Source: Oceanicaulis sp. HTCC2633
GTDB lineage: Bacteria > Pseudomonadota > Alphaproteobacteria > Caulobacterales > Maricaulaceae
NCBI RefSeq assembly: GCF_000152745.1
Contig: NZ_CH672428.1
Span: forward strand, 554,916 to 618,915
DNA: 64,000 nucleotides
Direction: 5' to 3'
Position 1 is the first letter of the stretch; the number at the start of each line of letters is the position of its first letter. Both the position numbers and the translations under genes were made by a program. Below the pieces are notes generated by a model, which ran no database searches, was not told the DNA's origin, and worked only from the letters and a program-made list of their open reading frames with translations. Shown piece after piece: positions 1 through 64,000 of this stretch.

Positions 1-92
1 GGACCGACAACGCAATACGGACCAATCTCGACGCCTTCGCCCAGGCGGGCGCTCTCGTCCACGATGGCGGTCGGGTGAATGCTGGTGGTCAT
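1..92 (-). CDS. lpxA: LpxA, acyl-ACP--UDP-GlcNAc O-acyltransferase (N-terminal fragment)
   Basis: Only the first 30 or so codons are in the window; the gene continues off the left edge. The translated start reads MTTSIHPTAIVDESARLGEG and then EIGPYCVVG, the hexapeptide-repeat opening typical of LpxA. The family transfers the hydroxyacyl chain from ACP to UDP-GlcNAc in the first step of lipid A synthesis in the cytoplasm. It follows fabZ by 10 bp on the same strand, the usual lpxD-fabZ-lpxA order. LpxD-like repeats could look similar over so short a stretch, but a complete lpxD lies just upstream. Confidence 0.9.
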   Translation of the reverse strand, partial: MTTSIHPTAIVDESARLGEGVEIGPYCVVG

Positions 93-102
93 GTGAACTC
101 CG

Positions 103-561
103 TCAGGCTTCGCGCGGCGCAGACGTGGCCGAGAAGGTCGCGTCCGCGCATCTCACGCCATTCACGCGCGCCTCGCCCTTGAACTTGAAAACGCCGCGGC
201 GATTGGCGGTGACTTCGACCGGCATTTCAAGCACGTCGCCAGGGCGCACGGGGCGCCGGAACTTCGCCTGCTCCACACCCATGAAATAGATCAGCGTATT
301 GGAAATATCCGCATCAAGCGTCTTGGACATCAGGATCGCGCCGGTCTGGGCCATCGCCTCGATGATCAGGACGCCCGGCATCACCGGGTTTTCAGGAAAA
401 TGCCCCTGAAAATGCGGCTCGGCGGCAGACACGCATTTGAAACCGACAATGGACTCGCCTGGCACATAGCGCTCAGCGCGGTCCACCAGCAGAAAGGGAT
501 AGCGGTGCGGCAAGCGGCGCAGGATTTCGTCGGGCCCGATCGCGGTCTCAAGATCACTCAT
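103..561 (-). CDS. fabZ: FabZ, 3-hydroxyacyl-ACP dehydratase
   Basis: A 152-residue hot-dog-fold dehydratase that removes water from 3-hydroxyacyl-ACP in type II fatty acid synthesis. The catalytic motif GHFPENPVMPG places the active His at residue 54, and the acidic partner Glu at 68 lies in LIIEAMAQ, the same numbering as the E. coli enzyme. The HRYPFLLVDR substrate-tunnel segment is at 19-28. The ATG overlaps the lpxD stop by one base, so translation is probably coupled. Its place between lpxD and lpxA ties membrane fatty-acid supply to lipid A synthesis, both of which draw on hydroxyacyl-ACP. Confidence 0.96.
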   Translation of the reverse strand: MSDLETAIGPDEILRRLPHRYPFLLVDRAERYVPGESIVGFKCVSAAEPHFQGHFPENPVMPGVLIIEAMAQTGAILMSKTLDADISNTLIYFMGVEQAKFRRPVRPGDVLEMPVEVTANRRGVFKFKGEARVNGVRCADATFSATSAPREA

Positions 562-1586
562 CAGTCTTCCTTTTTGCGCTCGGGTTTGGATTTGCGGCTC
601 ACTGCGCGGCGCAGCCAGGCCGTTTCGCGCATGAAACTCTGAATCGGCTGGGCCGGCGAACCCGCCCAGGTCTCACCTGCGGGCACGTCCTTCATGACGG
701 CCGCGTCCGCCGCCAGGCGGGCGCCCTGCCCGATCTTCAGGTGGTCCGCCACGCCGACCCGACCGCCAAACTGGGCGCCGGCGCCAATGACCGTGCTGCC
801 TGAAATGCCGGCGAAAGCAGCCATGACAGCATACTCGCCCACATCCACATTATGCGCGATATGGCACAGATTATCGATGCGCGCGCCCTTGCCGATGCGG
901 GTGTCCTTGAGCATGCCGCGATCCACGGTCGCATTCGCGCCGAGCGTCGCCTCATCCTCGATGATCACGCGACCGAGATGCGGCAAGGTGAAGACCTCGC
1001 CATTCTCATAGGCCAGACCAAAGCCCGCTTCGCCCACAACCGCCCCGGCGGAAATCTCGCAGCGCGCGCCGACCAGGGCGCACTGGACATTCGCGCGCAC
1101 GCCAATTCGGGCGTGATCTCCGATGACCACGCCCGGACCGATGATGGCGCCGGCCTCGATGCGGGCGTTCTCGCCGATCACCGCATCGGGACCGACGATG
1201 ACGCCGGGCGCGAGACGCGCGCTGTCTGCGATGGTCGCTGTCGGATGGATGAAGTCCGGGCCGTCATGAAACCGGGGCGCCAGAAGGCGGGCTGCGGCCT
1301 TGGCGAATCCAGCGCGGGTCACCCGGTGCACAAGAACAGCCTGACAATGGGGCAGCGCCTCCGCCCAGCTGGCGTCCGGCACGATCGCCACTCCGGCCAT
1401 GGGCGGTGTTTCCGGCGGCGCCTTGCCCGCCAGGAAGATGAGGTCGCCCTCTCCGGCGGAGTCCGGCGTGGACACGTCAGAAACAGCGACATCGCCGTCG
1501 CCTATCAGATCAGATCCGATAAGCGCGGCGATGTCGGAAGCCTTGAGCGGACCGAGCCGCTCAAAAAATCGCGGGTCGGCCCCCAT
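561..1586 (-). CDS. lpxD: LpxD, UDP-3-O-acylglucosamine N-acyltransferase
   Basis: A 341-residue protein with an N-terminal uridine-binding part (about 1-110) followed by a left-handed beta helix of hexapeptide repeats (about 110-310) and a charged, helical C-terminus. The catalytic segment NLCHIAHNVDVGEY, near residues 240-253, carries the conserved HxxH of LpxD. It adds the second hydroxyacyl chain to UDP-3-O-acyl-GlcN, the third step of lipid A synthesis. The length is normal for the family. The stop overlaps the fabZ start, and skp lies 12 bp upstream. Confidence 0.95.
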   Translation of the reverse strand: MGADPRFFERLGPLKASDIAALIGSDLIGDGDVAVSDVSTPDSAGEGDLIFLAGKAPPETPPMAGVAIVPDASWAEALPHCQAVLVHRVTRAGFAKAAARLLAPRFHDGPDFIHPTATIADSARLAPGVIVGPDAVIGENARIEAGAIIGPGVVIGDHARIGVRANVQCALVGARCEISAGAVVGEAGFGLAYENGEVFTLPHLGRVIIEDEATLGANATVDRGMLKDTRIGKGARIDNLCHIAHNVDVGEYAVMAAFAGISGSTVIGAGAQFGGRVGVADHLKIGQGARLAADAAVMKDVPAGETWAGSPAQPIQSFMRETAWLRRAVSRKSKPERKKED

Positions 1587-1598
1587 GTCAGACCAACC

Positions 1599-2207
1599 TT
1601 ATTGCTGCTGTTGCTGAGCTTGCTGGGTCGGCACGCGAACGCGGTTCACCGGCGTGGTGGTGATGCGCTGGTTCAGGCGCTCAATGGCGGACTGGGTGAT
1701 GTCCACAGAGTCGCGAGCGTACACGATCGCGGAGCGGTCAATCAGAACGTCCGCATTGCGCTCGTTGACGATCTCCTGCAGCACTTCCTGCAGCACGGGC
1801 AGCACCGGGCGCATGGCCTGCTGCTCGGTGGCCGCCAGCTCCTGACCGCGCAGACGGCGGGTCTGCTCGAAGGTCGCGGCGTCGCGTTGCAGGCTTTCAT
1901 AGCGGGCCGCCAGGTCCGGACGCTGACGGATCGCGTCTTCAGACAGCGCGGAGAGCTCGGCGTTCAGCGCTTCGCTTTCGGACTGGATCGCAGCCTGTTG
2001 CGGCTCGAGCTCAGCCTGGATTTCCTGGCCGATGGCCTCCAGACGGGTGGCGATGTGCTGACCGACCGCGCTTTCACGCAGGATGCGCTGTTCGTTCATG
2101 ACCAGCACGCTCTGGGCGTAGCTCGCGGCGCTGAAGCCGAGGCTCAGGACCAGCGCGGCTGAGAGCATGCGCAGCGGGCGCATGGCGGCGAAAAACTGAC
2201 GTTTCAT
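1599..2207 (-). CDS. skp: OmpH/Skp family periplasmic chaperone
   Basis: A 202-residue protein with a signal peptide (a hydrophobic run ending ASYAQS near residue 32) followed by a coiled-coil body rich in Glu, Gln and Ala, as in the tentacle helices of Skp. The family holds unfolded outer-membrane proteins in the periplasm and delivers them to BamA, whose gene lies 4 bp upstream. I start at the ATG of MKRQFFAAMRPL, because starts further up would run into the bamA coding end. The C-terminus ends in an odd Gln-rich tail with a run of five Q, probably disordered. Confidence 0.9.
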   Translation of the reverse strand: MKRQFFAAMRPLRMLSAALVLSLGFSAASYAQSVLVMNEQRILRESAVGQHIATRLEAIGQEIQAELEPQQAAIQSESEALNAELSALSEDAIRQRPDLAARYESLQRDAATFEQTRRLRGQELAATEQQAMRPVLPVLQEVLQEIVNERNADVLIDRSAIVYARDSVDITQSAIERLNQRITTTPVNRVRVPTQQAQQQQQ

Positions 2208-2211
2208 GAGT

Positions 2212-4617
2212 CTAGAACCCCGTTCGAGTGCTGAAGCGGAAGAACGCCCCTTGGTCGTAATCTTCCTTGATGAAGGCATGCGCCAGGTCAAACCGCACCG
2301 GGCCGAAGGGAGAATCCCAGAAGATGCTCATCCCGGCCGATGCGCGCAGCGCAAGGTCGTCGACAGTGTAGATGGCCGTATCCGAGCCATCATCGGCAAT
2401 CTGGTCCTCGTCAGGCAGAAGACCGACCGTGCCGAATTCGGTGAACAGGCTGCCCCGGATGCCGTATTGCTCCGGCAGGCCCAGCGGGAAGCCCATTTCA
2501 AATGCGCCAATGGCGTAGAAATTACCGCCCAGGGCGTCGCCCGAGACGAATTCATCACCATCCTCGAGCGCTTCCGCACGACGCTGGACCACGCGCGGGC
2601 CAATGCCGGCGGTTTCAAAACCGCGGAAGGAATTGCCGCCCTTGAAGAAGCGGTCGTTGATCCGCGCGGTATCCCCGCCCCAGGAGAAGAGATAGCCCGT
2701 CGAACCCGTAGCGCTGAAGACCAGGCGGTCGCGCCAGACGCTGCGATAGATGCCGCCCTGCAGTTCCGAACGCACATAGCGCACATCACCGCCAAAGCCT
2801 GCGAAGTCCTGGTTGAAGCTCAGCTGGAAGCCGCGAGTCGGTTCACGGAAATCGTCCGTGCGGTTCCAGCGCAGCGAATAGCCCATCAGAGAGGTGATGC
2901 GGGAGCCGGCGGCGCGCTGGATGGATTCCGACACGCCCGAATAGGTGCGCACATCGTCCGTCCGCAGGGTGTAGTTCACGCCAGCCTGCACGGCGCGCGT
3001 GAGCGGGAAGCCTGCACGCAGGGTGAAACCGGTGGATTCGGTTTCAAACGACGCCTCGCGCGAGAAGTCGGACCGGACGCGGAACAGGTCAAAACCCGCC
3101 GCCAGATTCCGGTCCAGGAAACGCGGCTCGGTGAAGCGGATATCGATCTGTTGCTGGCGCGAGCTGGTGGAGACACGCAGGCGCAGGAACTGCCCCCGAC
3201 CGCGCAGATTGCGTTCCGAAATCGAGAAGTCGACCAGGAAGGAATCCGTCGAGGAGAAACCGGCGCCGAAGGCCAGTTCGCCCGTAGGCTGTTCGGTCAC
3301 CCGAACCTGGACCTGGGCGCGATCAGGCGCGCTGCCTTGCACCGGCTCGACTTCCACATCCTCAAAGAAGCCCAGCTGTCCCACGCGGGAGCGCGACACG
3401 TTCACCAGCGCCTGGTTGAAGGCGTCGCCCTCCACAAGGTCCAGCTCACGACGGATGACGCGATCCAGGGTCCGGGTGTTGCCGATGATGTCGATGCGCT
3501 CGATGTAGACCCGCGGGCTTTCCTCGATAACGAAGGTGATGTCGACGGTCTGATCTTCACGGTTCAGAGAGACGCGCGGGCTGACATCCACGAAGGCGTA
3601 GCCGGCGGCGCCCGCCGCAAAGGTCAGGGAGTCGGTCGCATCCTCGATCAGGCTGCCCACGTACAGGCGGCCTGGCTGCGTCGGCAGGACCGCTTCGAGA
3701 TAATCGGTGTTGAGATCGGAAATCTCGGTTTCGACTTCGATTTCGCCGAAATTGTAACGCTCGCCCTCATCCATGGTGAAGGTGACGTAGAATTCCGACT
3801 GGTCCGGCGCGAGTTCCGCCGAGACCGAGGTCACGCGGAAATCCGCAAAGCCGCGGTCATTGTAGAATGTCCGCAGCTGTTCACGGTCGTACTCGATCCG
3901 GTCAGGATCGTAATTGTCATTCGAGCTGAAGAATTTCCACCAGCGCGCCTCGGTCGTCACGATCTCGCCGCGCAGGCGACGGTCGGAATACGCCTCGTTG
4001 CCCACAAAGGAAATGCGCTCAACACCGGTCACCGGGCCTTCGGAAATCTCGAACACCAGATCCACACGGTTCTGGGGCAGTTCGACGATCTGCGGCGTCA
4101 CCTGGGCGGCGAAACGACCGGATCGACGATAGACTTCCAGAATGCGCTGCACATCGGACTGCACGCGCGAACGGGTGAAGATGGCGCGCGCCTGAAGCTC
4201 GATCTCGTCGGTGATCTTGTCATCGCCGATGGCGCGATTGCCTTCAAGAATCACGCGGTTGACGATCGGATTCTCCTCCACGAACAGCACCATGGAGGCT
4301 CCGTCGATCGCAACGCGGACGTCAGAGAACAGGTTCGTGCTGTACAGCGTCTGGATGGACAGGTTGATGAGGCGGGGATTGGGCAGGTCGCCCGGCTGGA
4401 TCAGCAGGTAGGACAGGATCGTGTCCGCTTCCACCCGCTCATTGCCTTCCACGAGGATCTGCAGGATCGGCTGCTGGCGGACTTGCTGGGTCTCTGCGGA
4501 CGGCTCGGCCTGAATCTCGGGCTGGCCTTGGTTAACATCCGCATCCTGCGCAAGGCTCGCACCTGCGCAGAAGACGCTCAGGAGCGCCGCCGCCAATCCC
4601 TTGAAGATCACATTCAT
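2212..4617 (-). CDS. bamA: BamA, outer-membrane protein assembly factor
   Basis: An 801-residue Omp85 protein: signal peptide (about 1-24), a short acidic linker, five POTRA repeats (about 50-400) and a C-terminal 16-strand barrel that ends in an aromatic residue (STRTGF), as outer-membrane barrels do. It is the core of the BAM complex, which folds and inserts outer-membrane proteins. Barrel landmarks include FFKGGNSFRGFETAGIGPR, which matches the conserved lid-loop RGF motif. It sits between rseP and skp in the standard order. The ATG at the far end is followed directly by the signal peptide. Confidence 0.97.
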   Translation of the reverse strand: MNVIFKGLAAALLSVFCAGASLAQDADVNQGQPEIQAEPSAETQQVRQQPILQILVEGNERVEADTILSYLLIQPGDLPNPRLINLSIQTLYSTNLFSDVRVAIDGASMVLFVEENPIVNRVILEGNRAIGDDKITDEIELQARAIFTRSRVQSDVQRILEVYRRSGRFAAQVTPQIVELPQNRVDLVFEISEGPVTGVERISFVGNEAYSDRRLRGEIVTTEARWWKFFSSNDNYDPDRIEYDREQLRTFYNDRGFADFRVTSVSAELAPDQSEFYVTFTMDEGERYNFGEIEVETEISDLNTDYLEAVLPTQPGRLYVGSLIEDATDSLTFAAGAAGYAFVDVSPRVSLNREDQTVDITFVIEESPRVYIERIDIIGNTRTLDRVIRRELDLVEGDAFNQALVNVSRSRVGQLGFFEDVEVEPVQGSAPDRAQVQVRVTEQPTGELAFGAGFSSTDSFLVDFSISERNLRGRGQFLRLRVSTSSRQQQIDIRFTEPRFLDRNLAAGFDLFRVRSDFSREASFETESTGFTLRAGFPLTRAVQAGVNYTLRTDDVRTYSGVSESIQRAAGSRITSLMGYSLRWNRTDDFREPTRGFQLSFNQDFAGFGGDVRYVRSELQGGIYRSVWRDRLVFSATGSTGYLFSWGGDTARINDRFFKGGNSFRGFETAGIGPRVVQRRAEALEDGDEFVSGDALGGNFYAIGAFEMGFPLGLPEQYGIRGSLFTEFGTVGLLPDEDQIADDGSDTAIYTVDDLALRASAGMSIFWDSPFGPVRFDLAHAFIKEDYDQGAFFRFSTRTGF

Positions 4618-4651
4618 GAAAGGCCCTCGTCCCTCGCCTGCGACGCCCCCA

Positions 4652-5845
4652 TCACAGGAACTGACCGCGCAGATAACTCAAATCATTCCAAGTGGCCACC
4701 ACGAACATGGCCAGAATAAAGCCGAGTCCCAGCCGGAACCCCAATTCCTGGACGGACGGGCTCGGCGGGCGTTTAGCTATAGCTTCATAGGCGTAGTACA
4801 CAAGGTGACCGCCGTCGAGAACCGGAATGGGCAGAAGATTCATTAACCCCAGCCCAACGCTCAGAAGCGCGGACAGCGCGATCATGACAATCAGCAGTCG
4901 CTCGAGCCGGACCAGCAGCCCGATGGGTTGCGCGGCGCCATTGTCGCTGACGGCCAGGTTCGCCAGCTGTCCGGCCGTGGTCGCGATTCCGACAGGCCCG
5001 TTGATATGCTCGGTTGACGCCCGCCCGGTCACCAGACGGGACAGATAGCTGACAATGGTTCCGGTCGTATCGACAGTGCGTGTGACGCCATAGATCGGCG
5101 CCTCCCAGATCGCCGGGCGATAGATCACCCGTTCCGCCTCGGTCGAACTGCGGATGCCGATCGTGCCCAGCGGACGCTCCCCGCCCAGATTGTCGTCGCG
5201 CATGACCCGTGCCGGCGTGACAGTCAGCAAGACCCGCTCGCCATTGCGCTCCACGGTGACCGAGATCGGCTGCCCGGCGCGGGTGACCACATATTCGGTC
5301 ATGTCCGTGAAGCCCTCAATGGGCGTATTGTCCATCCGGACGACCACATCTCCGGGCTGGAACCCGGCTTGCTGGGCGGGACTGTCCTCCATGACTTCGC
5401 CCACCAGCGGCTCCAGCCGGGATTCGCCCTGCACCACGCCCAGAATGGCGAACAGCACAATCGCCAGCAGGAAGTTGGCCAAGGGGCCGGCAGCAACGAT
5501 GAAGGCGCGTTGCCCGACCGGTTTGAAATGCAGAACGCTGTCTGGATCCGGATGCTCGCGCCGCAGCTCTTCAAGCGTTTCATAGTCGGGCGCGCTGGCG
5601 GCGTTGGCATCGCCTCGAAACTGCACGAAGCCGCCCAGCGGCAGGGCGCTCACCTTCCAGACCGTGCCCAGCCTGTCGGTGCGGGAAAACAGCGTCGGCC
5701 CAAAGCCCATGGAGAAGGCGTCCGCATGCACGCCGCACATCCGTCCGGCCCAGTAATGACCGAGCTCATGGATGATCACGACGAAGCCCATCACAAGGAT
5801 GAAGGCGAAGATGGACAGGGTTCCTGACCCAAGCCAGTCGAGCAT
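4652..5845 (-). CDS. rseP: RseP, site-2 intramembrane zinc metalloprotease
   Basis: A 397-residue inner-membrane protease. HELGH at residues 26-30 sits in the first transmembrane helix and supplies the zinc ligands. A PDZ domain spans about 125-210, and the second metal motif NLLPIPVLDGGHL lies near 340-352. In the family it cleaves membrane-bound anti-sigma factors and remnant signal peptides. It lies 34 bp from bamA, which fits a role in envelope stress sensing alongside the OMP assembly machinery. Confidence 0.95.
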   Translation of the reverse strand: MLDWLGSGTLSIFAFILVMGFVVIIHELGHYWAGRMCGVHADAFSMGFGPTLFSRTDRLGTVWKVSALPLGGFVQFRGDANAASAPDYETLEELRREHPDPDSVLHFKPVGQRAFIVAAGPLANFLLAIVLFAILGVVQGESRLEPLVGEVMEDSPAQQAGFQPGDVVVRMDNTPIEGFTDMTEYVVTRAGQPISVTVERNGERVLLTVTPARVMRDDNLGGERPLGTIGIRSSTEAERVIYRPAIWEAPIYGVTRTVDTTGTIVSYLSRLVTGRASTEHINGPVGIATTAGQLANLAVSDNGAAQPIGLLVRLERLLIVMIALSALLSVGLGLMNLLPIPVLDGGHLVYYAYEAIAKRPPSPSVQELGFRLGLGFILAMFVVATWNDLSYLRGQFL

Positions 5846-5870
5846 GTAGTCTCCTTACGCAACGCCCGGT

Positions 5871-7052
5871 TCAGCGGGATCGCTGCTTAACTGCGTCGGT
5901 CGCCAACCGGCGTCCCTGTCGGTCTACGTCCAACACAGTCTCAAAGTCAGATGGCTCGACCGCAGCGACGCCATCCTTCTCCCCTCTATCGAGAGAGTCC
6001 GAAACGCATGCGGCGATGTCAAGAAAGCCAATCTGACCATTCAGAAAGGCGGCGACGGCCACTTCGTTGGCGGCGTTGAAGATCGCTGGCGCGCCCTTGC
6101 CCGCATCGAACGCGGCGCGCGCCAGGCCCAGGGCGGGAAACCGCACGGGATCAGGCGCTTCGAAAGTAAGCTGACTGAGCAGCGCCAGATCAAGGCGCTC
6201 GACGGGCGTCTCGATCCGGTCCGGCCACGCCAGGGCATGTGCGATCGGGGTGCGCATGTCCGGCATGCCCAGCTGGGCGAGCATGCCGCCATCGGCATAT
6301 TCCACCAGTCCGTGGATGATGGATTCAGGATGCACCAGCACATCCACATCGCTGTGGGGCAAGCCGAACAGATGACAGGCCTCGATGATTTCGAGCCCCT
6401 TGTTCATCATCGTGGCGCTATCGACGGAAATCTTTGCGCCCATGCTCCAGGTCGGATGGGCGACGGCCTGGGCGGGGCTGGCTTGCCCCATCTGCTCCAG
6501 CGTCCAGCTTCGAAAGGGCCCGCCAGATGCAGTGAGAATGATGCGACGCACGCGATCGCGCTGGCGCTCGTCGAACGCCTGGAAAATGGCGTTATGCTCG
6601 GAATCCACCGGCAACAGGCGCGCGCCGGCGTCACGCGCCGCATGCATGAAGAGATCGCCCGCACACACAAGGGCTTCCTTGTTGGCGAAGGCCACGGCCG
6701 CGCCGCGCTTGACCGCCTCCAGGGTCGGCGGCAAGCCAGCCGCTCCCACAATGGCCGCCATCACCCAGTCCGCAGACAGACGCGCCGCTTCGCAGATGGC
6801 GTCAGGTCCTGCGCCCGAGCGGATGGCTGTGCCTTTCAGCGCCGCCTCCAGCGCCGATCCGGCTTCTGGCGCGGCGACCGCACAGAATCGTGCGCCCGTC
6901 CGGATTGCGAGTTGCGCCAGCTCATCCGCCTGAGTGTTCGCCGTCAGCGCGACGATCTCGAAGGCGCCCTCCGGCGCGCGCTCAATCAGATCCAGCGTCG
7001 CCCGCCCTACCGATCCGGTCGCGCCGAGGATTGTGACTTTCCGCGCGCTCAT
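5871..7052 (-). CDS. dxr: Dxr, 1-deoxy-D-xylulose-5-phosphate reductoisomerase
   Basis: A 393-residue cytoplasmic NADPH-dependent enzyme that makes 2-C-methylerythritol 4-phosphate, the committed step of the MEP isoprenoid route. It shows the nucleotide-binding GATGSVG at residues 10-16, the metal and substrate motif VDSEHNAIFQ, and the SGGPFR loop near 177. I start at the ATG that overlaps the cdsA stop as ATGA; a GGAGG lies at good spacing before it. A further start six codons upstream is less likely. Isoprenoid units from this route feed UppS, encoded two genes upstream. Confidence 0.95.
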   Translation of the reverse strand: MSARKVTILGATGSVGRATLDLIERAPEGAFEIVALTANTQADELAQLAIRTGARFCAVAAPEAGSALEAALKGTAIRSGAGPDAICEAARLSADWVMAAIVGAAGLPPTLEAVKRGAAVAFANKEALVCAGDLFMHAARDAGARLLPVDSEHNAIFQAFDERQRDRVRRIILTASGGPFRSWTLEQMGQASPAQAVAHPTWSMGAKISVDSATMMNKGLEIIEACHLFGLPHSDVDVLVHPESIIHGLVEYADGGMLAQLGMPDMRTPIAHALAWPDRIETPVERLDLALLSQLTFEAPDPVRFPALGLARAAFDAGKGAPAIFNAANEVAVAAFLNGQIGFLDIAACVSDSLDRGEKDGVAAVEPSDFETVLDVDRQGRRLATDAVKQRSR

Positions 7053-7903
7053 GCGCTTCCTCCCGGCCATCCGCCCGGTCCGAACAGGGACCAGACGCCG
7101 GCGAACAAAGCGGCCATCATCAGGGCGTCCACGCGATCAAGCACGCCGCCATGGCCGGGTATCACCGTACCCGCATCCTTGACGCCGAACCGACGCTTGG
7201 CCAGCGACATCAGCAGATCGCCCGCCACCGCCGCCACAGCCGTGGGCGCCGCCAGAAGCGCGCCATGACGCGGATCCCATCCGGCCCACCAGGCGGCGAA
7301 GGCGCCCGCGATCACGCCAAAGGCCAGCCCGGCCACCAGTCCGGACCAGGTCTTGTTCGGGCTGGCGGCCGGAAGCAGCTTCCACCCGCCCAGCCAGGAG
7401 CCGGCCAGATAGGCGAAGGTGTCCGCCGCCCAGACCACGCTGATCAGAAAGACGATGCCGGCGAGTCCGGCCATGTCATCCGTACGCAGTACGGCGAGGA
7501 CTGCAGCGGCCAGCGCGACATAGGCGACCCCGAACAGGGCCTCGAGACCGCGCTCGCGCGGCTTGCGGTCCAGATAGGCCGCCAGAGCGCCCGCCGCGAT
7601 CCAGACTGCTGCGCCATAAAGCTCGAGCTCACTCGCCAGCAACACGCCGCCCACCGCCGTGCCCGTCGCAATGGCGAAGGCGCGTGGAGGCGCATCACGA
7701 TCTGACATCCGCACCCATTCCCAGGCCATGGCGGCGGCGAAAGCCGCGATGAAGATGGAAAAGGCCACCCCGCCCCATAAGATCATGCCGATCGCGACCG
7801 GCGCCAGCACCAGCGCCGACAGCACCCGGCGTGAGAACATCGGGTCGCCCCGCCTCAATCTTGACGGGTTGAGGGGCGGCTCGGTCGAGGGGTCTTCAGC
7901 CAT
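7049..7903 (-). CDS. cdsA: CdsA, phosphatidate cytidylyltransferase
   Basis: A 284-residue integral membrane enzyme that forms CDP-diacylglycerol from CTP and phosphatidate. It has about seven to eight hydrophobic spans. The CTP-transferase signature is near the C-terminus: KRRFGVKDAGTVIPGHGG, then LDRVDALMMAALF. The chosen ATG overlaps the end of uppS by eight bases. A second ATG 21 codons in (MFSRRVLSALVL) directly precedes the first span and is a reasonable alternative. The uppS-cdsA-dxr-rseP order is common in proteobacteria. Confidence 0.93.
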   Translation of the reverse strand: MAEDPSTEPPLNPSRLRRGDPMFSRRVLSALVLAPVAIGMILWGGVAFSIFIAAFAAAMAWEWVRMSDRDAPPRAFAIATGTAVGGVLLASELELYGAAVWIAAGALAAYLDRKPRERGLEALFGVAYVALAAAVLAVLRTDDMAGLAGIVFLISVVWAADTFAYLAGSWLGGWKLLPAASPNKTWSGLVAGLAFGVIAGAFAAWWAGWDPRHGALLAAPTAVAAVAGDLLMSLAKRRFGVKDAGTVIPGHGGVLDRVDALMMAALFAGVWSLFGPGGWPGGSA

Positions 7904-8615
7904 GACGCACGCCGCCATAGCGGCGATCGCGACTCGCAAATTCAGCGATCGCACGCTGGAAAGCGGCTTTGTCGAAATCGGGCCAGAGAATGTCCATGAA
8001 AACAAACTCGGCATAAGCCGCCTGCCAGAGCAGGAAGTTCGAGATTCGATACTCGCCGCTGGTCCGGATCACGAGGTCCGGATCAGGCAGAGCCGCCGTA
8101 TCGAGATACTGACCGAAATCAGCTTCGGTCAGCGCGGAGAGGTCCCCGTCAAGCGCAACGGCGGCGCGACGCGCGGCGCGGACGATTTCATCACGTCCGC
8201 CGTAATTGAATGCGATGTTGAGAGAGAAGGCGTCATTCGCCTCTGTCCGGGTCTCAACGGTCTCGATGAGCTTGAGAAGCTCCTCGCTGAGACCTTCGCG
8301 GCGCCCCAGAATGCGCACTCTCACGCCCTCGGCGTGAAGGCGGTCCAGATCGGCCGCCACGAACCGGCGCAAAAGCTCGAACAGCGCTTCCACTTCCGCA
8401 GCGGGCCGGCTCCAGTTCTCGGTCGAGAAACTGAACAGGGTGAGATGGCGCACGCCCAGTTCACCGGCGGCGCGCACCGCCTCACGAACCGCTTCAACCC
8501 CCTTGCGATGACCAAAGGCGCGCGGCCGGTCTCGCGACGCCGCCCAGCGTCCATTGCCATCCATGATGATGGCGACGTGCTGCGGCGTCGGGCCGGACGG
8601 ATCGGTCTCGCTCAT
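7896..8615 (-). CDS. uppS: UppS, undecaprenyl diphosphate synthase
   Basis: A 239-residue cis-prenyltransferase that extends farnesyl diphosphate to the C55 carrier used for peptidoglycan and O-antigen. The catalytic motif IIMDGNGRWA has its Asp at residue 19. The other signatures are FSFSTENWSRP, NIAFNYGGRDEI and the C-terminal RTSGEYRISNFLLWQ for diphosphate binding. The length matches the family. The reading frame overlaps cdsA by eight bases, so the two are probably translated together. Confidence 0.96.
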   Translation of the reverse strand: MSETDPSGPTPQHVAIIMDGNGRWAASRDRPRAFGHRKGVEAVREAVRAAGELGVRHLTLFSFSTENWSRPAAEVEALFELLRRFVAADLDRLHAEGVRVRILGRREGLSEELLKLIETVETRTEANDAFSLNIAFNYGGRDEIVRAARRAAVALDGDLSALTEADFGQYLDTAALPDPDLVIRTSGEYRISNFLLWQAAYAEFVFMDILWPDFDKAAFQRAIAEFASRDRRYGGVRHG

Positions 8616-8666
8616 GGGAACGGCCCTCCCGCCGTCACAGGGCGCTCATGGCGAGCGCCCGTCCAA

Positions 8667-9224
8667 TCAGACCTGGGTGATCTCTTCCTGCTTGGTCTTC
8701 AGCAGGGCATCAATGGCGGACACCTTGGCGTCGGTCAGCTTCTGGATCTGGTCCGCCAGCTTCTTGTGCTGGTCCTCGCTGATCTCGCCATCCTTCTCGT
8801 CGCGCTTGAGCTGGTCCATGCCATCCCGACGCACATTGCGCACGGCGATGCGCGCATTTTCGGCATAGGCGCCAGCGGTCTTCGCCAGCTCGTTGCGACG
8901 CTCCTCGTTGAGCGGCGGGATCGGAATACGCAGAGTCTCGCCTTCCGACACCGGGTTCAGACCCAGCGAGGAATTGCGAATCGCCTTCTCAACGGCCCCG
9001 GCGAGATTCTTGTCCCACACCGAGATCGTGATCATGCGCGGCTCGGGCACAGACACATTGCCGACCTGATTGATCGGGGTCAGCGCGCCATAGGCTTCCA
9101 CCTTGATGGGGTCCAGCAGGCTTGCGCTGGCGCGGCCCGTGCGCAGACCGCCGAATTCCTTCTTCAGCGCGTCAATCGCGCCATCCATGCGGCGCTCGAT
9201 GTCTTTGATGTCGAAACCGGACAT
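8667..9224 (-). CDS. frr: Frr, ribosome recycling factor
   Basis: A 185-residue, mostly helical protein matching RRF over its whole length: the [20 protein letters not shown] segment near residues 28-46, [14 protein letters not shown] in domain II, and [14 protein letters not shown] in the hinge. With EF-G it splits the post-termination ribosome. It lies 33 bp downstream of pyrH and is followed by uppS after 51 bp, the standard tsf-pyrH-frr-uppS order. Confidence 0.97.
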
Positions 9225-9257
9225 GTCCGTGTCTCCCCTGTTTGTTTCGGGCTCGGC

Positions 9258-10004
9258 CTAGCCGCCCACGACCGTGCAAACGCCTTCGCCATCCAGAACA
9301 CGAGCGAGACCGCCCTGCTCACGGATATTGAAGACCACGATCGGTATCTGGTTGTCGCGCATCAGCGTCACCGCTGATGCATCCATAACTTTCAGATCGC
9401 GCGCCAGAACGTCGATATAGTCAAGGCGCTCAAACCGTTCCGCCTGCGGATTCTTGCGCGGGTCGTCATCATAGACGCCGTCCACGCTGGTGCCCTTGAA
9501 CAAGGCGTCACACCCCATTTCAGCCGCGCGCAGGGCAGCGGCCGTATCGGTTGTGAAAAACGGGTTGCCCGTGCCCGCGGCGAAAATCACCACGCGACCG
9601 CGCTCCATATGGCGCACGGCGCGGCGGCGGATATAGGGCTCGCACACGGTGGTCATGGGAATGGCGGACTGGACGCGGGTCTGCACGCCGACGCGCTCGA
9701 GCGCGGTCTGCATGGCCAGGGCGTTCATCACGGTCGCCAGCATACCCATATAATCGGCGGCGGCGCGTTCCATGCCCTTGGCGGCGGCAGTCAGGCCGCG
9801 GAAAATGTTCCCGCCGCCGATGACGAGGCAGAGCTCGTAGCCGGCCTCGACCGCCTCACCCACTTCCCGGGCAATGCGATCAGCGGTGTTCATGTCGATG
9901 CCATAAGGCTGATCGCCCATCAGGGCTTCACCGGAAACCTTCAAAAGCACCCGCTTGAACGGGCCCTTAGGCGTTTTTGACGGTCGGTCCTCGGTGTCAG
10001 TCAC
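9258..10004 (-). CDS. pyrH: PyrH, uridylate kinase
   Basis: A 248-residue bacterial UMP kinase of the amino-acid-kinase fold. Motifs are [13 protein letters not shown] at the N-terminus, [11 protein letters not shown] for phosphate binding and [20 protein letters not shown] for UMP binding. It phosphorylates UMP to UDP in pyrimidine synthesis. I chose a GTG start with a GGAGA eight bases or so upstream. The open frame runs 19 codons further up, but that extension looks non-native and would make the protein unusually long. Confidence 0.93.
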
Positions 10005-10041
10005 GGCAATCTCCGCATGAATGCTGTCTACAGATGGAATC

Positions 10042-10073
10042 CGGCCCGGACGTGTATACACAAGCCCGGGCCG
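10042..10073 (-). repeat. Inverted repeat between tsf and pyrH
   Basis: Eight-base arms CGGCCCGG and CCGGGCCG enclose a 16-base loop that itself contains the palindrome GTGTATACAC. It sits just after the tsf stop. There is no T-run on the minus strand, so this is not a classical intrinsic terminator. It may be an mRNA-processing or stabilising hairpin separating tsf from pyrH expression. Confidence 0.5.
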
Positions 10074-10079
10074 AAAATC

Positions 10080-11021
10080 TTAGCCTTTGGCGACGGCTGC
10101 GACTTCTGCGGCGAAGTCTTCTTCTTTCTTCTCGACGCCTTCGCCCAGAACCATGCGGACAAAGCCGGTCAGTTCAATCGGGGCGCCCGCTTCAGCTTCG
10201 GCCGCTTTCACGGCTTCGCCAACGGTCTTGTCGGTGTCGAACACGAAGACCTGCTTCAGGAGCACGACTTCTTCGTAGAATTTGCGCAGACGGCCTTCGA
10301 CCATCTTCTCGATGATCTGCTCGGGCTTGCCCGATTCACGAGCCTGGCCCGCGAACACGTCACGCTCTTTCTCGACCACGGCCTGGTCCAGCTCGCCCTC
10401 GTGGACGGCCAGAGCCGGGGCCGGAGACGCGGCCGCGACGTGCATGGCGATCTTGCGGCCAAGCTCGGCCAGAACGGCCTTGTCGCCTTCGGACTTCAGC
10501 GCAACCAGAACGCCGATCTTGCCCATGCCGTCGCCGGCGGCGTTGTGCACGTAAGCGGCCACAACGCCCGGATCCACGGACAGGGTTTCAACGCGACGCA
10601 CCGACATGTTCTCGCCGATCTGGGCGATCAGGTCGGTCATGGTGTCTGCAACGGACTTGCCGGCCGAGGTCTGAGCCGATTTGAGCGCTTCGAGGTCGCC
10701 CGCATTGATGGCGAGGCCCGCAACTTCAGCGACGGCTTTCTGGAACAGCTCGTTCCGGGCCACGAAGTCGGTTTCAGCGTTCACTTCAACCGCAGCAGCG
10801 GCCATGCCGGCGCCACGCTCTTCAGCCTTGACGGCCACCAGGCCTTCAGCGGCGACGCGGTCAGCCTTCTTGGCGGCCTTGGACAGGCCTTTCTTGCGCA
10901 GCCAGTCGATGGCGGCTTCCATGTCGCCGTCAACTTCCACAAGCGCCTTCTTGGCGTCCATCATGCCCGCGCCGGATTTGTCGCGGAGCTCTTTGACGAG
11001 AGCGGCGGTGATCTGAGCCAT
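10080..11021 (-). CDS. tsf: Tsf, elongation factor Ts
   Basis: A 313-residue guanine nucleotide exchange factor for EF-Tu. The N-terminal UBA-like domain carries [18 protein letters not shown] (about residues 10-28), and the core includes [14 protein letters not shown], the region that disrupts Mg and GDP binding in EF-Tu. The length is normal for alphaproteobacteria. An AAGGAG lies eight bases before the ATG. It is 33 bp downstream of rpsB, the near-universal rpsB-tsf pair. Confidence 0.97.
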
Positions 11022-11054
11022 GGGGAGGTCTCCTTGGATCGCGCTTTGGCGCTA

Positions 11055-11894
11055 TTAGGATTTGGCGTCTTCAGCCGGCGCTTCGACAGCGACAGCTTCT
11101 TCGGCCTTGGGTTCTTCAGAGGCGGCTTCACCTTCATCCAGGCCCAGCACAACGTCGCTCGGCATGTCAGATTCGCCCAGATCCATGCCCAGAGCGGCCT
11201 GGCTGTCGGAGATGCCGTCCAGAACGGCGTCAGCGATCAGGTCGCAGTACAGCGACAGGGCGCGAGAGGCGTCGTCATTGCCCGGGATCGGGAAATCGAT
11301 CGGGTCGGGATCGCAGTTGGTGTCGACCACGGCGACGACCGGGATGCCCAGGCGCTTGGCTTCCTGGATGGCGATGGACTCCTTATTGGTGTCGATCACG
11401 AACATCAGGTCCGGGGTGCCGCCCATTTCCTTGATGCCGCCGAGAGAGCGTTCAAGCTTCTCGCGCTCGCGGGTCAGCATCAGGATTTCCTTCTTGGTCA
11501 GACCGGTCGGGCCGCCTTCGGCGTCCAGCAGGGATTCCAGCTCGCGCAGACGCGCGATGGACTTGGAAATGGTCTGCCAGTTGGTGAGCGTGCCGCCCAG
11601 CCAGCGGTGGTTCATGTAGTATTGCGCGCAGCGCGACGCCGCCTGAGAGATCGGCTCGGCGGCCTGACGCTTGGTGCCCACGAACAGAACGCGACCGCCC
11701 TTGGCGGCGACTTCACGCACCTTCACCAGGGCCTGGTGCAGCATCGGAACGGTCTGGGACAGATCGATGATGTGAATGTTGGCGCGTTCGCCGAAGATGT
11801 ATTCCTTCATCTTCGGGTTCCAACGGTGGGTCTGGTGACCAAAGTGACAGCCGGCTTCAAGCAGCTGGCGCATGGAGAATTCAGGAAGAGCCAT
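11055..11894 (-). CDS. rpsB: RpsB, ribosomal protein S2
   Basis: A 279-residue small-subunit protein. The S2 signatures are [22 protein letters not shown] (N-terminal helix) and [37 protein letters not shown]. It carries an acidic, Ala/Glu-rich C-terminal extension of about 40 residues, as often seen in alphaproteobacteria. The start is the ATG of MALPEFSM, preceded by AAAGGA. The open frame reaches 17 codons further into the leader, but no homologous sequence is there. Confidence 0.96.
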
Positions 11895-12034
11895 GATTTC
11901 GGGTCCTTTTCCGGTTGGCCTCCACGGAGCGGAGCCGCGCCTCATGCCCAGAACCGGAAGCGGTTTTCAGGCACGACTTGCGACACCGGAGCGACTTTTC
12001 ACCATGAAAAGCCGAAGCTCCGCGTGCGGGATCG
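11895..12034 (-). other. Long structured 5' leader of rpsB
   Basis: About 140 bases separate the inferred transcription start from the rpsB ATG. On the transcribed strand they contain several compact hairpins: a seven-bp stem CTTTTCA/TGAAAAG with a 3-base loop, AACCG-CTTC-CGGTT, and a GC-rich stem before the ribosome-binding site. Leaders of this sort often carry autogenous S2 control, but I cannot assign a known motif from sequence alone. Confidence 0.4.
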
Positions 12035-12040
12035 GGCGCG

Positions 12041-12069
12041 CTTATACGGGCATGAGGACTTTGCCGCAA
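12041..12069 (-). promoter_or_regulatory. Candidate sigma-70 promoter of rpsB-tsf
   Basis: On the minus strand TTGCGG is followed after exactly 17 bases by TATAAG. It lies about 150 bases upstream of the rpsB ATG in the intergenic region after dnaE, where a housekeeping promoter is expected. The tig promoter in this window has a similar -35 (TTGCGT). Confidence 0.6.
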
Positions 12070-12146
12070 GCCATGAGAGCGGAGTTTTCCGCCTTTGACG
12101 CAGAGCCGAGCCGACTTTTTCAGCTAGGACATCCAAGCGCGGCGCT

Positions 12147-15100
12147 TTAGAGCGTTTCCACCTCGAGAACACCCGCCACAGCCTTCACCGCAGCGCGGGC
12201 GGCGGGATCAACGGCATGACGCCCGGGCAGTCGGAGCTCTGCAAGCCGACCATCCGACAGCGGGACAATAAGGTGGATCGACCCCTTCACCGCGCCCTGC
12301 CGGTCATTCGCCCGATCAATTCTCTTGCGCAGGGGCTCTAGCGCGGCGGGCTCTCCGACCCGGATCTTGAGCCCCTGCCCGATATGCTCGGCCGCAAACG
12401 GATCAATCGTATCCGCCCCATCAATGATGAGGCGCAACCCTTCATCCTGAGCCTCGATCTTGGCGTTGACCAGAACGGACGCGCCCGGTTCGATAACGTC
12501 GCGAATCTCGCGCAAGACCTTGGGGGGGACCAGCGCCTCGAACTCGCCGGACGGGTCAGAGAGCGTGACGAAGGCGAATTTCTCGCCCGAGCGTTGGGAG
12601 ACCTTCTCCTGCCGTCGCCGCACGACAGCGGCCAGACGGGCTGCGCGCGCGCCCTCCGCCGCCTTGGACGGCAGATCGGCGAACACCACCACGCCGCGAC
12701 GGCCCAGAGCGGGCATCATGTCATCGAGCGGGTGGCCGGACAGGTAATAGCCGATCGCCGCCAGCTCTTCATCAAGACGACGGACAGGATCCCAGGGCTC
12801 GGGCTCGGGCAGGTTGGGCCGCTCCAGCTTGGTTCCGCCGCCCTCACCGCCACCGCCAAAGAGCGAGGCTTGGGCGCTGTCGCGCTCGGACTGGGCGTTC
12901 TGGGACACCGAGAGCAGAATCTCCGCCGAGGCCAGCGCCTTGGCGCGATCCGGCTCCAGCGTATCGAAGGCGCCTGCACGCGCCAGATTTTCAAAGGCGC
13001 GTTTGTTGACCTGACGCGGATCGACCCGCTCGGCGAAGTCGAAGACGTCCCTGAAGGGACCGCCCGCCTTCCGGACGTCGGCCACATGCTCCATCGCCGA
13101 ATAGCCCACATTGCGGATGGCGCCGAGCGCATAGCGGATCTTGCCATCTTCGAGCGAGAAATCCGCTTCGGACGCATTCACATCCGGGGGGAGCACCTCC
13201 AGCCCGATCCGCTTGGCCTCCTGAAAGAAGACCGCGAGCTTTTCGGTGTTCGCGCTATCCAGACTCATCAGGCCCGCCATGAAGGCGGCGGGATGGTTGG
13301 CCTTCAGCCAGCCCGTCTGATAGGCGATGAGGGCGTAGGCGGCGGCGTGCGACTTGTTGAAGCCGTAGCCCGCGAACTCGGCCACAAGGTCGAAGATGTA
13401 ATTCGCCTTCTCGCGCGAGACGCCGCGCTTTTCCGCCCCTTCATTGAAGCGCACGCGCTGCTGGTCCATCTCCTCCTTCTTCTTCTTACCCATGGCGCGG
13501 CGAAGAAGGTCGGCCTCCCCAAGCGAGTAGCCGGACAGGATCTGGGCGATCTGCATCACCTGTTCCTGATAGATGATGACCCCGTAGGTCTCCTTCAGGA
13601 CGGGTTCGAGATCCGGATGCAGGTAGTCGGGCTCGGCACGGCCGAATTTCCGGTCCACATACACGTCGATATTCTTCATCGGCCCCGGCCGATAAAGCGA
13701 GATCAGCGCGATGATGTCCTCAATGCTGTCAGGCTTGAGCTTGCGCAGCGTGTCGCGCATGCCCGTACTTTCAAGCTGGAACACGCCGATGGACGCGCCC
13801 ACGCCCAGAAGCTCGTAGGTCGCGGGGTCGGTGAGGCTGATCGCGTCCATATCGGGGCGGTCAAGACCCGCGCTCTCGATATAGCTCAGGGCGCGCGAGA
13901 TCACGGTGAGGGTTTTCAGCCCCAGAAAGTCGAACTTCACGAGCCCGGCCGGCTCCACCCATTTCATGTTGAACTGGGTGGCCGGCAGGTCCGAACGCGG
14001 ATCCTGATAGAGCGGAACGAGTTCGGTCAGCGGACGGTCGCCGATCACCACGCCGGCGGCATGGGTCGACGCGTTCCGGAACAGCCCCTCCAGCTGCAGC
14101 GCCACATTGATGAGACGATCCACCATCTCGTCATTGCGCTGCATTTCCTGAAGCTTGGGTTCGGTCTTCACCGCTTCGGCCAGCGTGATGGGCTGGGCGG
14201 GATTGTTCGGCACCTGCTTGGCGATCCGGTCCACCAGACCAAAGGGCAATTGCAGCACCCGCCCCACATCACGCACCACGGCGCGCGCCTGCAGGGTGCC
14301 GAAGGTGATGATCTGGGCCACCCGGTCCTGACCGTAGCGCTCCTGAACATAGCGGATGACCTCGCCGCGACGGTCCTGACAGAAGTCGACGTCGAAGTCG
14401 GGCATCGACACCCGTTCTGGGTTCAGGAAGCGTTCGAACAGCAGGCCGAAGCGCAGAGGATCCAGGTTCGTGATGGTCAGCGCCCAGGCGACCAGTGAAC
14501 CTGCGCCTGAGCCCCGTCCCGGCCCGACCGGGATGTCATGGGCCTTCGCCCACTGGATGAAGTCGGACACGATCAGGAAGTAGCCCGGGAACCCCATCCG
14601 CTCGATAATCCCGAGCTCGTAATCAAGACGCTCGAAATAGGCCTCGCGGGTATCGGCGAGCTCGATCTTGGACAGACGGTCTTCCAGCCCGGCAATAGAG
14701 CGGGCGCGCAATTCTTCTGCTTCGTTGCGATCCCCTTCGGTTGGAAAGCTCGGAAGAATGGGTTTGGAGGTCCGGGGACGGAAGGCGCAGCGCTGCGCGA
14801 TCTCGACCGTGTTGGCGATGGCCTCAGGCAGATCGGCGAACCGGTCCGCCATGGCGGCGCCGGATTTGAAATCATGCTCGGCCGTCAGCTTGCGCCGATC
14901 CTCCATGCTGACATAAGCGCCTTCGGAGATGCACAGCAGCGCATCATGGGCCTGATAGAGCTCGGACCGGGGAAAATGCGGCTCATTGGTCGCCACGAGC
15001 GGCAGATCCAGCGCATAGGCGCGATCCACAAGCCAGTCCTCGGCCGTGACGTCATCGGCGCGGCCATGACGTTGAAGCTCGAGATAAAGCCGATCCGGGA

Positions 15101-15599
15101 AGCGCGCCCGCAGCCGGTCGAGAAGCTCCTGCGCGGGTCCTGTGCGACCGGCGCAGACAAAACGGTTCAGCACGCCGTCAAACCCGCCCGTCAGACAGAT
15201 CAGTCCGTCGCTGTGCTCGAGCACCCTGTCGATCGGAACATGAGGCTCATCGGTCGCGGCGACGTCCAGATAAGCGGCCGAGGACAGCTTCATCAGATTG
15301 GCGTAGCCCAGCTCTGATTGCGCCAGAAGCACCAGCGTGCCGTCAGGACGCGAGCGTTCGCCCGGACGCGGCTCCTCCACCTGGATAGAGAGCGTAACTC
15401 CGATAATGGGCTGCACGCCCTCACCGGAAAGAACCTCAGAGAATTCGAGCGCGCCGAACAGATTGTTGCTGTCGGTCAGCGCCGCGGCGGGCATGGAGAA
15501 GGTTTTGCACAGCGCCGCCGTCTCCTTGATGCGGATCGCCCCCTCCAGAAGCGAGTACGGCGATCGGACACGCAGATGGACAAAGGGGGCATCGCTCAC
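12147..15599 (-). CDS. dnaE: DnaE, DNA polymerase III alpha subunit
   Basis: An 1150-residue replicative C-family polymerase. The N-terminal PHP domain (about 1-280) opens [13 protein letters not shown]. The palm has [15 protein letters not shown] and the catalytic [16 protein letters not shown] near residues 395-415. The fingers contain GVFQLES and the [13 protein letters not shown] segment, and an OB fold and C-terminal domain follow (about 900-1150). The start is GTG with GGAG upstream; a stop blocks any upstream in-frame start. In the PHP domain the usual metal-binding His after LRV is Arg, so PHP nuclease activity is unlikely. It lies 61 bp downstream of the sidA-like peptide gene. Confidence 0.95.
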
Positions 15600-15655
15600 G
15601 GCAGGCGCTCCAGATCAGGCGGAATCAGGTCCTCAGTGTAGACCCCGCCTTGCAT
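15596..15655 (-). CDS. Possible 19-codon ORF coupled to dnaE
   Basis: An ATG lies five bases after the sidA-like stop and opens a short frame ([19 protein letters not shown]) whose TGA overlaps the dnaE GTG as GTGA. There is no clear ribosome-binding site of its own. It could pass ribosomes from the upstream gene to dnaE by translational coupling, or it could be chance. No family is recognised. Confidence 0.25.
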
Positions 15656-15660
15656 AAAGG

Positions 15661-15753
15661 TCAGCCCGCGAGTGCCGCTGAGAGGCTGAGCGCGACAGCG
15701 ATAAAGCCGACGATGACAGCGGCGGAGGTCATATCTTCGATCAGGTTACGCAT
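15661..15753 (-). CDS. sidA: SidA-like SOS-induced small membrane peptide
   Basis: A 30-residue peptide: a short charged N-terminus (MRNLIEDMTS), then a single hydrophobic span of about 20 residues rich in Ala, Val, Ile and Leu, ending at Gly. An AAGGAG lies seven bases before the ATG. Upstream is a sigma-70-like promoter with three sites resembling the LexA box GTTC-N7-GTTC. In Caulobacter crescentus, SidA is a 29-residue inner-membrane peptide repressed by LexA that blocks division through the FtsW/FtsN divisome; from memory its gene lies next to dnaE. Size, topology, operator and the dnaE neighbour all agree. The function here is inferred, not shown by sequence identity. Confidence 0.72.
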   Translation of the reverse strand: MRNLIEDMTSAAVIVGFIAVALSLSAALAG

Positions 15754-15789
15754 GGGACAACTCCTTGATCAGCTGCATCTAACGCAGCT

Positions 15790-15804
15790 ATTCCTGTTTT
15801 GTTC
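15790..15804 (-). promoter_or_regulatory. Imperfect LexA box at the sidA-like start site
   Basis: Reads ATTC-N7-GTTC on the plus strand, one mismatch from GTTC-N7-GTTC. It covers the inferred transcription start of the small peptide gene and lies 25 bp from the next imperfect box, in the same orientation. Binding here would block the polymerase. Confidence 0.5.
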
Positions 15805-15810
15805 CATTGC

Positions 15811-15839
15811 ATGTTTTCTGCTTTTGTTCCGCGCGTCAA
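15811..15839 (-). promoter_or_regulatory. Candidate promoter of sidA-like gene (and dnaE)
   Basis: On the minus strand TTGACG is followed after 17 bases by AAACAT. The inferred start is about 50 bases before the peptide ATG. An imperfect LexA box fills the spacer and another covers the start site, the arrangement of a directly repressed SOS promoter. No terminator is seen between the peptide gene and dnaE, so dnaE may share it. Confidence 0.6.
15815..15829 (-). promoter_or_regulatory. Imperfect LexA box in promoter spacer
   Basis: Reads TTTC-N7-GTTC on the plus strand, one mismatch from the alphaproteobacterial consensus. It lies between the -35 and -10 elements and overlaps the edge of the -10. 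Confidence 0.5.
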
Positions 15840-15885
15840 GCAGATTTTGATTCGGCTCGGAAAGCTGCGGAAAAACCGCCACTTG

Positions 15886-15900
15886 GAACATTTGAAGAAC
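15886..15900 (-). promoter_or_regulatory. Perfect LexA box (GTTC-N7-GTTC)
   Basis: On the minus strand GTTC TTCAAAT GTTC, an exact match to the alphaproteobacterial SOS box. It lies between the lolD stop and the promoter of the sidA-like gene, about 46 bp upstream of the -35. Being downstream of lolD, it most plausibly acts on the peptide gene. Confidence 0.7.
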
Positions 15901-15916
15901 GAAGTTTGAGCCCAGC

Positions 15917-16606
15917 TCAGGCGTCCGCCCACGCCACCACGCGCCCCTGATCCAGGGTCACGACCCGGTCCATGCGTCCGGCGAGTTCATGATTGTGCGT
16001 CGCGATCAGGGCCGCCGCCCCGGCTTCCCGGCACGCCCGGGCCAGCGCTTCAAACACCTGATCGGATGTGGCCGGATCAAGATTGCCCGTGGGTTCGTCG
16101 GCCAGCAGGATGCGCGGTTCATTCACCAGGGCCCGTGCTATCGCGACACGCTGCTGCTCCCCGCCCGACAATTGTCCCGGACGGTGATGAAGTCGTCCAG
16201 CCAGACCCAGCGCGGCGAGCTGGAGCTCAGCCGCATCCCGCGCCGCCTTCTGACTGGCGCCCGCAATCATGCGCGGCAGCGCCACGTTATCAAGCGCATC
16301 AAGTTCGGGCAGCAAGTGGTGGAATTGATAGACAAAACCCACTTCCCGACGACGCAGTGCGGTGCGTTCACGCTCCGACAAGGCCAGTCCATTCTGGCCG
16401 CCAATCCAGACTTCGCCCGCATTCGGCGCCTCAAGAAGCGCCGCGGCATGAAGCAGCGAGGACTTGCCTGAGCCGGACGGCCCGACCAGGCCGACGAGCT
16501 CGCCGGCATTGAGGTCGAGATCCGCGTCGGTCAGAACCTCCAAACGCTCGCCCTCGGTTTCATAGATGCGGGTGATCCCGCGCAGGGACAGCGCCGGCTT
16601 ACTCAT
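15917..16606 (-). CDS. lolD: LolD, lipoprotein-releasing ABC transporter ATPase
   Basis: A 229-residue ABC ATPase with Walker [12 protein letters not shown]-loop in [16 protein letters not shown], signature [15 protein letters not shown], Walker [13 protein letters not shown] and the switch His in ATHNHEL. With the adjoining permease it extracts lipoproteins from the inner membrane and passes them to LolA. The reading frame overlaps the permease gene by eight bases, and the FHHLLPE..NV segment favours LolD over other MacB-type ATPases. Confidence 0.9.
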
Positions 16607-17933
16607 AACGCAGCGCCTCCACGGGGTCGATGCGGCCCGCGCGCCAGCTTGGCGCCAGGGTTGCGATCAGCGAGGTGAAGAAGCCCCAGAAGGACACGAA
16701 GGCCACCTCGCCCCAATCAAGCCGCGCCGGCAGGCGGTAAAGCGAATAGACACTGGGATCGAAGACATTCACACCGCTGACCCAGCTGACGAAATCCTGC
16801 AGGGGACCAATACCGATGACGGCGAGCAGGCCGAGCGCAATCCCGGCCAGCGTGCCCAGCACGCCCACGGCGGCGCCCGCAATCAGGAAGATCCGCATGA
16901 CCGCGCCCTGGCTGGCCCCCATTGTGCGCAGGATGGCGATATCCTTGGTCTTGTTCTTCACCAGCATCACAAGGCCTGAAATGATGTTCATCGCCGCGAT
17001 CAGGACGATGGCGGACAGGATCAGACGCATGGCGACGCGTTCCACCTGCAGCGCATTCCAGAAAGCCTGGTTCTGTCGCCGCCAGTCAAAGATGACGGCG
17101 CCCTGCGGCGCCATGGCCCGGATCTGTTCCATGACCGGTTCGGGCGCATCGGGATTGGCGATGCGCACATCGATATATTCACCCTGTGCGGGCTTATTGA
17201 AGAACAGGGACGCCTGATCCAGCGGCATGTAGATGAGGACCTGGTCCAGATCCTGAACGCCGACGCTCAACAGTCCGCCAATGGTGTAGCGCTTGGAGCG
17301 CGGCGTCATGCCGAGCGCCGTCGTGGCGCCCTGAGGCGAGACCAGCGTCACCTGATCGCCGACCCCGACGCCGAGCTGATTGGCCATCACCGTCCCCATG
17401 ATGATGACGTCGCCGCCATTGCGGCCTTCGCCGAACCGATCAATCGAGCCGGCCGCCAGACCGCCGCCCGCATCATCCGCACCGTGCGCGCCCGTAATCA
17501 GATCAAATCGAGCGAGGTCCTCGGGGCGAACACCTGACACAGAGGCGAACGCCGCCGAGCGGCCCGAAGTGACAAGCGCCTGCCCGGTCGCCACGGGTCC
17601 GGCCTGGCGCACGCCATCCAGCGCGCGGATCCGGTCCGCCAACGTCCGCGACAGCTCGCCCTGGTCCGCAGGAACCATGACGTAGACATGCGGCTGAACG
17701 CCCAGCAGCCGGGTCAGCAATTCGTGCCGGAAGCCGTTCATCACGCTCATCACCGTGATCAGAACCGCCACCGCCAGCATGATCCCCACAAAGGAGATCA
17801 CCGAGATCAAGGTCACGCCGCCATGCTTGCGCCGGGCCCGCAGATACTTGAACGCCAACAGGAATTCATAGCGGGAGAACGGCGCCGCGCCCGATTGCGG
17901 GGCGGCTTCGGTCGCGGCGGCGTCTGAACTCAC
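16599..17933 (-). CDS. lolC: LolC/LolE family lipoprotein-releasing permease
   Basis: A 444-residue MacB-superfamily permease: one N-terminal span (about 40-65), a large periplasmic domain (about 65-300), then three C-terminal spans within about 310-430. It opens [38 protein letters not shown], the Lol permease signature including the Lys/Arg-rich N-terminal box. Alphaproteobacteria commonly have one such permease acting as a homodimer with LolD rather than LolC plus LolE, and only one is seen here. The start is GTG, overlapping the proS stop as GTGA. Confidence 0.9.
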
Positions 17934-19258
17934 TTGAACGCGCCCTCCACAAGGCGATTGACGGCGTCCTCGAGGCTGAGTTCGTGGCGCTCGCCGCTGG
18001 CGCGGATCTTCACCTCGGCCTTGCCTTCCTTCAGGCCGCGCGGCCCCACGATCACCTGATAGGGCACGCCAATCAGATCCATGGTGGCGAATTTCGCGCC
18101 TGCGCTGGCTGCGGTGTCATCGAGCAAAGGCTCGAGCCCGGCCGCATCGAGCTTGGTGTAGATCTCGTCCGCCGCTTTCGCACAATCGGCGTCACCGGCG
18201 CGCATATTGATCACGCCAGCGCCGAAAGGCGCGACGGCTTCAGGCCAGATCACGCCATTCTCGTCATGGCTGGCTTCGATGATCGCGCCGAGAAGACGAG
18301 ACACGCCCACGCCGTAAGAGCCCATATGGACCGCCGTCTCCTTGCCATCGGGGCCCGCGACCTGGGCTTTCATCGGATCGGAATACTTGGTTCCGAAATT
18401 GAAGATATGGCCCACTTCGATGCCGCGCGCGGAGAGACGCCGCTCCTCAGGCACCTCAGCCTCGAACCGGGCTGCGTCGTGCATTTCCTCGGTCGCGGCG
18501 TAGAGCGCCGTGCGCTGATCCACATAGGGCTGCAGATCGCCGTCAAAATCGACCTCGCCCGGCGCGGGCATGTCCACGAGACGGGAGTCGCAGAACACCT
18601 CGCTCTCGCCGGTTTCCGCCAGGATAATGAATTCGTGAGACAGCTTGCCGCCAATGGGACCTGTGTCGGCGCGCATGGGCACGGATTTGAGCCCCATACG
18701 CGCAAACGTATTGAGGTAGGCTACGAACATCTTGTTGTAAGCCTTTACAGCGCCTTCATAATCAAGATCAAAAGAATAGGCGTCCTTCATCAGGAATTCG
18801 CGACCACGCATGACGCCGAAGCGGGGACGGATCTCGTCGCGGAACTTCCACTGGATATGATAGAGGATCTTCGGGAGGTCCTTGTAGGAGCGGCAATAGC
18901 CCCGGAAGATCTCTGTGATCATCTCTTCGTTGGTGGGTCCGTAAAGAAGATCGCGCTCATGGCGGTCCACAATGCGCAGCATCTCCTTGCCGTAATCATC
19001 ATAGCGGCCGCTCTCGCGCCAGAGATCTGCAGGCTGCAAGGTCGGCATGAGAAGCTCGATCGCCCCGGCGCGATCCTGTTCTTCCCGAACGATCTTTTCG
19101 ATCTTGCGCAGCACCCGTAGGCCCAGCGGCAACCAGGCGTAAATCCCCGCCGCTTCCTGGCGGATCATGCCGGCGCGCAACATGAGCTGGTGAGAGACGA
19201 TCTGCGCGTCAGACGGGGTTTCCTTCAGGACGGGCAGGAAATAGCGGGACAGGCGCAT
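17930..19258 (-). CDS. proS: ProS, prolyl-tRNA synthetase
   Basis: A 442-residue class II synthetase of the short alphaproteobacterial type that lacks the editing insertion of the E. coli enzyme. Motif 1 is near the N-terminus ([18 protein letters not shown]), motif 2 is [27 protein letters not shown], and motif 3 is [15 protein letters not shown]. The anticodon-binding domain takes up the last 100 residues. The start is [15 protein letters not shown]; the open frame upstream lies in the promoter region. Without the insertion domain, mischarged Ala-tRNA-Pro would need a separate editor such as ProXp-ala, not present in this window. Confidence 0.95.
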
Positions 19259-19298
19259 GGGGAAGAATCCGGCGTGAATGAAAAACTGCGGAACCCCA

Positions 19299-19327
19299 CG
19301 ATTAGACTTAGCGTTGCCTAAGAACAA
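19299..19327 (-). promoter_or_regulatory. Candidate promoter of proS-lolC-lolD
   Basis: Minus-strand TTGTTC, 17-base spacer, TAATCG, about 40-70 bases before the proS ATG in the divergent gap towards the EamA gene. The spacer contains a small inverted repeat (CTTAG...CTAAG). Confidence 0.5.
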
Positions 19328-19387
19328 GCCATCCCTGCGCGTCCCGTGCGGGTGAACTCACATGGCGTCCGGCAAAGAGACCCGCTC

Positions 19388-20331
19388 ATGAGCGAAGGCC
19401 CTGAGACACCCGCCTCCTCCTCGACAGCAAACGGGCTGACAATTGGCCGGCTCTTCACCGGCATGGCGATGTTCGGCTCGGCGACACCGGTCAGCAAGAT
19501 CGTCACCCAGGCGGCGCCGGTCTTCATCGCCTCACTCTTCCGGGTCGGGCTCGGCGCGTTGTTTCTGGCGCCCGCCGCCTGGTTCAAGCGCGAGGAAATC
19601 TACAAGATCAGTCGCGGAGACTGGGTCCGCATCGGTCTGATCGCGGTTTTCGGATGGTCGGATTCTCCGCCTTCATGCTCTACGGCATGCGCCTCGCCTC
19701 AGGTGTTACGGGCGCCATCGTGATGAGCACGACGCCCGCCGTCACCGCAGCCGCCTCCATGCTGTTTCTGGGCGACCAGGCCAGCTGGCGGAAGCTGAGC
19801 GCCATCGCCCTCGCCGTTCTGGGCGTCTTGATCCTGCAGCTCGGCGCCTCCCTGAACGAGACAGAAGGCGCGCTTCTGGGCGGCGCTCTGGTATTCGCGG
19901 CCGTGTGCTGTGAAAGCACCTACACGCTGGTGGGCAAGACCCTGACCCGGTCCATCGATCCGCTGCTGGTGACGTTTCTCGCCTCCGCCCTCTCCATCCC
20001 GCTCTTCATCCCGCTCGCAATCTGGCAATGGCCGAACTTCACGCCGCAGGATTTTGACGCCGGGGTGTGGACCGCCTTGATCTGGTATGGCGTGGGCACG
20101 CTCGCCCTTGGCAGCTGGCTCTGGTATGCGGGCGTTCAGAAAGCCGAGGGCTCAACGGCGGCCGCCTTCATGGGCGTAATGCCCGTCTCGGCGCTGGTCC
20201 TGTCCTACATTCTGCTGGGTGAAGCGTTCCGCTGGATCCATCTCGCAGGCTTCGCCGTGGTCTTTGCCGGCGTCCTGTTGATGAGCTGGGAGCACGCCAG
20301 AATGTCCAAGCAGGATACGGATGAGAGCTGA
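19388..20331 (+). pseudogene. EamA/DMT-family transporter, frameshifted
   Basis: Two overlapping frames together make one drug/metabolite transporter of about 314 residues with ten expected spans and two EamA repeats. The first frame (from the ATG at 19388) runs well to ...RIGLIAVFG near 19652. The matching continuation MVGFSAFMLYGMRLASG starts at 19654 in a different frame and runs to the TGA at 20331. One missing base around 19650-19656 would rejoin them. This is either a true recent frameshift or a sequence error; the downstream part shows no other damage, which favours a recent event or error. It is the only plus-strand gene between proS and nuoA. Confidence 0.75.
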
Positions 20332-20333
20332 GC

Positions 20334-20690
20334 CTATTCGTACTCGACGAATTGCGGTCCCCAGGGCAGAGCATCCAGACTGATCAGCCCGAACTCCAGG
20401 ATGCAGAACAGCACCAGCCAGACCCCGGCTGCGAGAACGGCGGCGAGCCACATCTTCTCCTTGATGCGGGGTGACACCGGCGCGCCCGGCTCTGAGCCTT
20501 CAACGATCTCGCCATCCTCGAACTGTCCGCGCACCTGAAGCGGCAGCGAGCCGAGAAACAGCATCCACCAGGAAATGAGATAGATAACAACGCCCGTCAC
20601 GATCCCGACGCCACGATCGGGCAGGAAGCCCTGGGCGATCCAGATCACGAAGACGAAGCCCAGAAGGGCGTATTCGGCGATCCGTCTCAA
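20334..20690 (-). CDS. DUF1467 family membrane protein
   Basis: A 118-residue protein with two spans, about 7-45 (one or two segments, including the WWMLFLGSLPLQVRGQ turn) and about 82-103. The WW-LFLGSLPLQVRGQFEDGEIVEGSEPGAP segment is the hallmark of DUF1467, a family largely confined to alphaproteobacteria with no known function. It is commonly found next to mce and proS, as here. The stop codon is convergent with, and only two bases from, the transporter stop. Its start overlaps the mce stop by four bases, so it is translated with mce. Confidence 0.85.
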   Translation of the reverse strand: MRRIAEYALLGFVFVIWIAQGFLPDRGVGIVTGVVIYLISWWMLFLGSLPLQVRGQFEDGEIVEGSEPGAPVSPRIKEKMWLAAVLAAGVWLVLFCILEFGLISLDALPWGPQFVEYE

Positions 20691-21127
20691 TGACCGCCCT
20701 CACCTTCGTAAAGCGCCGGGTCCTGCATCAGCTCAACCAGCACCCCGCCCGTATCCTTGGGATGGACGAAGATCACCGGTACGCCATGGGCGCCAATATA
20801 GGGTTCGCCCGTGCCCAGCACGCTCGCGCCGCGCTCCACCATGGCGTCGCGGGCCTTGATGATGTCAGCGACCTCGAAACACATATGGTGCTGGCCGCCC
20901 TTGGGGTTCTTCTCGAGAAACTTGTGGATCGGGCTCTGATCGCCCAGAGGCTCGATTAGCTCGATCTGCATGTTCGGCAGCGTCACGAAGACGACGCGAA
21001 CGCCCAAGTGCGGGAAATCCTTGGCCTCGGTCCGATCGGTGACGCCATACAGGTCAGCATAGACCTTGGCGGCCGCTTCAACGTCCGGCGTCGCCACGCC
21101 CACATGGTTCAAACGTCCAAGCTTCAT
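20687..21127 (-). CDS. mce: Methylmalonyl-CoA epimerase
   Basis: A 146-residue VOC-fold metalloenzyme that interconverts (R)- and (S)-methylmalonyl-CoA in propionyl-CoA breakdown. It has the paired beta-alpha-beta-beta-beta modules and the metal ligands expected for the family: His in LNHVGVATPD, His in GGQHHMCFEV, and Glu near the C-terminus in GVLVELMQ. I start at the ATG with GGGGAG six bases upstream rather than the GTG one codon earlier. It sits between rnj and DUF1467; the mutase genes are not in this window. Confidence 0.92.
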   Translation of the reverse strand: MKLGRLNHVGVATPDVEAAAKVYADLYGVTDRTEAKDFPHLGVRVVFVTLPNMQIELIEPLGDQSPIHKFLEKNPKGGQHHMCFEVADIIKARDAMVERGASVLGTGEPYIGAHGVPVIFVHPKDTGGVLVELMQDPALYEGEGGH

Positions 21128-21141
21128 CACAGGCTCCCCGA

Positions 21142-22812
21142 TCAGGCGGTCAATACAATGGCTTCCACATGGGGTTTCTTGCCCCAGATGCGACTGGCTT
21201 CACGACGCACGCCACGTCGAATGGCTTCCTCAACCGCAGCCGGGTCACGCCGGTCCCGGCGATCCAGACGCTTGAAGGCAGCCTCGGCGGCTTCGGCCAG
21301 ATCATCGAGGAAGTCATCGAGATCGTATTCATAGGTCGAAGCCACGCCCATGGCGCGCACATCGATCTCAGACACCAGATTGCCGTCGGCCAGCACTGCC
21401 GCCACGGTCAGATGGCCGTTATAGGCCATGCGGCGGCGTTCCTTGATGGACTCTGCATCCGCATCGACCAGGAAATTGCCGTCCACATGCATGCGGCCCG
21501 CCGGGGCTTCATCCACGATGGACGCGCCGTCCTGGGTGATGCGGATGATCGAACCATTGCGCGGGACGATGGCGTTGGGCACCTGAAGGTCGCGCGCCAG
21601 CTGGGCATGTTCGACCAGATGGCGATATTCGCCGTGCACCGGGATGGCGGTCCTGGGCTTCGCCCAGGCGTACATCTGGCGCAGCTCGTCGCGGCACGGG
21701 TGGCCGGAGACGTGAATATGCTCGTCACGCTCGGTGATGATCTTCACGCCTCGCTCGGCCAGCCGGTTCATCAGGTCAAAGATGCCGCGCTCATTGCCCG
21801 GTATGATCCGGGATGAGAAAATCACGCTGTCACCCTTATTGAGCGTGACATTGCGATGCGAGCCTTCAGCAATGCGCGACAGCGCCGCACGCGGCTCGCC
21901 CTGGGAACCCGTGCACAGGAGCAGCACCTTGTCGGGCGGGAAATAGCCGATTTCCTCTTCCTCGATGAAGGGCTGGCAATCGGCCAGAAGGCCCACCGCT
22001 TTCGCGGCCTGGGTCATGCGGTGCATGGATCGACCGACAAGGCAGACACGGCGGCCATTGGCTTCGCCGGCGCGGATCGCGGTTTCGAGCCGGGCGACAT
22101 TGGAGGCGAAGGCGGCAATGGCGACGCGGCCTTCCTGTTGTCCGACGAGTTCAATGAGATTGTCGCGCACATCGGCTTCAGAGCCGGACTCGCCCTCGGT
22201 GAAGACATTGGTGCTGTCACACACCATCGCCATCACGCCCTCTTCACCAGCCGCTTCCAGAGCGGCCACATCGGTGGAGTTGCCAATCAGGGGTTCAGGG
22301 TCGATCTTCCAGTCGCCAGTGTGCAAGACCGTGCCGACCGGGGTGCGGATGATCAGGCCGTTGGGTTCGGGAATGGAGTGGGTCAGCGTCACCAGCTGCA
22401 TGTCGAACGGGCCGAGCTCGAACCGCGAATGCAGGCCGATCTCGTGCAATTCCGCTTCGCCCAGCAAGCCGTGTTCGGCCAGCCGGTCGCGCATCAGCCA
22501 GGCGGTAAAGGGCGTGGCGTAGATCGGGCATTCAAGCTGTCGCCACAGATGCGCCACTGCGCCCATATGGTCTTCATGGGCGTGGGTCAGAACAATGCCC
22601 AAGAGCTGGTGCTTGCGTTCAACGATGAAGCGCGGATCCGGCGTGATGATATCGACGCCCGGCGTGGTCAGATCGCCAAAGGTCACGCCGCAATCGACGA
22701 TGATCCATTTGCGGTCTTCTTCAGGTCCGAACCCGTAAAGGTTCAGATTCATGCCGATCTCGCCCGAACCGCCCAGCGGTACGAAATAGAGTGCGTTGTC
22801 GTCCTGGGTCAC
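21142..22812 (-). CDS. rnj: RNase J family ribonuclease
   Basis: A 556-residue metallo-beta-lactamase/beta-CASP nuclease. The zinc motif HAHEDH falls at residues 77-82, further metal ligands lie in [10 protein letters not shown] and CDSTN, and the C-terminal beta-CASP part ends in the family's small C-terminal domain. In alphaproteobacteria RNase J works as a 5'-to-3' exonuclease in mRNA turnover and rRNA maturation, alongside RNase E. It starts at a GTG that overlaps the coaX stop as GTGA. Confidence 0.93.
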
Positions 22813-23603
22813 TCTGCGTGCATCCCCTCGCCTTGCGGCGCATTGCGTTTCCAGATTTCCAGGAGGCCCCGCATGGTCAGGTCGGGGTCGTAATGGTCGA
22901 TCGTCCGGGCTGCGCCCTCGAACAGGGAGACAACGCCGCCGGTTGCTATAACAGTCATGGGTTGGCCGTACTCGGCTTTCAGCCGCGTCACAAGCCCATC
23001 AATGAGATCGACATAGCCCCAGAACACACCCGACTGCATGGCGCCGACCGTATCCTTGCCCATAACCCGTTGAGGTTTCTCGATAGCGATGCGCGGCAGG
23101 CGCGCTGCAGCCTGGTGCAGCGCCTGCATGGACAGGTTGATCCCCGGGGCGATGACGCCGCCTTCGAAATTGCCGTCCGCCGACACAACGTCGAATGTGG
23201 TGGCGGTCCCGGAGTCCACAATGATCATCGCGCCGTCATAGACGACGCGGCCGCCAAGCGCGTTCACCAGACGGTCCGCACCCGCCTCTTCCGGACGCGG
23301 CAGGTTCACCCCCACGCCCAAATCCACATGCGCATCCCCCACCACGACTGGCTCCGAGCCGATATAGCGACGCGCCAGATTGCGCAGGTTGAACAGCGAT
23401 TGCGGCACCACCGAGGAGATCACGCACCCCTTCAGGTCCTCAAGACTAAGCCCCTGGAGTTGAAGCAATTGCTGCAGCCAGACCGCATACTCATCCGCTG
23501 TGCGCGTGGAATAGGTGGCGGTGCGCCATTGCGCGCGCCAGCCAGCGCCGTCATGCACCGCGAACAGGGTGTTGGTGTTGCCGCAGTCGATCGCGAGAAG
23601 CAT
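22809..23603 (-). CDS. coaX: CoaX, type III pantothenate kinase
   Basis: A 264-residue enzyme of the ASKHA fold that phosphorylates pantothenate, the first step of CoA synthesis. The N-terminal phosphate loop [18 protein letters not shown] has the catalytic Asp at residue 6. [17 protein letters not shown] contains the GxDR motif, and [15 protein letters not shown] supplies the second phosphate motif. The type III enzyme is the usual one in this lineage. It is co-transcribed with birA upstream and rnj downstream. Confidence 0.95.
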
Positions 23604-23626
23604 GGAAGGCTCCTGAAGACGGCGCG

Positions 23627-24376
23627 TCAGGACGGCGCGCCGGGAAAAAACACATCACCCGCCGAGATAAAGCGCCGGCCGCCATCTTTCAAATCAAGAC
23701 GCAGCGAGCCGTCCGGGCCGAGATCCGCGAAGACGCCTTCCAGCGTCTCGTGATCGAGCCGGACCACACAGCGCTCGCCCAGGCCATGAACCCGGGACAG
23801 CCAGGCTTCCCGGATCGGCGTGAAACCATCCTGGGCCCAGCGATTGAGCCAGTGGTCAAACCGTCGGGACAAGCGCTTCGCCGCGGTTTCGACACTGATG
23901 TCAGCGCCCTGGGCGCTCAAATCCGTTGCGGGTCGTTCTGAGTCTTCAGGATGGTGGGCGAGATTGATCCCGATCCCGACTGCAAGCCACAAGCCGCCAT
24001 GCGCGTGCTGGCCGGATTCGAGCAGGATGCCGCTGATCTTGCGCCCACCGACCAGAACGTCATTGGGCCATTTCAGACGGACCCGTTCGGGATCGATGAC
24101 GCTGGCGCACACATCGCCAACCGCCAGTGCGGCGGCGAAGGACAATTGCGCCGCGCGCGCCGGATCACAATCAAGCCGGTAGAGCCCGGTGGTGAAGAGA
24201 TTTCCGGTTTCGGACGCCCAGGGACGCCCGCGCCGACCGCGCCCGCTGCTCTGGCGGCGCGCAACGATCCACTGGGGACCGGTTGCGCCCGCGAGAGCCT
24301 GACGCTTGGCCTCCTCATTGGTGGAGTCCAGCGTCTCGTAATAGGCAATGGGCAGATCAGGCTGATTAGCCGCCAA
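23627..24376 (-). CDS. birA: BirA, biotin--[acetyl-CoA-carboxylase] ligase
   Basis: A 249-residue biotin protein ligase. The ATP and biotin loop is [26 protein letters not shown] (about residues 40-66), and the catalytic [20 protein letters not shown] follows. It has no N-terminal helix-turn-helix, so it is a monofunctional ligase and not a repressor. The frame begins at a TTG that overlaps the nuoN end by 11 bases, with a G-rich stretch upstream; no ATG or GTG fits ahead of the conserved YYETLDSTN. Confidence 0.92.
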
Positions 24377-25817
24377 TGCCCGCCCCGGCGTTCACCACGA
24401 GGGCGATGATGATGCCCACCACCGGCATGGATACCGCGATCAGAGCGGCGAGACGCGAGATGATGGCCGCGCCAGTCGGCGCCGGCAGGAAGTCGCCGGT
24501 CGGCTCGTCAAACCAGATCACCTTGATGACGCGCAGATAGTAGGCGATCGAGATGGTGGAGAAGATCACCGCCAGGATGACAAGCCAGATCAGGCCCGCC
24601 TGCACGGCGGCGTAGAACACGAAGAGCTTGCCGAAGAAGCCGATCATGAAGGGCATGCCGCCAATTGAGAACATCAGCGCGGTCATGGACCAGGCGAGCG
24701 CCGGACGGGTCTGGGAGAGGCCCGAGAGGTCCTCGATCCGTTCGACCATGCCTTCGGAACGACGCATGGACAGGATGACGGCGAACGCGCCGGCGACGCC
24801 GATCACATACAGCGTCATGTAGAACAGCACCGACCACAGGCCGAGCGCGGTGCCGGCGGACAGACCCACCAGTACATAGCCCATATTGCCGATGGAGGAG
24901 TAGCCCATCAGGCGCTTGATGTTCGATTGCATCAGCGCGCCGAAGGAGCCGAACGCCATCGACAGCACCGCCATCACCATGGTGACCTGCTGCCATTGCT
25001 CGGTCATCGGGCCGAAAGGCTCCATCAGAACGCGAGCCAGCAGCACCATGGCGGCGAGCTTCGGCGCGGTGGCGAAGAAGGCCGCGACCGGGGTTGGCGC
25101 GCCCTCATAGACGTCCGGGGTCCACATGTGGAACGGCGCGGCGGACACCTTGAAGGCAAGGCCGGCGACCACGAACACCAGACCGAACAGCAAGCCCAGA
25201 TTCTGGGAGCCCTCGGCAGCGGCGACCGCAATGGCGTCAAAGCTCGTGGAGCCCGAGAAACCATAGACCAGCGAAGAGCCGTACAGCAGCAGACCCGAGC
25301 TGAGCGCACCCAGCACGAAGTATTTCAGGCCGGCCTCGGACGCTCGCAGGGAGTCGCGGTTGAAGGCGGCGAGGACGTACAGCGCCAGTGATTGCAGCTC
25401 AAGACCCAGATAGAGGGTGATGAGATCGTTCGCCGAGACCATGAAGCTCATGCCGAGCACGGCGAGCGTCACAAGGACCGGGAATTCAAATCGCGCGAGC
25501 TGTTCGGTGCGCAGGTAATGTCCGGCAAGCACCAGCGCGACCGCACCGGCGAGATAGACCGCCGTCTTGGCGTACATGGCGAAGGAGTCGAGCACGAAGG
25601 CGCCGTGGAAGGCGGTTCCGCCCGGCCCTTGCGCCATCCAGACCGACAGGCCAGCGGCAAGGATCAGCAGCGCCGTCGCCAGCGTCATGATGCGTTGTGC
25701 GGCCTTCTCTTCACCCTTGGTGTAGACCCCGATCAGCAGAAGCGCCATCGCGCCGACGGCGAGCACCAGCTCCGGCGTCAGCAATTGAAGGTCAGCGAGC
25801 AGCGTCGAAACAGTCAT
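24366..25817 (-). CDS. nuoN: NuoN, NADH-quinone oxidoreductase subunit N
   Basis: A 483-residue antiporter-like membrane subunit with about 14 spans, one of three proton-pumping modules of complex I. Conserved features include FMVSANDLITLYLGLELQSLALYVLAA with the essential Glu, FKVSAAPFHMWTPDVYEGAPTP and the central Lys region SNIKRLMGYSSIGNMGYVLVG. It is the last nuo gene of the operon and overlaps birA. Confidence 0.97.
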   Translation of the reverse strand: MTVSTLLADLQLLTPELVLAVGAMALLLIGVYTKGEEKAAQRIMTLATALLILAAGLSVWMAQGPGGTAFHGAFVLDSFAMYAKTAVYLAGAVALVLAGHYLRTEQLARFEFPVLVTLAVLGMSFMVSANDLITLYLGLELQSLALYVLAAFNRDSLRASEAGLKYFVLGALSSGLLLYGSSLVYGFSGSTSFDAIAVAAAEGSQNLGLLFGLVFVVAGLAFKVSAAPFHMWTPDVYEGAPTPVAAFFATAPKLAAMVLLARVLMEPFGPMTEQWQQVTMVMAVLSMAFGSFGALMQSNIKRLMGYSSIGNMGYVLVGLSAGTALGLWSVLFYMTLYVIGVAGAFAVILSMRRSEGMVERIEDLSGLSQTRPALAWSMTALMFSIGGMPFMIGFFGKLFVFYAAVQAGLIWLVILAVIFSTISIAYYLRVIKVIWFDEPTGDFLPAPTGAAIISRLAALIAVSMPVVGIIIALVVNAGAGIGG

Positions 25818-25829
25818 GTCCTGTCCTTG

Positions 25830-27377
25830 CTAGTGCGCAGCGGTTTCAGCCGGAGCGGCGTCGGCGGCGGGCGCCTCCACCGTCTGCGCGGACTGGTAGT
25901 GCTGAATGAGTTGGTCCACGGAAGCGCGGGTGGTGTCGGTGATCGGCGTCGAGAAGAAACCGAAATACACCGCCAGAACCGCCAGAACGCCCAGATTGAT
26001 CCATTCACGGGCATTCAGATCGGTGGCGGCTTCAAGCTTGGGATTGGTGACCACGCCGAACACGACCTTCTTGTAGGCGACCAGCATGTAGACCGCCGAG
26101 AAGATCACGCCGAGCGCTGCGCCTGCTGCGACGCGGGGGTCCACCTGGAAGGCGCCCGTCATGGTCATGATCTCGCCGATGAAGCCCGACGTGCCCGGCA
26201 GGCCCACATTGGCCATGGCGAACAGACCGAAGACCGCAGCATAGACCGGCATCTTGTGCACCAGACCGCCATAGAAGGAGATCTCGCGGGTGTGGAAACG
26301 GTCATAGATCACGCCGATGCACAGGAAGAGCGCAGCGGAGATGACGCCGTGGCTGAGCATCTGGAAGATCGCGCCCTGAACGCCAAGCTCGGTCATCGTG
26401 AAGATGCCCAGGGTCACAAAACCCATGTGCGCGACAGAGGAATAGGCGATCAGCTTCTTGATGTCGGTCTGGCGGAACGCGATCAGCGAGGTGACCACGA
26501 TCGCGATGATTGACAGGATGAACACCATCGGCGCGAAGAACTCGCTGGCGTTGGGGAACATCGGGATCGAGAAGCGCAGGAAACCGTAACCGCCAAGCTT
26601 CAGCAGGATGCCCGCGAGGATCACGGAGCCCGCCGTGGGCGCCTGCACGTGGGCGTCCGGCAGCCAGGTGTGCACCGGCCACATGGGCATCTTCACCGCG
26701 AAGGAGGCGAAGAAGGCCAGCCACAGCCAGGTCTGCAGGTCACGCGCGAAGGGATGCGCCAGCAGCACCTCGATATCGGTGGTGCCCACCTGGGTGAACA
26801 TCACGATCATCGCGGCCAGCATCAGCACCGAGCCGAGGAAGGTGTAGAGGAAGAACTTGAACGCCGCATAGATCCGGTTCTGACCGCCCCAGACGCCGAT
26901 GATCAGGAACATCGGGATCAGCGAGCCTTCGAAGAAGATGTAGAACAGGAACATGTCGAGCGCGCAGAACACGCCGATGACTAGCGTTTCCAGCAGCAGG
27001 AAGGCGGCCATGTAATCGGCGACGCGCTTGTCCAGCTTCCAGCTCGACAGGATGCAGATCGGCAGGAGGAACGCCGTCAGCACCACGAACAGCACCGAAA
27101 TGCCGTCCACGCCCATCTTGTAGGAAATGCCGAGCGCCGGCAGCCAGGGCAGGCTTTCGACAAACTGGAAACCGGCCTGACCGGCGTCGAATTCCACCAG
27201 CATCAGAAGCGACAGGGCGAAGACAAAGAGCGTCACGAACAGCGCGATGCCCTTGGCGTTCCGGTCCAGCACTGCGCGCTCCTCGCTACGCATCAGGGCG
27301 CGCAGCAAGAGGATCGCGACCGCCCCGAGGGCCGGCAGGAAAGTGATGGCGGAGAGGATGGGAAGTTGACCCAGCAT
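25830..27377 (-). CDS. nuoM: NuoM, NADH-quinone oxidoreductase subunit M
   Basis: A 515-residue antiporter-like subunit of complex I with about 14 spans. The proton-path residues lie in [28 protein letters not shown] (Glu), [31 protein letters not shown] and [21 protein letters not shown] (Lys). The C-terminus has a short Ala-rich tail outside the membrane. It lies between nuoL and nuoN with gaps of 6 and 12 bp. Confidence 0.97.
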
Positions 27378-27383
27378 GAGACC

Positions 27384-29552
27384 CTACGCTCCAGCGCCAG
27401 CGATCAGCCACAGGGCCAGGACAAGGACCCCGATGAGCATCACGAATGCATAGTGATAGAGATAGCCGCTCTGCAGCTTGGCGATACGGCGGGCCGAGGA
27501 CATCGCCGTGGCGGCGATGCCGTTCGGACCCAGCCCGTCGATGATCTTCTGGTCGCCGAACTTCCAGAACACATCGCCGAGCACGCGCGTCGCACGCACG
27601 AAAGTGGCGTTATAGAGCTCGTCGAAATACCACTTGTTGGACAGGAAGCGGTGCAGCGGACCATTGTTCGCGGCGATCCGGCGCGGCAGTTCGGGATTGG
27701 CCATATAGAAGTACCAGGCCAGAACGAAACCGAGCAGCGTCACCACGAACGGGCTGAACAGCACCCAGGTCGGCGGATGGTGGCCATGATGCTCACCCTC
27801 GGCACCTTCGCCATGATCATCGGCCCCGGCGGCGGCATGGCTGTCGCCATGCGCGTCCGCGGCTTCGACCGCATGCTCCTGAGCCGCCTGAGCCTCATCC
27901 TCGGACATGGCCGCTTCCAGCGATGCGGCTTCCGCTTCGCTCAGCTCGACCCCGTGATCGGATGCATGGCTCTGGGCGTAATCCTCGACCAGATGACCGT
28001 AATTGCCCACAGCGTACGGACCCGCCGGCAGGCTCTCTTCCCAGAAGGTCAGAGCGCCCTTGCCCACGAAATCGGACTTGAAGGCCGCGCCGGCGAACAG
28101 GGCGCCGATCGCAAGGACCAGCAGCGGGATCAGCATGACCGGGCCGCTTTCATGGGCGTGCTTGAGCACTTCAGGCTCGCCCCGGTGCTTGCCGTGGAAG
28201 GTCATGAAGATCAGACGCCAGGAATAGAAGCTGGTCAGGCCGGCGGCGATGACGCCGATCCAGAAGGCGAACATGCCGAAGGCGACGCCGTCCTGGCCCA
28301 TCATGAAGGCTTCCTCGATGATCATGTCCTTCGAGTAGAAGCCCGCAAAGCCGATGCCCAGCAGCGGAATGCCCACACCTGTCAGCGCCAGCGTGCCGAT
28401 GATCATCATGATCCAGGTGATCGGCAGCAGCTTGTAGATGCCGCCCATATTGCGCATGTCCTGCTCGTCGTGCAGGCCGTGAATGACCGAGCCGGCGCCG
28501 AGGAAGAGCAACGCCTTGAAGAAGGCGTGCGTGAACAGGTGGAACATGGCCGCGGAATAGAGGCCCAGGCCCGCCGCGAAGAACATGTAGCCCAGCTGCG
28601 AACAGGTCGAATACGCGATCACGCGCTTGATGTCGTTCTGCGCCAGACCCACGGTCGCGGCGAACAGAGCCGTTGTCGCGCCAATGAAGGTGATGAAGGC
28701 GGAGGTGTTCGGCGCCAGCTCAAAAATGGCGTGCGCGCGACAGACCAGGAACACGCCAGCCGTCACCATGGTGGCGGCGTGGATCAGCGCGGACACAGGC
28801 GTGGGGCCTTCCATCGCGTCCGGCAGCCAGACGTGCAGGAAGAACTGGGCCGATTTGCCCATAGCGCCGATGAACAGCAGGAAGCCGATCAGCTCGAGCA
28901 CTTTGAAATTGATGCCGAAGAAGGCGATCGTCTCTTCCGCCATGGCCGGAACCTGGGCGAAAACGACGTCGAACTGCAGCGAACCGAAGACCAGATAGAT
29001 CGCCATGATGCCGAGCGCGAGGCCGAAATCGCCAACCCGATTGGTGACGAACGCCTTGATGGCGGCGCTGGTGGCGCTGTCCTTCTGATACCAGAAACCG
29101 ATCAGCAGATAGGAGGCGAGACCCACGCCTTCCCAGCCAAAGAACATCTGGATGAAGTTGTCCGCGGTCACCAGCGACAGCATGGCGAAGGTGAACAGCG
29201 ACAGATAGGAGAAGAATCGCGCGCGGTGCGGATCATGGGACATGTAGCCCCAAGAATAGACATGCACCAGCGAGGACACCGAGGTGATCACGACCAGCAT
29301 GACGGTCGACAGGGTGTCCAGGCGAATCGCCCAGTTGATCTCGAAATTGCCAACCGCCATCCATTGCGCCAGCTCGATGGTGCGGGCGTTGCCGCCCATC
29401 GCGACGTCAAAGAAAAGCGCAATGGAGCACAGGGCCGCAGCGATGGTGGCGCCGGTGGTGATGATCTGGGCCAGACGGTCCCCGATCTGCTTTTGCAGCA
29501 GACCGGCGATCGCAGCGGCCAGAAGCGGGGCGAAGACGACGATATAAGCCAT
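27384..29552 (-). CDS. nuoL: NuoL, NADH-quinone oxidoreductase subunit L
   Basis: A 722-residue antiporter-like subunit, longer than the usual 610-660. It has about 16 spans plus the amphipathic lateral helix that braces the membrane arm. Conserved elements are the FFGWEGVGLASYLLIGFWY Glu region, FLHVWLPDAMEGPTPVSALIHAATMVTAGVFLV and the Lys of NDIKRVIAYSTCSQLGYMF. The extra length is an Asp/Glu/Ala/His-rich insert at about residues 528-592, with clustered His near its end (HHGHH), before the lateral helix segment. It may be a flexible, possibly metal-binding loop. Confidence 0.96.
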   Translation of the reverse strand: MAYIVVFAPLLAAAIAGLLQKQIGDRLAQIITTGATIAAALCSIALFFDVAMGGNARTIELAQWMAVGNFEINWAIRLDTLSTVMLVVITSVSSLVHVYSWGYMSHDPHRARFFSYLSLFTFAMLSLVTADNFIQMFFGWEGVGLASYLLIGFWYQKDSATSAAIKAFVTNRVGDFGLALGIMAIYLVFGSLQFDVVFAQVPAMAEETIAFFGINFKVLELIGFLLFIGAMGKSAQFFLHVWLPDAMEGPTPVSALIHAATMVTAGVFLVCRAHAIFELAPNTSAFITFIGATTALFAATVGLAQNDIKRVIAYSTCSQLGYMFFAAGLGLYSAAMFHLFTHAFFKALLFLGAGSVIHGLHDEQDMRNMGGIYKLLPITWIMMIIGTLALTGVGIPLLGIGFAGFYSKDMIIEEAFMMGQDGVAFGMFAFWIGVIAAGLTSFYSWRLIFMTFHGKHRGEPEVLKHAHESGPVMLIPLLVLAIGALFAGAAFKSDFVGKGALTFWEESLPAGPYAVGNYGHLVEDYAQSHASDHGVELSEAEAASLEAAMSEDEAQAAQEHAVEAADAHGDSHAAAGADDHGEGAEGEHHGHHPPTWVLFSPFVVTLLGFVLAWYFYMANPELPRRIAANNGPLHRFLSNKWYFDELYNATFVRATRVLGDVFWKFGDQKIIDGLGPNGIAATAMSSARRIAKLQSGYLYHYAFVMLIGVLVLALWLIAGAGA

Positions 29553-29561
29553 GACCGTGCG

Positions 29562-29873
29562 TTAGCCCTTCATCAGGTTGACGTCGTCAACCGCGATGTC
29601 GCCGCGGTTGCGGAAGAAGACGACGAGGATGGCGAGACCGACCGCGGCCTCGGCGGCGGCGACGGTCAGGATGAACATGGCGAACACCTGGCCGGTGAGG
29701 TCTCCGAGATGAGCGGAGAAGGCGACCATGTTGATGTTCACCGACAACAGGATGAGCTCGATCGACATCAGGAGGATGATGACGTTCTTGCGGTTCACGA
29801 AGATCCCGAACACCCCGATGGTGAACAGGATCGCCGCCAGGGCGAGGTAGTGACCCAATCCGATTTCAAGCAT
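29562..29873 (-). CDS. nuoK: NuoK, NADH-quinone oxidoreductase subunit K
   Basis: A 103-residue membrane subunit with three spans. The two buried Glu of the proton path are in [13 protein letters not shown] and [13 protein letters not shown]. It belongs to the membrane arm of complex I next to NuoJ and NuoN. Its ATG overlaps the nuoJ stop by one base. Confidence 0.97.
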
Positions 29874-30481
29874 CAGCCAATCCCCTCGCCGCTCTTGATG
29901 TCGACGATTTCAACGGAGTCTTCGCGCTTGCGGTTCACCTGGGCGTGCATGTCCTGACGCTTGACGCCATCGCGATGACGCAGGGTCAGAACGATCGCGC
30001 CGATCATGGCGACAAGCAGCACGAGGCCCGCAATCTGGAAGAACAGGACGTAACGGTCGTAGATGAGCGCGCCGAGCGCAGCGACATTGGTCATGTCGTC
30101 CGGCGTCGGCGACTGAAGCGCGGCGGACGCGCTGTCAGCGCTGACCCAGCTCAGCCCGGTCATCGCAAGGATGCCGGCGAGCGCAAGCGCCACCACACCG
30201 CCGAGCGGCGCATGAGAGATGAAGCCTTCCTTGAGCTGGGCGAAGTCGATGTCGAGCATCATCACCACGAACAGGAAGAGCACCGCAACCGCGCCCACAT
30301 AGACAATGACCAGGATCATCGCCAGGAACTCGGCCCCGAGAAGGACGAACAGCCCCGCCGCCGAGAAGAAGGCGAGGATCAGGAACAGGACCGCCCGAAC
30401 CGGGTTTTTGGCGATCACCACCATCAAGGCGGAAAGCACCGCGGTCGCTGAAAGAATGTAGAAGGCCGCTGCTGACAGCAC
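29873..30481 (-). CDS. nuoJ: NuoJ, NADH-quinone oxidoreductase subunit J
   Basis: A 202-residue membrane subunit with five spans, including the conserved [26 protein letters not shown] segment whose helix 3 forms the pi-bulge in complex I. It starts at a GTG with AAGGGGGG upstream. The soluble C-terminal tail is charged. Its upstream gap to nuoI, about 103 bp, is the longest inside the operon and holds only a short stem (GGCGAGC/GCTCGTC). Confidence 0.95.
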
Positions 30482-30584
30482 TGTTGCCCCCCTTGCGGGC
30501 GACGAGCGAGGCTCGCCGGACTGAGATCAAGTGGAACTGGAGAGAATCCCCAGCCCCGATATGGAGTCGCGCGCCGTAATAGCG

Positions 30585-31073
30585 TTAGCGATAGCGCGCG
30601 TCGAGTTCGAGGTTCCGAGCGATTTCACGTTCCCAACGGTCGCCGTTATCGAGGAGCTTGGCCTTGTCGTAGTACAGCTCTTCACGGGTTTCGGTGGCGA
30701 ACTCGAAGTTCGGGCCCTCAACGATTGCATCCACAGGGCATGCCTCCTGGCAGTACCCACAATAGATGCACTTGGTCATATCGATGTCGTAACGCGTGGT
30801 GCGGCGGGAGCCGTCAGCGCGAGGTTCGGCCTCGATGGTGATGGCCTGGGCCGGGCAGATCGCTTCGCACAGCTTGCAGGCAATGCAGCGCTCTTCGCCA
30901 TTGGCGTAGCGACGCAGAGCGTGCTGGCCGCGGAAGCGCGGGCTCAGGCGTCCCTTCTCGAAGGGATAGTTGATGGTCGGCTTCTTGCGGAAGAAGTACC
31001 GCATGCCGAGTGCGAACGCGCCCCAGAAATCCATCAGGGCGGCGCCGCGCAGGGTTTGTGCAATCCGGCTCAT
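30585..31073 (-). CDS. nuoI: NuoI, NADH-quinone oxidoreductase subunit I (TYKY)
   Basis: A 162-residue ferredoxin-like subunit of the peripheral arm. Two 4Fe-4S motifs, [12 protein letters not shown] and [12 protein letters not shown], bind clusters N6a and N6b, which pass electrons from NuoG to NuoB. The N-terminal amphipathic helix region anchors it to the membrane arm. The length matches the alphaproteobacterial and mitochondrial TYKY subunit. Confidence 0.97.
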
Positions 31074-31090
31074 GTCAGATCCTAAGCCCC

Positions 31091-32143
31091 TTAAGCAGCG
31101 TTCGAGTAGACGACGATGGCGCCCATCACGGCGACGGCGGCCAGCGAGGTCGGCAGGAAGATCTTCCAGCCCAGACGCATCAGCTGGTCATAGCGGTACC
31201 GGGGCACCAGCGCCTTGACCATGGCGAACATGAAGAAGAACAGCACGACCTTGATGGCGAACCAGAACACCGGCGGCACCCAGGTGAAGGGCGCGAAATC
31301 GAACGGCGCATGCCAGCCGCCCATGAACAGGACGGTCATCAGGGCGCACATCAGGACGATGTTGAGATATTCGCCGATCATGAACAGCAGGTACGGAGTG
31401 GAGGAGTATTCCACCTGATAGCCGGCCACCAGCTCGGATTCCGCCTCGGGAAGGTCGAACGGCGGACGGTTGGTCTCCGCCAGCGCCGAGATGAAGAAGA
31501 TCACGAACATCGGCACGGTGATCACGAAGGTCGGCCAGGGCAGCATGTCAAACGACAGCACGTGCCAGTTCCAGAAGCCGCCCGCCTGCGCCTCGACAAT
31601 GTCGGACAGGTTCATGCTGCCCACCATCAGAAGGATGGTGACGAGCACGAAGCCGATGGACACCTCATAGGAGACCATCTGGGCCGCCGAGCGCAAAGCG
31701 CCGAGGAACGGGTATTTCGAGTTGGACGCCCAGCCGCCGATGATGATGCCGTACACGCCGAGCGAGCTGATCGCGAAGATATACAGGATGCCGACATTGA
31801 GGTCGGAGATGACCCAGCCCGGCGCCACGGGAATCACGGCCCAAGTGATGAAGGCGAAGACCAAAGTCATCAGCGGCGCGAGGATGAACAGCGGACGGTC
31901 CGCGCCGGCCGGAACGATGATTTCCTTGAGCACGAACTTGATGAAGTCGGCGAAGGACTGCAGCAGACCGAAGGCGCCGACCGTGTTCGGGCCCTTGCGC
32001 ATCTGAACCGCCGCCCAGACCTTGCGGTCCATCAAGAGCAGGAAGGCCAGCGAAAGCAGCAGGACGACCATGAAGCCCAGGATCTGGCCGACGGACGCCA
32101 GCGTGCCCCAGAGCGGTCCCCATTGGGTGACGAAATCGTACAT
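31091..32143 (-). CDS. nuoH: NuoH, NADH-quinone oxidoreductase subunit H
   Basis: A 350-residue membrane subunit with about eight spans that forms the quinone chamber with NuoB and NuoD. Signatures include [31 protein letters not shown] and the acidic loop [29 protein letters not shown] start at the ATG of MYDFVTQWG; further upstream the frame runs into nuoG. It lies five bases after the nuoG stop. Confidence 0.97.
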
Positions 32144-32148
32144 GAGCC

Positions 32149-34260
32149 CTACTCCGCCGCTTGCAGGGTTTGACGCGCAGCGGCCGCCGCGGCTGAACAC
32201 TCAGCCATGGTCTTGGACGCCCGCGCGATCGGATTGGTAAAGTAGAAGTCTTCCACCGGGCTCCTGAACGGCGCATCGGACACGTCGCCCGCTTCACCCA
32301 GCTCGGCCGGTTTAAATTCGCCTGCAGAGAGCGCGCCCGGCGCATGGTCGATCTGACCGAGGATCTCATGATCCGCGATCAGCTTGGCGCGCAACGCGTT
32401 CAGGCTGTCATAGGGCAGCGTCTTGCCGAGGCGGGCGGACAGGGCGCGGAAGATGGCCCAATCCTCTTTGGCTTCGCCTTTGGGGAAGACGGCGCGTTCG
32501 GCCATCTGCACCCGGCCCTCGGTGTTCACATACAGGCCCGGCTTCTCGGTATAGGCGGCGGACGGCAGGATCAGGTCCGCGCGTTGCGCACCCTTGTCGC
32601 CGTGATGGCCCACATAAATGACGAAGGCGGAGCCCAGCCTGGCCGTGTCGATCTCGTCCGCGCCCAGAAGCACGACGGTTTCAACCTCGCCCGAAGACGC
32701 GCCGTCGAGGATGGCGGCCGTATCGCGACCGCCTTCACCCGGGATGAAGCCCAGATCGAGCGCGCCAACGCGGCTCGCCGCCGTGTGCAGCACGTTGAAG
32801 CCGTTCCAGCCTTCTTTCACCGCGCCGATCTTGTCAGCGAGCTCACCAGCAGCCCGCAGCACCTGCAGACCGTCTTCACGGGCCAGTGCGCCAGCGCCGA
32901 GGATGATCATCGGACGCTCGGCGTCCTTGAGGGTCTTGATGAAGCCCGAGCGCTTGCTGCTGAGGCCTGCGAGGTCCGCAGCGCCCTCACCCACATGCGC
33001 ATAATCATAGGTCAGGTCATGGGCCTCGCCGATGACGCCGATCTCGCACTTGCCGGTCAGCCAGCGCTGACGGATGCGGGCGTTCATCACGGCCGCTTCC
33101 ACGCGCGGATTGGCGCCGACGATCAGAATGGCGTCAGCCTGATCAATCCCCTTGATGGTGGAGTTGAACAGATAGCTCTCGCGCGGACCCGCGCCCAGTT
33201 TCGACCCGTCCTGACGTGCATCGAGGGATTTGACCCCGAGCGCATCAAAGAGGTTCTTCGCGGCGTACAAGCCCTCGACATCATTCATGTCGCCTGCGAT
33301 CACGCCGATCTTCGAGGCATCGCCTGAGAGCTTCTCTTCGGCGATGGTCAGCGCGTCATCCCAGGAAATCGGGGCGAGCTTGCCGTCCTTCTTGGCGAAC
33401 GGGCGATCCAGACGCTGGCGGCCCAGGCCGTCCCACACAAAGCGGGATTTGTCGGAAATCCATTCCTCGTTCACGTCGTCATGCAGGCGCGGCATGATGC
33501 GCAGCACGGCGCCGCCGCGGCTGTCGACGCGGATGTTCGATCCAAGCGCGTCCATCACGTCGATGGTCTCGGTCTTGGTCAGCTCCCACGGACGCGCGTT
33601 GAAGGCGTAGGGGCGAGAGGTCAGCGCGCCCACCGGGCACAGATCAATGACATTGCCCGACAGCTCGGACGTCATGGACTGCTCCAGATAGGTGGTGATC
33701 TCCATGTTCTCGCCACGGCCGATCGCGCCCAGCTCAGGCACGCCCGCGATCTCGGTGGAGAAACGGACGCAGCGCGTGCACTGGATGCAGCGGGTCATCT
33801 CCGTCTTGATCAGCGGACCCATGTATTTTTCTTCAACCGCGCGCTTGTTCTCGTCAAAGCGGGACCCCGAACGACCATAGGCCAGCGACTGGTCCTGAAG
33901 GTCGCATTCACCGCCCTGGTCACAGATCGGGCAGTCGAGCGGGTGGTTAATCAGGAGGAACTCCATCACCCCTTCGCGCGCCTTCTTGACCAGCGGGCTG
34001 AGCGTGCGCATTTGCGGCGGCTCGCCATTCGGCCCGCCGCGCATGTCGCGCACCAGGAAAGCGCAGGAGGCGACCGGCTTGGGCGCGCCCACCAGCTCCA
34101 CCAGGCACATGCGGCAATTGCCCGCCACCGACAGGCGCTCGTGATAGCAGAAGCGCGGAATTTCCCGGCCCGCCGCTTCAGACGCCTGCAGCAGGTTGTA
34201 ATCGTTCGGGACGGTGACTTCCTCGCCGTCGATCACGATGGTGCGCAGATTATCAGACAT
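32149..34260 (-). CDS. nuoG: NuoG, NADH-quinone oxidoreductase subunit G
   Basis: A 703-residue 75-kDa-type subunit. The N-terminal 2Fe-2S ferredoxin domain contains [16 protein letters not shown] HxxxC-x2-C-x5-C cluster follows in [18 protein letters not shown] (N5), then a 4Fe-4S set [10 protein letters not shown] (N4) with a later Cys in [12 protein letters not shown]. The C-terminal half is a degenerate molybdopterin-oxidoreductase domain without catalytic role. The extra N7 ligands seen in E. coli are not apparent. It relays electrons from NuoE/F to NuoI. Confidence 0.96.
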
Positions 34261-34269
34261 GTCTGGTTC

Positions 34270-35577
34270 CTACTCCGCAGCCTGGGGCACGAACACCGGC
34301 TTGCCGGCGCGGTAGTTGTTGATCCGATCCTCGATCTCGCCGCGGAAGTGACGGATCAGGCCCTGAACTGGCCAGGCCGCCGCATCGCCGAGCGCGCAGA
34401 TGGTGTGGCCTTCCACCTGGCCGGCCACATCGAGAAGATCGTCGATCTCGCTCGTCTCCGCTTCGCCGCGGGACATGCGGTCGAGCACGCGCCACATCCA
34501 GCCGGTGCCTTCGCGGCACGGCGTGCACTGGCCACAGCTCTCGTGCTTGTAGAAGTACGAGATGCGCGCGATCGCTTTGACGAGGTCGGTGGACTTGTCC
34601 ATCACGATCACCGCGGCGGTGCCAAGGCCCGAGCGGTGCTCCTTCAGGGCGTCAAAATCCATCAGGACATCGTCGCAGATTTCCTTGGGCAGCAGCGGCA
34701 CGGACGAGCCGCCCGGAATGACCGCCTTGAGATTGTCCCAGCCGCCGCGCACGCCGCCGCAATGGGTCTCGATCAGGGTCTTGAGCGGGATGCTCATCAC
34801 CTCTTCGACGTTACAGGGCGCGTTCACATGGCCGGAGATCGAGAAGACCTTGGTGCCGGCATTGCCCTCGCGGCCAAATCCCGCAAACCAGTCCGCGCCC
34901 CGGCGCAGAATGGTGGGCGCAACGGCGATGGATTCCACGTTGTTCACGGTGGTCGGCGCACCATAAAGGCCCGCATTCGCCGGGAAAGGCGGCTTCAGGC
35001 GCGGCTGGCCCTTCTTGCCTTCCAGGCTTTCCAGCAGCGCAGTTTCCTCGCCGCAAATGTAAGCGCCGGCGCCGTGGTGGATGTAGAGATCGAAATCCCA
35101 ACCGTGGATGTTGTCCTTGCCGATCAGCTTGGCGTCATACGCCTCCTTGATAGCGGCTTCCATCCGGCCCAGCTCGAACTGATATTCACCGCGGATATAG
35201 ATGTAGCAAGCATGCGCCTGCATCGCGAAGGACGCGATAAGGCAACCCTCGATCAGGGTCTGGGGATCATTGCGCATGATCTCCCGGTCCTTGCAGGTGC
35301 CCGGTTCGGATTCGTCAGCGTTCACTACGAGGTAGTGCGGGCGCGCCCCCACTTCCTTGGGCATGAACGACCATTTCAGGCCGGTCGGGAAGCCGGCGCC
35401 GCCCCGGCCACGCAGACCGGACTTCTTCATCTCGTCGATGATCCAGTCACGGCCCTGCTCAAGGATCTCCTTGGTGGCGTTCCAGTGACCGCGTTGCTTC
35501 GCCCCCTCAAGGCGCCAGTCATGGCGGCCATAGAGATTGGTGAAGATCCGGTCCTTGTCCTGCAGAAGCTGGGTCAT
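34270..35577 (-). CDS. nuoF: NuoF, NADH-quinone oxidoreductase subunit F
   Basis: A 435-residue subunit that binds NADH, FMN and cluster N3. The glycine-rich nucleotide loop is [31 protein letters not shown] contributes to FMN binding, [17 protein letters not shown] to the NADH site, and the N3 ligands are in [14 protein letters not shown] plus a later Cys in [13 protein letters not shown]. This is the electron entry point of complex I. It sits between nuoG and nuoE, nine and three bases away. Confidence 0.97.
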
Positions 35578-35580
35578 GAT

Positions 35581-36621
35581 TTACCCTTCCGCCTTGCCGG
35601 CCAGGTCTTTGGCCTGGTCGATCCAGTTGTCGCGCTCGATCCGGCCGCGCAGCTTCAGCGCCGCATCGACCCAGGCCGATTCTTCAGCCGACCAGCTTGC
35701 GATCTGGCCGTAATGATACACGCCGATTTCGTTAAGCGAGGCTTCCAGTTTCGGACCGAGACCGGACAGCTTCTTCAGATCATCGGCTTCGCCCTTGGGC
35801 TTTTTCAGAAGCGCCGGCTTCTTGCCCGCGCCAGCGTCCGCAGCGACGTCTTTCGGAGCCGTGGATTTCGCCTTCGCCTTGGGCTTGGCCTTGGTTTCGG
35901 CGGCCTTTTCCTGCGGCTTGGCCGGTTCGGCTTTCGGAGCTTCGGCTTTCTCGGCGCCCTTGGTGTTGGGCAGCTTGATCTTCTTGGCGCGAGAGCCGTC
36001 ATAGAGGCTCTCATCGACCAGCGTCTTCACCGTCGCCTGGGTCGGTTCGGAGCAGGAGCGGCCCGAGATCGGTCCTGCCTTGACCTCCTTGCCGGCGCGC
36101 AGATCGTCGAGCATCTGCTCAAGCGCTTCAGCGGTCAGATCTTCGTAATAGAGGTCGCCCTCAGTGTTGGAGATCTGGACCATCGGCGCATTGGCGCAGG
36201 CGCCCAGGCACTCGACTTCTTCCCAGGCCAGCATGCCGTCAGACGACACATGCTCGCGGCCCTTCTTGCCGATCTTCTTCTCGCACACCGCTTTGAGGTC
36301 GTCCGCGCCGCGCAGCCAGCACGGGGTCGTGCCGCACACCTGGATCAGGTGTTTGCCGGTCTGCTCGAGGTTGAACATCGTGTAGAAGGTCGCGACCTCG
36401 TACACGCGGATATACGGCATGCCGCAGCGGGCCGCGATCTCGCGCATGGCGGGTTCGGACACCCAGTTGTCCTGCTTCTGCGCAATCCACAGCAGCGGGA
36501 TCACCGCTGACGCCTTCCGCTCTTCAGGATATTTGGCGAGCCAGAATTTGACCTTGGCTTCGCTCTTCTCGTTGAAGGCGAAGCTTTCGGGTTGCTCGGC
36601 GGCGATGCGACGCGCGCTCAT
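35581..36621 (-). CDS. nuoE: NuoE with C-terminal helix-hairpin-helix extension
   Basis: A 346-residue protein. The first 185 or so residues are the thioredoxin-like NuoE with 2Fe-2S cluster N1a ligands in [10 protein letters not shown] and CLGACANAP. About 160 extra residues follow: a Lys/Ala/Pro-rich linker (about 200-270) and a compact domain [30 protein letters not shown] (about 277-306), which resembles the helix-hairpin-helix module found in several alphaproteobacterial NuoE proteins and ribosomal-protein-like fusions. Its role in complex I is unknown. The ATG overlaps the nuoD stop by four bases. Confidence 0.93.
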
Positions 36622-37808
36622 CGGTCAATCTCCCCGAACACGATGTCGAGCGAGCCCAGAATTGCGGACACGTCCGCAAGCATGTGGCCCTTGTTCAGAT
36701 GATCCATGGCCTGAAGGTGCGGGAAACCCGGCGCACGGATCTTCAGGCGATAGGGTTTGTTGGTGCCGTCGCCGATCAGGTAGACGCCGAACTCGCCCTT
36801 GGGCGCTTCCACGGCGGCGTAATACTGACCTTCTGGCACGTGCACGCCCTCGGTGTAGAGCTTGAAGTGCTGGATCAGCGCTTCCATGGAGCGCTTCATC
36901 TCGGCGCGGCGCGGCGGCGCGAACTTGGTGTCCACCGGCAGCACATCGCCCTGGTTCTCCTCGCGGGAGAGCCAGTCACAGCACTGCTTCATGATCTTCA
37001 CGGACTCGCGCATCTCTTCCATGCGGCACAGATAGCGATCGTAATTGTCGCCGTTCTTGCCCAGCGGAATCTGGAATTCGAGCTCGTCATAGACCTCATA
37101 GGGCTGGGAGCGGCGCAAGTCCCAGGCAAGGCCCGAACCGCGCACCATGACGCCGGAGAATCCCCACTCAAGCGCTTCCTGTTTGGACACGACGCCGATA
37201 TCGACGTTCCGCGCCTTGAAGATGCGGTTCTCGGTCAGAAGGGTCTCAAGATCGTCCACGTGCTGCGGGAACTGCTCACACCAGGCGACGATGTCGTCGA
37301 TCAGCTCTTGCGGCAGATCCTGGTGCACCCCGCCCGGGCGGAAATAGTGGGCGTGCAGGCGGGCGCCGGACGCGCGCTCATAGAAGCCCATGAGCTTTTC
37401 GCGCTCTTCAAAGCCCCACAGCGGCGGGGTCAGCGCGCCCACGTCCATCGCCTGGGTGGTGACGTTCAGCAGATGGTTCAGGATGCGGCCGATTTCGGAG
37501 TAGAGCACGCGCACATAGGAGGCGCGCTTGGGCACGGGAATGCCCGCGAGCTTCTCGATGGCCAGGCAGAAGGCGTGCTCCTGATTCATCGGCGCGACGT
37601 AATCGAGGCGGTCGAAATAGCCGATGCCCTGAAGATAGGTCTTGTGCTCCAGCAGCTTCTCGGTGCCGCGGTGCAGAAGGCCGATATGCGGGTCAACGCG
37701 CTCGACGACTTCGCCATCCAGCTCCAGCACCATGCGCAGCACGCCGTGAGCGGCGGGGTGCACCGGGCCGAAATTGATCGTGAAATTGCGGATATCGGTT
37801 TCAGCCAT
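36618..37808 (-). CDS. nuoD: NuoD, NADH-quinone oxidoreductase subunit D
   Basis: A 396-residue 49-kDa-type subunit related to the large subunit of NiFe hydrogenase, without the nickel cysteines. It lines the quinone pocket with Nuo[22 protein letters not shown] holds the conserved His of the quinone site, followed by [14 protein letters not shown] and [20 protein letters not shown]. The C-terminal end ICFGEIDR-like motif (DIVFGEIDR) is intact. It is separate from NuoC, unlike the fused E. coli form, and the two are parted here by a GFA-domain gene. Confidence 0.96.
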
Positions 37809-37809
37809 G

Positions 37810-38238
37810 TCAGGCGTTCCCCTGCGGCGCCATGGCCGCCATCAATTCTTCGCCAGTCATCTTCTTGGTGTCCTGTGCGAAGTCATAAAAACGCGGTTTT
37901 GCATCGATGAAGACTTCCGAACGGAAGGTCGCAGCATCACTCAGCGGCACGGCGAAGGCGGAAATGGCGATCTTGTCGTGATCGTCCGCAAATCGCCAGG
38001 CGAGCGCAGAGCCGCACGTCTTGCAGAACAGGCGCTCGCCCCACTCCGAAGAACGGTAGACGCCCACAGCGTCCTGATCGTCAAAGACCGGGGCCGACAG
38101 CGCCATCACATCCATGAAGGGCCCGGCAGCCCAGGTCCGGCACTGTCCGCAATGGCACGCATCCACATTCTCGTCACGCAGCGTGACGGAGAAGGTGCAG
38201 GCCCCGCAAAGACAGCGCCCCTGTACAGGTTGAGACAT
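37810..38238 (-). CDS. GFA/CENP-V domain protein inside the nuo operon
   Basis: A 142-residue zinc-binding protein of the glutathione-dependent formaldehyde-activating (Gfa) family. Zinc ligands are in [25 protein letters not shown] and [12 protein letters not shown], all intact. Family members act on glutathione adducts, although the function of most is unproven. It is wedged between nuoC (one-base overlap) and nuoD (one-base gap), so it is surely translated with complex I. The ATG at the nuoC stop is the start. Nothing in the sequence shows a direct complex I role. Confidence 0.9.
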
Positions 38239-38855
38239 CAAGCGCCCTCCCCGCCGGCCTTCTCGTCACCCGGCAGCACGTATTTCGCGCCTTCCCAGGG
38301 GCTGAGAAAATCAAAGTCGCGGTATTCCTGCACCAGCTCGACCGGCTCATAGACCACGCGCTTCTGCTCGTCGTCGTAGACCACCTGGTTGAAGCCCGAG
38401 AGCGGGAAGTCCTTGCGCAGCGGGTGACCGTGGAAACCATAATCGGTCAGGATCCGACGCAGATCAGGATGGTGATCGAACAGGATGCCGTACATGTCGA
38501 AGGCTTCGCGCTCGAACCAGTTCGCCGCCGGGAACAGCTCCACGACGGAATTGACGGGCGTATCCTCATCCGTGCTCAGAACCACGCGAATCCGCTGGTT
38601 CAGATGCATGCTCAGAAGATGATAGACCACATCGAACCGGTCAGAGCGGGACGGCCAGTCCACGCCGCAGATGTCGATCAGGGTGGTGAAGCGGCACAGG
38701 GCGTCATCGCGCAGAAACCTCAGCACCTTCACCACGCGGTCGCGGTGAATGGTCAGCGTCAGCTCCTCATGGGCGACGTCCACACTACGGACATCGTCGC
38801 TCAGCGCCGCCGAAAGATGGGCGCCCAGTTCAGTCATCGTTTCGGTCATGCTCAT
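38238..38855 (-). CDS. nuoC: NuoC, NADH-quinone oxidoreductase subunit C
   Basis: A 205-residue 30-kDa-type subunit. The family signature [39 protein letters not shown] spans about residues 113-150. It packs against NuoD and NuoI near the quinone site. It ends in an acidic tail and shares one base with the following GFA gene. It lies 24 bp from nuoB. Confidence 0.96.
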
Positions 38856-38879
38856 AAGAGCGTCTCCTAAACGGGCGCC

Positions 38880-39443
38880 TTAGCGCTCGATCGAGCCTTC
38901 GCGGCGAATTTTCTTCTGAAGCTGCAGGATGCCGTAAACCAGCGCCTCTGCGGTCGGCGGGCAGCCCGGCACATAAATGTCGATCGGAACGATCCGGTCA
39001 CAACCGCGCACCACCGAATACGAATAATGGTAATAGCCGCCGCCATTGGCGCAGCTGCCCATCGAGATCACGTAGCGCGGCTCGGGCATCTGATCGTAGA
39101 CCTTGCGCAGGGCCGGAGCCATCTTGTTGGTCAGCGTGCCCGCCACGATCATCACGTCGGACTGACGGGGCGAACCGCGCGGCGCGGCGCCCAGACGCTC
39201 GACGTCATAGCGCGGCATGGAGGCTTGCATCATCTCCACCGCGCAACAGGCGAGACCAAAGGTCATCCACATCAGCGAACCGGTGCGCGCCCAGGTGATC
39301 AGGTCGTCCGCCGCAGCGACAAGGAAGCCCTTGTCCGCCAGCGCATCGCTGACGCCGTCAAAGAACGGGTCATGCTTCTTCGGGTCGTAATGCGGCGTCT
39401 TGGCCGTAGCGGCGGAGCCCGCCGGAACAATCAGGTCAGACAT
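38880..39443 (-). CDS. nuoB: NuoB, NADH-quinone oxidoreductase subunit B
   Basis: A 187-residue PSST-type subunit that holds the terminal 4Fe-4S cluster N2, which reduces quinone. The tandem Cys pair is in [11 protein letters not shown], with further ligands in [43 protein letters not shown] start at MSDLIVPAG, because the longer frame overlaps nuoA. The gap to nuoA is five bases. Confidence 0.97.
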
Positions 39444-39448
39444 GTGCC

Positions 39449-39814
39449 CTACTCCCAGTCCAGCGCGCCTTTGCGCCATTCATAAAGAAAGCCCACCGTG
39501 AGAACCCCCAGGAAGACCATCATCGACCAGAAGGCCGCGACGCTGCCGTCAAAGATCGGGAACAGCCAGGGGAACAGGAAGGCGACTTCGAGGTCGAAGA
39601 TGATGAACAGGATCGCCACCAGATAGAAGCGCACGTCGAATTTCATGCGCGCGTCGTCAAAGGCGTTGAAGCCGCATTCATACGTGGAGACCTTTTCCGG
39701 ATCGGGGTCAGACGGCGCCAGCACGAAGGCGGCGAGAATGAACACGAGACCCAGCCCGGCGGCTATGCCCAGAAAGATCAGGATCGGCAGATATTCCAAC
39801 AGGAGCGCGTTCAT
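39449..39814 (-). CDS. nuoA: NuoA, NADH-quinone oxidoreductase subunit A
   Basis: A 121-residue membrane subunit with three spans. The loop between spans 1 and 2 carries the conserved [39 protein letters not shown], including the Cys near the quinone site. It is the first gene of the 14-subunit nuo operon. The ATG of MNALLLEY is the start; the frame upstream is not homologous. Confidence 0.97.
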
Positions 39815-39870
39815 GTGAGGTCGCACCCTTCCCCGCATCAAGATGGCCAAATGGACCGGTGATTCCGTTT

Positions 39871-39911
39871 TGCGTATCCGGCCATATAAATCCGAACAAA
39901 CGCTTGCACAG
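39871..39911 (-). promoter_or_regulatory. Candidate nuo operon promoter region
   Basis: Two overlapping, weak sigma-70-like candidates lie 60-95 bases before nuoA: CTGTGC-N17-TATATG (39883-39911) and TTGTTC-N17-TACGCA (39871-39899). I cannot decide between them. The 330-base gap to the divergent macA-like gene holds nothing else I can support besides that gene's own leader. Confidence 0.35.
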
Positions 39912-40146
39912 TGAATCCCCGGCCGCGGTTGGGGCGGAAGCTAGTCTTCTGACTGCGCGCTCGCAAGCCGAAAGCTCTGTCCAAATGCGGTCTAAAGTGG
40001 GGAAAAGACGGCTATATTTGCGAATGCCTCTCAAATGCGGAGCATTTCTTTCTTCTGTTTCATTTTCTGCAACGGATCAGACCGTGATACGGCGTATGCC
40101 AAGCAAGACGGCGCATGTGCGCCAGGACTTCGCCAGGGGCAAAAAC

Positions 40147-41613
40147 GTGACACGCATTCTATACGCAGGCGGAGCGATTCTCGTCGCCGCCGCATTGATC
40201 TGGTTTATCTTTTTCCGCGGCAGCGCAGCGGCGACGGGCGATCTTGTAATCGAGACCTCTCCCGCAGAAGCCCGCGACATCTCGAGAATCGTTTCCTCAT
40301 CGGGCGCCATTGCGCCGCTGATCACGGTCGAGGTCGGCTCGCAATTGTCTGGTCAGGTGCTCGAACTGCACGCTGACTTCAACGACCAGGTCTCCTCAGG
40401 CGATCTTCTTGCCCGAATCGACCCCCAGACCTTCGAGACCCGCGTGGAAGAGGCGCAGGCCTCACTGGAAGTGGCGAGCGCACAGGTCGCCGTGGCCCAG
40501 GCCAATCTTGAACGCGCGCGTGTTGACCTCGAAGTCTCCCAACGCAGCTTTGACCGGGCGCAGGAGCTGGTTCAGCGCGGCACATATTCCGCTGCACAAT
40601 ATGACAGCGCCGAATCTGCGCTTGCCGCCGCGAACGCTGCGCTTCTGGTTGCGCAAGCCAATCTTCGCAACGCCCGCGCCAGCGAGCTTCAGCGGCGGGC
40701 CTCTCTGGAAAGCGCCCAGGTGGATCTGGAACGCACCTACATCCGGTCTCCCATCGAAGGCGTCGTGATCGACCGTCAGATTGATGAAGGCCAGACCGTT
40801 GCGGCGTCCTTCAACGCTCCGGTTCTGTTCCTGATCGCCCAGGACCTCTCTCGCATCCAGATCGAGGCCGAGATTGATGAGGCCGATATCGGCCAGATCG
40901 ATGAAGGCCAGACCGTCACCTTTGACGTTGACGCCTATCCGGATCGCGAATTCGCCGGCGAAGTGACCCAGGTTCGCCTCGCCGCCACCAATGAAGCCAA
41001 TGTGGTCACCTATACGGTCGTCATCCAGGCCGACAATCCCGGCCAGCGCCTGTTGCCGGGCATGACGGCGAACGTCTCCATCGTTACGGGCCAGGTTGAA
41101 GACGCGCTGTCCGTGCCGAACGCCGCGCTTCGCTTTACGCCGCGCGGCGCGGCCGAAGCCCTTGTGGTCGCCAATGAAGGCGATCAGGGCGGACGGCGCG
41201 AAGGCGGCGGCGCCGCCATGATGGAACGGCTCGCAGAGCAGCTTGAGCTGACCGATCAGCAACGTCCCGAAGTGGAGCGCGTCATGCGCGAGACCTTCCA
41301 GCAGATCCGGGCGCAGTTCCAGAACCCCGCTCCCGGCGCACCGCCGCCCAACCCGCAGGCTCTGATCCGTCGCGCCTTGTCGGGCGTTCTGACCGCCGAT
41401 CAGCTGGCGCGTTATGACCAGCTGAGCCAGGAGCGCGCCCAGCAGCGTGATCAGGTGCGCCGCGGCTCGATCTGGATCGAAACGGCAGACGGCCAGCTTC
41501 AGGAGCGTCCAGTCGGCATCGGTCTGTCAGACGGTCAGTACACCCAGATCGTCGGCGAGTCCCTGAATGAGGGTGATCTCGTCGTCACTCGCGTCCGCGA
41601 GACCGCCGGATGA
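40147..41613 (+). CDS. macA: MacA-like periplasmic adaptor with LTxxQ insertion
   Basis: A membrane-fusion protein of about 488 residues: an N-terminal anchor (about 5-25), a lipoyl/barrel-sandwich domain split by a long coiled coil (about 60-200, with heptads such as EEAQASLEVASAQVAVAQANLERA), a beta-barrel (about 225-320) and a membrane-proximal end. It would link the neighbouring MacB-type ABC permease to an outer-membrane channel. Between the barrel and the last domain, about residues 345-440, is an insert rich in Gly/Pro and charged helices with LTDQQ and LTADQ, resembling the LTxxQ repeats of CpxP/Spy chaperones. I chose a GTG with AGGGG upstream directly before the anchor; an ATG at 40096 is an alternative. 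Confidence 0.82.
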   Translation: MTRILYAGGAILVAAALIWFIFFRGSAAATGDLVIETSPAEARDISRIVSSSGAIAPLITVEVGSQLSGQVLELHADFNDQVSSGDLLARIDPQTFETRVEEAQASLEVASAQVAVAQANLERARVDLEVSQRSFDRAQELVQRGTYSAAQYDSAESALAAANAALLVAQANLRNARASELQRRASLESAQVDLERTYIRSPIEGVVIDRQIDEGQTVAASFNAPVLFLIAQDLSRIQIEAEIDEADIGQIDEGQTVTFDVDAYPDREFAGEVTQVRLAATNEANVVTYTVVIQADNPGQRLLPGMTANVSIVTGQVEDALSVPNAALRFTPRGAAEALVVANEGDQGGRREGGGAAMMERLAEQLELTDQQRPEVERVMRETFQQIRAQFQNPAPGAPPPNPQALIRRALSGVLTADQLARYDQLSQERAQQRDQVRRGSIWIETADGQLQERPVGIGLSDGQYTQIVGESLNEGDLVVTRVRETAG

Positions 41614-42293
41614 CCGAGCCTCTCATTCAGGCGCGCAATCTGACCCGGGTCTATACGCTCGGCGGCGGAGATGTGTATGCGCTGGCCGGCGTGGACTGCG
41701 ACATCAATGCTGGCGAGTATGTGGCGATCATGGGGCCCTCCGGCTCCGGCAAATCCACCTTCATGAACATGGTGGGCGCGCTCGACCGTCCCAGTTCGGG
41801 CGATCTGATCATCGCTGGCGAATCCCTGTCGGGCATGAGCCCGGACCAGCTGGCGGATTTCAGGAACCGCAAGGTCGGCTTCGTGTTCCAGCAATTCAAC
41901 CTTCTGCCGCGCACCACCGCGCTCGACAATGTGGCGCTGCCGCTGCTGTATCGCGGCATGCCGCACAGGGAGCGCAACGAACGCGCGGCGGAGTGCCTTC
42001 GCATGGTGGGGCTGGGCGAACGCATGGACCATCATCCGTCTCAACTCTCAGGCGGTCAGCAGCAAAGGGTCGCCATTGCGCGCGCCCTGGCCGGAAAGCC
42101 CTCCATCCTCCTGGCGGACGAACCGACAGGGGCGCTCGACAGCCAGACCACGATCGAGGTGCTCGACATTCTCGATCAGCTGAACGCCGAAGGCATCACC
42201 ATTGTCCTGGTCACCCACGAGGACGAAGTGGGCGCCCGCGCCCGTCGCCGGATCTGGTTCCGGGACGGCCTCATCGTGGAGGACAGCCAATGA
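41610..42293 (+). CDS. macB: MacB-type ABC transporter ATPase
   Basis: A 227-residue ABC ATPase of the MacB/LolD/FtsE group. It has Walker [11 protein letters not shown]-loop [21 protein letters not shown], signature [15 protein letters not shown], Walker [13 protein letters not shown] and switch His in LVTHEDE. The ATG overlaps the adaptor stop as ATGA, and its own stop overlaps the permease ATG. The permease is a separate protein here, unlike E. coli MacB, where both are fused. The substrate could be a peptide, lipid or macrolide; the sequence does not say. Confidence 0.9.
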   Translation: MTEPLIQARNLTRVYTLGGGDVYALAGVDCDINAGEYVAIMGPSGSGKSTFMNMVGALDRPSSGDLIIAGESLSGMSPDQLADFRNRKVGFVFQQFNLLPRTTALDNVALPLLYRGMPHRERNERAAECLRMVGLGERMDHHPSQLSGGQQQRVAIARALAGKPSILLADEPTGALDSQTTIEVLDILDQLNAEGITIVLVTHEDEVGARARRRIWFRDGLIVEDSQ

Positions 42294-43540
42294 ACATGAT
42301 GGCGGCGATCGGGGTCGCGCTGACGGCCCTGCGCGTCAATGCGCTGCGCAGCTTCCTGGCCATTCTCGGCGTGATCTTCGGCGTCATGGCCGTGATCACG
42401 ACGGTCTCGCTGGCGGACGGCGCCAGTCAGGCGGTCCAGGACCAGATTTCCTCGCTGGGCTCGAACTCGCTCAACATCCGCGCCGGCTCCAACGACCGCG
42501 GCGGCCGACGCGGCGGCGCAGGCAGCGGCACGCCCTTCTCTTCTGATGATGTGGACGCCATCCGCAATCAGGTAGATGTCATCGTGGCGGCGTCCGGCAC
42601 GGTGGACGGGTCTGTGACGGCTGTGGTGGACGGGGTGAACTGGCCCACTCAGATTTCCGGCGTGCATCCCGATTATCTCGAGATCCGTGACTGGACCATC
42701 GCCGAGGGACGCATGTTCTCGGTGGTGGACGTCGAACGCAGCAATCGCGTCGCCGTGCTGGGCCAGACCGTCGCCGAAGAGCTCTTTCCCTCGGGCGGCG
42801 CCCTGGGCGCATCCGTGCGTTTGAACAGCCAGCCGTTCGAAGTCATCGGCATCCTGTCCGAACGCGGCCAGTCCAGCTTCGGGCAGGATCAGGACGACAT
42901 CATCATGGCGCCCATCTCGACTGTCCGTTCCCGTGTGGTCGGGTTTGCCCGCGCCGGGGTTCGCGATCCGGTTCAGCGTATCTGGGTCAAGGTCGCCGCT
43001 GGCGAGGACATGGATTACGCCACGGCCGAGCTGGAAAACTTCCTGCGGGTTCGCCGCGGGATCGATCCGGGAGAAGAGGACGACTTCCAGGTCCGCAACT
43101 TCGCTGAGTTCATCACCGCCTTCAGGGCGACAGAGACCGTCATGGGCCTTCTTCTGGCCGTCGCGGGCCTGATCACCCTCATCGTGGGCGGGATCGGCAT
43201 CATGAACGTGATGCTGGTGTCCGTGACCGAACGGACCCGGGAAATCGGCCTGCGGCTCGCCATAGGCGCGCGCCGCGCAGACATCCGCAACCAGTTCCTG
43301 ATTGAATCGGTTGTGCTGTGCTCGGTCGGCGGCGTGCTGGGGCTCCTCTTCGGACTGGGCCTCGCACTCAGCATCGAACAGTTCGCCCCTGCGCTGGGCG
43401 TGAACCTCAATGTCGCTGTGAAACCCACCATCGCACTGGTCGCCATTGGGGCCTCCACGATCGTGGGCGTGCTGTTCGGCTTCTATCCGGCGCACCAGGC
43501 CAGCCGTCTGGACCCGATCACCGCGCTGCGTCACGAATAG
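42290..43540 (+). CDS. MacB-type ABC transporter permease
   Basis: A 416-residue permease with one N-terminal span (about 20-43, LRSFLAILGVIFGVMAVITTVSLADGAS), a periplasmic MacB_PCD domain (about 45-285) and three C-terminal FtsX spans. The last part contains GGIGIMNVMLVSVTERTREIGLRLAIGARR, the FtsX/MacB hallmark. A GGAGG lies eight bases before the ATG. It ends just before a strong terminator, so adaptor, ATPase and permease form one three-gene operon. No TolC-like channel is encoded nearby. Confidence 0.92.
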   Translation: MNMMAAIGVALTALRVNALRSFLAILGVIFGVMAVITTVSLADGASQAVQDQISSLGSNSLNIRAGSNDRGGRRGGAGSGTPFSSDDVDAIRNQVDVIVAASGTVDGSVTAVVDGVNWPTQISGVHPDYLEIRDWTIAEGRMFSVVDVERSNRVAVLGQTVAEELFPSGGALGASVRLNSQPFEVIGILSERGQSSFGQDQDDIIMAPISTVRSRVVGFARAGVRDPVQRIWVKVAAGEDMDYATAELENFLRVRRGIDPGEEDDFQVRNFAEFITAFRATETVMGLLLAVAGLITLIVGGIGIMNVMLVSVTERTREIGLRLAIGARRADIRNQFLIESVVLCSVGGVLGLLFGLGLALSIEQFAPALGVNLNVAVKPTIALVAIGASTIVGVLFGFYPAHQASRLDPITALRHE

Positions 43541-43562
43541 GCGCGAGCCTGACCCTCTATTG

Positions 43563-43591
43563 AAAAAGGCCGCCCCAAGGGCGGCCTTTTT
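43563..43591 (+). terminator. Intrinsic terminator of the macA-macB operon
   Basis: A perfect stem AAAAAGGCCGCCC / GGGCGGCCTTTTT with a three-base loop, ending in five T on the plus strand, 22 bases after the permease stop. The matching A-run on the other side means it could also work in reverse. Confidence 0.9.
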
Positions 43592-43646
43592 GCATCTGAT
43601 GACATGGGGAGCGGCATCAAGACCGGACACAAATCAAGAGGTTCCC

Positions 43647-44351
43647 ATGTCCGCCAAGATTCGCCCGCTCATCATGATGGAGGTCCTTCTGCTGGCCGCC
43701 CTGGCCATGTCGGTCAAGGCCGTGTTCGGCCTCGTCGCCTGGCGCTATGCAGGGCCGCTCACATTGCTCGTCCTCCTGTCAGGGCTGACAATCTATTTCA
43801 AAGCCAGAGGCCTGAGTTGGCGCGAATACGGCCTCGTCCGCCTGCCAAAGCTCAAATCCTGGCTTCTTCTGCCTTTTCAGAGCCTTCTGGCGGTCATCGC
43901 CATTCTCGGAACCGGGGTGGCCGCAGCAAGCCTGGGCGGCGCGCTCGGCTTTGAATTCATGACCCAGGAGCCTGAAGGCGTGATGGATCGGTTCGGAGCG
44001 GTCGCTGATGGCAGCCTGCCACATTATCTGCTCTGGCTCGCCATAGCGATCTTCGCGGCGGGCCTTGGCGAAGAATTGTTCTTTCGCGGGTACTTGATCA
44101 ACCGCCTGAAAGACGGCCTGGGCTGCGGGGGTTTCATGACCGCCCTGACGATCATTCTGCCCGCGCTCTATTTCGGCTATGGCCATGTCTACTATCAGGG
44201 TCTGCGCGGCCTGATCGTCACTGGACTCATCGGCCTGATGCTGGGCGTCCTGTTCGTTTTGTACAAGCGCAATCTCTGGCCGCTGATCATCGCGCACGCC
44301 GTGGTGGACAGCCTCGTGTTCACAGCGCTGTTCTTCCAGCTCGATGTGTAG
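43647..44351 (+). CDS. CPBP family intramembrane metalloprotease
   Basis: A 234-residue membrane protein with about seven to eight spans. The CPBP (Abi) motifs are present in order: LGEELFFRGYLINRL near residue 140 (EExxxR), FGYGHVYYQGLRG with the FxxxH-type His, and WPLIIAHAVVDSLVF with the HxxxD-type end. Bacterial members are linked to bacteriocin immunity or protein prenyl-end processing; the role here is unknown. It has its own AAGAGG ribosome-binding site and follows the operon terminator, so it is probably expressed separately. Confidence 0.88.
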   Translation: MSAKIRPLIMMEVLLLAALAMSVKAVFGLVAWRYAGPLTLLVLLSGLTIYFKARGLSWREYGLVRLPKLKSWLLLPFQSLLAVIAILGTGVAAASLGGALGFEFMTQEPEGVMDRFGAVADGSLPHYLLWLAIAIFAAGLGEELFFRGYLINRLKDGLGCGGFMTALTIILPALYFGYGHVYYQGLRGLIVTGLIGLMLGVLFVLYKRNLWPLIIAHAVVDSLVFTALFFQLDV

Positions 44352-44414
44352 ACATACGGATCCGGTTCGGGCCGCGTCTCTGTCGTCATATCGGGAAGAA
44401 AATTCGATCCGAAC

Positions 44415-44491
<77 letters not shown>

Positions 44492-44524
44492 CCGGATCGA
44501 TGCGCCAGACAGATCTGGCGAAAT

Positions 44525-44547
44525 CAAAAAGCCGCCCGTGGCGGCTT
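44525..44547 (-). terminator. Terminator after the first tRNA-Asp
   Basis: On the minus strand AGCCGCC-ACG-GGCGGCT is followed by TTTTGATTT. It lies between the two tRNA-Asp copies, so the second copy depends on read-through or on processing before termination. Confidence 0.65.
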
Positions 44548-44564
44548 GTCCTGCTGATCTGAAC

Positions 44565-44641
<77 letters not shown>

Positions 44642-44680
44642 TCAGATCATGCGCGGCGCATCGCCGCGTCAGGAAGCGTG

Positions 44681-44709
44681 TGTCTAAAGGCGCTCCGCAC
44701 GACGGTCAA
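44681..44709 (-). promoter_or_regulatory. Promoter of the tRNA-Asp pair
   Basis: Minus-strand TTGACC, 17-base spacer, TAGACA, about 40 bases before the first tRNA-Asp. The -35 is close to consensus. Confidence 0.65.
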
Positions 44710-44805
44710 GCGGGTTTTGCCAGCAAGTGCAGCGCCTCGCTGTGGGAAAATCACAGCCGCGTGAAGCCGCTCGCAGGAAGGGAACGGCAGCGTTAAGCTG
44801 GGCTT

Positions 44806-46107
44806 ATGAGACGATCACGCCCCCTGCTTCGCACCACCCTTTTCCTGGCGCTCCTGCTGCCGCTTCTGGGCGGTCTCGCTGTCTCCTGCAGTCCGGTCCG
44901 CTACATCATGATGACCGCCAGCACGACCGGCGCCGGTCCTGAGGCCCAACCGCCCTTGCCCGGCGTGGATGATGGTCTGTCTGGCTGGCTGCAAGCGCGC
45001 CCTGACGTCGATCTGCTCATCTCGCAAACGCTGTATGGCGCGCCGCTGCCGCCGGGAGAGGTTCGCGTCACTGAACACAGAGTGATTGATGCGAATGCCT
45101 ATAATGGCGCGGGACGGCTTGAAATGCTGAGGCTCTCGATCACCCTGCCCGGCAACGGGCAAGGCGCTATCGATCTGGCGCTCGTCCTGCCCAATTCATC
45201 GACTGAGGCCGCGCCGGTCATCCTGATCCCGAGTGATTGCGGGCTGCAGGCGCAATTGCGACGCTCGGACATTCCGCCAAACCGCAATCCGGTCCCCTCC
45301 TATTGCGAACCCTCTGGTTCAAGGCTGGAGGAGTACGCCAGCAGCTTTTTTGGCGAATATGTCGTCAGCCCGCCCCTCGAACAGATTCTGCGCCGTGGCT
45401 ACGCTGTCGCTGCCTGGCATGAGAGCGATATTGCGCCCGATCGGGCCAGCCTTCACGCCGAGACCTTGAGGTCGCTGGGTCTGGACCCGGCCGCGCCAGA
45501 CCGTCCGGGCGTGATCGGCGTCTGGGCCTGGATGATGAGCCGCGTGGCGGATGTGCTTGAAACTGAAGAGGCCATCGATTCAGAACAATTGGCCGTCATG
45601 GGGCATTCCCGCCGGGCCAAGGCCGCGCTCCTCGCCGGCGCTCGGGATGAACGCTTCAGCGTCATCCTCGCCCATCAATCCGGCACGGGCGGCGCATCGC
45701 TCCACCGGGACAATCTGGGAGAACCGATCGGTTCCATCACCGAGGGATATCCGCACTGGTTCGTGCCCGGCTATGCCGATTATGCCGATCGCGAAGACGC
45801 ACTGCCGCTCGACGCGCACTATCTGTTGGCGCTGATCGCACCGCGCAGCGTACTGCTGGGCAATAGCTGGCGGGATGTCTGGTCCGATCCGGCCGGCGCC
45901 TGGCGCGCAGCCGAAGCCGCAAGCCCGGTCTGGTCGCTCTATGACGTGGAGGGGCTGAACCAGACGCGCCTAGACGAAATCGATGTCAGTGGTCACATCG
46001 CCTATCATATCCGGCCCGCAACCCACGGCGTGCGGGGCGAGGACTGGGACGCATTTCTGGCGTTTCTGGACGCGCAGCTTCAAACAAGGTCCGGGCCTGA
46101 GCCCTAA
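44806..46107 (+). CDS. CE15-like (glucuronoyl esterase family) exported esterase
   Basis: A 433-residue alpha/beta hydrolase with a signal peptide ending LGGLAVSC; the Cys could be lipidated, although the box is not ideal. The nucleophile motif is GHSRRAKAALL, with Ser near residue 267, the GHSRxxK form seen in bacterial CE15 enzymes. Later features are AHQSGTGGASL, YPHWFVPGY, LPLDAHYLLALIAPRSVLL and the C-terminal His in ATHGVRGEDW. CE15 enzymes cut ester links between lignin and glucuronoxylan; a marine bacterium might use it on other uronate esters. No other polysaccharide genes are adjacent. Its stop overlaps the convergent small gene by four bases. Confidence 0.82.
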   Translation: MRRSRPLLRTTLFLALLLPLLGGLAVSCSPVRYIMMTASTTGAGPEAQPPLPGVDDGLSGWLQARPDVDLLISQTLYGAPLPPGEVRVTEHRVIDANAYNGAGRLEMLRLSITLPGNGQGAIDLALVLPNSSTEAAPVILIPSDCGLQAQLRRSDIPPNRNPVPSYCEPSGSRLEEYASSFFGEYVVSPPLEQILRRGYAVAAWHESDIAPDRASLHAETLRSLGLDPAAPDRPGVIGVWAWMMSRVADVLETEEAIDSEQLAVMGHSRRAKAALLAGARDERFSVILAHQSGTGGASLHRDNLGEPIGSITEGYPHWFVPGYADYADREDALPLDAHYLLALIAPRSVLLGNSWRDVWSDPAGAWRAAEAASPVWSLYDVEGLNQTRLDEIDVSGHIAYHIRPATHGVRGEDWDAFLAFLDAQLQTRSGPEP

Positions 46108-46319
46108 AGCCAGCGTTTGATCCGGCCTTCACGTACTTCCTTGAGTTCCGCGCCTTCATCGCCCAGCGTGGCCCGGCTCCATCCCAGGCGCCAGGCGGAG
46201 TACGCCTTCTGCCGGTCCTCGCCCTCAAGGCCCGCCTCATCCATAGCCTTCACGAAGGCCGCGTAGTCCTCGAAGTCTTCGCCAGCATGGGCGGCCTTGA
46301 ACGCTTCAAAGGGACTCAT
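46104..46319 (-). CDS. Hypothetical 71-residue protein
   Basis: A small soluble protein, MSPFEAFKAAHAGEDFEDYA at the start, mainly helical, acidic in the first half and basic at the end (EGRIKRWL). A GGGGAG lies nine bases before the ATG. No family is recognised. It follows tRNA-Val on the same strand and converges with the esterase gene. The 129 bases between it and the tRNA hold only an eight-bp GC hairpin (46340-46357). Confidence 0.55.
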   Translation of the reverse strand: MSPFEAFKAAHAGEDFEDYAAFVKAMDEAGLEGEDRQKAYSAWRLGWSRATLGDEGAELKEVREGRIKRWL

Positions 46320-46448
46320 TCAGGCGCACTCCCCGGATGAGCGGGCCCAGGCCCGCTGCACTGATCGGAAAGACTGTCCGAGCCGCGCGACGGCGGCAAT
46401 GGGGAAATGTCCCGACACTCTGGATCCTGTACGTGAAGTCCGGGCCGG

Positions 46449-46524
46449 TGGTGGGTGGTGACGGGGTCGAACCGCCGACCTACTGGGTGTAAACCAGTTG
46501 CTCTACCAGCTGAGCTAACCACCC
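46449..46524 (-). tRNA. tRNA-Val (TAC)
   Basis: A 76-base minus-strand tRNA with encoded CCA. The acceptor stem is GGGTGGT/ACCACCC, the anticodon arm ACTGG-TTTACAC-CCAGT reads TAC, and the T-loop is GGTTCGACC. It begins 25 bases downstream of the pheA stop and may be transcribed with pheA. Confidence 0.95.
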
Positions 46525-46549
46525 GCATCCGACTCGAAGGGCCGCCCTT

Positions 46550-47716
46550 TTAGCCTTCAAGCTGGGTCGGCTTCAAGCGGTCAGAGCCGTAAGAGCCGAA
46601 GCGCCGTACAGATTTTGCATGACCGGCCAGGTGCTCGAGCGCCTTGGCCACGGCCTTGTCCTCTTCATGGCCTTCCAGATCGAGGAAGAACATCTGCTCC
46701 CAGGGCGCGCCATGAACCGGGCGGCTTTCAAGCTTGGTCATGTTCACCCCATGCTGACGGAAGCCATCAAGCGCATCCACAAGAGAGCCTGACGCATCCG
46801 ACGTGATGAAAACCAGTGAGGTCTTGCACGGCAGGAGCGGCGACGCCGGCGCAGGATCGACCGCCAGCGCCACGAAACGGGTCTCATTGCCTTCAAAGTC
46901 AGAGATGTTGGGCTCGATCAGGTTCAGACCGAACAGGCGCGCGGCATCCGGGCCCGCAACAGCTGCGACAGCCGGGCCCTCATCCAGCGCCCGCTCGAGC
47001 GCCCGCGTGGTGGATGTGACCGGTATCTTCTTGAGGTCCGTGCGGGCATTGAGCCATCTTTGCGCCTGTCGCAGGGCTTGCGGATGTCCGTAGACCGTGC
47101 GCACGGGGCCCAGATCCGTCGCCTTGCCCATCAGCGCGTGCTGGATCTTCATATGGTGCTCTCCGGCGATCTTCAGATTGGAGTCGCGCAGAAGGTCATA
47201 GACCTCGTTGACCCCGCCCGTGGCGGTGTTCTCGATCGGCAGAAAGCCGTAATCGGCCTCGCCATCCTCAAGCGCCTTGAAGATGGCGGCGTAGTCGCGC
47301 TTGATCACCGGCGCAACGCCCGAGTACCGACCGGAGAAATGCGCATTGGCCGCAAACTGGGAGTAAGAGCCCGGCCCCCCGAGATAGGCGACGCGCGCCT
47401 CGGTCAGCATGACATCGCCCGCGCGCGCATCCAGGCTGGCGCGCTGACGGCGCAGGGAGTCATCGATGATGGCCTGAAACAGCGTTTCAACAAAACTGTC
47501 AGCCAGCCCCAGCTCCCGCCCTTTGGCCACTGCGCGTTCAATGACCGCGCGCTCCCGGTCAGTATCGCGAACGGGGCTCTGATCTCCGGCCTTGAGCGCG
47601 ACCAGCGCTTCGACCAGCCGTCGCCGTTCCGCGAGCGTTTTCAGGATTTCGGAATCCGTCGCATCAATGGCCTGACGCAGGATCTGGCGTTCATCATGGG
47701 TCTTGGTCGGGCTCAT
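46550..47716 (-). CDS. pheA: PheA, chorismate mutase--prephenate dehydratase
   Basis: A 388-residue P-protein. The N-terminal chorismate mutase domain (about 1-95; ILRQAIDATDSEILKTLAERRRLVEALVALK) is followed by the prephenate dehydratase domain (about 105-285; AYLGGPGSYSQFAA, LPIENTATGGVNEVYD and the TxTTRAL-type STTRALERAL). A C-terminal ACT domain holds SLVFITSDASGSLVDALDGFRQHGVNMTKLESRPV, whose ESRP motif binds Phe for feedback. It turns chorismate into phenylpyruvate. The start is MSPTKTHDE with GGAG eight bases upstream. An attenuator and a Phe-rich leader peptide precede it. Confidence 0.95.
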   Translation of the reverse strand: MSPTKTHDERQILRQAIDATDSEILKTLAERRRLVEALVALKAGDQSPVRDTDRERAVIERAVAKGRELGLADSFVETLFQAIIDDSLRRQRASLDARAGDVMLTEARVAYLGGPGSYSQFAANAHFSGRYSGVAPVIKRDYAAIFKALEDGEADYGFLPIENTATGGVNEVYDLLRDSNLKIAGEHHMKIQHALMGKATDLGPVRTVYGHPQALRQAQRWLNARTDLKKIPVTSTTRALERALDEGPAVAAVAGPDAARLFGLNLIEPNISDFEGNETRFVALAVDPAPASPLLPCKTSLVFITSDASGSLVDALDGFRQHGVNMTKLESRPVHGAPWEQMFFLDLEGHEEDKAVAKALEHLAGHAKSVRRFGSYGSDRLKPTQLEG

Positions 47717-47731
47717 TGCCGTTTCTCCAAT

Positions 47732-47755
47732 AAAAAACCCCGCCATCGGGCGGGG
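47732..47755 (-). terminator. pheA attenuator (intrinsic terminator)
   Basis: Minus-strand CCCCGCC-CGAT-GGCGGGG followed by six T, ending 15 bases before the pheA ATG, so its only effect is to stop transcription before pheA. Its 5' arm (GCCCC at 47752-47756) can instead pair with GGGGC at 47793-47797 inside the leader ORF, giving an antiterminator. That GGGG can itself pair with the CCCC at 47800-47803. Confidence 0.85.
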
Positions 47756-47785
47756 CTGGTGACTTTTTCTTGCAAGCAAGCAGCG

Positions 47786-47848
47786 TCAACCGGCCCCATG
47801 GGGACGATAGAAATAGCCGCCGAAGAAAAAGAGGTTTGCTGTCATCAT
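47786..47848 (-). CDS. pheL: Phe leader peptide controlling pheA
   Basis: A 20-codon ORF beginning ATG ATG and containing LFFFGGYFY, four Phe and two Tyr codons within nine, then RPHGAG and a TGA. It lies 30 bases upstream of the attenuator. When Phe-tRNA is short, a ribosome stalled on the last Phe codon would cover the CCCC segment and free GGGGC to form the antiterminator. No ribosome-binding site precedes the ATG, and the candidate promoter places the start only a few bases away, so it may be leaderless. An in-frame ATG four codons earlier (47860) is possible. Confidence 0.8.
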   Translation of the reverse strand: MMTANLFFFGGYFYRPHGAG

Positions 47849-47856
47849 GCGATGCA

Positions 47857-47885
47857 GCATGAAACTGTCTGTGAGCTTCGGTCAA
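47857..47885 (-). promoter_or_regulatory. Candidate promoter of pheL-pheA
   Basis: Minus-strand TTGACC followed after 17 bases by TCATGC; the -35 is good, the -10 weak (TTTCAT at 15 bases is an alternative). Transcription would begin near the leader ATG. It shares the 116-base divergent gap with the cyclophilin gene. Confidence 0.45.
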
Positions 47886-47964
47886 GTCCTATTGCCCGGA
47901 CAATTGACATTCCGGGCGCAACACCGCCCGATAGCGGCTCACTCACAGTCAGGACCGTCATACA

Positions 47965-48567
47965 ATGCTGACCGCTCTTACCGCCGCCGCCCTTCTGATC
48001 AGCCAGCCCCAGGCCGTGATTGAAACATCAGAAGGACGGATTGTCGTCGCGTTGAATGAGACGGCCGCGCCTGTCACCGTCGCCAACTTCATCGCCCATG
48101 CCGAGGCCGGCAATTTCGATGACGGCTCTTTCTATCGCACCGTGCGCGACGACAATGAGCGCGAAGGCATTGCGCCTATGAACCTCATCCAGGGCGGGCA
48201 CAGCTTTGACGGGCTTGCGGGCGCGGAAGGCATTGCTCATGAGAGCACGCTTGAGACCGGTCTCACCCATGATCGCGGCGCCATCTCCATGGCGCGGGAC
48301 GGAGTCGGGACAGCGACCACCGAATTCTTCATCATGGTCAATGACTATCCCGGCCTGGACGCCGGACCGGACGGGCGCAATCCGGATGAAGCGGGCTATG
48401 CGGTCTTTGGCGCGGTGACTGAAGGCATGGACGTGGTGGAACGGATCTGGATGAGCCCGGCCAGCCTGGAGCGGGCGCCGGCTGATTTCCCCTATCCGCA
48501 ATTCATCTCAGAGCCCATCCGGATCGAAACCGTCCGGATTCTGGATGAGACCCAACAGACTGACTAG
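47965..48567 (+). CDS. Cyclophilin-type peptidyl-prolyl isomerase, exported
   Basis: A 200-residue PPIase. The first 17 residues (MLTALTAAALLISQPQA) form a signal peptide, so it acts in the periplasm. The cyclophilin core has TVANFIAHAEAGNFDDGSFYRTVRDDN with the catalytic Arg, NLIQGG, RGAISMARDGVGTATTEFFIMVND and YAVFGAVTEGMDVVERI. The family speeds proline isomerisation during folding. The stop overlaps the convergent marR-like stop by three bases. The ATG is weakly preceded by AGGA. Confidence 0.9.
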   Translation: MLTALTAAALLISQPQAVIETSEGRIVVALNETAAPVTVANFIAHAEAGNFDDGSFYRTVRDDNEREGIAPMNLIQGGHSFDGLAGAEGIAHESTLETGLTHDRGAISMARDGVGTATTEFFIMVNDYPGLDAGPDGRNPDEAGYAVFGAVTEGMDVVERIWMSPASLERAPADFPYPQFISEPIRIETVRILDETQQTD

Positions 48568-48992
48568 TTCTTGAGGTCCTGGCGAAGGGCTGTCAGTCGC
48601 GCCGCCACGTCGTGGGCGACCGCCTCCCCCATCATCTTCTCGAGCCGGGCATTGACCGATTCAAAGGCTGACTTGGCGCGGTCGGCCTTCTCGACACCTT
48701 CCTCGCTGACTTTCAGGCGCCAACGTCGGCGGTCGCTGGCGTCGCGGGTGCGTTCGATCAGACCTTCGCGCTGCAACCGCGCGACCATCTGGGTCACGGC
48801 AGGCTCAGACAGTTCAAGCCGGACGGCGATATCGCTCTGGGTGGCGTCGGGATCACGTAGCACAACACCCAGAAGCGCCGCTTGAGCCACCGTAAGACCC
48901 GCCGCCTCGATCACCAGGGAATCCGCTTCCTGACGCAGGCGTTCGGCGGTCTTGATCACGGCGGAATACAATCGGGGGCTGGTGTCGCTCAT
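48564..48992 (-). CDS. MarR family transcriptional regulator
   Basis: A 142-residue winged-helix regulator. The DNA-binding part runs about 35-100: LTVAQAALLGVVLRDPDATQSDIAVRLELSEPAVTQMVARLQREGLIERTRDASDRRRWRLKVSEEG, with the DxRxR wing. Helices at both ends form the dimer interface. Ligand and targets cannot be read from sequence. It is convergent with the cyclophilin gene and is separated from lon by 174 bases that hold its own promoter region and the lon terminator, so it probably regulates itself and unlinked genes. Confidence 0.92.
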   Translation of the reverse strand: MSDTSPRLYSAVIKTAERLRQEADSLVIEAAGLTVAQAALLGVVLRDPDATQSDIAVRLELSEPAVTQMVARLQREGLIERTRDASDRRRWRLKVSEEGVEKADRAKSAFESVNARLEKMMGEAVAHDVAARLTALRQDLKN

Positions 48993-49013
48993 TCACTCAC
49001 TCTGAATTCATCA

Positions 49014-49033
49014 CTCCGCCCGCTCGGGCGGAG
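49014..49033 (-). repeat. Inverted repeat in the marR-like 5' region
   Basis: A perfect nine-bp inverted repeat CTCCGCCCG-CT-CGGGCGGAG, 21 bases before the MarR-like ATG, where a ribosome-binding site would be expected upstream of the start. It could be an autoregulatory operator or an RNA hairpin. An AT-rich stretch next to it (49038-49053) is a possible promoter -10 area. Confidence 0.5.
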
Positions 49034-49116
49034 GCGTATATACATATTTATCGCTATCCCAGTTTGGTCAGGAAAGCCAAGTCGCTAAACGTCTAAACTT
49101 TCCAGACTCACAACAG

Positions 49117-49145
49117 AAAAGGCCCCGGAGCATGCTCCGGGGCCT
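49117..49145 (-). terminator. Intrinsic terminator of lon
   Basis: A perfect 26-base palindrome (AGGCCCCGGAGCA and its complement) followed by TTTT on the minus strand, 20 bases after the lon stop. Confidence 0.85.
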
Positions 49146-49166
49146 GATCTTGTGTAACGCGCGGAC

Positions 49167-51572
49167 CTAGTGCGGGCGCTGTTCCCCGCCGCCGCTGACT
49201 TCCGTCGATCCGGGCAAGGCCGCCAGCGCAGCGGCCTCCGCTTCTGTCCACTCAACCGGCTTAATCGGCTCGGCCAGGGCCGTGTTGAGAACCTCCTCGA
49301 CGGTCTCGACCGGAATGATCTCGAGCCCTTCTTTGACATTGTCCGGGATCTCGGCGAGATCCTTTTCATTGTCCTTCGGGATCAGGACAGTCTTCACGCC
49401 GCCGCGCAGAGCCGCCAGCAGCTTCTCTTTCAGACCGCCAATCGGCAGGACACGACCCCGCAGGGTGATCTCACCTGTCATCGCTACATCCTTGCGCACC
49501 GGCACGCCGGTCAGCGTAGAGACAATCGCGGTGATCATCGCGCCGCCCGCAGACGGACCATCCTTCGGCGTCGCGCCCTCAGGCACGTGTACGTGAATGT
49601 CGGTCGTGCGGAACACAGTCGGCTTGATCCCGAGCGTCGGGGCCCGGCTCTGAACGTACGAGTTCGCCGCAGAGATGGATTCCTTCATCACATCCTTGAG
49701 GTTGCCCGTAACGGTCATCTTGCCGCGACCGGGCATCTGCACCGCTTCAATGGTCAGCAGATCGCCGCCCACCTCAGTCCAGGCCAAGCCCGTCACCAAG
49801 CCGACCTTGTCCTCGGCTTCGGTTTCACCGAAACGGTGTTTCCTCACCCCGGCGAAATCATCAAGATTGTCCGAGTTGATGGTCACATGGTCGGTATCGC
49901 CCGCCACCAGCTTACGCACGGTCTTGCGCGCCAGACGCGCAATCTCGCGCTCCAGATTCCGCACGCCGCTTTCACGCGTGTAATAACGGATCAGGTCGCG
50001 CAGAGCGCTGTCCTCGACCGTCCATTCGCTCTCCTTCAGCGCATGGGTCTTGAGCTGTTTGGGGATGAGGTGACGGCGCGCAATCTCGATCTTCTCATCC
50101 TCGGTATAGCCCGCGATCCGGATGATCTCCATCCGGTCGAGAAGCGGTTGCGGCAGGTTCAGCGTGTTCGCCGTGGTGATGAACATCACGTCGGACAGGT
50201 CGTAATCCACTTCCAGATAGTGATCGTTGAAGGTGGAGTTCTGTTCCGGGTCGAGCACTTCAAGAAGCGCCGAGGCCGGGTCGCCGCGATAGTCCGCGCC
50301 CAGCTTGTCGATCTCATCCAGCAGGATGATCGGGTTGGTGGACTTGGCCTTCTTCAGCGACTGGATGATCCGGCCCGGCATGGAGCCGATATAGGTCCTG
50401 CGGTGGCCGCGGATCTCGGCTTCATCCCGCACGCCGCCCAGAGACACGCGCACGAACTCGCGTCCCGTAGCTTCCGCGATGGAGCGTCCCAGCGAGGTCT
50501 TGCCCACGCCCGGAGGGCCGACAAGGCACAGGATCGGGCCGCGCATCTTCTTCACCCGGGTCTGAACCGCGAGATGCTCGACAATGCGTTCCTTGACCTT
50601 CTCAAGGCCGAAGTGATCGCGGTCCAGCACCTGCTCGGCCTGACCCAGATCCTTCTTCAGGCGCTTGCGCTTGCCCCAGGGCAGCGCCAGCATCCATTCC
50701 AGATAGTTACGCACCACTGTGGCTTCCGCCGACATGGGGCTCATCTGGCGCAGCTTCTTGAGTTCGGCCTCGGCTTTTTCGCGCGCTTCCTTGCTGAGCT
50801 TGGTCTCGGCGAGTTTTTCCTCGAGCTCGGTCAGCTCTTCGCGACCGTCATCGCCCTCGCCCAGCTCGCGCTGGATCGCCTTCATCTGCTCGTTCAGATA
50901 ATACTCGCGCTGGGTCTTCTCCATCTGCCGCTTGACGCGGTTACGGATCTTCTTCTCGACCTGCAGCACGCTGATCTCGCCTTCCATCAGCGCGAACACC
51001 TTCTCAAGGCGCTCTGCAACATTGGAGTTGGCCATCAGCTCCTGTTTCTCGGAGATTTTCACCGACAGATGCGCGGCGATGGTGTCGGCCATCTTGGCGG
51101 CGTCGGAAATCTCGCCCACGGCAGACAGCGCCTCGGGCGGCACTTTCTTGTTGAGCTTGACGTAATCCTCGAACTTCTCGGCCGCCGCGCGCATCAGAGC
51201 CTCGACCTCGGCCGGGTCCGCGACCTGCTCGTCGACCAGCTCGGCTTCGGCCTCGAAATACGCCTGGTTGTCCAGAAAGCGGGTGATCGTCATGCGGCGA
51301 CCGCCCTCGACCAGCACCTTCACGGTGCCGTCGGGCAGTTTGAGAAGCTGCAGCACGGATGCAACCACGCCATCAGTATAGACCGCCTCATGGGCCGGGT
51401 CGTCATCCGCGGCGTTCTTCTGGGTCGCCAGCAGGATCTGCTTGTCCGCGCGCATGACTTCTTCGAGCGCCCGCACCGATTTCTCACGGCCCACGAACAG
51501 GGGCACGATCATGTGCGGGAACACGACAATGTCGCGCAGCGGCAGCAGGGGAAGCGTTTTTGTTTCGCTCAT
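49167..51572 (-). CDS. lon: Lon, ATP-dependent serine protease
   Basis: An 801-residue LonA protease: an N-terminal substrate-binding domain (about 1-300, opening [24 protein letters not shown]), the AAA+ ATPase with Walker [10 protein letters not shown] near residue 350 and Walker [12 protein letters not shown], and the protease domain with the Ser in KDGPSAGGA near 670 and Lys in the following helix. It degrades misfolded proteins and, in Caulobacter, the cell-cycle regulators CcrM, DnaA and SciP. I start at MSETKTLPL, seven bases after GGAG; the ATG two codons earlier is too close to it. No clear promoter is seen in the 190 bases upstream. Confidence 0.96.
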
Positions 51573-51763
51573 AGTCATTCTCCAATCGGTCGGGTCACCC
51601 CCGCTCCCGGGGCGCAACTCAACCACGCCGACCCTTGCGGCGTCGGCCTCACGACCAGGCCCGCTCATCAAGCCGAACCTCGCCGTGTTTGCGTGCCTAG
51701 ACAAGTGGAGGCGGCGCCTTGTGGCTTCAAGCCTGCGGTTCAGCGCCCATGACAGTTCCAGCG

Positions 51764-53173
51764 TCAGCGCAGCTCGAACTCGGGTGCGGATCGCGCCTCC
51801 ACGCATGCGGGCGGCTCGGTCTCCCCCAGCATCTCACCGGATGATGAAAAGAATCTAGCAGCCAGTGACAAAGCGCAGCCATCACCATCCCAATTGGTTG
51901 TTTCAGTATGAAAACCGGCAGGAAGGATGATCACACGGCTTCGCTCCAGACCGCGTGCCGCTTCGTAGGCCCAGCTCGGCGGCGTCAAAGCATCAAGTTC
52001 GCCCGCCAGAATGAGCGTGGGCGCCTCACTGACCGTCTGTTGAAGTTCTGTCTGAGGCCGTGCGGGCACATCCCATAAGGCGCAGGTCTCTGGGGTGAAA
52101 ACCGCGCTGTCCAGGCCAGCGAAACTGTCCGAAAGCGGGCCATTGCGACGCTGTGCATAGGGCAAAGCCTCGCTGCACCAGACCGACAAACGCACGCCCC
52201 AGTCAAAGTCAGAGGCATAGGCCACGCCCTCGCCGCCCGTTTCCAACCGCGTCGCCTCCTCCATCAGCCGGGGCGCGCGCTGCAGGTCGGAAGCGCTTGA
52301 AAGCGGGACGCTGTTGACGATATGGCGCTGACAAACACGCTCAGTTCCGCATTGCCGCGGCGCGGCGTCTATCGCGCCGAAGAAACGCGTCTCAAGGTCT
52401 GGATAAGCCGTGTTGCAGTCGTCGCTCTGAGCGCACAGCTGCGCGACACGTCGCAAGGACGCTTCAAGGTGCCCTGGATAGGCGTCATCAAACTGGACCC
52501 CATGCGGCAGGGGCGAATCCAGAACCATTGACTGGACTCGCTCCGGATAGTCCCGCGCATAGGTCAGCGCCAGTCGCGTGCCGTATGAGAGCGCGAAGAA
52601 CGACCATTGCTCGCAACCCAGAACCGCGCGGAGGGCTTCGATGTCAGAGGCGCTGGCGGCCGTGTTGTAAGCCTCTCGTCGCACACCCTGCGCCTCCAGA
52701 GCGGACTGACACTCGGCAATGACCTGCTCAAGGCGGGCCCGGGCCCCCGGTTTGCGGCTCACAAGCGCCGGTCCAATGGGCTCGCAACGCAGGGAAGGTT
52801 CTGCATGGCGCGTGCCGCGACGCCCCAGTATGACGAAGTCGCGCTCCGCGCTCCAAGGATAGGCGCCAGGATAAAGCGCTGCGGACAAACCGCCCACACC
52901 TGGTCCTCCCGGAAGGAAGAGAACCGGCGCGCGCCCCGGGACAGGCGCCTGCGCCCGCACGATCACCACAGGCAGCCTCAGCTCAAGGTGATCCTCGGGG
53001 GCTTCGCTCTGTGCGATCACAAGAAAGCCGCGCTGATAGCGCGGCCCGTTCACGTCGACAGGAAAAGGGGCTCCCTCCTCCACGGTTTCAAATCTCGGCA
53101 AGACCGATTGCGCCGAGCTCACGCCCGGCAAACCCAGAACGCCCGCCAGCACCGCGATGATGAAACGCCTCAT
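51764..53173 (-). CDS. Secreted alpha/beta hydrolase, S33 peptidase-like
   Basis: A 469-residue protein with a signal peptide ending SSAQS near residue 22. The hydrolase core has the oxyanion motif LFLPGGPGVGG, a nucleophile elbow FFALSYGTRLALTYA with the Ser near 195, and a C-terminal TAP-like segment with the Asp in LILAGELDALTPP and the His in LPAGFHTETT. This matches the proline iminopeptidase/tripeptidyl aminopeptidase group (S33). Several Cys pairs suggest periplasmic disulfides. It lies between clpX and lon, parted from clpX by a terminator. The substrate is unknown. Confidence 0.88.
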   Translation of the reverse strand: MRRFIIAVLAGVLGLPGVSSAQSVLPRFETVEEGAPFPVDVNGPRYQRGFLVIAQSEAPEDHLELRLPVVIVRAQAPVPGRAPVLFLPGGPGVGGLSAALYPGAYPWSAERDFVILGRRGTRHAEPSLRCEPIGPALVSRKPGARARLEQVIAECQSALEAQGVRREAYNTAASASDIEALRAVLGCEQWSFFALSYGTRLALTYARDYPERVQSMVLDSPLPHGVQFDDAYPGHLEASLRRVAQLCAQSDDCNTAYPDLETRFFGAIDAAPRQCGTERVCQRHIVNSVPLSSASDLQRAPRLMEEATRLETGGEGVAYASDFDWGVRLSVWCSEALPYAQRRNGPLSDSFAGLDSAVFTPETCALWDVPARPQTELQQTVSEAPTLILAGELDALTPPSWAYEAARGLERSRVIILPAGFHTETTNWDGDGCALSLAARFFSSSGEMLGETEPPACVEARSAPEFELR

Positions 53174-53189
53174 TCCCGCCCCCTATGGC

Positions 53190-53220
53190 AAAAGGGCCGC
53201 TCCATGATGGCGCGGCCCTC
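53190..53220 (-). terminator. Intrinsic terminator of clpX
   Basis: Minus-strand AGGGCCGC, an 11-base loop, GCGGCCCT and then TTTTGCC, about 55 bases after the clpX stop and just before the hydrolase ATG. Confidence 0.75.
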
Positions 53221-53273
53221 GAGCATATGGATCAGTGCAATCGGGAAGCGAATTAACTTCCGGTAACGCGTTT

Positions 53274-54548
53274 CTAGGCGCCCTGCTTCGGAGTCGCCGC
53301 CTCGCCCTTGGACTTGGCGTAGATGTAGAGCGGAGTGGCGTCGCCCGTAACGACTTCCGCGTTGACCACCACCTCTTCCACGCCTTCAAGGCTGGGCAGA
53401 TCGAACATGGTGTCGAGCAGGATGCCCTCCATGATCGAACGCAGACCGCGGGCGCCGGTCTTGCGGTTGATGGCTTTCTCCGCGATCGCAGTCAGCGCAT
53501 CCTCGGTGAAGGACAGGCCCACGCCTTCCATCTCGAACAGACGCTGATACTGCTTAACGAGAGCGTTCTTCGGCTCGGTAAGGATCTGCACCAGGGCCGC
53601 CACGTCGAGATCTTCCAGCGTCGCGATCACCGGCAGACGACCGACGAATTCCGGAATCAGGCCGAACTTGGTGAGGTCATCAGGCTCGACCTCGGCCAGC
53701 ACTTCACCCTGACGGCGGGCGTCCGGATCGCGCACATCGGCGCCAAAGCCGACGGCGGAGCCTTTGCCGCGCTGGGAGATGATGCCTTCAAGGCCGGCGA
53801 AAGCGCCGCCCACGATGAACAGGATGTTGGTGGTGTCCACCTGCAGGAATTCCTGCTGGGGATGCTTGCGACCACCCTGGGGCGGAACAGAAGCCACCGT
53901 GCCTTCCATGATCTTCAGAAGCGCTTGCTGGACACCCTCGCCCGACACGTCGCGCGTGATGGACGGGTTGTCGGACTTGCGACTGATCTTGTCGATCTCG
54001 TCGATGTAGACAATGCCGCGCTGGGCGCGCTCGACATTGTAATCGGCTGCCTGCAGCAGCTTGAGAACAATATTCTCCACGTCCTCGCCCACATAACCGG
54101 CTTCGGTCAGCGTGGTGGCGTCGGCCATGGTGAAAGGCACGTCGAGAATGCGCGCGAGCGTCTGAGCCAGCAGCGTCTTGCCGCAGCCGGTCGGGCCGAT
54201 CAGCAGGATGTTGGACTTGGACAGCTCCACATCGCCATTCTGGCCAGCGTGATTGAGACGCTTGTAGTGGTTATGCACGGCCACGGACAACACGCGCTTG
54301 GCCTTCGCCTGGCCAATCACATAGTCCTGCAGGACCTGGAAGATCTCCTGCGGGCTGGGCACGCCCTCATTGGATTTCACGAGGGAGGTCTTGTTCTCCT
54401 CGCGGATGATATCCATGCACAGCTCTACGCATTCATCGCAGATGAACACGGTCGGTCCTGCGATCAGCTTACGGACCTCATGCTGGCTCTTGCCGCAGAA
54501 GGAGCAATACAGAGTGCTCTTTCCGTCGCCTGTGGTCGCCTTGGTCAT
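53274..54548 (-). CDS. clpX: ClpX, ATP-dependent unfoldase of ClpXP
   Basis: A 424-residue AAA+ unfoldase. The N-terminal zinc domain has Cys at 15, 18, 37 and 40 (CSFCGK, ICDEC). Walker [15 protein letters not shown] is near residue 119, Walker [10 protein letters not shown] follows, and the ClpP-contacting IGF-type loop is present as VGFGAD in the region [14 protein letters not shown] pore loop GYVGEDVE is intact. In this lineage ClpXP drives cell-cycle proteolysis. The 243 bases to clpP hold the clpP terminator and must hold its own promoter. Confidence 0.97.
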
Positions 54549-54722
54549 GGCTGCTCCCGTCGGTCCCGCTGTGCGCCGTAGCGCGATTGGTTCGCTTTGG
54601 CCTTGAACGTCACCTTATAGCTCAAAGTGACTCGACCCGTTCCTGCAAGATCAAGGCCGGACCTTAGCGAAACGTTTCTATAGCGCATGTGATCACAGCC
54701 AGAGGGGGGGGATCAAGCATGC

Positions 54723-54756
54723 AAAACCGCGCTGGCCGTATCTGGCGCAGCGCGGC
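54723..54756 (-). terminator. Intrinsic terminator of clpP
   Basis: Minus-strand stem CCGCGCTG/CAGCGCGG with a 13-base loop, followed by TTTTGC, about 35 bases after the clpP stop. It separates clpP from clpX transcription. Confidence 0.75.
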
Positions 54757-54791
54757 TTGAGTGCTCAGGACTGAGACAGGCCTGGCTTGAA

Positions 54792-55415
54792 TCAGGACGC
54801 TTCAGCCCCGCCGCGCTTCTCGTACACATGGTCGATCAGGCCGAATTCCTTGGCTTCCATCGCATCCATATAGAAATCCCGATCCAGCGTTTTCTCGACT
54901 TTCTCGAGCGGCTGGCCGGTGTGTTTGACGTAAATCTCGTTCATCCGACGCTTGATCTTGAGGATATCCTCGCCGTGGCGCTCAATATCCGCCGTCGTGC
55001 CGCGGAAGCCGCCAGACGGCTGGTGCAGCATGATGCGCGCATTCGGCGTCGCAAAGCGCATGCCCTTGTCACCGGCCGTCAGCAGCAATGAGCCCATGGA
55101 CGCCGCCATGCCGACGCAAGCCGTCGCCACGGGGCAGCTGATGTACTGCATGGTGTCGTAGATCGCGAGACCTGCGCTGACCGATCCGCCCGGCGAGTTG
55201 ATGTACATGGCGATTTCCTTGTTCGGATTTTCCGACTCAAGAAACAGCAGCTGGGCCACCATCAGGCTCGCCATATGGTCCTCGATGGGACCCGTGACGA
55301 ACACGATGCGTTCCTTCAGCAGGCGCGAATAGATGTCGTAGGCGCGTTCGCCCCGCGCACTTTGCTCGACCACCATGGGAACGAGGTTCATCATCACATC
55401 CTGCGGCTCACGCAT
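54792..55415 (-). CDS. clpP: ClpP, ATP-dependent Clp protease proteolytic subunit
   Basis: A 207-residue serine protease that forms the tetradecameric chamber. The catalytic Ser is in [16 protein letters not shown] (about residue 101), the His in [11 protein letters not shown] (about 126) and the Asp in [13 protein letters not shown]. The chosen ATG has GAGGAG seven bases upstream. The N-terminal propeptide region resembles other alphaproteobacterial ClpP. It lies between tig and clpX in the standard order. Confidence 0.97.
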
Positions 55416-55518
55416 AGCCAGCTCCTCAAGGAAAGCAGTGTTCGTCTAGATCGGCCTGATTTGGCCATGGACCCGCACTGTGGCAAGGCCCGCGCCTGCG
55501 CGCAAACCCTCAAATGCA

Positions 55519-55570
55519 CAAGGCCCGGGCCTTTTCCCTCTCAGCCGAGAAGAAAACGACCCGGGCCTTG
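55519..55570 (-). repeat. Large inverted repeat between tig and clpP
   Basis: Eleven-base perfect arms CAAGGCCCGGG and CCCGGGCCTTG enclose about 30 bases. The left arm extends into a second palindrome AAGGCCCGGGCCTT followed by TT on the plus strand. It lies after the tig stop and is probably part of tig transcript termination, although the minus-strand T-run is poor. Confidence 0.5.
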
Positions 55571-55596
55571 ATGGTCCCGATCGGGTTAAGGCCGGA

Positions 55597-57027
55597 TTAG
55601 TCCTCGTCGGACTTTGCAGCCTTTTTCTTCGGAGCCGCCTTTTTCTTGGCCGGAGCCTTTTTCTTGGCGGGCTTTTTCTCTTCCGCGGCCGGCGCCTCAT
55701 CGTCTTCAGCGAACAGCGCTTCGCGATCGATCTCCTGATCGGTCACATCCGCCAGCTCGAGAATGTAGTCGACGACCTTCTCTTCGTAGATCGGCGCGCG
55801 CAGGGCCTGAATGGCGCCCGGATTCTTCTGGTAGAACTCGACCACTTCACGCTCGCGACCCTGGAAGCGCTGGGCTTCCTGGTTCACGGCGCGCGCCAGT
55901 TCTTCCTGGGTGACGTCCACATTGGCCTTGCGGCCGATTTCGGCCAGCACCAGGCCGAGACGCACGCGACGCTCAGCGATCTTGCGGTAATCGGTCTTGA
56001 GCTCGTCCTCGGACTTGTTCTTGTCCTCGTCATCAAGCTGATCGTTCTCGATGGCGTTCTGAACTTCGCGCCAGATCTGCTCGAACTCCTGCTCGACCAT
56101 CTTGGCCGGCAGATCCACAGAATCATGGGCAGCATCAAGCTCGTCCAGAAGCGAGCGCTTGACCTTCATGCGGGACGCCTGAGCGTGCTCGCTTTCAAAG
56201 CGCTTGATCAGAGCGTCCTTCAGGGCGTCGAGATCAGACAGACCCAGGCGCTCGGCCAGGGAATCATCGATCTGGGTTTCGCCCGGCGCCTGAACTTCCT
56301 TCACCTCGGTGGCGAAGACTGCGTCTTTGCCCGCCAGATGCGCAGCCTGGTATTCTTCGGGGAAGGTCACTTTGACATCGACCTTGTCGCCTGCCTTGGC
56401 GCCCACCAGCTGATCCTCGAAGCCCGGGATGAACTGGCCAGAGCCCAGAACCAGCTCTGCGCCTTCAGCGGCGCCGCCCTGGAATTCCTCGCCGTCGATG
56501 GAGCCGACAAAGTCGATCACGACCTTGTCGCCGTCAGCGGCCTTGCCCTTTTTCTCTTCATAGGAGACAGCTTGCTTGGCCAGCTCCTGGAGCGCCTCGT
56601 CAACCTGTTCGTCCGCGACCTTGGCGACCGGACGGGTGAGCTTGAGGGTCTTGGGATCGATCGTGTCGAATTCCGGCATGATCTCAAGGCTGATTTCGAA
56701 AGAGAAATCCGCGCCTTTCTTCAGAACGTCTTCCGGGTCCGACTTGACGTCCACCGCAGGCTGGGACGCCGGGCGGATCTTGCGCTCGTCCAGAGTGTCC
56801 TGGGTCGCTTGCGGGACCAGCTCCTGAAGAATGTCGCCCATGATCGAAGCGCCGAACATCTTGCGGATGTGGTTGGCGGGCACCTTGCCCGGGCGGAAGC
56901 CCTTCAGGCGCACTTCGGGACGGATCTCTTCGATCTTGGCGGTCAGTTTGGCTTCGAGCTCCGACGCGGGCACGACAACCTCAAACGTGCGCGAGAGCCC
57001 TTCAGCGGATTTTTCAACTACGTTCAT
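55597..57027 (-). CDS. tig: Tig, trigger factor
   Basis: A 476-residue ribosome-bound chaperone. The N-terminal ribosome-binding domain has the signature RLKGFRPGKVPANHIRKMFG (about residues 38-57, containing GFRxGKxP). An FKBP-type PPIase domain lies at about 150-245 (ADGDKVVIDFVGSIDGEEFQGG), and a long helical C-terminal domain follows. The last 30 residues form a Lys/Ala/Pro-rich tail (KKPAKKKAPAKKKAAPKKK) that extends the usual length, common in this lineage and of unknown use. It heads the tig-clpP-clpX series. Confidence 0.96.
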   Translation of the reverse strand: MNVVEKSAEGLSRTFEVVVPASELEAKLTAKIEEIRPEVRLKGFRPGKVPANHIRKMFGASIMGDILQELVPQATQDTLDERKIRPASQPAVDVKSDPEDVLKKGADFSFEISLEIMPEFDTIDPKTLKLTRPVAKVADEQVDEALQELAKQAVSYEEKKGKAADGDKVVIDFVGSIDGEEFQGGAAEGAELVLGSGQFIPGFEDQLVGAKAGDKVDVKVTFPEEYQAAHLAGKDAVFATEVKEVQAPGETQIDDSLAERLGLSDLDALKDALIKRFESEHAQASRMKVKRSLLDELDAAHDSVDLPAKMVEQEFEQIWREVQNAIENDQLDDEDKNKSEDELKTDYRKIAERRVRLGLVLAEIGRKANVDVTQEELARAVNQEAQRFQGREREVVEFYQKNPGAIQALRAPIYEEKVVDYILELADVTDQEIDREALFAEDDEAPAAEEKKPAKKKAPAKKKAAPKKKAAKSDED

Positions 57028-57110
57028 CTTGGCGAGGCCTTGTTAGAAAGCGGTCGCCGCCATGCACGGACACGCAAATACGCGCCGGCGGCGGCCGGGA
57101 ATGAGCGCGC

Positions 57111-57139
57111 GTTATGTCATGCAGAATTTGCAGACGCAA
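57111..57139 (-). promoter_or_regulatory. Candidate promoter of tig
   Basis: Minus-strand TTGCGT, 17-base spacer, CATAAC, about 85 bases before the tig ATG. It is similar in form to the rpsB promoter candidate. The rest of the 216-base gap holds an inverted repeat CCGGTT...AACCGG (57175-57192) after tamB, without a T-run. Confidence 0.5.
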
Positions 57140-57243
57140 CGCCCAGCGGCGGTGAATGTGTGCAGCCCGCCCCTCCGGTTCGTGAAAACCGGATTGGCGG
57201 AAAGAGGCAGATGACGCCTTATCAGCATCATACCTGCTTCAAC

Positions 57244-60200
57244 TCAATCAAAACTTCTGCGCCATTTCAGTGAGATTTCATTGCTGGAATCCCCGCTGAC
57301 CTCCGAGGCCAGCACCAGCGAAGGCCTGAGGCGCCATTCGATACGCGCGGATCCGAGCGCCTGTCCCACACCCGATTCCAGCTCGAGATAGACATCGTCA
57401 GTCAGTTGCCGGCCACCCAAAACGGTAATGGCGCCGTCCGAGTTCTGGCGCACATCCAGACGGTCCACCCCCAATGCAGCGCGCACATCCGCCATCGCGT
57501 CCATCCAGCCCGCACCGGAAAGTTGGGCCGCCAGCTGCGAGGCTTGCAACGGACTGAGATCGGAGACGCCAGACCCAAACAGCAGGCGTGACAGGATTTC
57601 ATCCTCGGGCAGGCTGGGCGTGCTTTCAAAATGCACTTCGGGCGCACGCACAGAGCCTTCCACCCGGCCCGTCACGGTCAGGTCTTCGGCCTCATGCCGC
57701 CCCTCAATGGCCAGACGCGTCTGATCGACCGGTCCGTCGAACGTCACCGTACCCGACGTCAGATCGAAGGGCGCTGTCAGCAGCGAGGCCTGACCGGACA
57801 TCAAAGTCGCCTGTCCCGACAGCCGCGGGCGGTTCGCCGTGCCCGTCACATGCACATCCGCTGACCACTCGGAACTGAAGGCGCGACTGGACACCATCAA
57901 GCGGTCGTCAGCGCGCAGACGATAATCCAGCTCAATCCGGATCGGGCGACGATAGGCGCGGTCCAGCACATCAGGCCTGTTCAGCTCCTCCACCTCGATC
58001 TGAGGGATTGAGGCGCCGCCGCTTCCCGTCGGGCGCACATCCATACGCTGGATGTCGGCTTCCCCGGTCAGCGTCAGAACTCGACCTTCAAGGCTGAACT
58101 CCGCATATCCCGAGGCGCCGCCGGACAATTCGGGACGGTCGACCAGATAGAGCTGGTTCAGCTCAATTCGACCCTCACCCTCGACGCCATCCGAGGTCGC
58201 GCGGAACTCGGCCTGGCCTGTGGCGCCGCTTTTCCCGCCTTCACCGATCTGAACGCTGTCAATGATCAGAGCGCCATTCCGCCAGGACCCCTGCGCACTG
58301 ATCGGTTCGAACGTTCGCCCTGCGAGTGCGGATTGCAGCGCCCCATCGCGGAATCGCACTTGTCCGGATGTGTCCATGCCATTGATTTCAGCGTTGACCG
58401 TAAGAACGCCTCTCAAAACTTCATCCTCGGGCATGTAGAGCGCCGCCAGCACTCCGACCTCCCCATTCAGGCGCACAGCGCCTCGCCAATCCGGCTCGAG
58501 CAGGGAGCCCGGGCCCGTCATGGCGCCCTGCCGATCAAGATCGATCTCGATCTCAAGGTCGGTGTCTGTGAAGGCTCCTGTCATGCTGGCGCCCGTCTCG
58601 GTCACATTCAGGCTCAACTCGCCATCCAGGGCCCCCAGCGCCGGCTGCGAAGCTGAGGACAGGCCCAAGACTTCCAGCCGGGACCGCCCGGTCCAGACCT
58701 CTGCCTGCCGCGAGAACCGCCCGGCGAGCGCCAGATCACCTTGCGCCTGGGGCAAATTGAGCAATCCCATCACCAGATCGGCCGGAATGGCGCTGAGATC
58801 GTACTCAAAATCAGTTCCGCTCTCGTCCCGTTCAAGCTCGAACTGGAGCCCTGCGCCGTCCAGCGCCAGACGACCGCCTGCGCTCAGCGCGCCCTCCCCA
58901 TATCCGATCTCGAGCGGCTGTGGGGACGTCAGAGTGCGGTCCGTCAGTTCGCCGGCAAACTGGAAGGATGCCTGCAATGCATTGTCTTCATAGGATACCG
59001 GGCCGCCAACTGAGATGGTGAAAGGCTCTGTAATCGCCCCGTCGGCATTCAGCTCGAAACTCAATCCATCAACCGGGCCTGAGAGTCGCGCATTCAGGAC
59101 GTTCAGCGTCACCCCCGACAGCCGGTAATTCTCAAGCTCAGCAGACAGGTCAAGCCGCCCCTGCATGAGGGCGTCGCGGGACGCCTCATACTCCAGGGAC
59201 GCCGACCAGAGCTGGATGGCGCCATCCTGACGCGCCGTGACGTCAATCGTCAGGGCGTCCGGGGCCAGCAAGGCCTGACCCTGTACTGCGATATCCGCGA
59301 AACGCCCCGAAGCGACATCCACACTGCCAGCGCCGTCATACCACTCAAGATCGCCCTGCAGCGCCAGATCGCGTTGCGATGTTCTTGCGTCAAAGCGCCA
59401 GTCGCCTGCAAGTCCGCCCTCGGCCTGAGGATCGATCTCGACACGCAGAACGGGGTTTTCCAGACTCGTTCCGCCCACTTCGAACCTGTCCGCCTGGGCC
59501 TGGATCCTGGCGGAGAGCGCTCCATCTTCCTGCTCGAGAGTTGCGGCTCCGGCAATGACCCCAGCCAGACTACTGACGCCCAGACCTTCGGCATCCACGG
59601 CGTAATCAAGCTGACCCCGCCAGACGGAGGCGCCTTTCGGACGCTGCAACCCGCCTGCGACGCGCAGATAGCGTCCGTCAACATCCAGACCCGACAGCGC
59701 GAACCCGTCGCTAAAGTCGACTCGCCCCTCGCCCGTTATCCCGGTGGCGAGCGCATACGGCGCGCCTTCGCCCGTCAGGTCCTGCCCATCAATATGCAGC
59801 AACAGGCCGTCAGAGTCGCCTTCGCCTCTTAAGGTGACAGGTCCGCTCAGACCCTGCTGGACACGGCCCGCATCATCAAGCATGAGCGTGAAACGGCCGT
59901 CGTACTCCACAGGAGACAGGGATATTTCCCCACTTCCCTCCAGTGAAGCGCCCGCCGAGCGGAGATTTGCAGCGCCCAGCCGGACTTTCTGGTCTGCGCG
60001 CAGATACACTCCCTCTGCGGTGAACTGTACGATCTCGCCCAGCGCTGCGCCTGCTCGAGCGTTTGACAGCTGAACATCCTGCCCCTCGCCCGTCAGTTCA
60101 AAGCGAAAATCCTCTCCCTCACGCTCCAGCATGAACCGGGCGTTCGCAGCCTCAAGACCGATCTGGGGGTGGGTCAGGTCTTCCACCCGGAGATCTCCCG

Positions 60201-61275
60201 TAAGCCAGCGAGACGGAGTCTCCGGATCCAGACGCGCATCCAAAGCGGCGTGCTGAATTGAGAGGGTCTCTGGCAACACGAGCGCAAGCCCGTCCGCGTT
60301 CAGACTTCCCGTAATCTCGACAACGGGCGGCTCGGAACGGCTCAGAGAGACCTCGCCTGCCGCACTGGTGAAGTGCAATTGCCCGGTGCGGGGCTCCAAA
60401 CGCCCCTGCCCTGTCAGCGAACCTCCAGACAGCAATGCCCGGACTGAAGACGGCAAAGACGGCCAGGCGTCGGCATCAGTATCCGCGTCCAGGCTCCATC
60501 CGCCATCTCGCCAACGCCCCTGCCCGTTGATGCCATCACGATCGCCAACGGTGAAGGTGAAATCCGCGGCGCCGGCCTCTGGGTCACCCTCAATTTCCGC
60601 CGCCAGCTCAAATCCAAGGCCCTGGGCGTAGGCCAGTTGTGCGAGAGGACTGTCCGATTCAACGAGTACCGACAGATTCCCGTCGATCACTCCGTCCAGA
60701 TCCCGCGTCAGGTCAGCATTCAGCCGATCTTCAGCGCCATCGGTTCTGACGATTTCGGCCGTGAGGCTCAGCCCCGCGCTCACATCACGGGCCAGGGCGG
60801 CCTCGGCGCGCAGTGCAGCTCTCTGACCGAGAACCGGTTCCTCAAGGACCAGCTCTGGAACCAGCAGACGATTCAATCGAATCCCGCGCCCGCCTCCGCT
60901 TTCGCCAGAAGGCGCTTCACGCTCGGTGTCGGGACGGCGCAGCACGCGAACACGGCCTGCCTCAACCTCTTCAATCCGGACAGAAGACCCAAGAAGCGAT
61001 CTCGCGCGCCAGACGATATGAATGTCCTCCGCCTCGAGCCAGACGCCTTGATCATCTGACAGCGTGAGACGGCCGACCCTGAAGTCTGAAAGCATATCTC
61101 CTTGCAGATCGGAGAGGTTCACAACGCCAACGGCGCTGATCTCGCGTCCATCCATCACTTCAATGACCAGAGCGCGCCCGGGTGCGTGACTCAGGCTGAC
61201 AAGGCCAATGAGGAGCAGAAGCGCCAGCCCGCTGAACACAGCTGCGAGAACTTTGATAAAGTCAGCCGCCCGCAT
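57244..61275 (-). CDS. tamB: TamB, inner-membrane anchored AsmA-like envelope protein
   Basis: A 1343-residue protein with one N-terminal span (about 8-32), then a very long beta-rich region made of repeating strands that in TamB forms a hydrophobic groove across the periplasm. The C-terminal DUF490 domain (about 980-1343) contains RLSGQATLMSGQASLLTAPFDLTSGTVTFDGP and LPEDEILSRLLFGSG, both typical of TamB. With TamA it supports outer-membrane protein and phospholipid transport. The ATG shares one base with the tamA stop, so the pair is translationally coupled. Confidence 0.93.
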   Translation of the reverse strand: MRAADFIKVLAAVFSGLALLLLIGLVSLSHAPGRALVIEVMDGREISAVGVVNLSDLQGDMLSDFRVGRLTLSDDQGVWLEAEDIHIVWRARSLLGSSVRIEEVEAGRVRVLRRPDTEREAPSGESGGGRGIRLNRLLVPELVLEEPVLGQRAALRAEAALARDVSAGLSLTAEIVRTDGAEDRLNADLTRDLDGVIDGNLSVLVESDSPLAQLAYAQGLGFELAAEIEGDPEAGAADFTFTVGDRDGINGQGRWRDGGWSLDADTDADAWPSLPSSVRALLSGGSLTGQGRLEPRTGQLHFTSAAGEVSLSRSEPPVVEITGSLNADGLALVLPETLSIQHAALDARLDPETPSRWLTGDLRVEDLTHPQIGLEAANARFMLEREGEDFRFELTGEGQDVQLSNARAGAALGEIVQFTAEGVYLRADQKVRLGAANLRSAGASLEGSGEISLSPVEYDGRFTLMLDDAGRVQQGLSGPVTLRGEGDSDGLLLHIDGQDLTGEGAPYALATGITGEGRVDFSDGFALSGLDVDGRYLRVAGGLQRPKGASVWRGQLDYAVDAEGLGVSSLAGVIAGAATLEQEDGALSARIQAQADRFEVGGTSLENPVLRVEIDPQAEGGLAGDWRFDARTSQRDLALQGDLEWYDGAGSVDVASGRFADIAVQGQALLAPDALTIDVTARQDGAIQLWSASLEYEASRDALMQGRLDLSAELENYRLSGVTLNVLNARLSGPVDGLSFELNADGAITEPFTISVGGPVSYEDNALQASFQFAGELTDRTLTSPQPLEIGYGEGALSAGGRLALDGAGLQFELERDESGTDFEYDLSAIPADLVMGLLNLPQAQGDLALAGRFSRQAEVWTGRSRLEVLGLSSASQPALGALDGELSLNVTETGASMTGAFTDTDLEIEIDLDRQGAMTGPGSLLEPDWRGAVRLNGEVGVLAALYMPEDEVLRGVLTVNAEINGMDTSGQVRFRDGALQSALAGRTFEPISAQGSWRNGALIIDSVQIGEGGKSGATGQAEFRATSDGVEGEGRIELNQLYLVDRPELSGGASGYAEFSLEGRVLTLTGEADIQRMDVRPTGSGGASIPQIEVEELNRPDVLDRAYRRPIRIELDYRLRADDRLMVSSRAFSSEWSADVHVTGTANRPRLSGQATLMSGQASLLTAPFDLTSGTVTFDGPVDQTRLAIEGRHEAEDLTVTGRVEGSVRAPEVHFESTPSLPEDEILSRLLFGSGVSDLSPLQASQLAAQLSGAGWMDAMADVRAALGVDRLDVRQNSDGAITVLGGRQLTDDVYLELESGVGQALGSARIEWRLRPSLVLASEVSGDSSNEISLKWRRSFD

Positions 61276-62978
61276 CAGAAGGCCTCTCCCAGACCGAGAT
61301 AGATCTGTATGTCAGCATCTGAGGCGTCCCCATCGAGCGGGGTCGCGATATCCAGGCGAAGCGGCGCGAAGTCGAGATAATAGCGGACGCCCACACCCAC
61401 CGCACTCCGCACGGCTCCGAAGTCCGGCGTTTCGTCGCGTCCGGCCCCGGCGGAGTCGACAAAGACGACCCCCCCCCAACGCCGCGACTTCCTCCACCGC
61501 AGCTCGACGCTCGATTCCACGATCGAACGGCCGCCGATCAGATCACCGTCCGCATTGCGCGGCGACAATGACTGATAATCATACCCCCGCGCCGAGCCGC
61601 CGCCGCCGGCGAAGAAGCGCTGCTCAGGGGGCAGGGTTTCCAGCGGGGCTCCGATAAGCCCGCCAGCACGCAAACGTCCGGCTATGATCAGCGATGAGGT
61701 CAGGCGCTGATAACGGCGTCCCTCCGCGACCGCCCTGAAATATGTGGATGACGCGTCGCCCGCCAGCAGCGTGGGCGAGACCTCCATCGAAACCAGGGCG
61801 CCTTGCGTTGGCGCGATCGCGCTGTCGCGCTGATCCCAGACCGCCCCGAATGAGACCGAGCCGGTGTAGACATTGAGATCCAGCGTCTCGTTCTCACTGT
61901 GCGAGACGCTCAGGTCCGCGCCGGCCGACAAGGTCAGCGTGTCTGTTATCGGACGCGAGACGCGTGCCCCGACGCCCGCCTCGACCAGATCGTAGGCATC
62001 GGTTTCCTCCCGTTGCGTGCGGGCCTCAAGCGTCAGGGCCTGCCCCAGACGCCGCCAATGCGGCGCCGTCAGCTCGACCTGAAGACCGCTTTGCACCGTC
62101 GCCAGGTTCAGATTGACATCAAGGGTCTCGTCGCCACCGAAGAGATTGCGGCGCTTGTAGGCCCCGCTTACGCCGCCCCCCTCACTCGTGGACAGGCTGA
62201 AACCGGCTTCCGCAACATGTCGGGGCGAAGGCGAGGTCGAGACCAGGACCGCTCTTTGTTGAGGGCCATCAAGACCGGTCGGCTCTTCCAGGGTCACGGC
62301 GGCGCTGGACATGCTTTCCAGCGATTCAAGCCGGCTTTCAAACACGCGCATCTGGGCAGCGCTCGCCGCCTCGCCTGTTTCGAATGGCGACAGTCGCTCG
62401 ATAAAGCTCTGACGCCAGCGGGCAGACTGCAGGTTGATGTCCCCGAAACGGCTTTCGACGCCCGGGTCATAGACAAAGACGGCCCGTGCGCTCGCATCCG
62501 CATGGTCGACGGTGACAGTCCGATCCTCCAGTCGGGCGTCCGGCCAGCCGGAATTGCGCAGGGCTCTCAAACCCTCGGTCTCAGCCGCGAGCACATCTTC
62601 AGCGCGCACAGCGGCGCCGGACCAAAGGGGCAGCGCGTCCCGAGCAATGGTCGCCGCCTCCCGGCTCCCTCCAGCCTCGACCTCCAGCGCCGTGAAATGA
62701 AACTGTTGGCCCGGCGTCACTTGAAAGATCGGAGCATCCTCGCTCTGGTCCGTGATGACGCGAGCCGTGTAATACCCTTCGGCACGCAAATAGCGCACGA
62801 TAAGATCCGCTCCGGCGCGCGTATTGACCGCGCCCGATTTGGACCGTTCCTCGATCAGCGATTGCAGGGCGTTTTCAAGAGCCGCGTCGTCAGAGTCATT
62901 GAGATTGACGGTTTGCGCCTGGGCCGAGGCGGTCATGGCGGCTAATGCCGTAAATGCGATCGCCCTTAGCAGCATCAT
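61275..62978 (-). CDS. tamA: TamA, Omp85-family outer-membrane protein
   Basis: An Omp85 protein of about 567 residues. A signal peptide (MMLLRAIAFTALAAMTASAQ) is followed by POTRA-type domains to about residue 245 and a C-terminal 16-strand barrel with FFAGGGGSARGYDYQSLSPR, the RGY lid-loop motif of the family, ending in Phe. It is shorter than BamA, as expected for TamA. I place the start at the ATG beginning the signal peptide; another ATG seven codons upstream (62999) is possible, and neither has a strong ribosome-binding site. Confidence 0.92.
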   Translation of the reverse strand: MMLLRAIAFTALAAMTASAQAQTVNLNDSDDAALENALQSLIEERSKSGAVNTRAGADLIVRYLRAEGYYTARVITDQSEDAPIFQVTPGQQFHFTALEVEAGGSREAATIARDALPLWSGAAVRAEDVLAAETEGLRALRNSGWPDARLEDRTVTVDHADASARAVFVYDPGVESRFGDINLQSARWRQSFIERLSPFETGEAASAAQMRVFESRLESLESMSSAAVTLEEPTGLDGPQQRAVLVSTSPSPRHVAEAGFSLSTSEGGGVSGAYKRRNLFGGDETLDVNLNLATVQSGLQVELTAPHWRRLGQALTLEARTQREETDAYDLVEAGVGARVSRPITDTLTLSAGADLSVSHSENETLDLNVYTGSVSFGAVWDQRDSAIAPTQGALVSMEVSPTLLAGDASSTYFRAVAEGRRYQRLTSSLIIAGRLRAGGLIGAPLETLPPEQRFFAGGGGSARGYDYQSLSPRNADGDLIGGRSIVESSVELRWRKSRRWGGVVFVDSAGAGRDETPDFGAVRSAVGVGVRYYLDFAPLRLDIATPLDGDASDADIQIYLGLGEAF

Positions 62979-63086
62979 CTGAAACTCAGTTCGTCCCATG
63001 CATGAAGAAAAGCAGCGGGGCCTTCGCCTCGCCGCTCTGGTATCGTATTCGCCTCAAACATGGCCAAAAAACAACAGGCCAGTTTG

Positions 63087-63257
63087 TCAGTCGTTGTGCA
63101 ATTCCCCGGTCTCGAAGCGGATTTCTCCGTCCCCGAACTGAATTTCGACCGTATCAGACTGCGCTTCCTGCCACACCAGAACTCCCAGAGTGACGATCAG
63201 GACAAGAACAATGGCGGCTCCGACGAGGACGACAGGGCTTGGTTTTTGGTTTTTCAT
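63087..63257 (-). CDS. Small single-span membrane protein, 56 residues
   Basis: MKNQKPSPVVLVGAAIVLVL opens a positively charged start and one strong span (about 8-30), followed by an acidic tail of about 25 residues with repeated patterns (VEIQFGDGEIRFETGEL), probably a short exposed beta strand pair. An AAGGAG lies six bases before the ATG, so it looks genuinely translated. No family is recognised. It is divergent from the ATP-grasp gene and upstream of tamA on the same strand, with a 109-base gap to tamA. Confidence 0.65.
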   Translation of the reverse strand: MKNQKPSPVVLVGAAIVLVLIVTLGVLVWQEAQSDTVEIQFGDGEIRFETGELHND

Positions 63258-63307
63258 CTCCTGCTCCTTGCTGTTTCGTTGTGACCCAAACGCATACTTC
63301 AGCAAAA

Positions 63308-63331
63308 GGGTTCCGTAAAAAAGCGGAACCC
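63308..63331. repeat. Inverted repeat between divergent genes
   Basis: Eight-base perfect arms GGGTTCCG and CGGAACCC enclose TAAAAAAG. On the minus strand it is followed by TTTTGC, so it resembles a terminator or attenuator lying upstream of the 56-residue protein gene. It may equally be an operator in the 100-base divergent gap. Confidence 0.5.
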
Positions 63332-63357
63332 TCTGATCACTCCGGCGTTTTACGCGT

Positions 63358-64000
63358 ATGAAGATAATCGCATTGATCACCTATGGTCGCAGCCTGATGG
63401 CGCTGACCATGGCGGAATCGGTCCAACCGCTCGTCGACCGGGTTATTGGGCTGGACACCATCGGGCTGACCGCCCTGTCCTTCTCAAAGTACTGCGATGA
63501 AACGCGCACCGTGCGCGAACCGTCGGAGGGACGCGGCTATACAGAAGACATCGCCTCAATCTGCAGGGAGTTCGCGGATGACCGGGTCCTAATCATGCCC
63601 GGGTTCGAGGACATGGAGACGCTGGCGGAGCACCGCAGCCTTCTGCCTGCCAACGCTGTTCTGGCCGCTCCCGATCAGAATTCGATAGAGCAAGTCACCC
63701 CGAAGCATCATTTCGCCAAGCTGGTGAAAGAGCATGACATCAACGCCCCTGAAACCGAGTTTTTTGAAACCGAGGATGAGGCGCAGTCCGGTCCGAGCAT
63801 GGACTTTCCGCTCCTGATGAAGCCCAGCCGCGGCGCTGGCGGCCGGGGAATTTCAAAGGTCGAGAACCGCAAGGCCTATGAGGCCTACCTCACCGATCAT
63901 GCCCAGAGCTATCCGCTGTTGGCCCAGTCCCTTGCTGAGGGAGACGACTATTGCGTCAGCGCGCTCGCCCATGACGGCGAGGTGATTGTCATGTCCGCCT
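63358..64000 (+). CDS. ATP-grasp domain protein (N-terminal part)
   Basis: An open frame from ATG to the window edge, 214 codons without a stop. It begins MKIIALITYGRSLMALTMAE, then a Rossmann-like pre-grasp domain (about 1-110), and enters an ATP-grasp fold at PLLMKPSRGAGGRGISKVEN (about residues 154-173), with LLAQSLAEGDDYCVSALAHDGEV after it. This resembles carboxylate-amine ligases of the PylC/CarB type. The C-terminal catalytic part and any partner genes are outside the window, so the substrate is unknown. Confidence 0.8.
   Translation, partial: MKIIALITYGRSLMALTMAESVQPLVDRVIGLDTIGLTALSFSKYCDETRTVREPSEGRGYTEDIASICREFADDRVLIMPGFEDMETLAEHRSLLPANAVLAAPDQNSIEQVTPKHHFAKLVKEHDINAPETEFFETEDEAQSGPSMDFPLLMKPSRGAGGRGISKVENRKAYEAYLTDHAQSYPLLAQSLAEGDDYCVSALAHDGEVIVMSA

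Follow-up and report, generated by a model that had tools for sequence, protein, structure and literature searches.

SidA of Caulobacter crescentus (CCNA_02004; PMC11034885) is a 29-amino-acid inner-membrane inhibitor that acts on FtsW and, according to PMC4211646, is lethal via the divisome when overproduced. In the same paper, mutations at FtsW F145 and A246 suppress both SidA and a second inhibitor, DidA, while A31K is a strong suppressor for SidA and not for DidA; models that are not of high confidence (2026) place SidA on TM7 of FtsW (PMC13396833). DidA is likewise a damage-induced, small, single-span division inhibitor of C. crescentus (PMC4211646). Unlike the product of the gene described below, whose boxes are LexA-type, it has 71 residues, is SOS-independent (DriD) and binds FtsN. 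YneA of Bacillus, SosA of Staphylococcus and ChiZ of Mycobacterium are also damage-induced membrane inhibitors of division; all three are thought to act late in the process, YneA via FtsW (PMC13396833). They occur in other phyla, a LysM domain is present in YneA and ChiZ, and the likeness is meant as functional, with no homology claimed. TisB and DinQ are SOS-induced single-span peptides. In the literature consulted for comparison, the SidA checkpoint appears in Caulobacter only, and at the level of titles and the starts of abstracts no SidA is announced outside Caulobacter; a search combining sidA, dnaE, Caulobacter and LexA returned no match.

An earlier note on 64,000 nucleotides of the Oceanicaulis sp. 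HTCC2633 genome (hereafter the window) had proposed a SidA-like, LexA-controlled micropeptide gene upstream of dnaE. We followed this proposal through the genus, the order and the class. The kind of gene is already known; what surprises is the breadth of the sidA-like family and its fixed tie to dnaE.

The open reading frame and its promoter

The sidA-like ORF (15661..15753, minus strand) starts with ATG and encodes 30 amino acids, MRNLIEDMTSAAVIVGFIAVALSLSAALAG, followed by a stop codon. A Shine-Dalgarno sequence, AAGGAG, lies 7 bases 5' of the start (15761..15766, minus strand); both elements stand where the earlier note had put them. Hydropathy peaks at 2.52 in a 17-residue window; one membrane span is predicted, and the size agrees with the ~29 residues of SidA. 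Downstream on the same strand, after a gap of 61 bases, comes dnaE (12147..15599, minus strand), encoding the replicative DNA polymerase III alpha subunit (NCBIfam NF004226, above cut-off). Upstream lies an ABC ATPase gene (15917..16606, minus strand) that is lolD-like, its top NCBIfam match being LolD at 243 bits, below the cut-off of 307.75; all three genes are thus read from the minus strand, in the order lolD-like gene, sidA-like ORF, dnaE. A scan of 15500-16000 found no terminator-like site on that strand. Pfam gave no matches for three peptides of the sidA-like family and NCBIfam none above cut-off, the single match reaching 14.9 bits where the cut-off is 200. Since both databases are silent on the three members tested, the family is probably missed by automatic annotation.

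The earlier note had staked its proposal on the ORF and its boxes being conserved in related genomes, and both were found to be. The peptide is present in 14 of the 15 genus genomes at 60-100% identity (alignment A1), and near boxes accompany it at all 14 loci; the only exception is G004 (1.7 Mb), where neither ORF nor box is found at dnaE. The 14 coding sequences are under purifying selection, with a pooled pN/pS of 0.38 over 91 pairs, and dN/dS between the source-genome ORF and each genus relative ranges from 0 to 0.36. On this conservation and pattern of substitution, the ORF is a real coding gene.

Two LexA-type boxes lie close to the ORF, in the promoter region. Box 1, GAACAAAAGCAGAAA (15815..15829, minus strand), covers the spacer and -10 element, and box 2, GAACAAAACAGGAAT (15790..15804, minus strand), lies over the expected transcription start; a perfect GTTCN7GTTC site, GTTCTTCAAATGTTC, is found at 15886..15900 (minus strand). 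These three positions are as the earlier note gave them, and a further one-mismatch site occurs at 15897-15911. The likely -35 element, TTGACG (15834..15839, minus strand), is invariant in the 14 genus loci. The likely -10 element, AAACAT (15811..15816, minus strand), was placed 17 bases past TTGACG from the sequence and alignment; it is a poor match as the second hexamer of TTGACG-N17-AAACAT, a promoter read by eye, and a sigma-70 consensus scan of 15500-16000 returned no promoter-like sites.

Conservation differs between the boxes. Every one of the 14 genus loci retains boxes 1 and 2, always 25 bp apart; the 14 promoters share a box 1 consensus, GAACAAAAnnnGAA, that runs into the -10 element, and box 2 reads GAACAAAACAGGAAT in 12 of them and carries an extra mismatch in G010. 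The perfect box is retained in the source genome, G014 and G007 only, and in G010 a perfect site of opposite orientation lies at the same distance. The proposal of a LexA-type promoter is therefore borne out by the sequence, but with a change of emphasis: the core, conserved operators are the two imperfect boxes, as putative LexA sites, and the perfect box, kept in 3/14 loci, was rejected as main operator and is an accessory at most.

The earlier note had described the boxes by the GTTCN7GTTC pattern, two of them with one mismatch. With up to one mismatch, the pattern has 46 matches in the window against 45.1 expected from 100 shuffles; taken alone, the loose pattern is at chance level and uninformative. 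The stricter form common to both near boxes, GGAACAWAANNNGAA, behaves differently: its two sites in the window are both at the sidA-like promoter, with none in 100 shuffles, and two of its six sites in the whole genome (3.17 Mb; none in a reversed control) are again those at this promoter. The loose count is what would be expected of a chance ORF lying next to chance box matches. Against that reading stand the conservation of peptide and boxes and the share of strict genome sites at this one promoter, which leave it a negligible probability, and a chance ORF was rejected on purifying selection and conservation.

Directly after box 2, the leader contains a hairpin, AGCTGC-GTTAGAT-GCAGCT (15771..15789, minus strand). 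A stem of at least four Watson-Crick pairs occurs in 13 of the 14 genus loci, against a mean of 2.3 and a maximum of 7 of 14 loci in shuffles. Because these 13 loci hold seven different stem sequences, it seems that pairing rather than the letters is conserved. RNAalifold predicted no pairs on a MAFFT alignment of the genus leaders.

Distribution in the order and the link to Caulobacter SidA

Of the 398 genomes in the order, dnaE was placed in 385, and we read 100 dnaE upstream gaps outside the genus: 30 in the Caulobacter-like family f3, 20 in f1 (the family of the source organism), 20 in f2, 16 in f5 and 14 in f4. An ORF of about 25-31 residues with one span precedes dnaE at every locus read in f3 (30/30), in f1 outside the genus (20/20) and in f5 (16/16), at 3/14 loci in f4 and at none of the 20 in f2 (L146-L165), giving members in four of the five families sampled. 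Comparison of the same locus in other Caulobacterales genomes, which the earlier note had proposed, upholds its claim of an extension beyond Caulobacter and reveals a distribution wider than it had supposed. Some positives (L108, L124, L138, L142, L145 and L180) were added after the first filters, by profile, alignment or reading; L145 and L180 encode 25 residues each and score weakly on the profile (E 0.59 and 0.028, respectively). A GAACN7GAA box lies within 110 bp of the ORF in nearly all positives of the order; it is absent within this distance at L105 and L143, and lies further up at L142.

All 37 genomes searched for lexA contained it, whether or not they had the sidA-like gene, and loss of LexA was rejected on this ground as the cause of gene absence. 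This includes all 10 f2 genomes checked, despite the f2 loci read being without such an ORF before dnaE. Another SOS division inhibitor, or a relocated sidA, is to be expected in f2.

A scan of named genomes, of which the best 80 of 98 matches were kept, returned the Caulobacter vibrioides strains DSM 9893, T5M6 and OR37, along with C. segnis, Phenylobacterium, Brevundimonas and others. Among these best 80, the dnaE start lies at most 450 bases downstream in 79 and a box within 110 bp in 75; two of the named loci, L241 and L229, end at contig ends. In the named C. vibrioides genomes, the equivalent position before dnaE encodes a single-span peptide of 29 residues and carries the same boxes. 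Published locus tags give a second line of evidence. C. crescentus dnaE is CC1926 and recN is CC1983 (PMC1839093), and recN is also CCNA_02062 (PMC12700426); the tag offset of 79 places dnaE near CCNA_02005, next to sidA. Together, length and tags make it a strong inference that the Caulobacter 29-residue ORF before dnaE is SidA. Given this 29-residue version before dnaE in C. vibrioides, and the fitting SidA length and tag, the source-genome ORF is most likely a SidA orthologue.

The pairwise similarity behind this assignment is weak. Identity between the source peptide and the f3 members of alignment A3, which stand in for SidA, is 10-28%, and the source peptide lacks the FVWMMC stretch of the Caulobacter-like peptides. 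An hhalign comparison of the two sub-alignments gave a probability of 27.6% and an E-value of 0.00065, and a genus-centred profile had no Caulobacter-like peptide among the matches listed. Family f3 peptides of 29 residues nonetheless align to the source peptide without internal gaps, GF on GF, and the family alignment, which also has no internal gap, contains sequences intermediate between the two. The link to SidA is drawn from place, promoter, size, register and these intermediate sequences taken together. In this combined form the SidA-like identity proposed by the earlier note stands: the source peptide resembles SidA in length (30 versus 29 residues), in having one span, in its LexA-type boxes and in the place before dnaE observed in the named C. 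vibrioides genomes.

The same set of features bears on two other readings. An SOS-type promoter, a length of about 30 residues and one membrane span would also suit a TisB- or DinQ-like toxin that depolarises the membrane. Unlike those peptides, the gene has a fixed place before dnaE and the link to SidA. An Rfam search of 15000-16700, taken to E 1, was empty, so that no known antitoxin or antisense RNA is present there, although an undescribed one may be; we consider such a toxin very improbable. A leader peptide, the translation of which would tune expression of downstream dnaE after damage and leave the divisome untouched, would account for the constant place before dnaE wherever the gene was found by reading synteny, and for the hairpin in the genus leader. 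Selection, however, acts on the amino-acid sequence over the whole length, the gap between stop codon and dnaE is anywhere from 33 to 259 bases long across 73 loci, and the Caulobacter member is most likely SidA, whose lethality through the divisome was noted above (PMC4211646). This makes a leader peptide very improbable.

FtsW as candidate target and the proposed mechanism

The source genome encodes two FtsW/RodA-type proteins. For the comparison we used the one with a Caulobacter-like counterpart that carries the three published residues, A31, F145 and A246, in their published positions. All 10 aligned proteins retain F145 and A246. A31 is not conserved, a further difference from the SidA system, and is replaced by isoleucine in G000. 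This residue pattern neither proves nor excludes that the source peptide would have the same target.

We regard as likely the explanation in which the ORF is a sidA orthologue that is repressed by LexA, released by damage and stalls FtsW, FtsI and FtsN. LexA bound to the two direct-repeat boxes, 25 bp apart and covering the -10 element and start site, would block the promoter, which RecA-driven cleavage of LexA after DNA damage would free. The resulting transcript would probably run on into dnaE. The 30-residue peptide would enter the inner membrane and keep FtsW/FtsI/FtsN in an inactive state, so that division would wait for repair. Sequence supports the promoter step; it also shows the gene and its conservation, the architecture of the boxes, the fixed place before dnaE and the presence of lexA, recA and FtsW-type genes. 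LexA binding, damage induction, transcription into dnaE, membrane insertion, the FtsW target and division arrest are inferred by analogy with Caulobacter SidA.

A family with conserved promoters that holds one fixed place in most of the order, and leaves traces through the class, would turn the SidA brake into a general checkpoint that is testable in many species, with dozens of natural SidA variants available for mapping the FtsW contact. It would also suggest that a single damage switch governs both the arrest of division and the supply of replicative polymerase.

Occurrence beyond the order and further LexA-type sites

We ran a profile of 56 members from the order against 289 class genomes. 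Its matches before dnaE fell in three f8 genomes and one f141 genome; at the f141 locus, a GAACN7GAAC box is absent. We also read the region upstream of dnaE at 70 loci, drawn from the 139 class genomes in which dnaE was matched: the 30 best-scoring and 40 that were picked by hand. The count retains L278 (the source copy, which a perfect-box rule does not count), L297, which is probably mis-framed, and L328, with just 227 bases. Under a rule that asks for a perfect GAACN7GAAC box and, 20-90 bp further on, a short single-span ORF, 13 of the 70 loci were positive, with ORFs of 29-47 residues in 10 families, and the other 57 were negative. The same rule gave no positives in 40 rounds of dinucleotide shuffles and none on the opposite strand.

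Scored with a profile built from the order alone, 9 of the 14 outer peptides beat all 200 of their own shuffles, or 6 of 11 when L293, L269 and L270 are excluded, which come from genomes first found with this same profile. L288 was reached by two and L313 by one of the 200 shuffles, and L289, L311 and L298 were not distinguishable from theirs on this profile. We lean towards the view that SidA is an ancient module of the Alphaproteobacteria, a membrane micropeptide under LexA control and linked to dnaE, rather than a Caulobacter invention; one SOS promoter would then both halt the divisome and feed the replicative polymerase. We give this view lower weight because three of the tested peptides were found with the profile used to test them. 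It would imply repeated loss or relocation, in f2, most of f4, G004 and most of the class loci read, and some outer members could be of independent origin.

LexA-type sites were also surveyed through the genome. GAACN7GAAC occurs at 79 sites, against 63 in a reversed control, and we inspected the surroundings of 18 of these, chosen for A/T-rich spacers or for their place. Such sites, similar to the boxes of the sidA-like promoter, precede lexA, recA, a dinB-type polymerase gene and an mmcB gene, and one lies between ssb, identified by eye, and uvrA. The recA site, GGAACGCAACAGGAAC, is similar to box 2. At L072 (G000:C1:1129121), the site GAACAGATTGAGAAC lies ~160 bp upstream of an ORF that looks by eye like mraZ and opens a probable division gene cluster; this site may be a chance one. 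At L079 (G000:C1:2828131), a strict LexA-type site, GGAACAAAATAAGAAC, stands ahead of a frame that stays open for 187 codons or more; this frame had no match in Pfam or NCBIfam and is a possible uncharacterised SOS gene. Further strict sites are found at L078 (G000:C1:2177997), L074 (1781791) and L369 (389382), those at L078 and L074 adjoining small ORFs that resemble DNA-binding proteins by eye.
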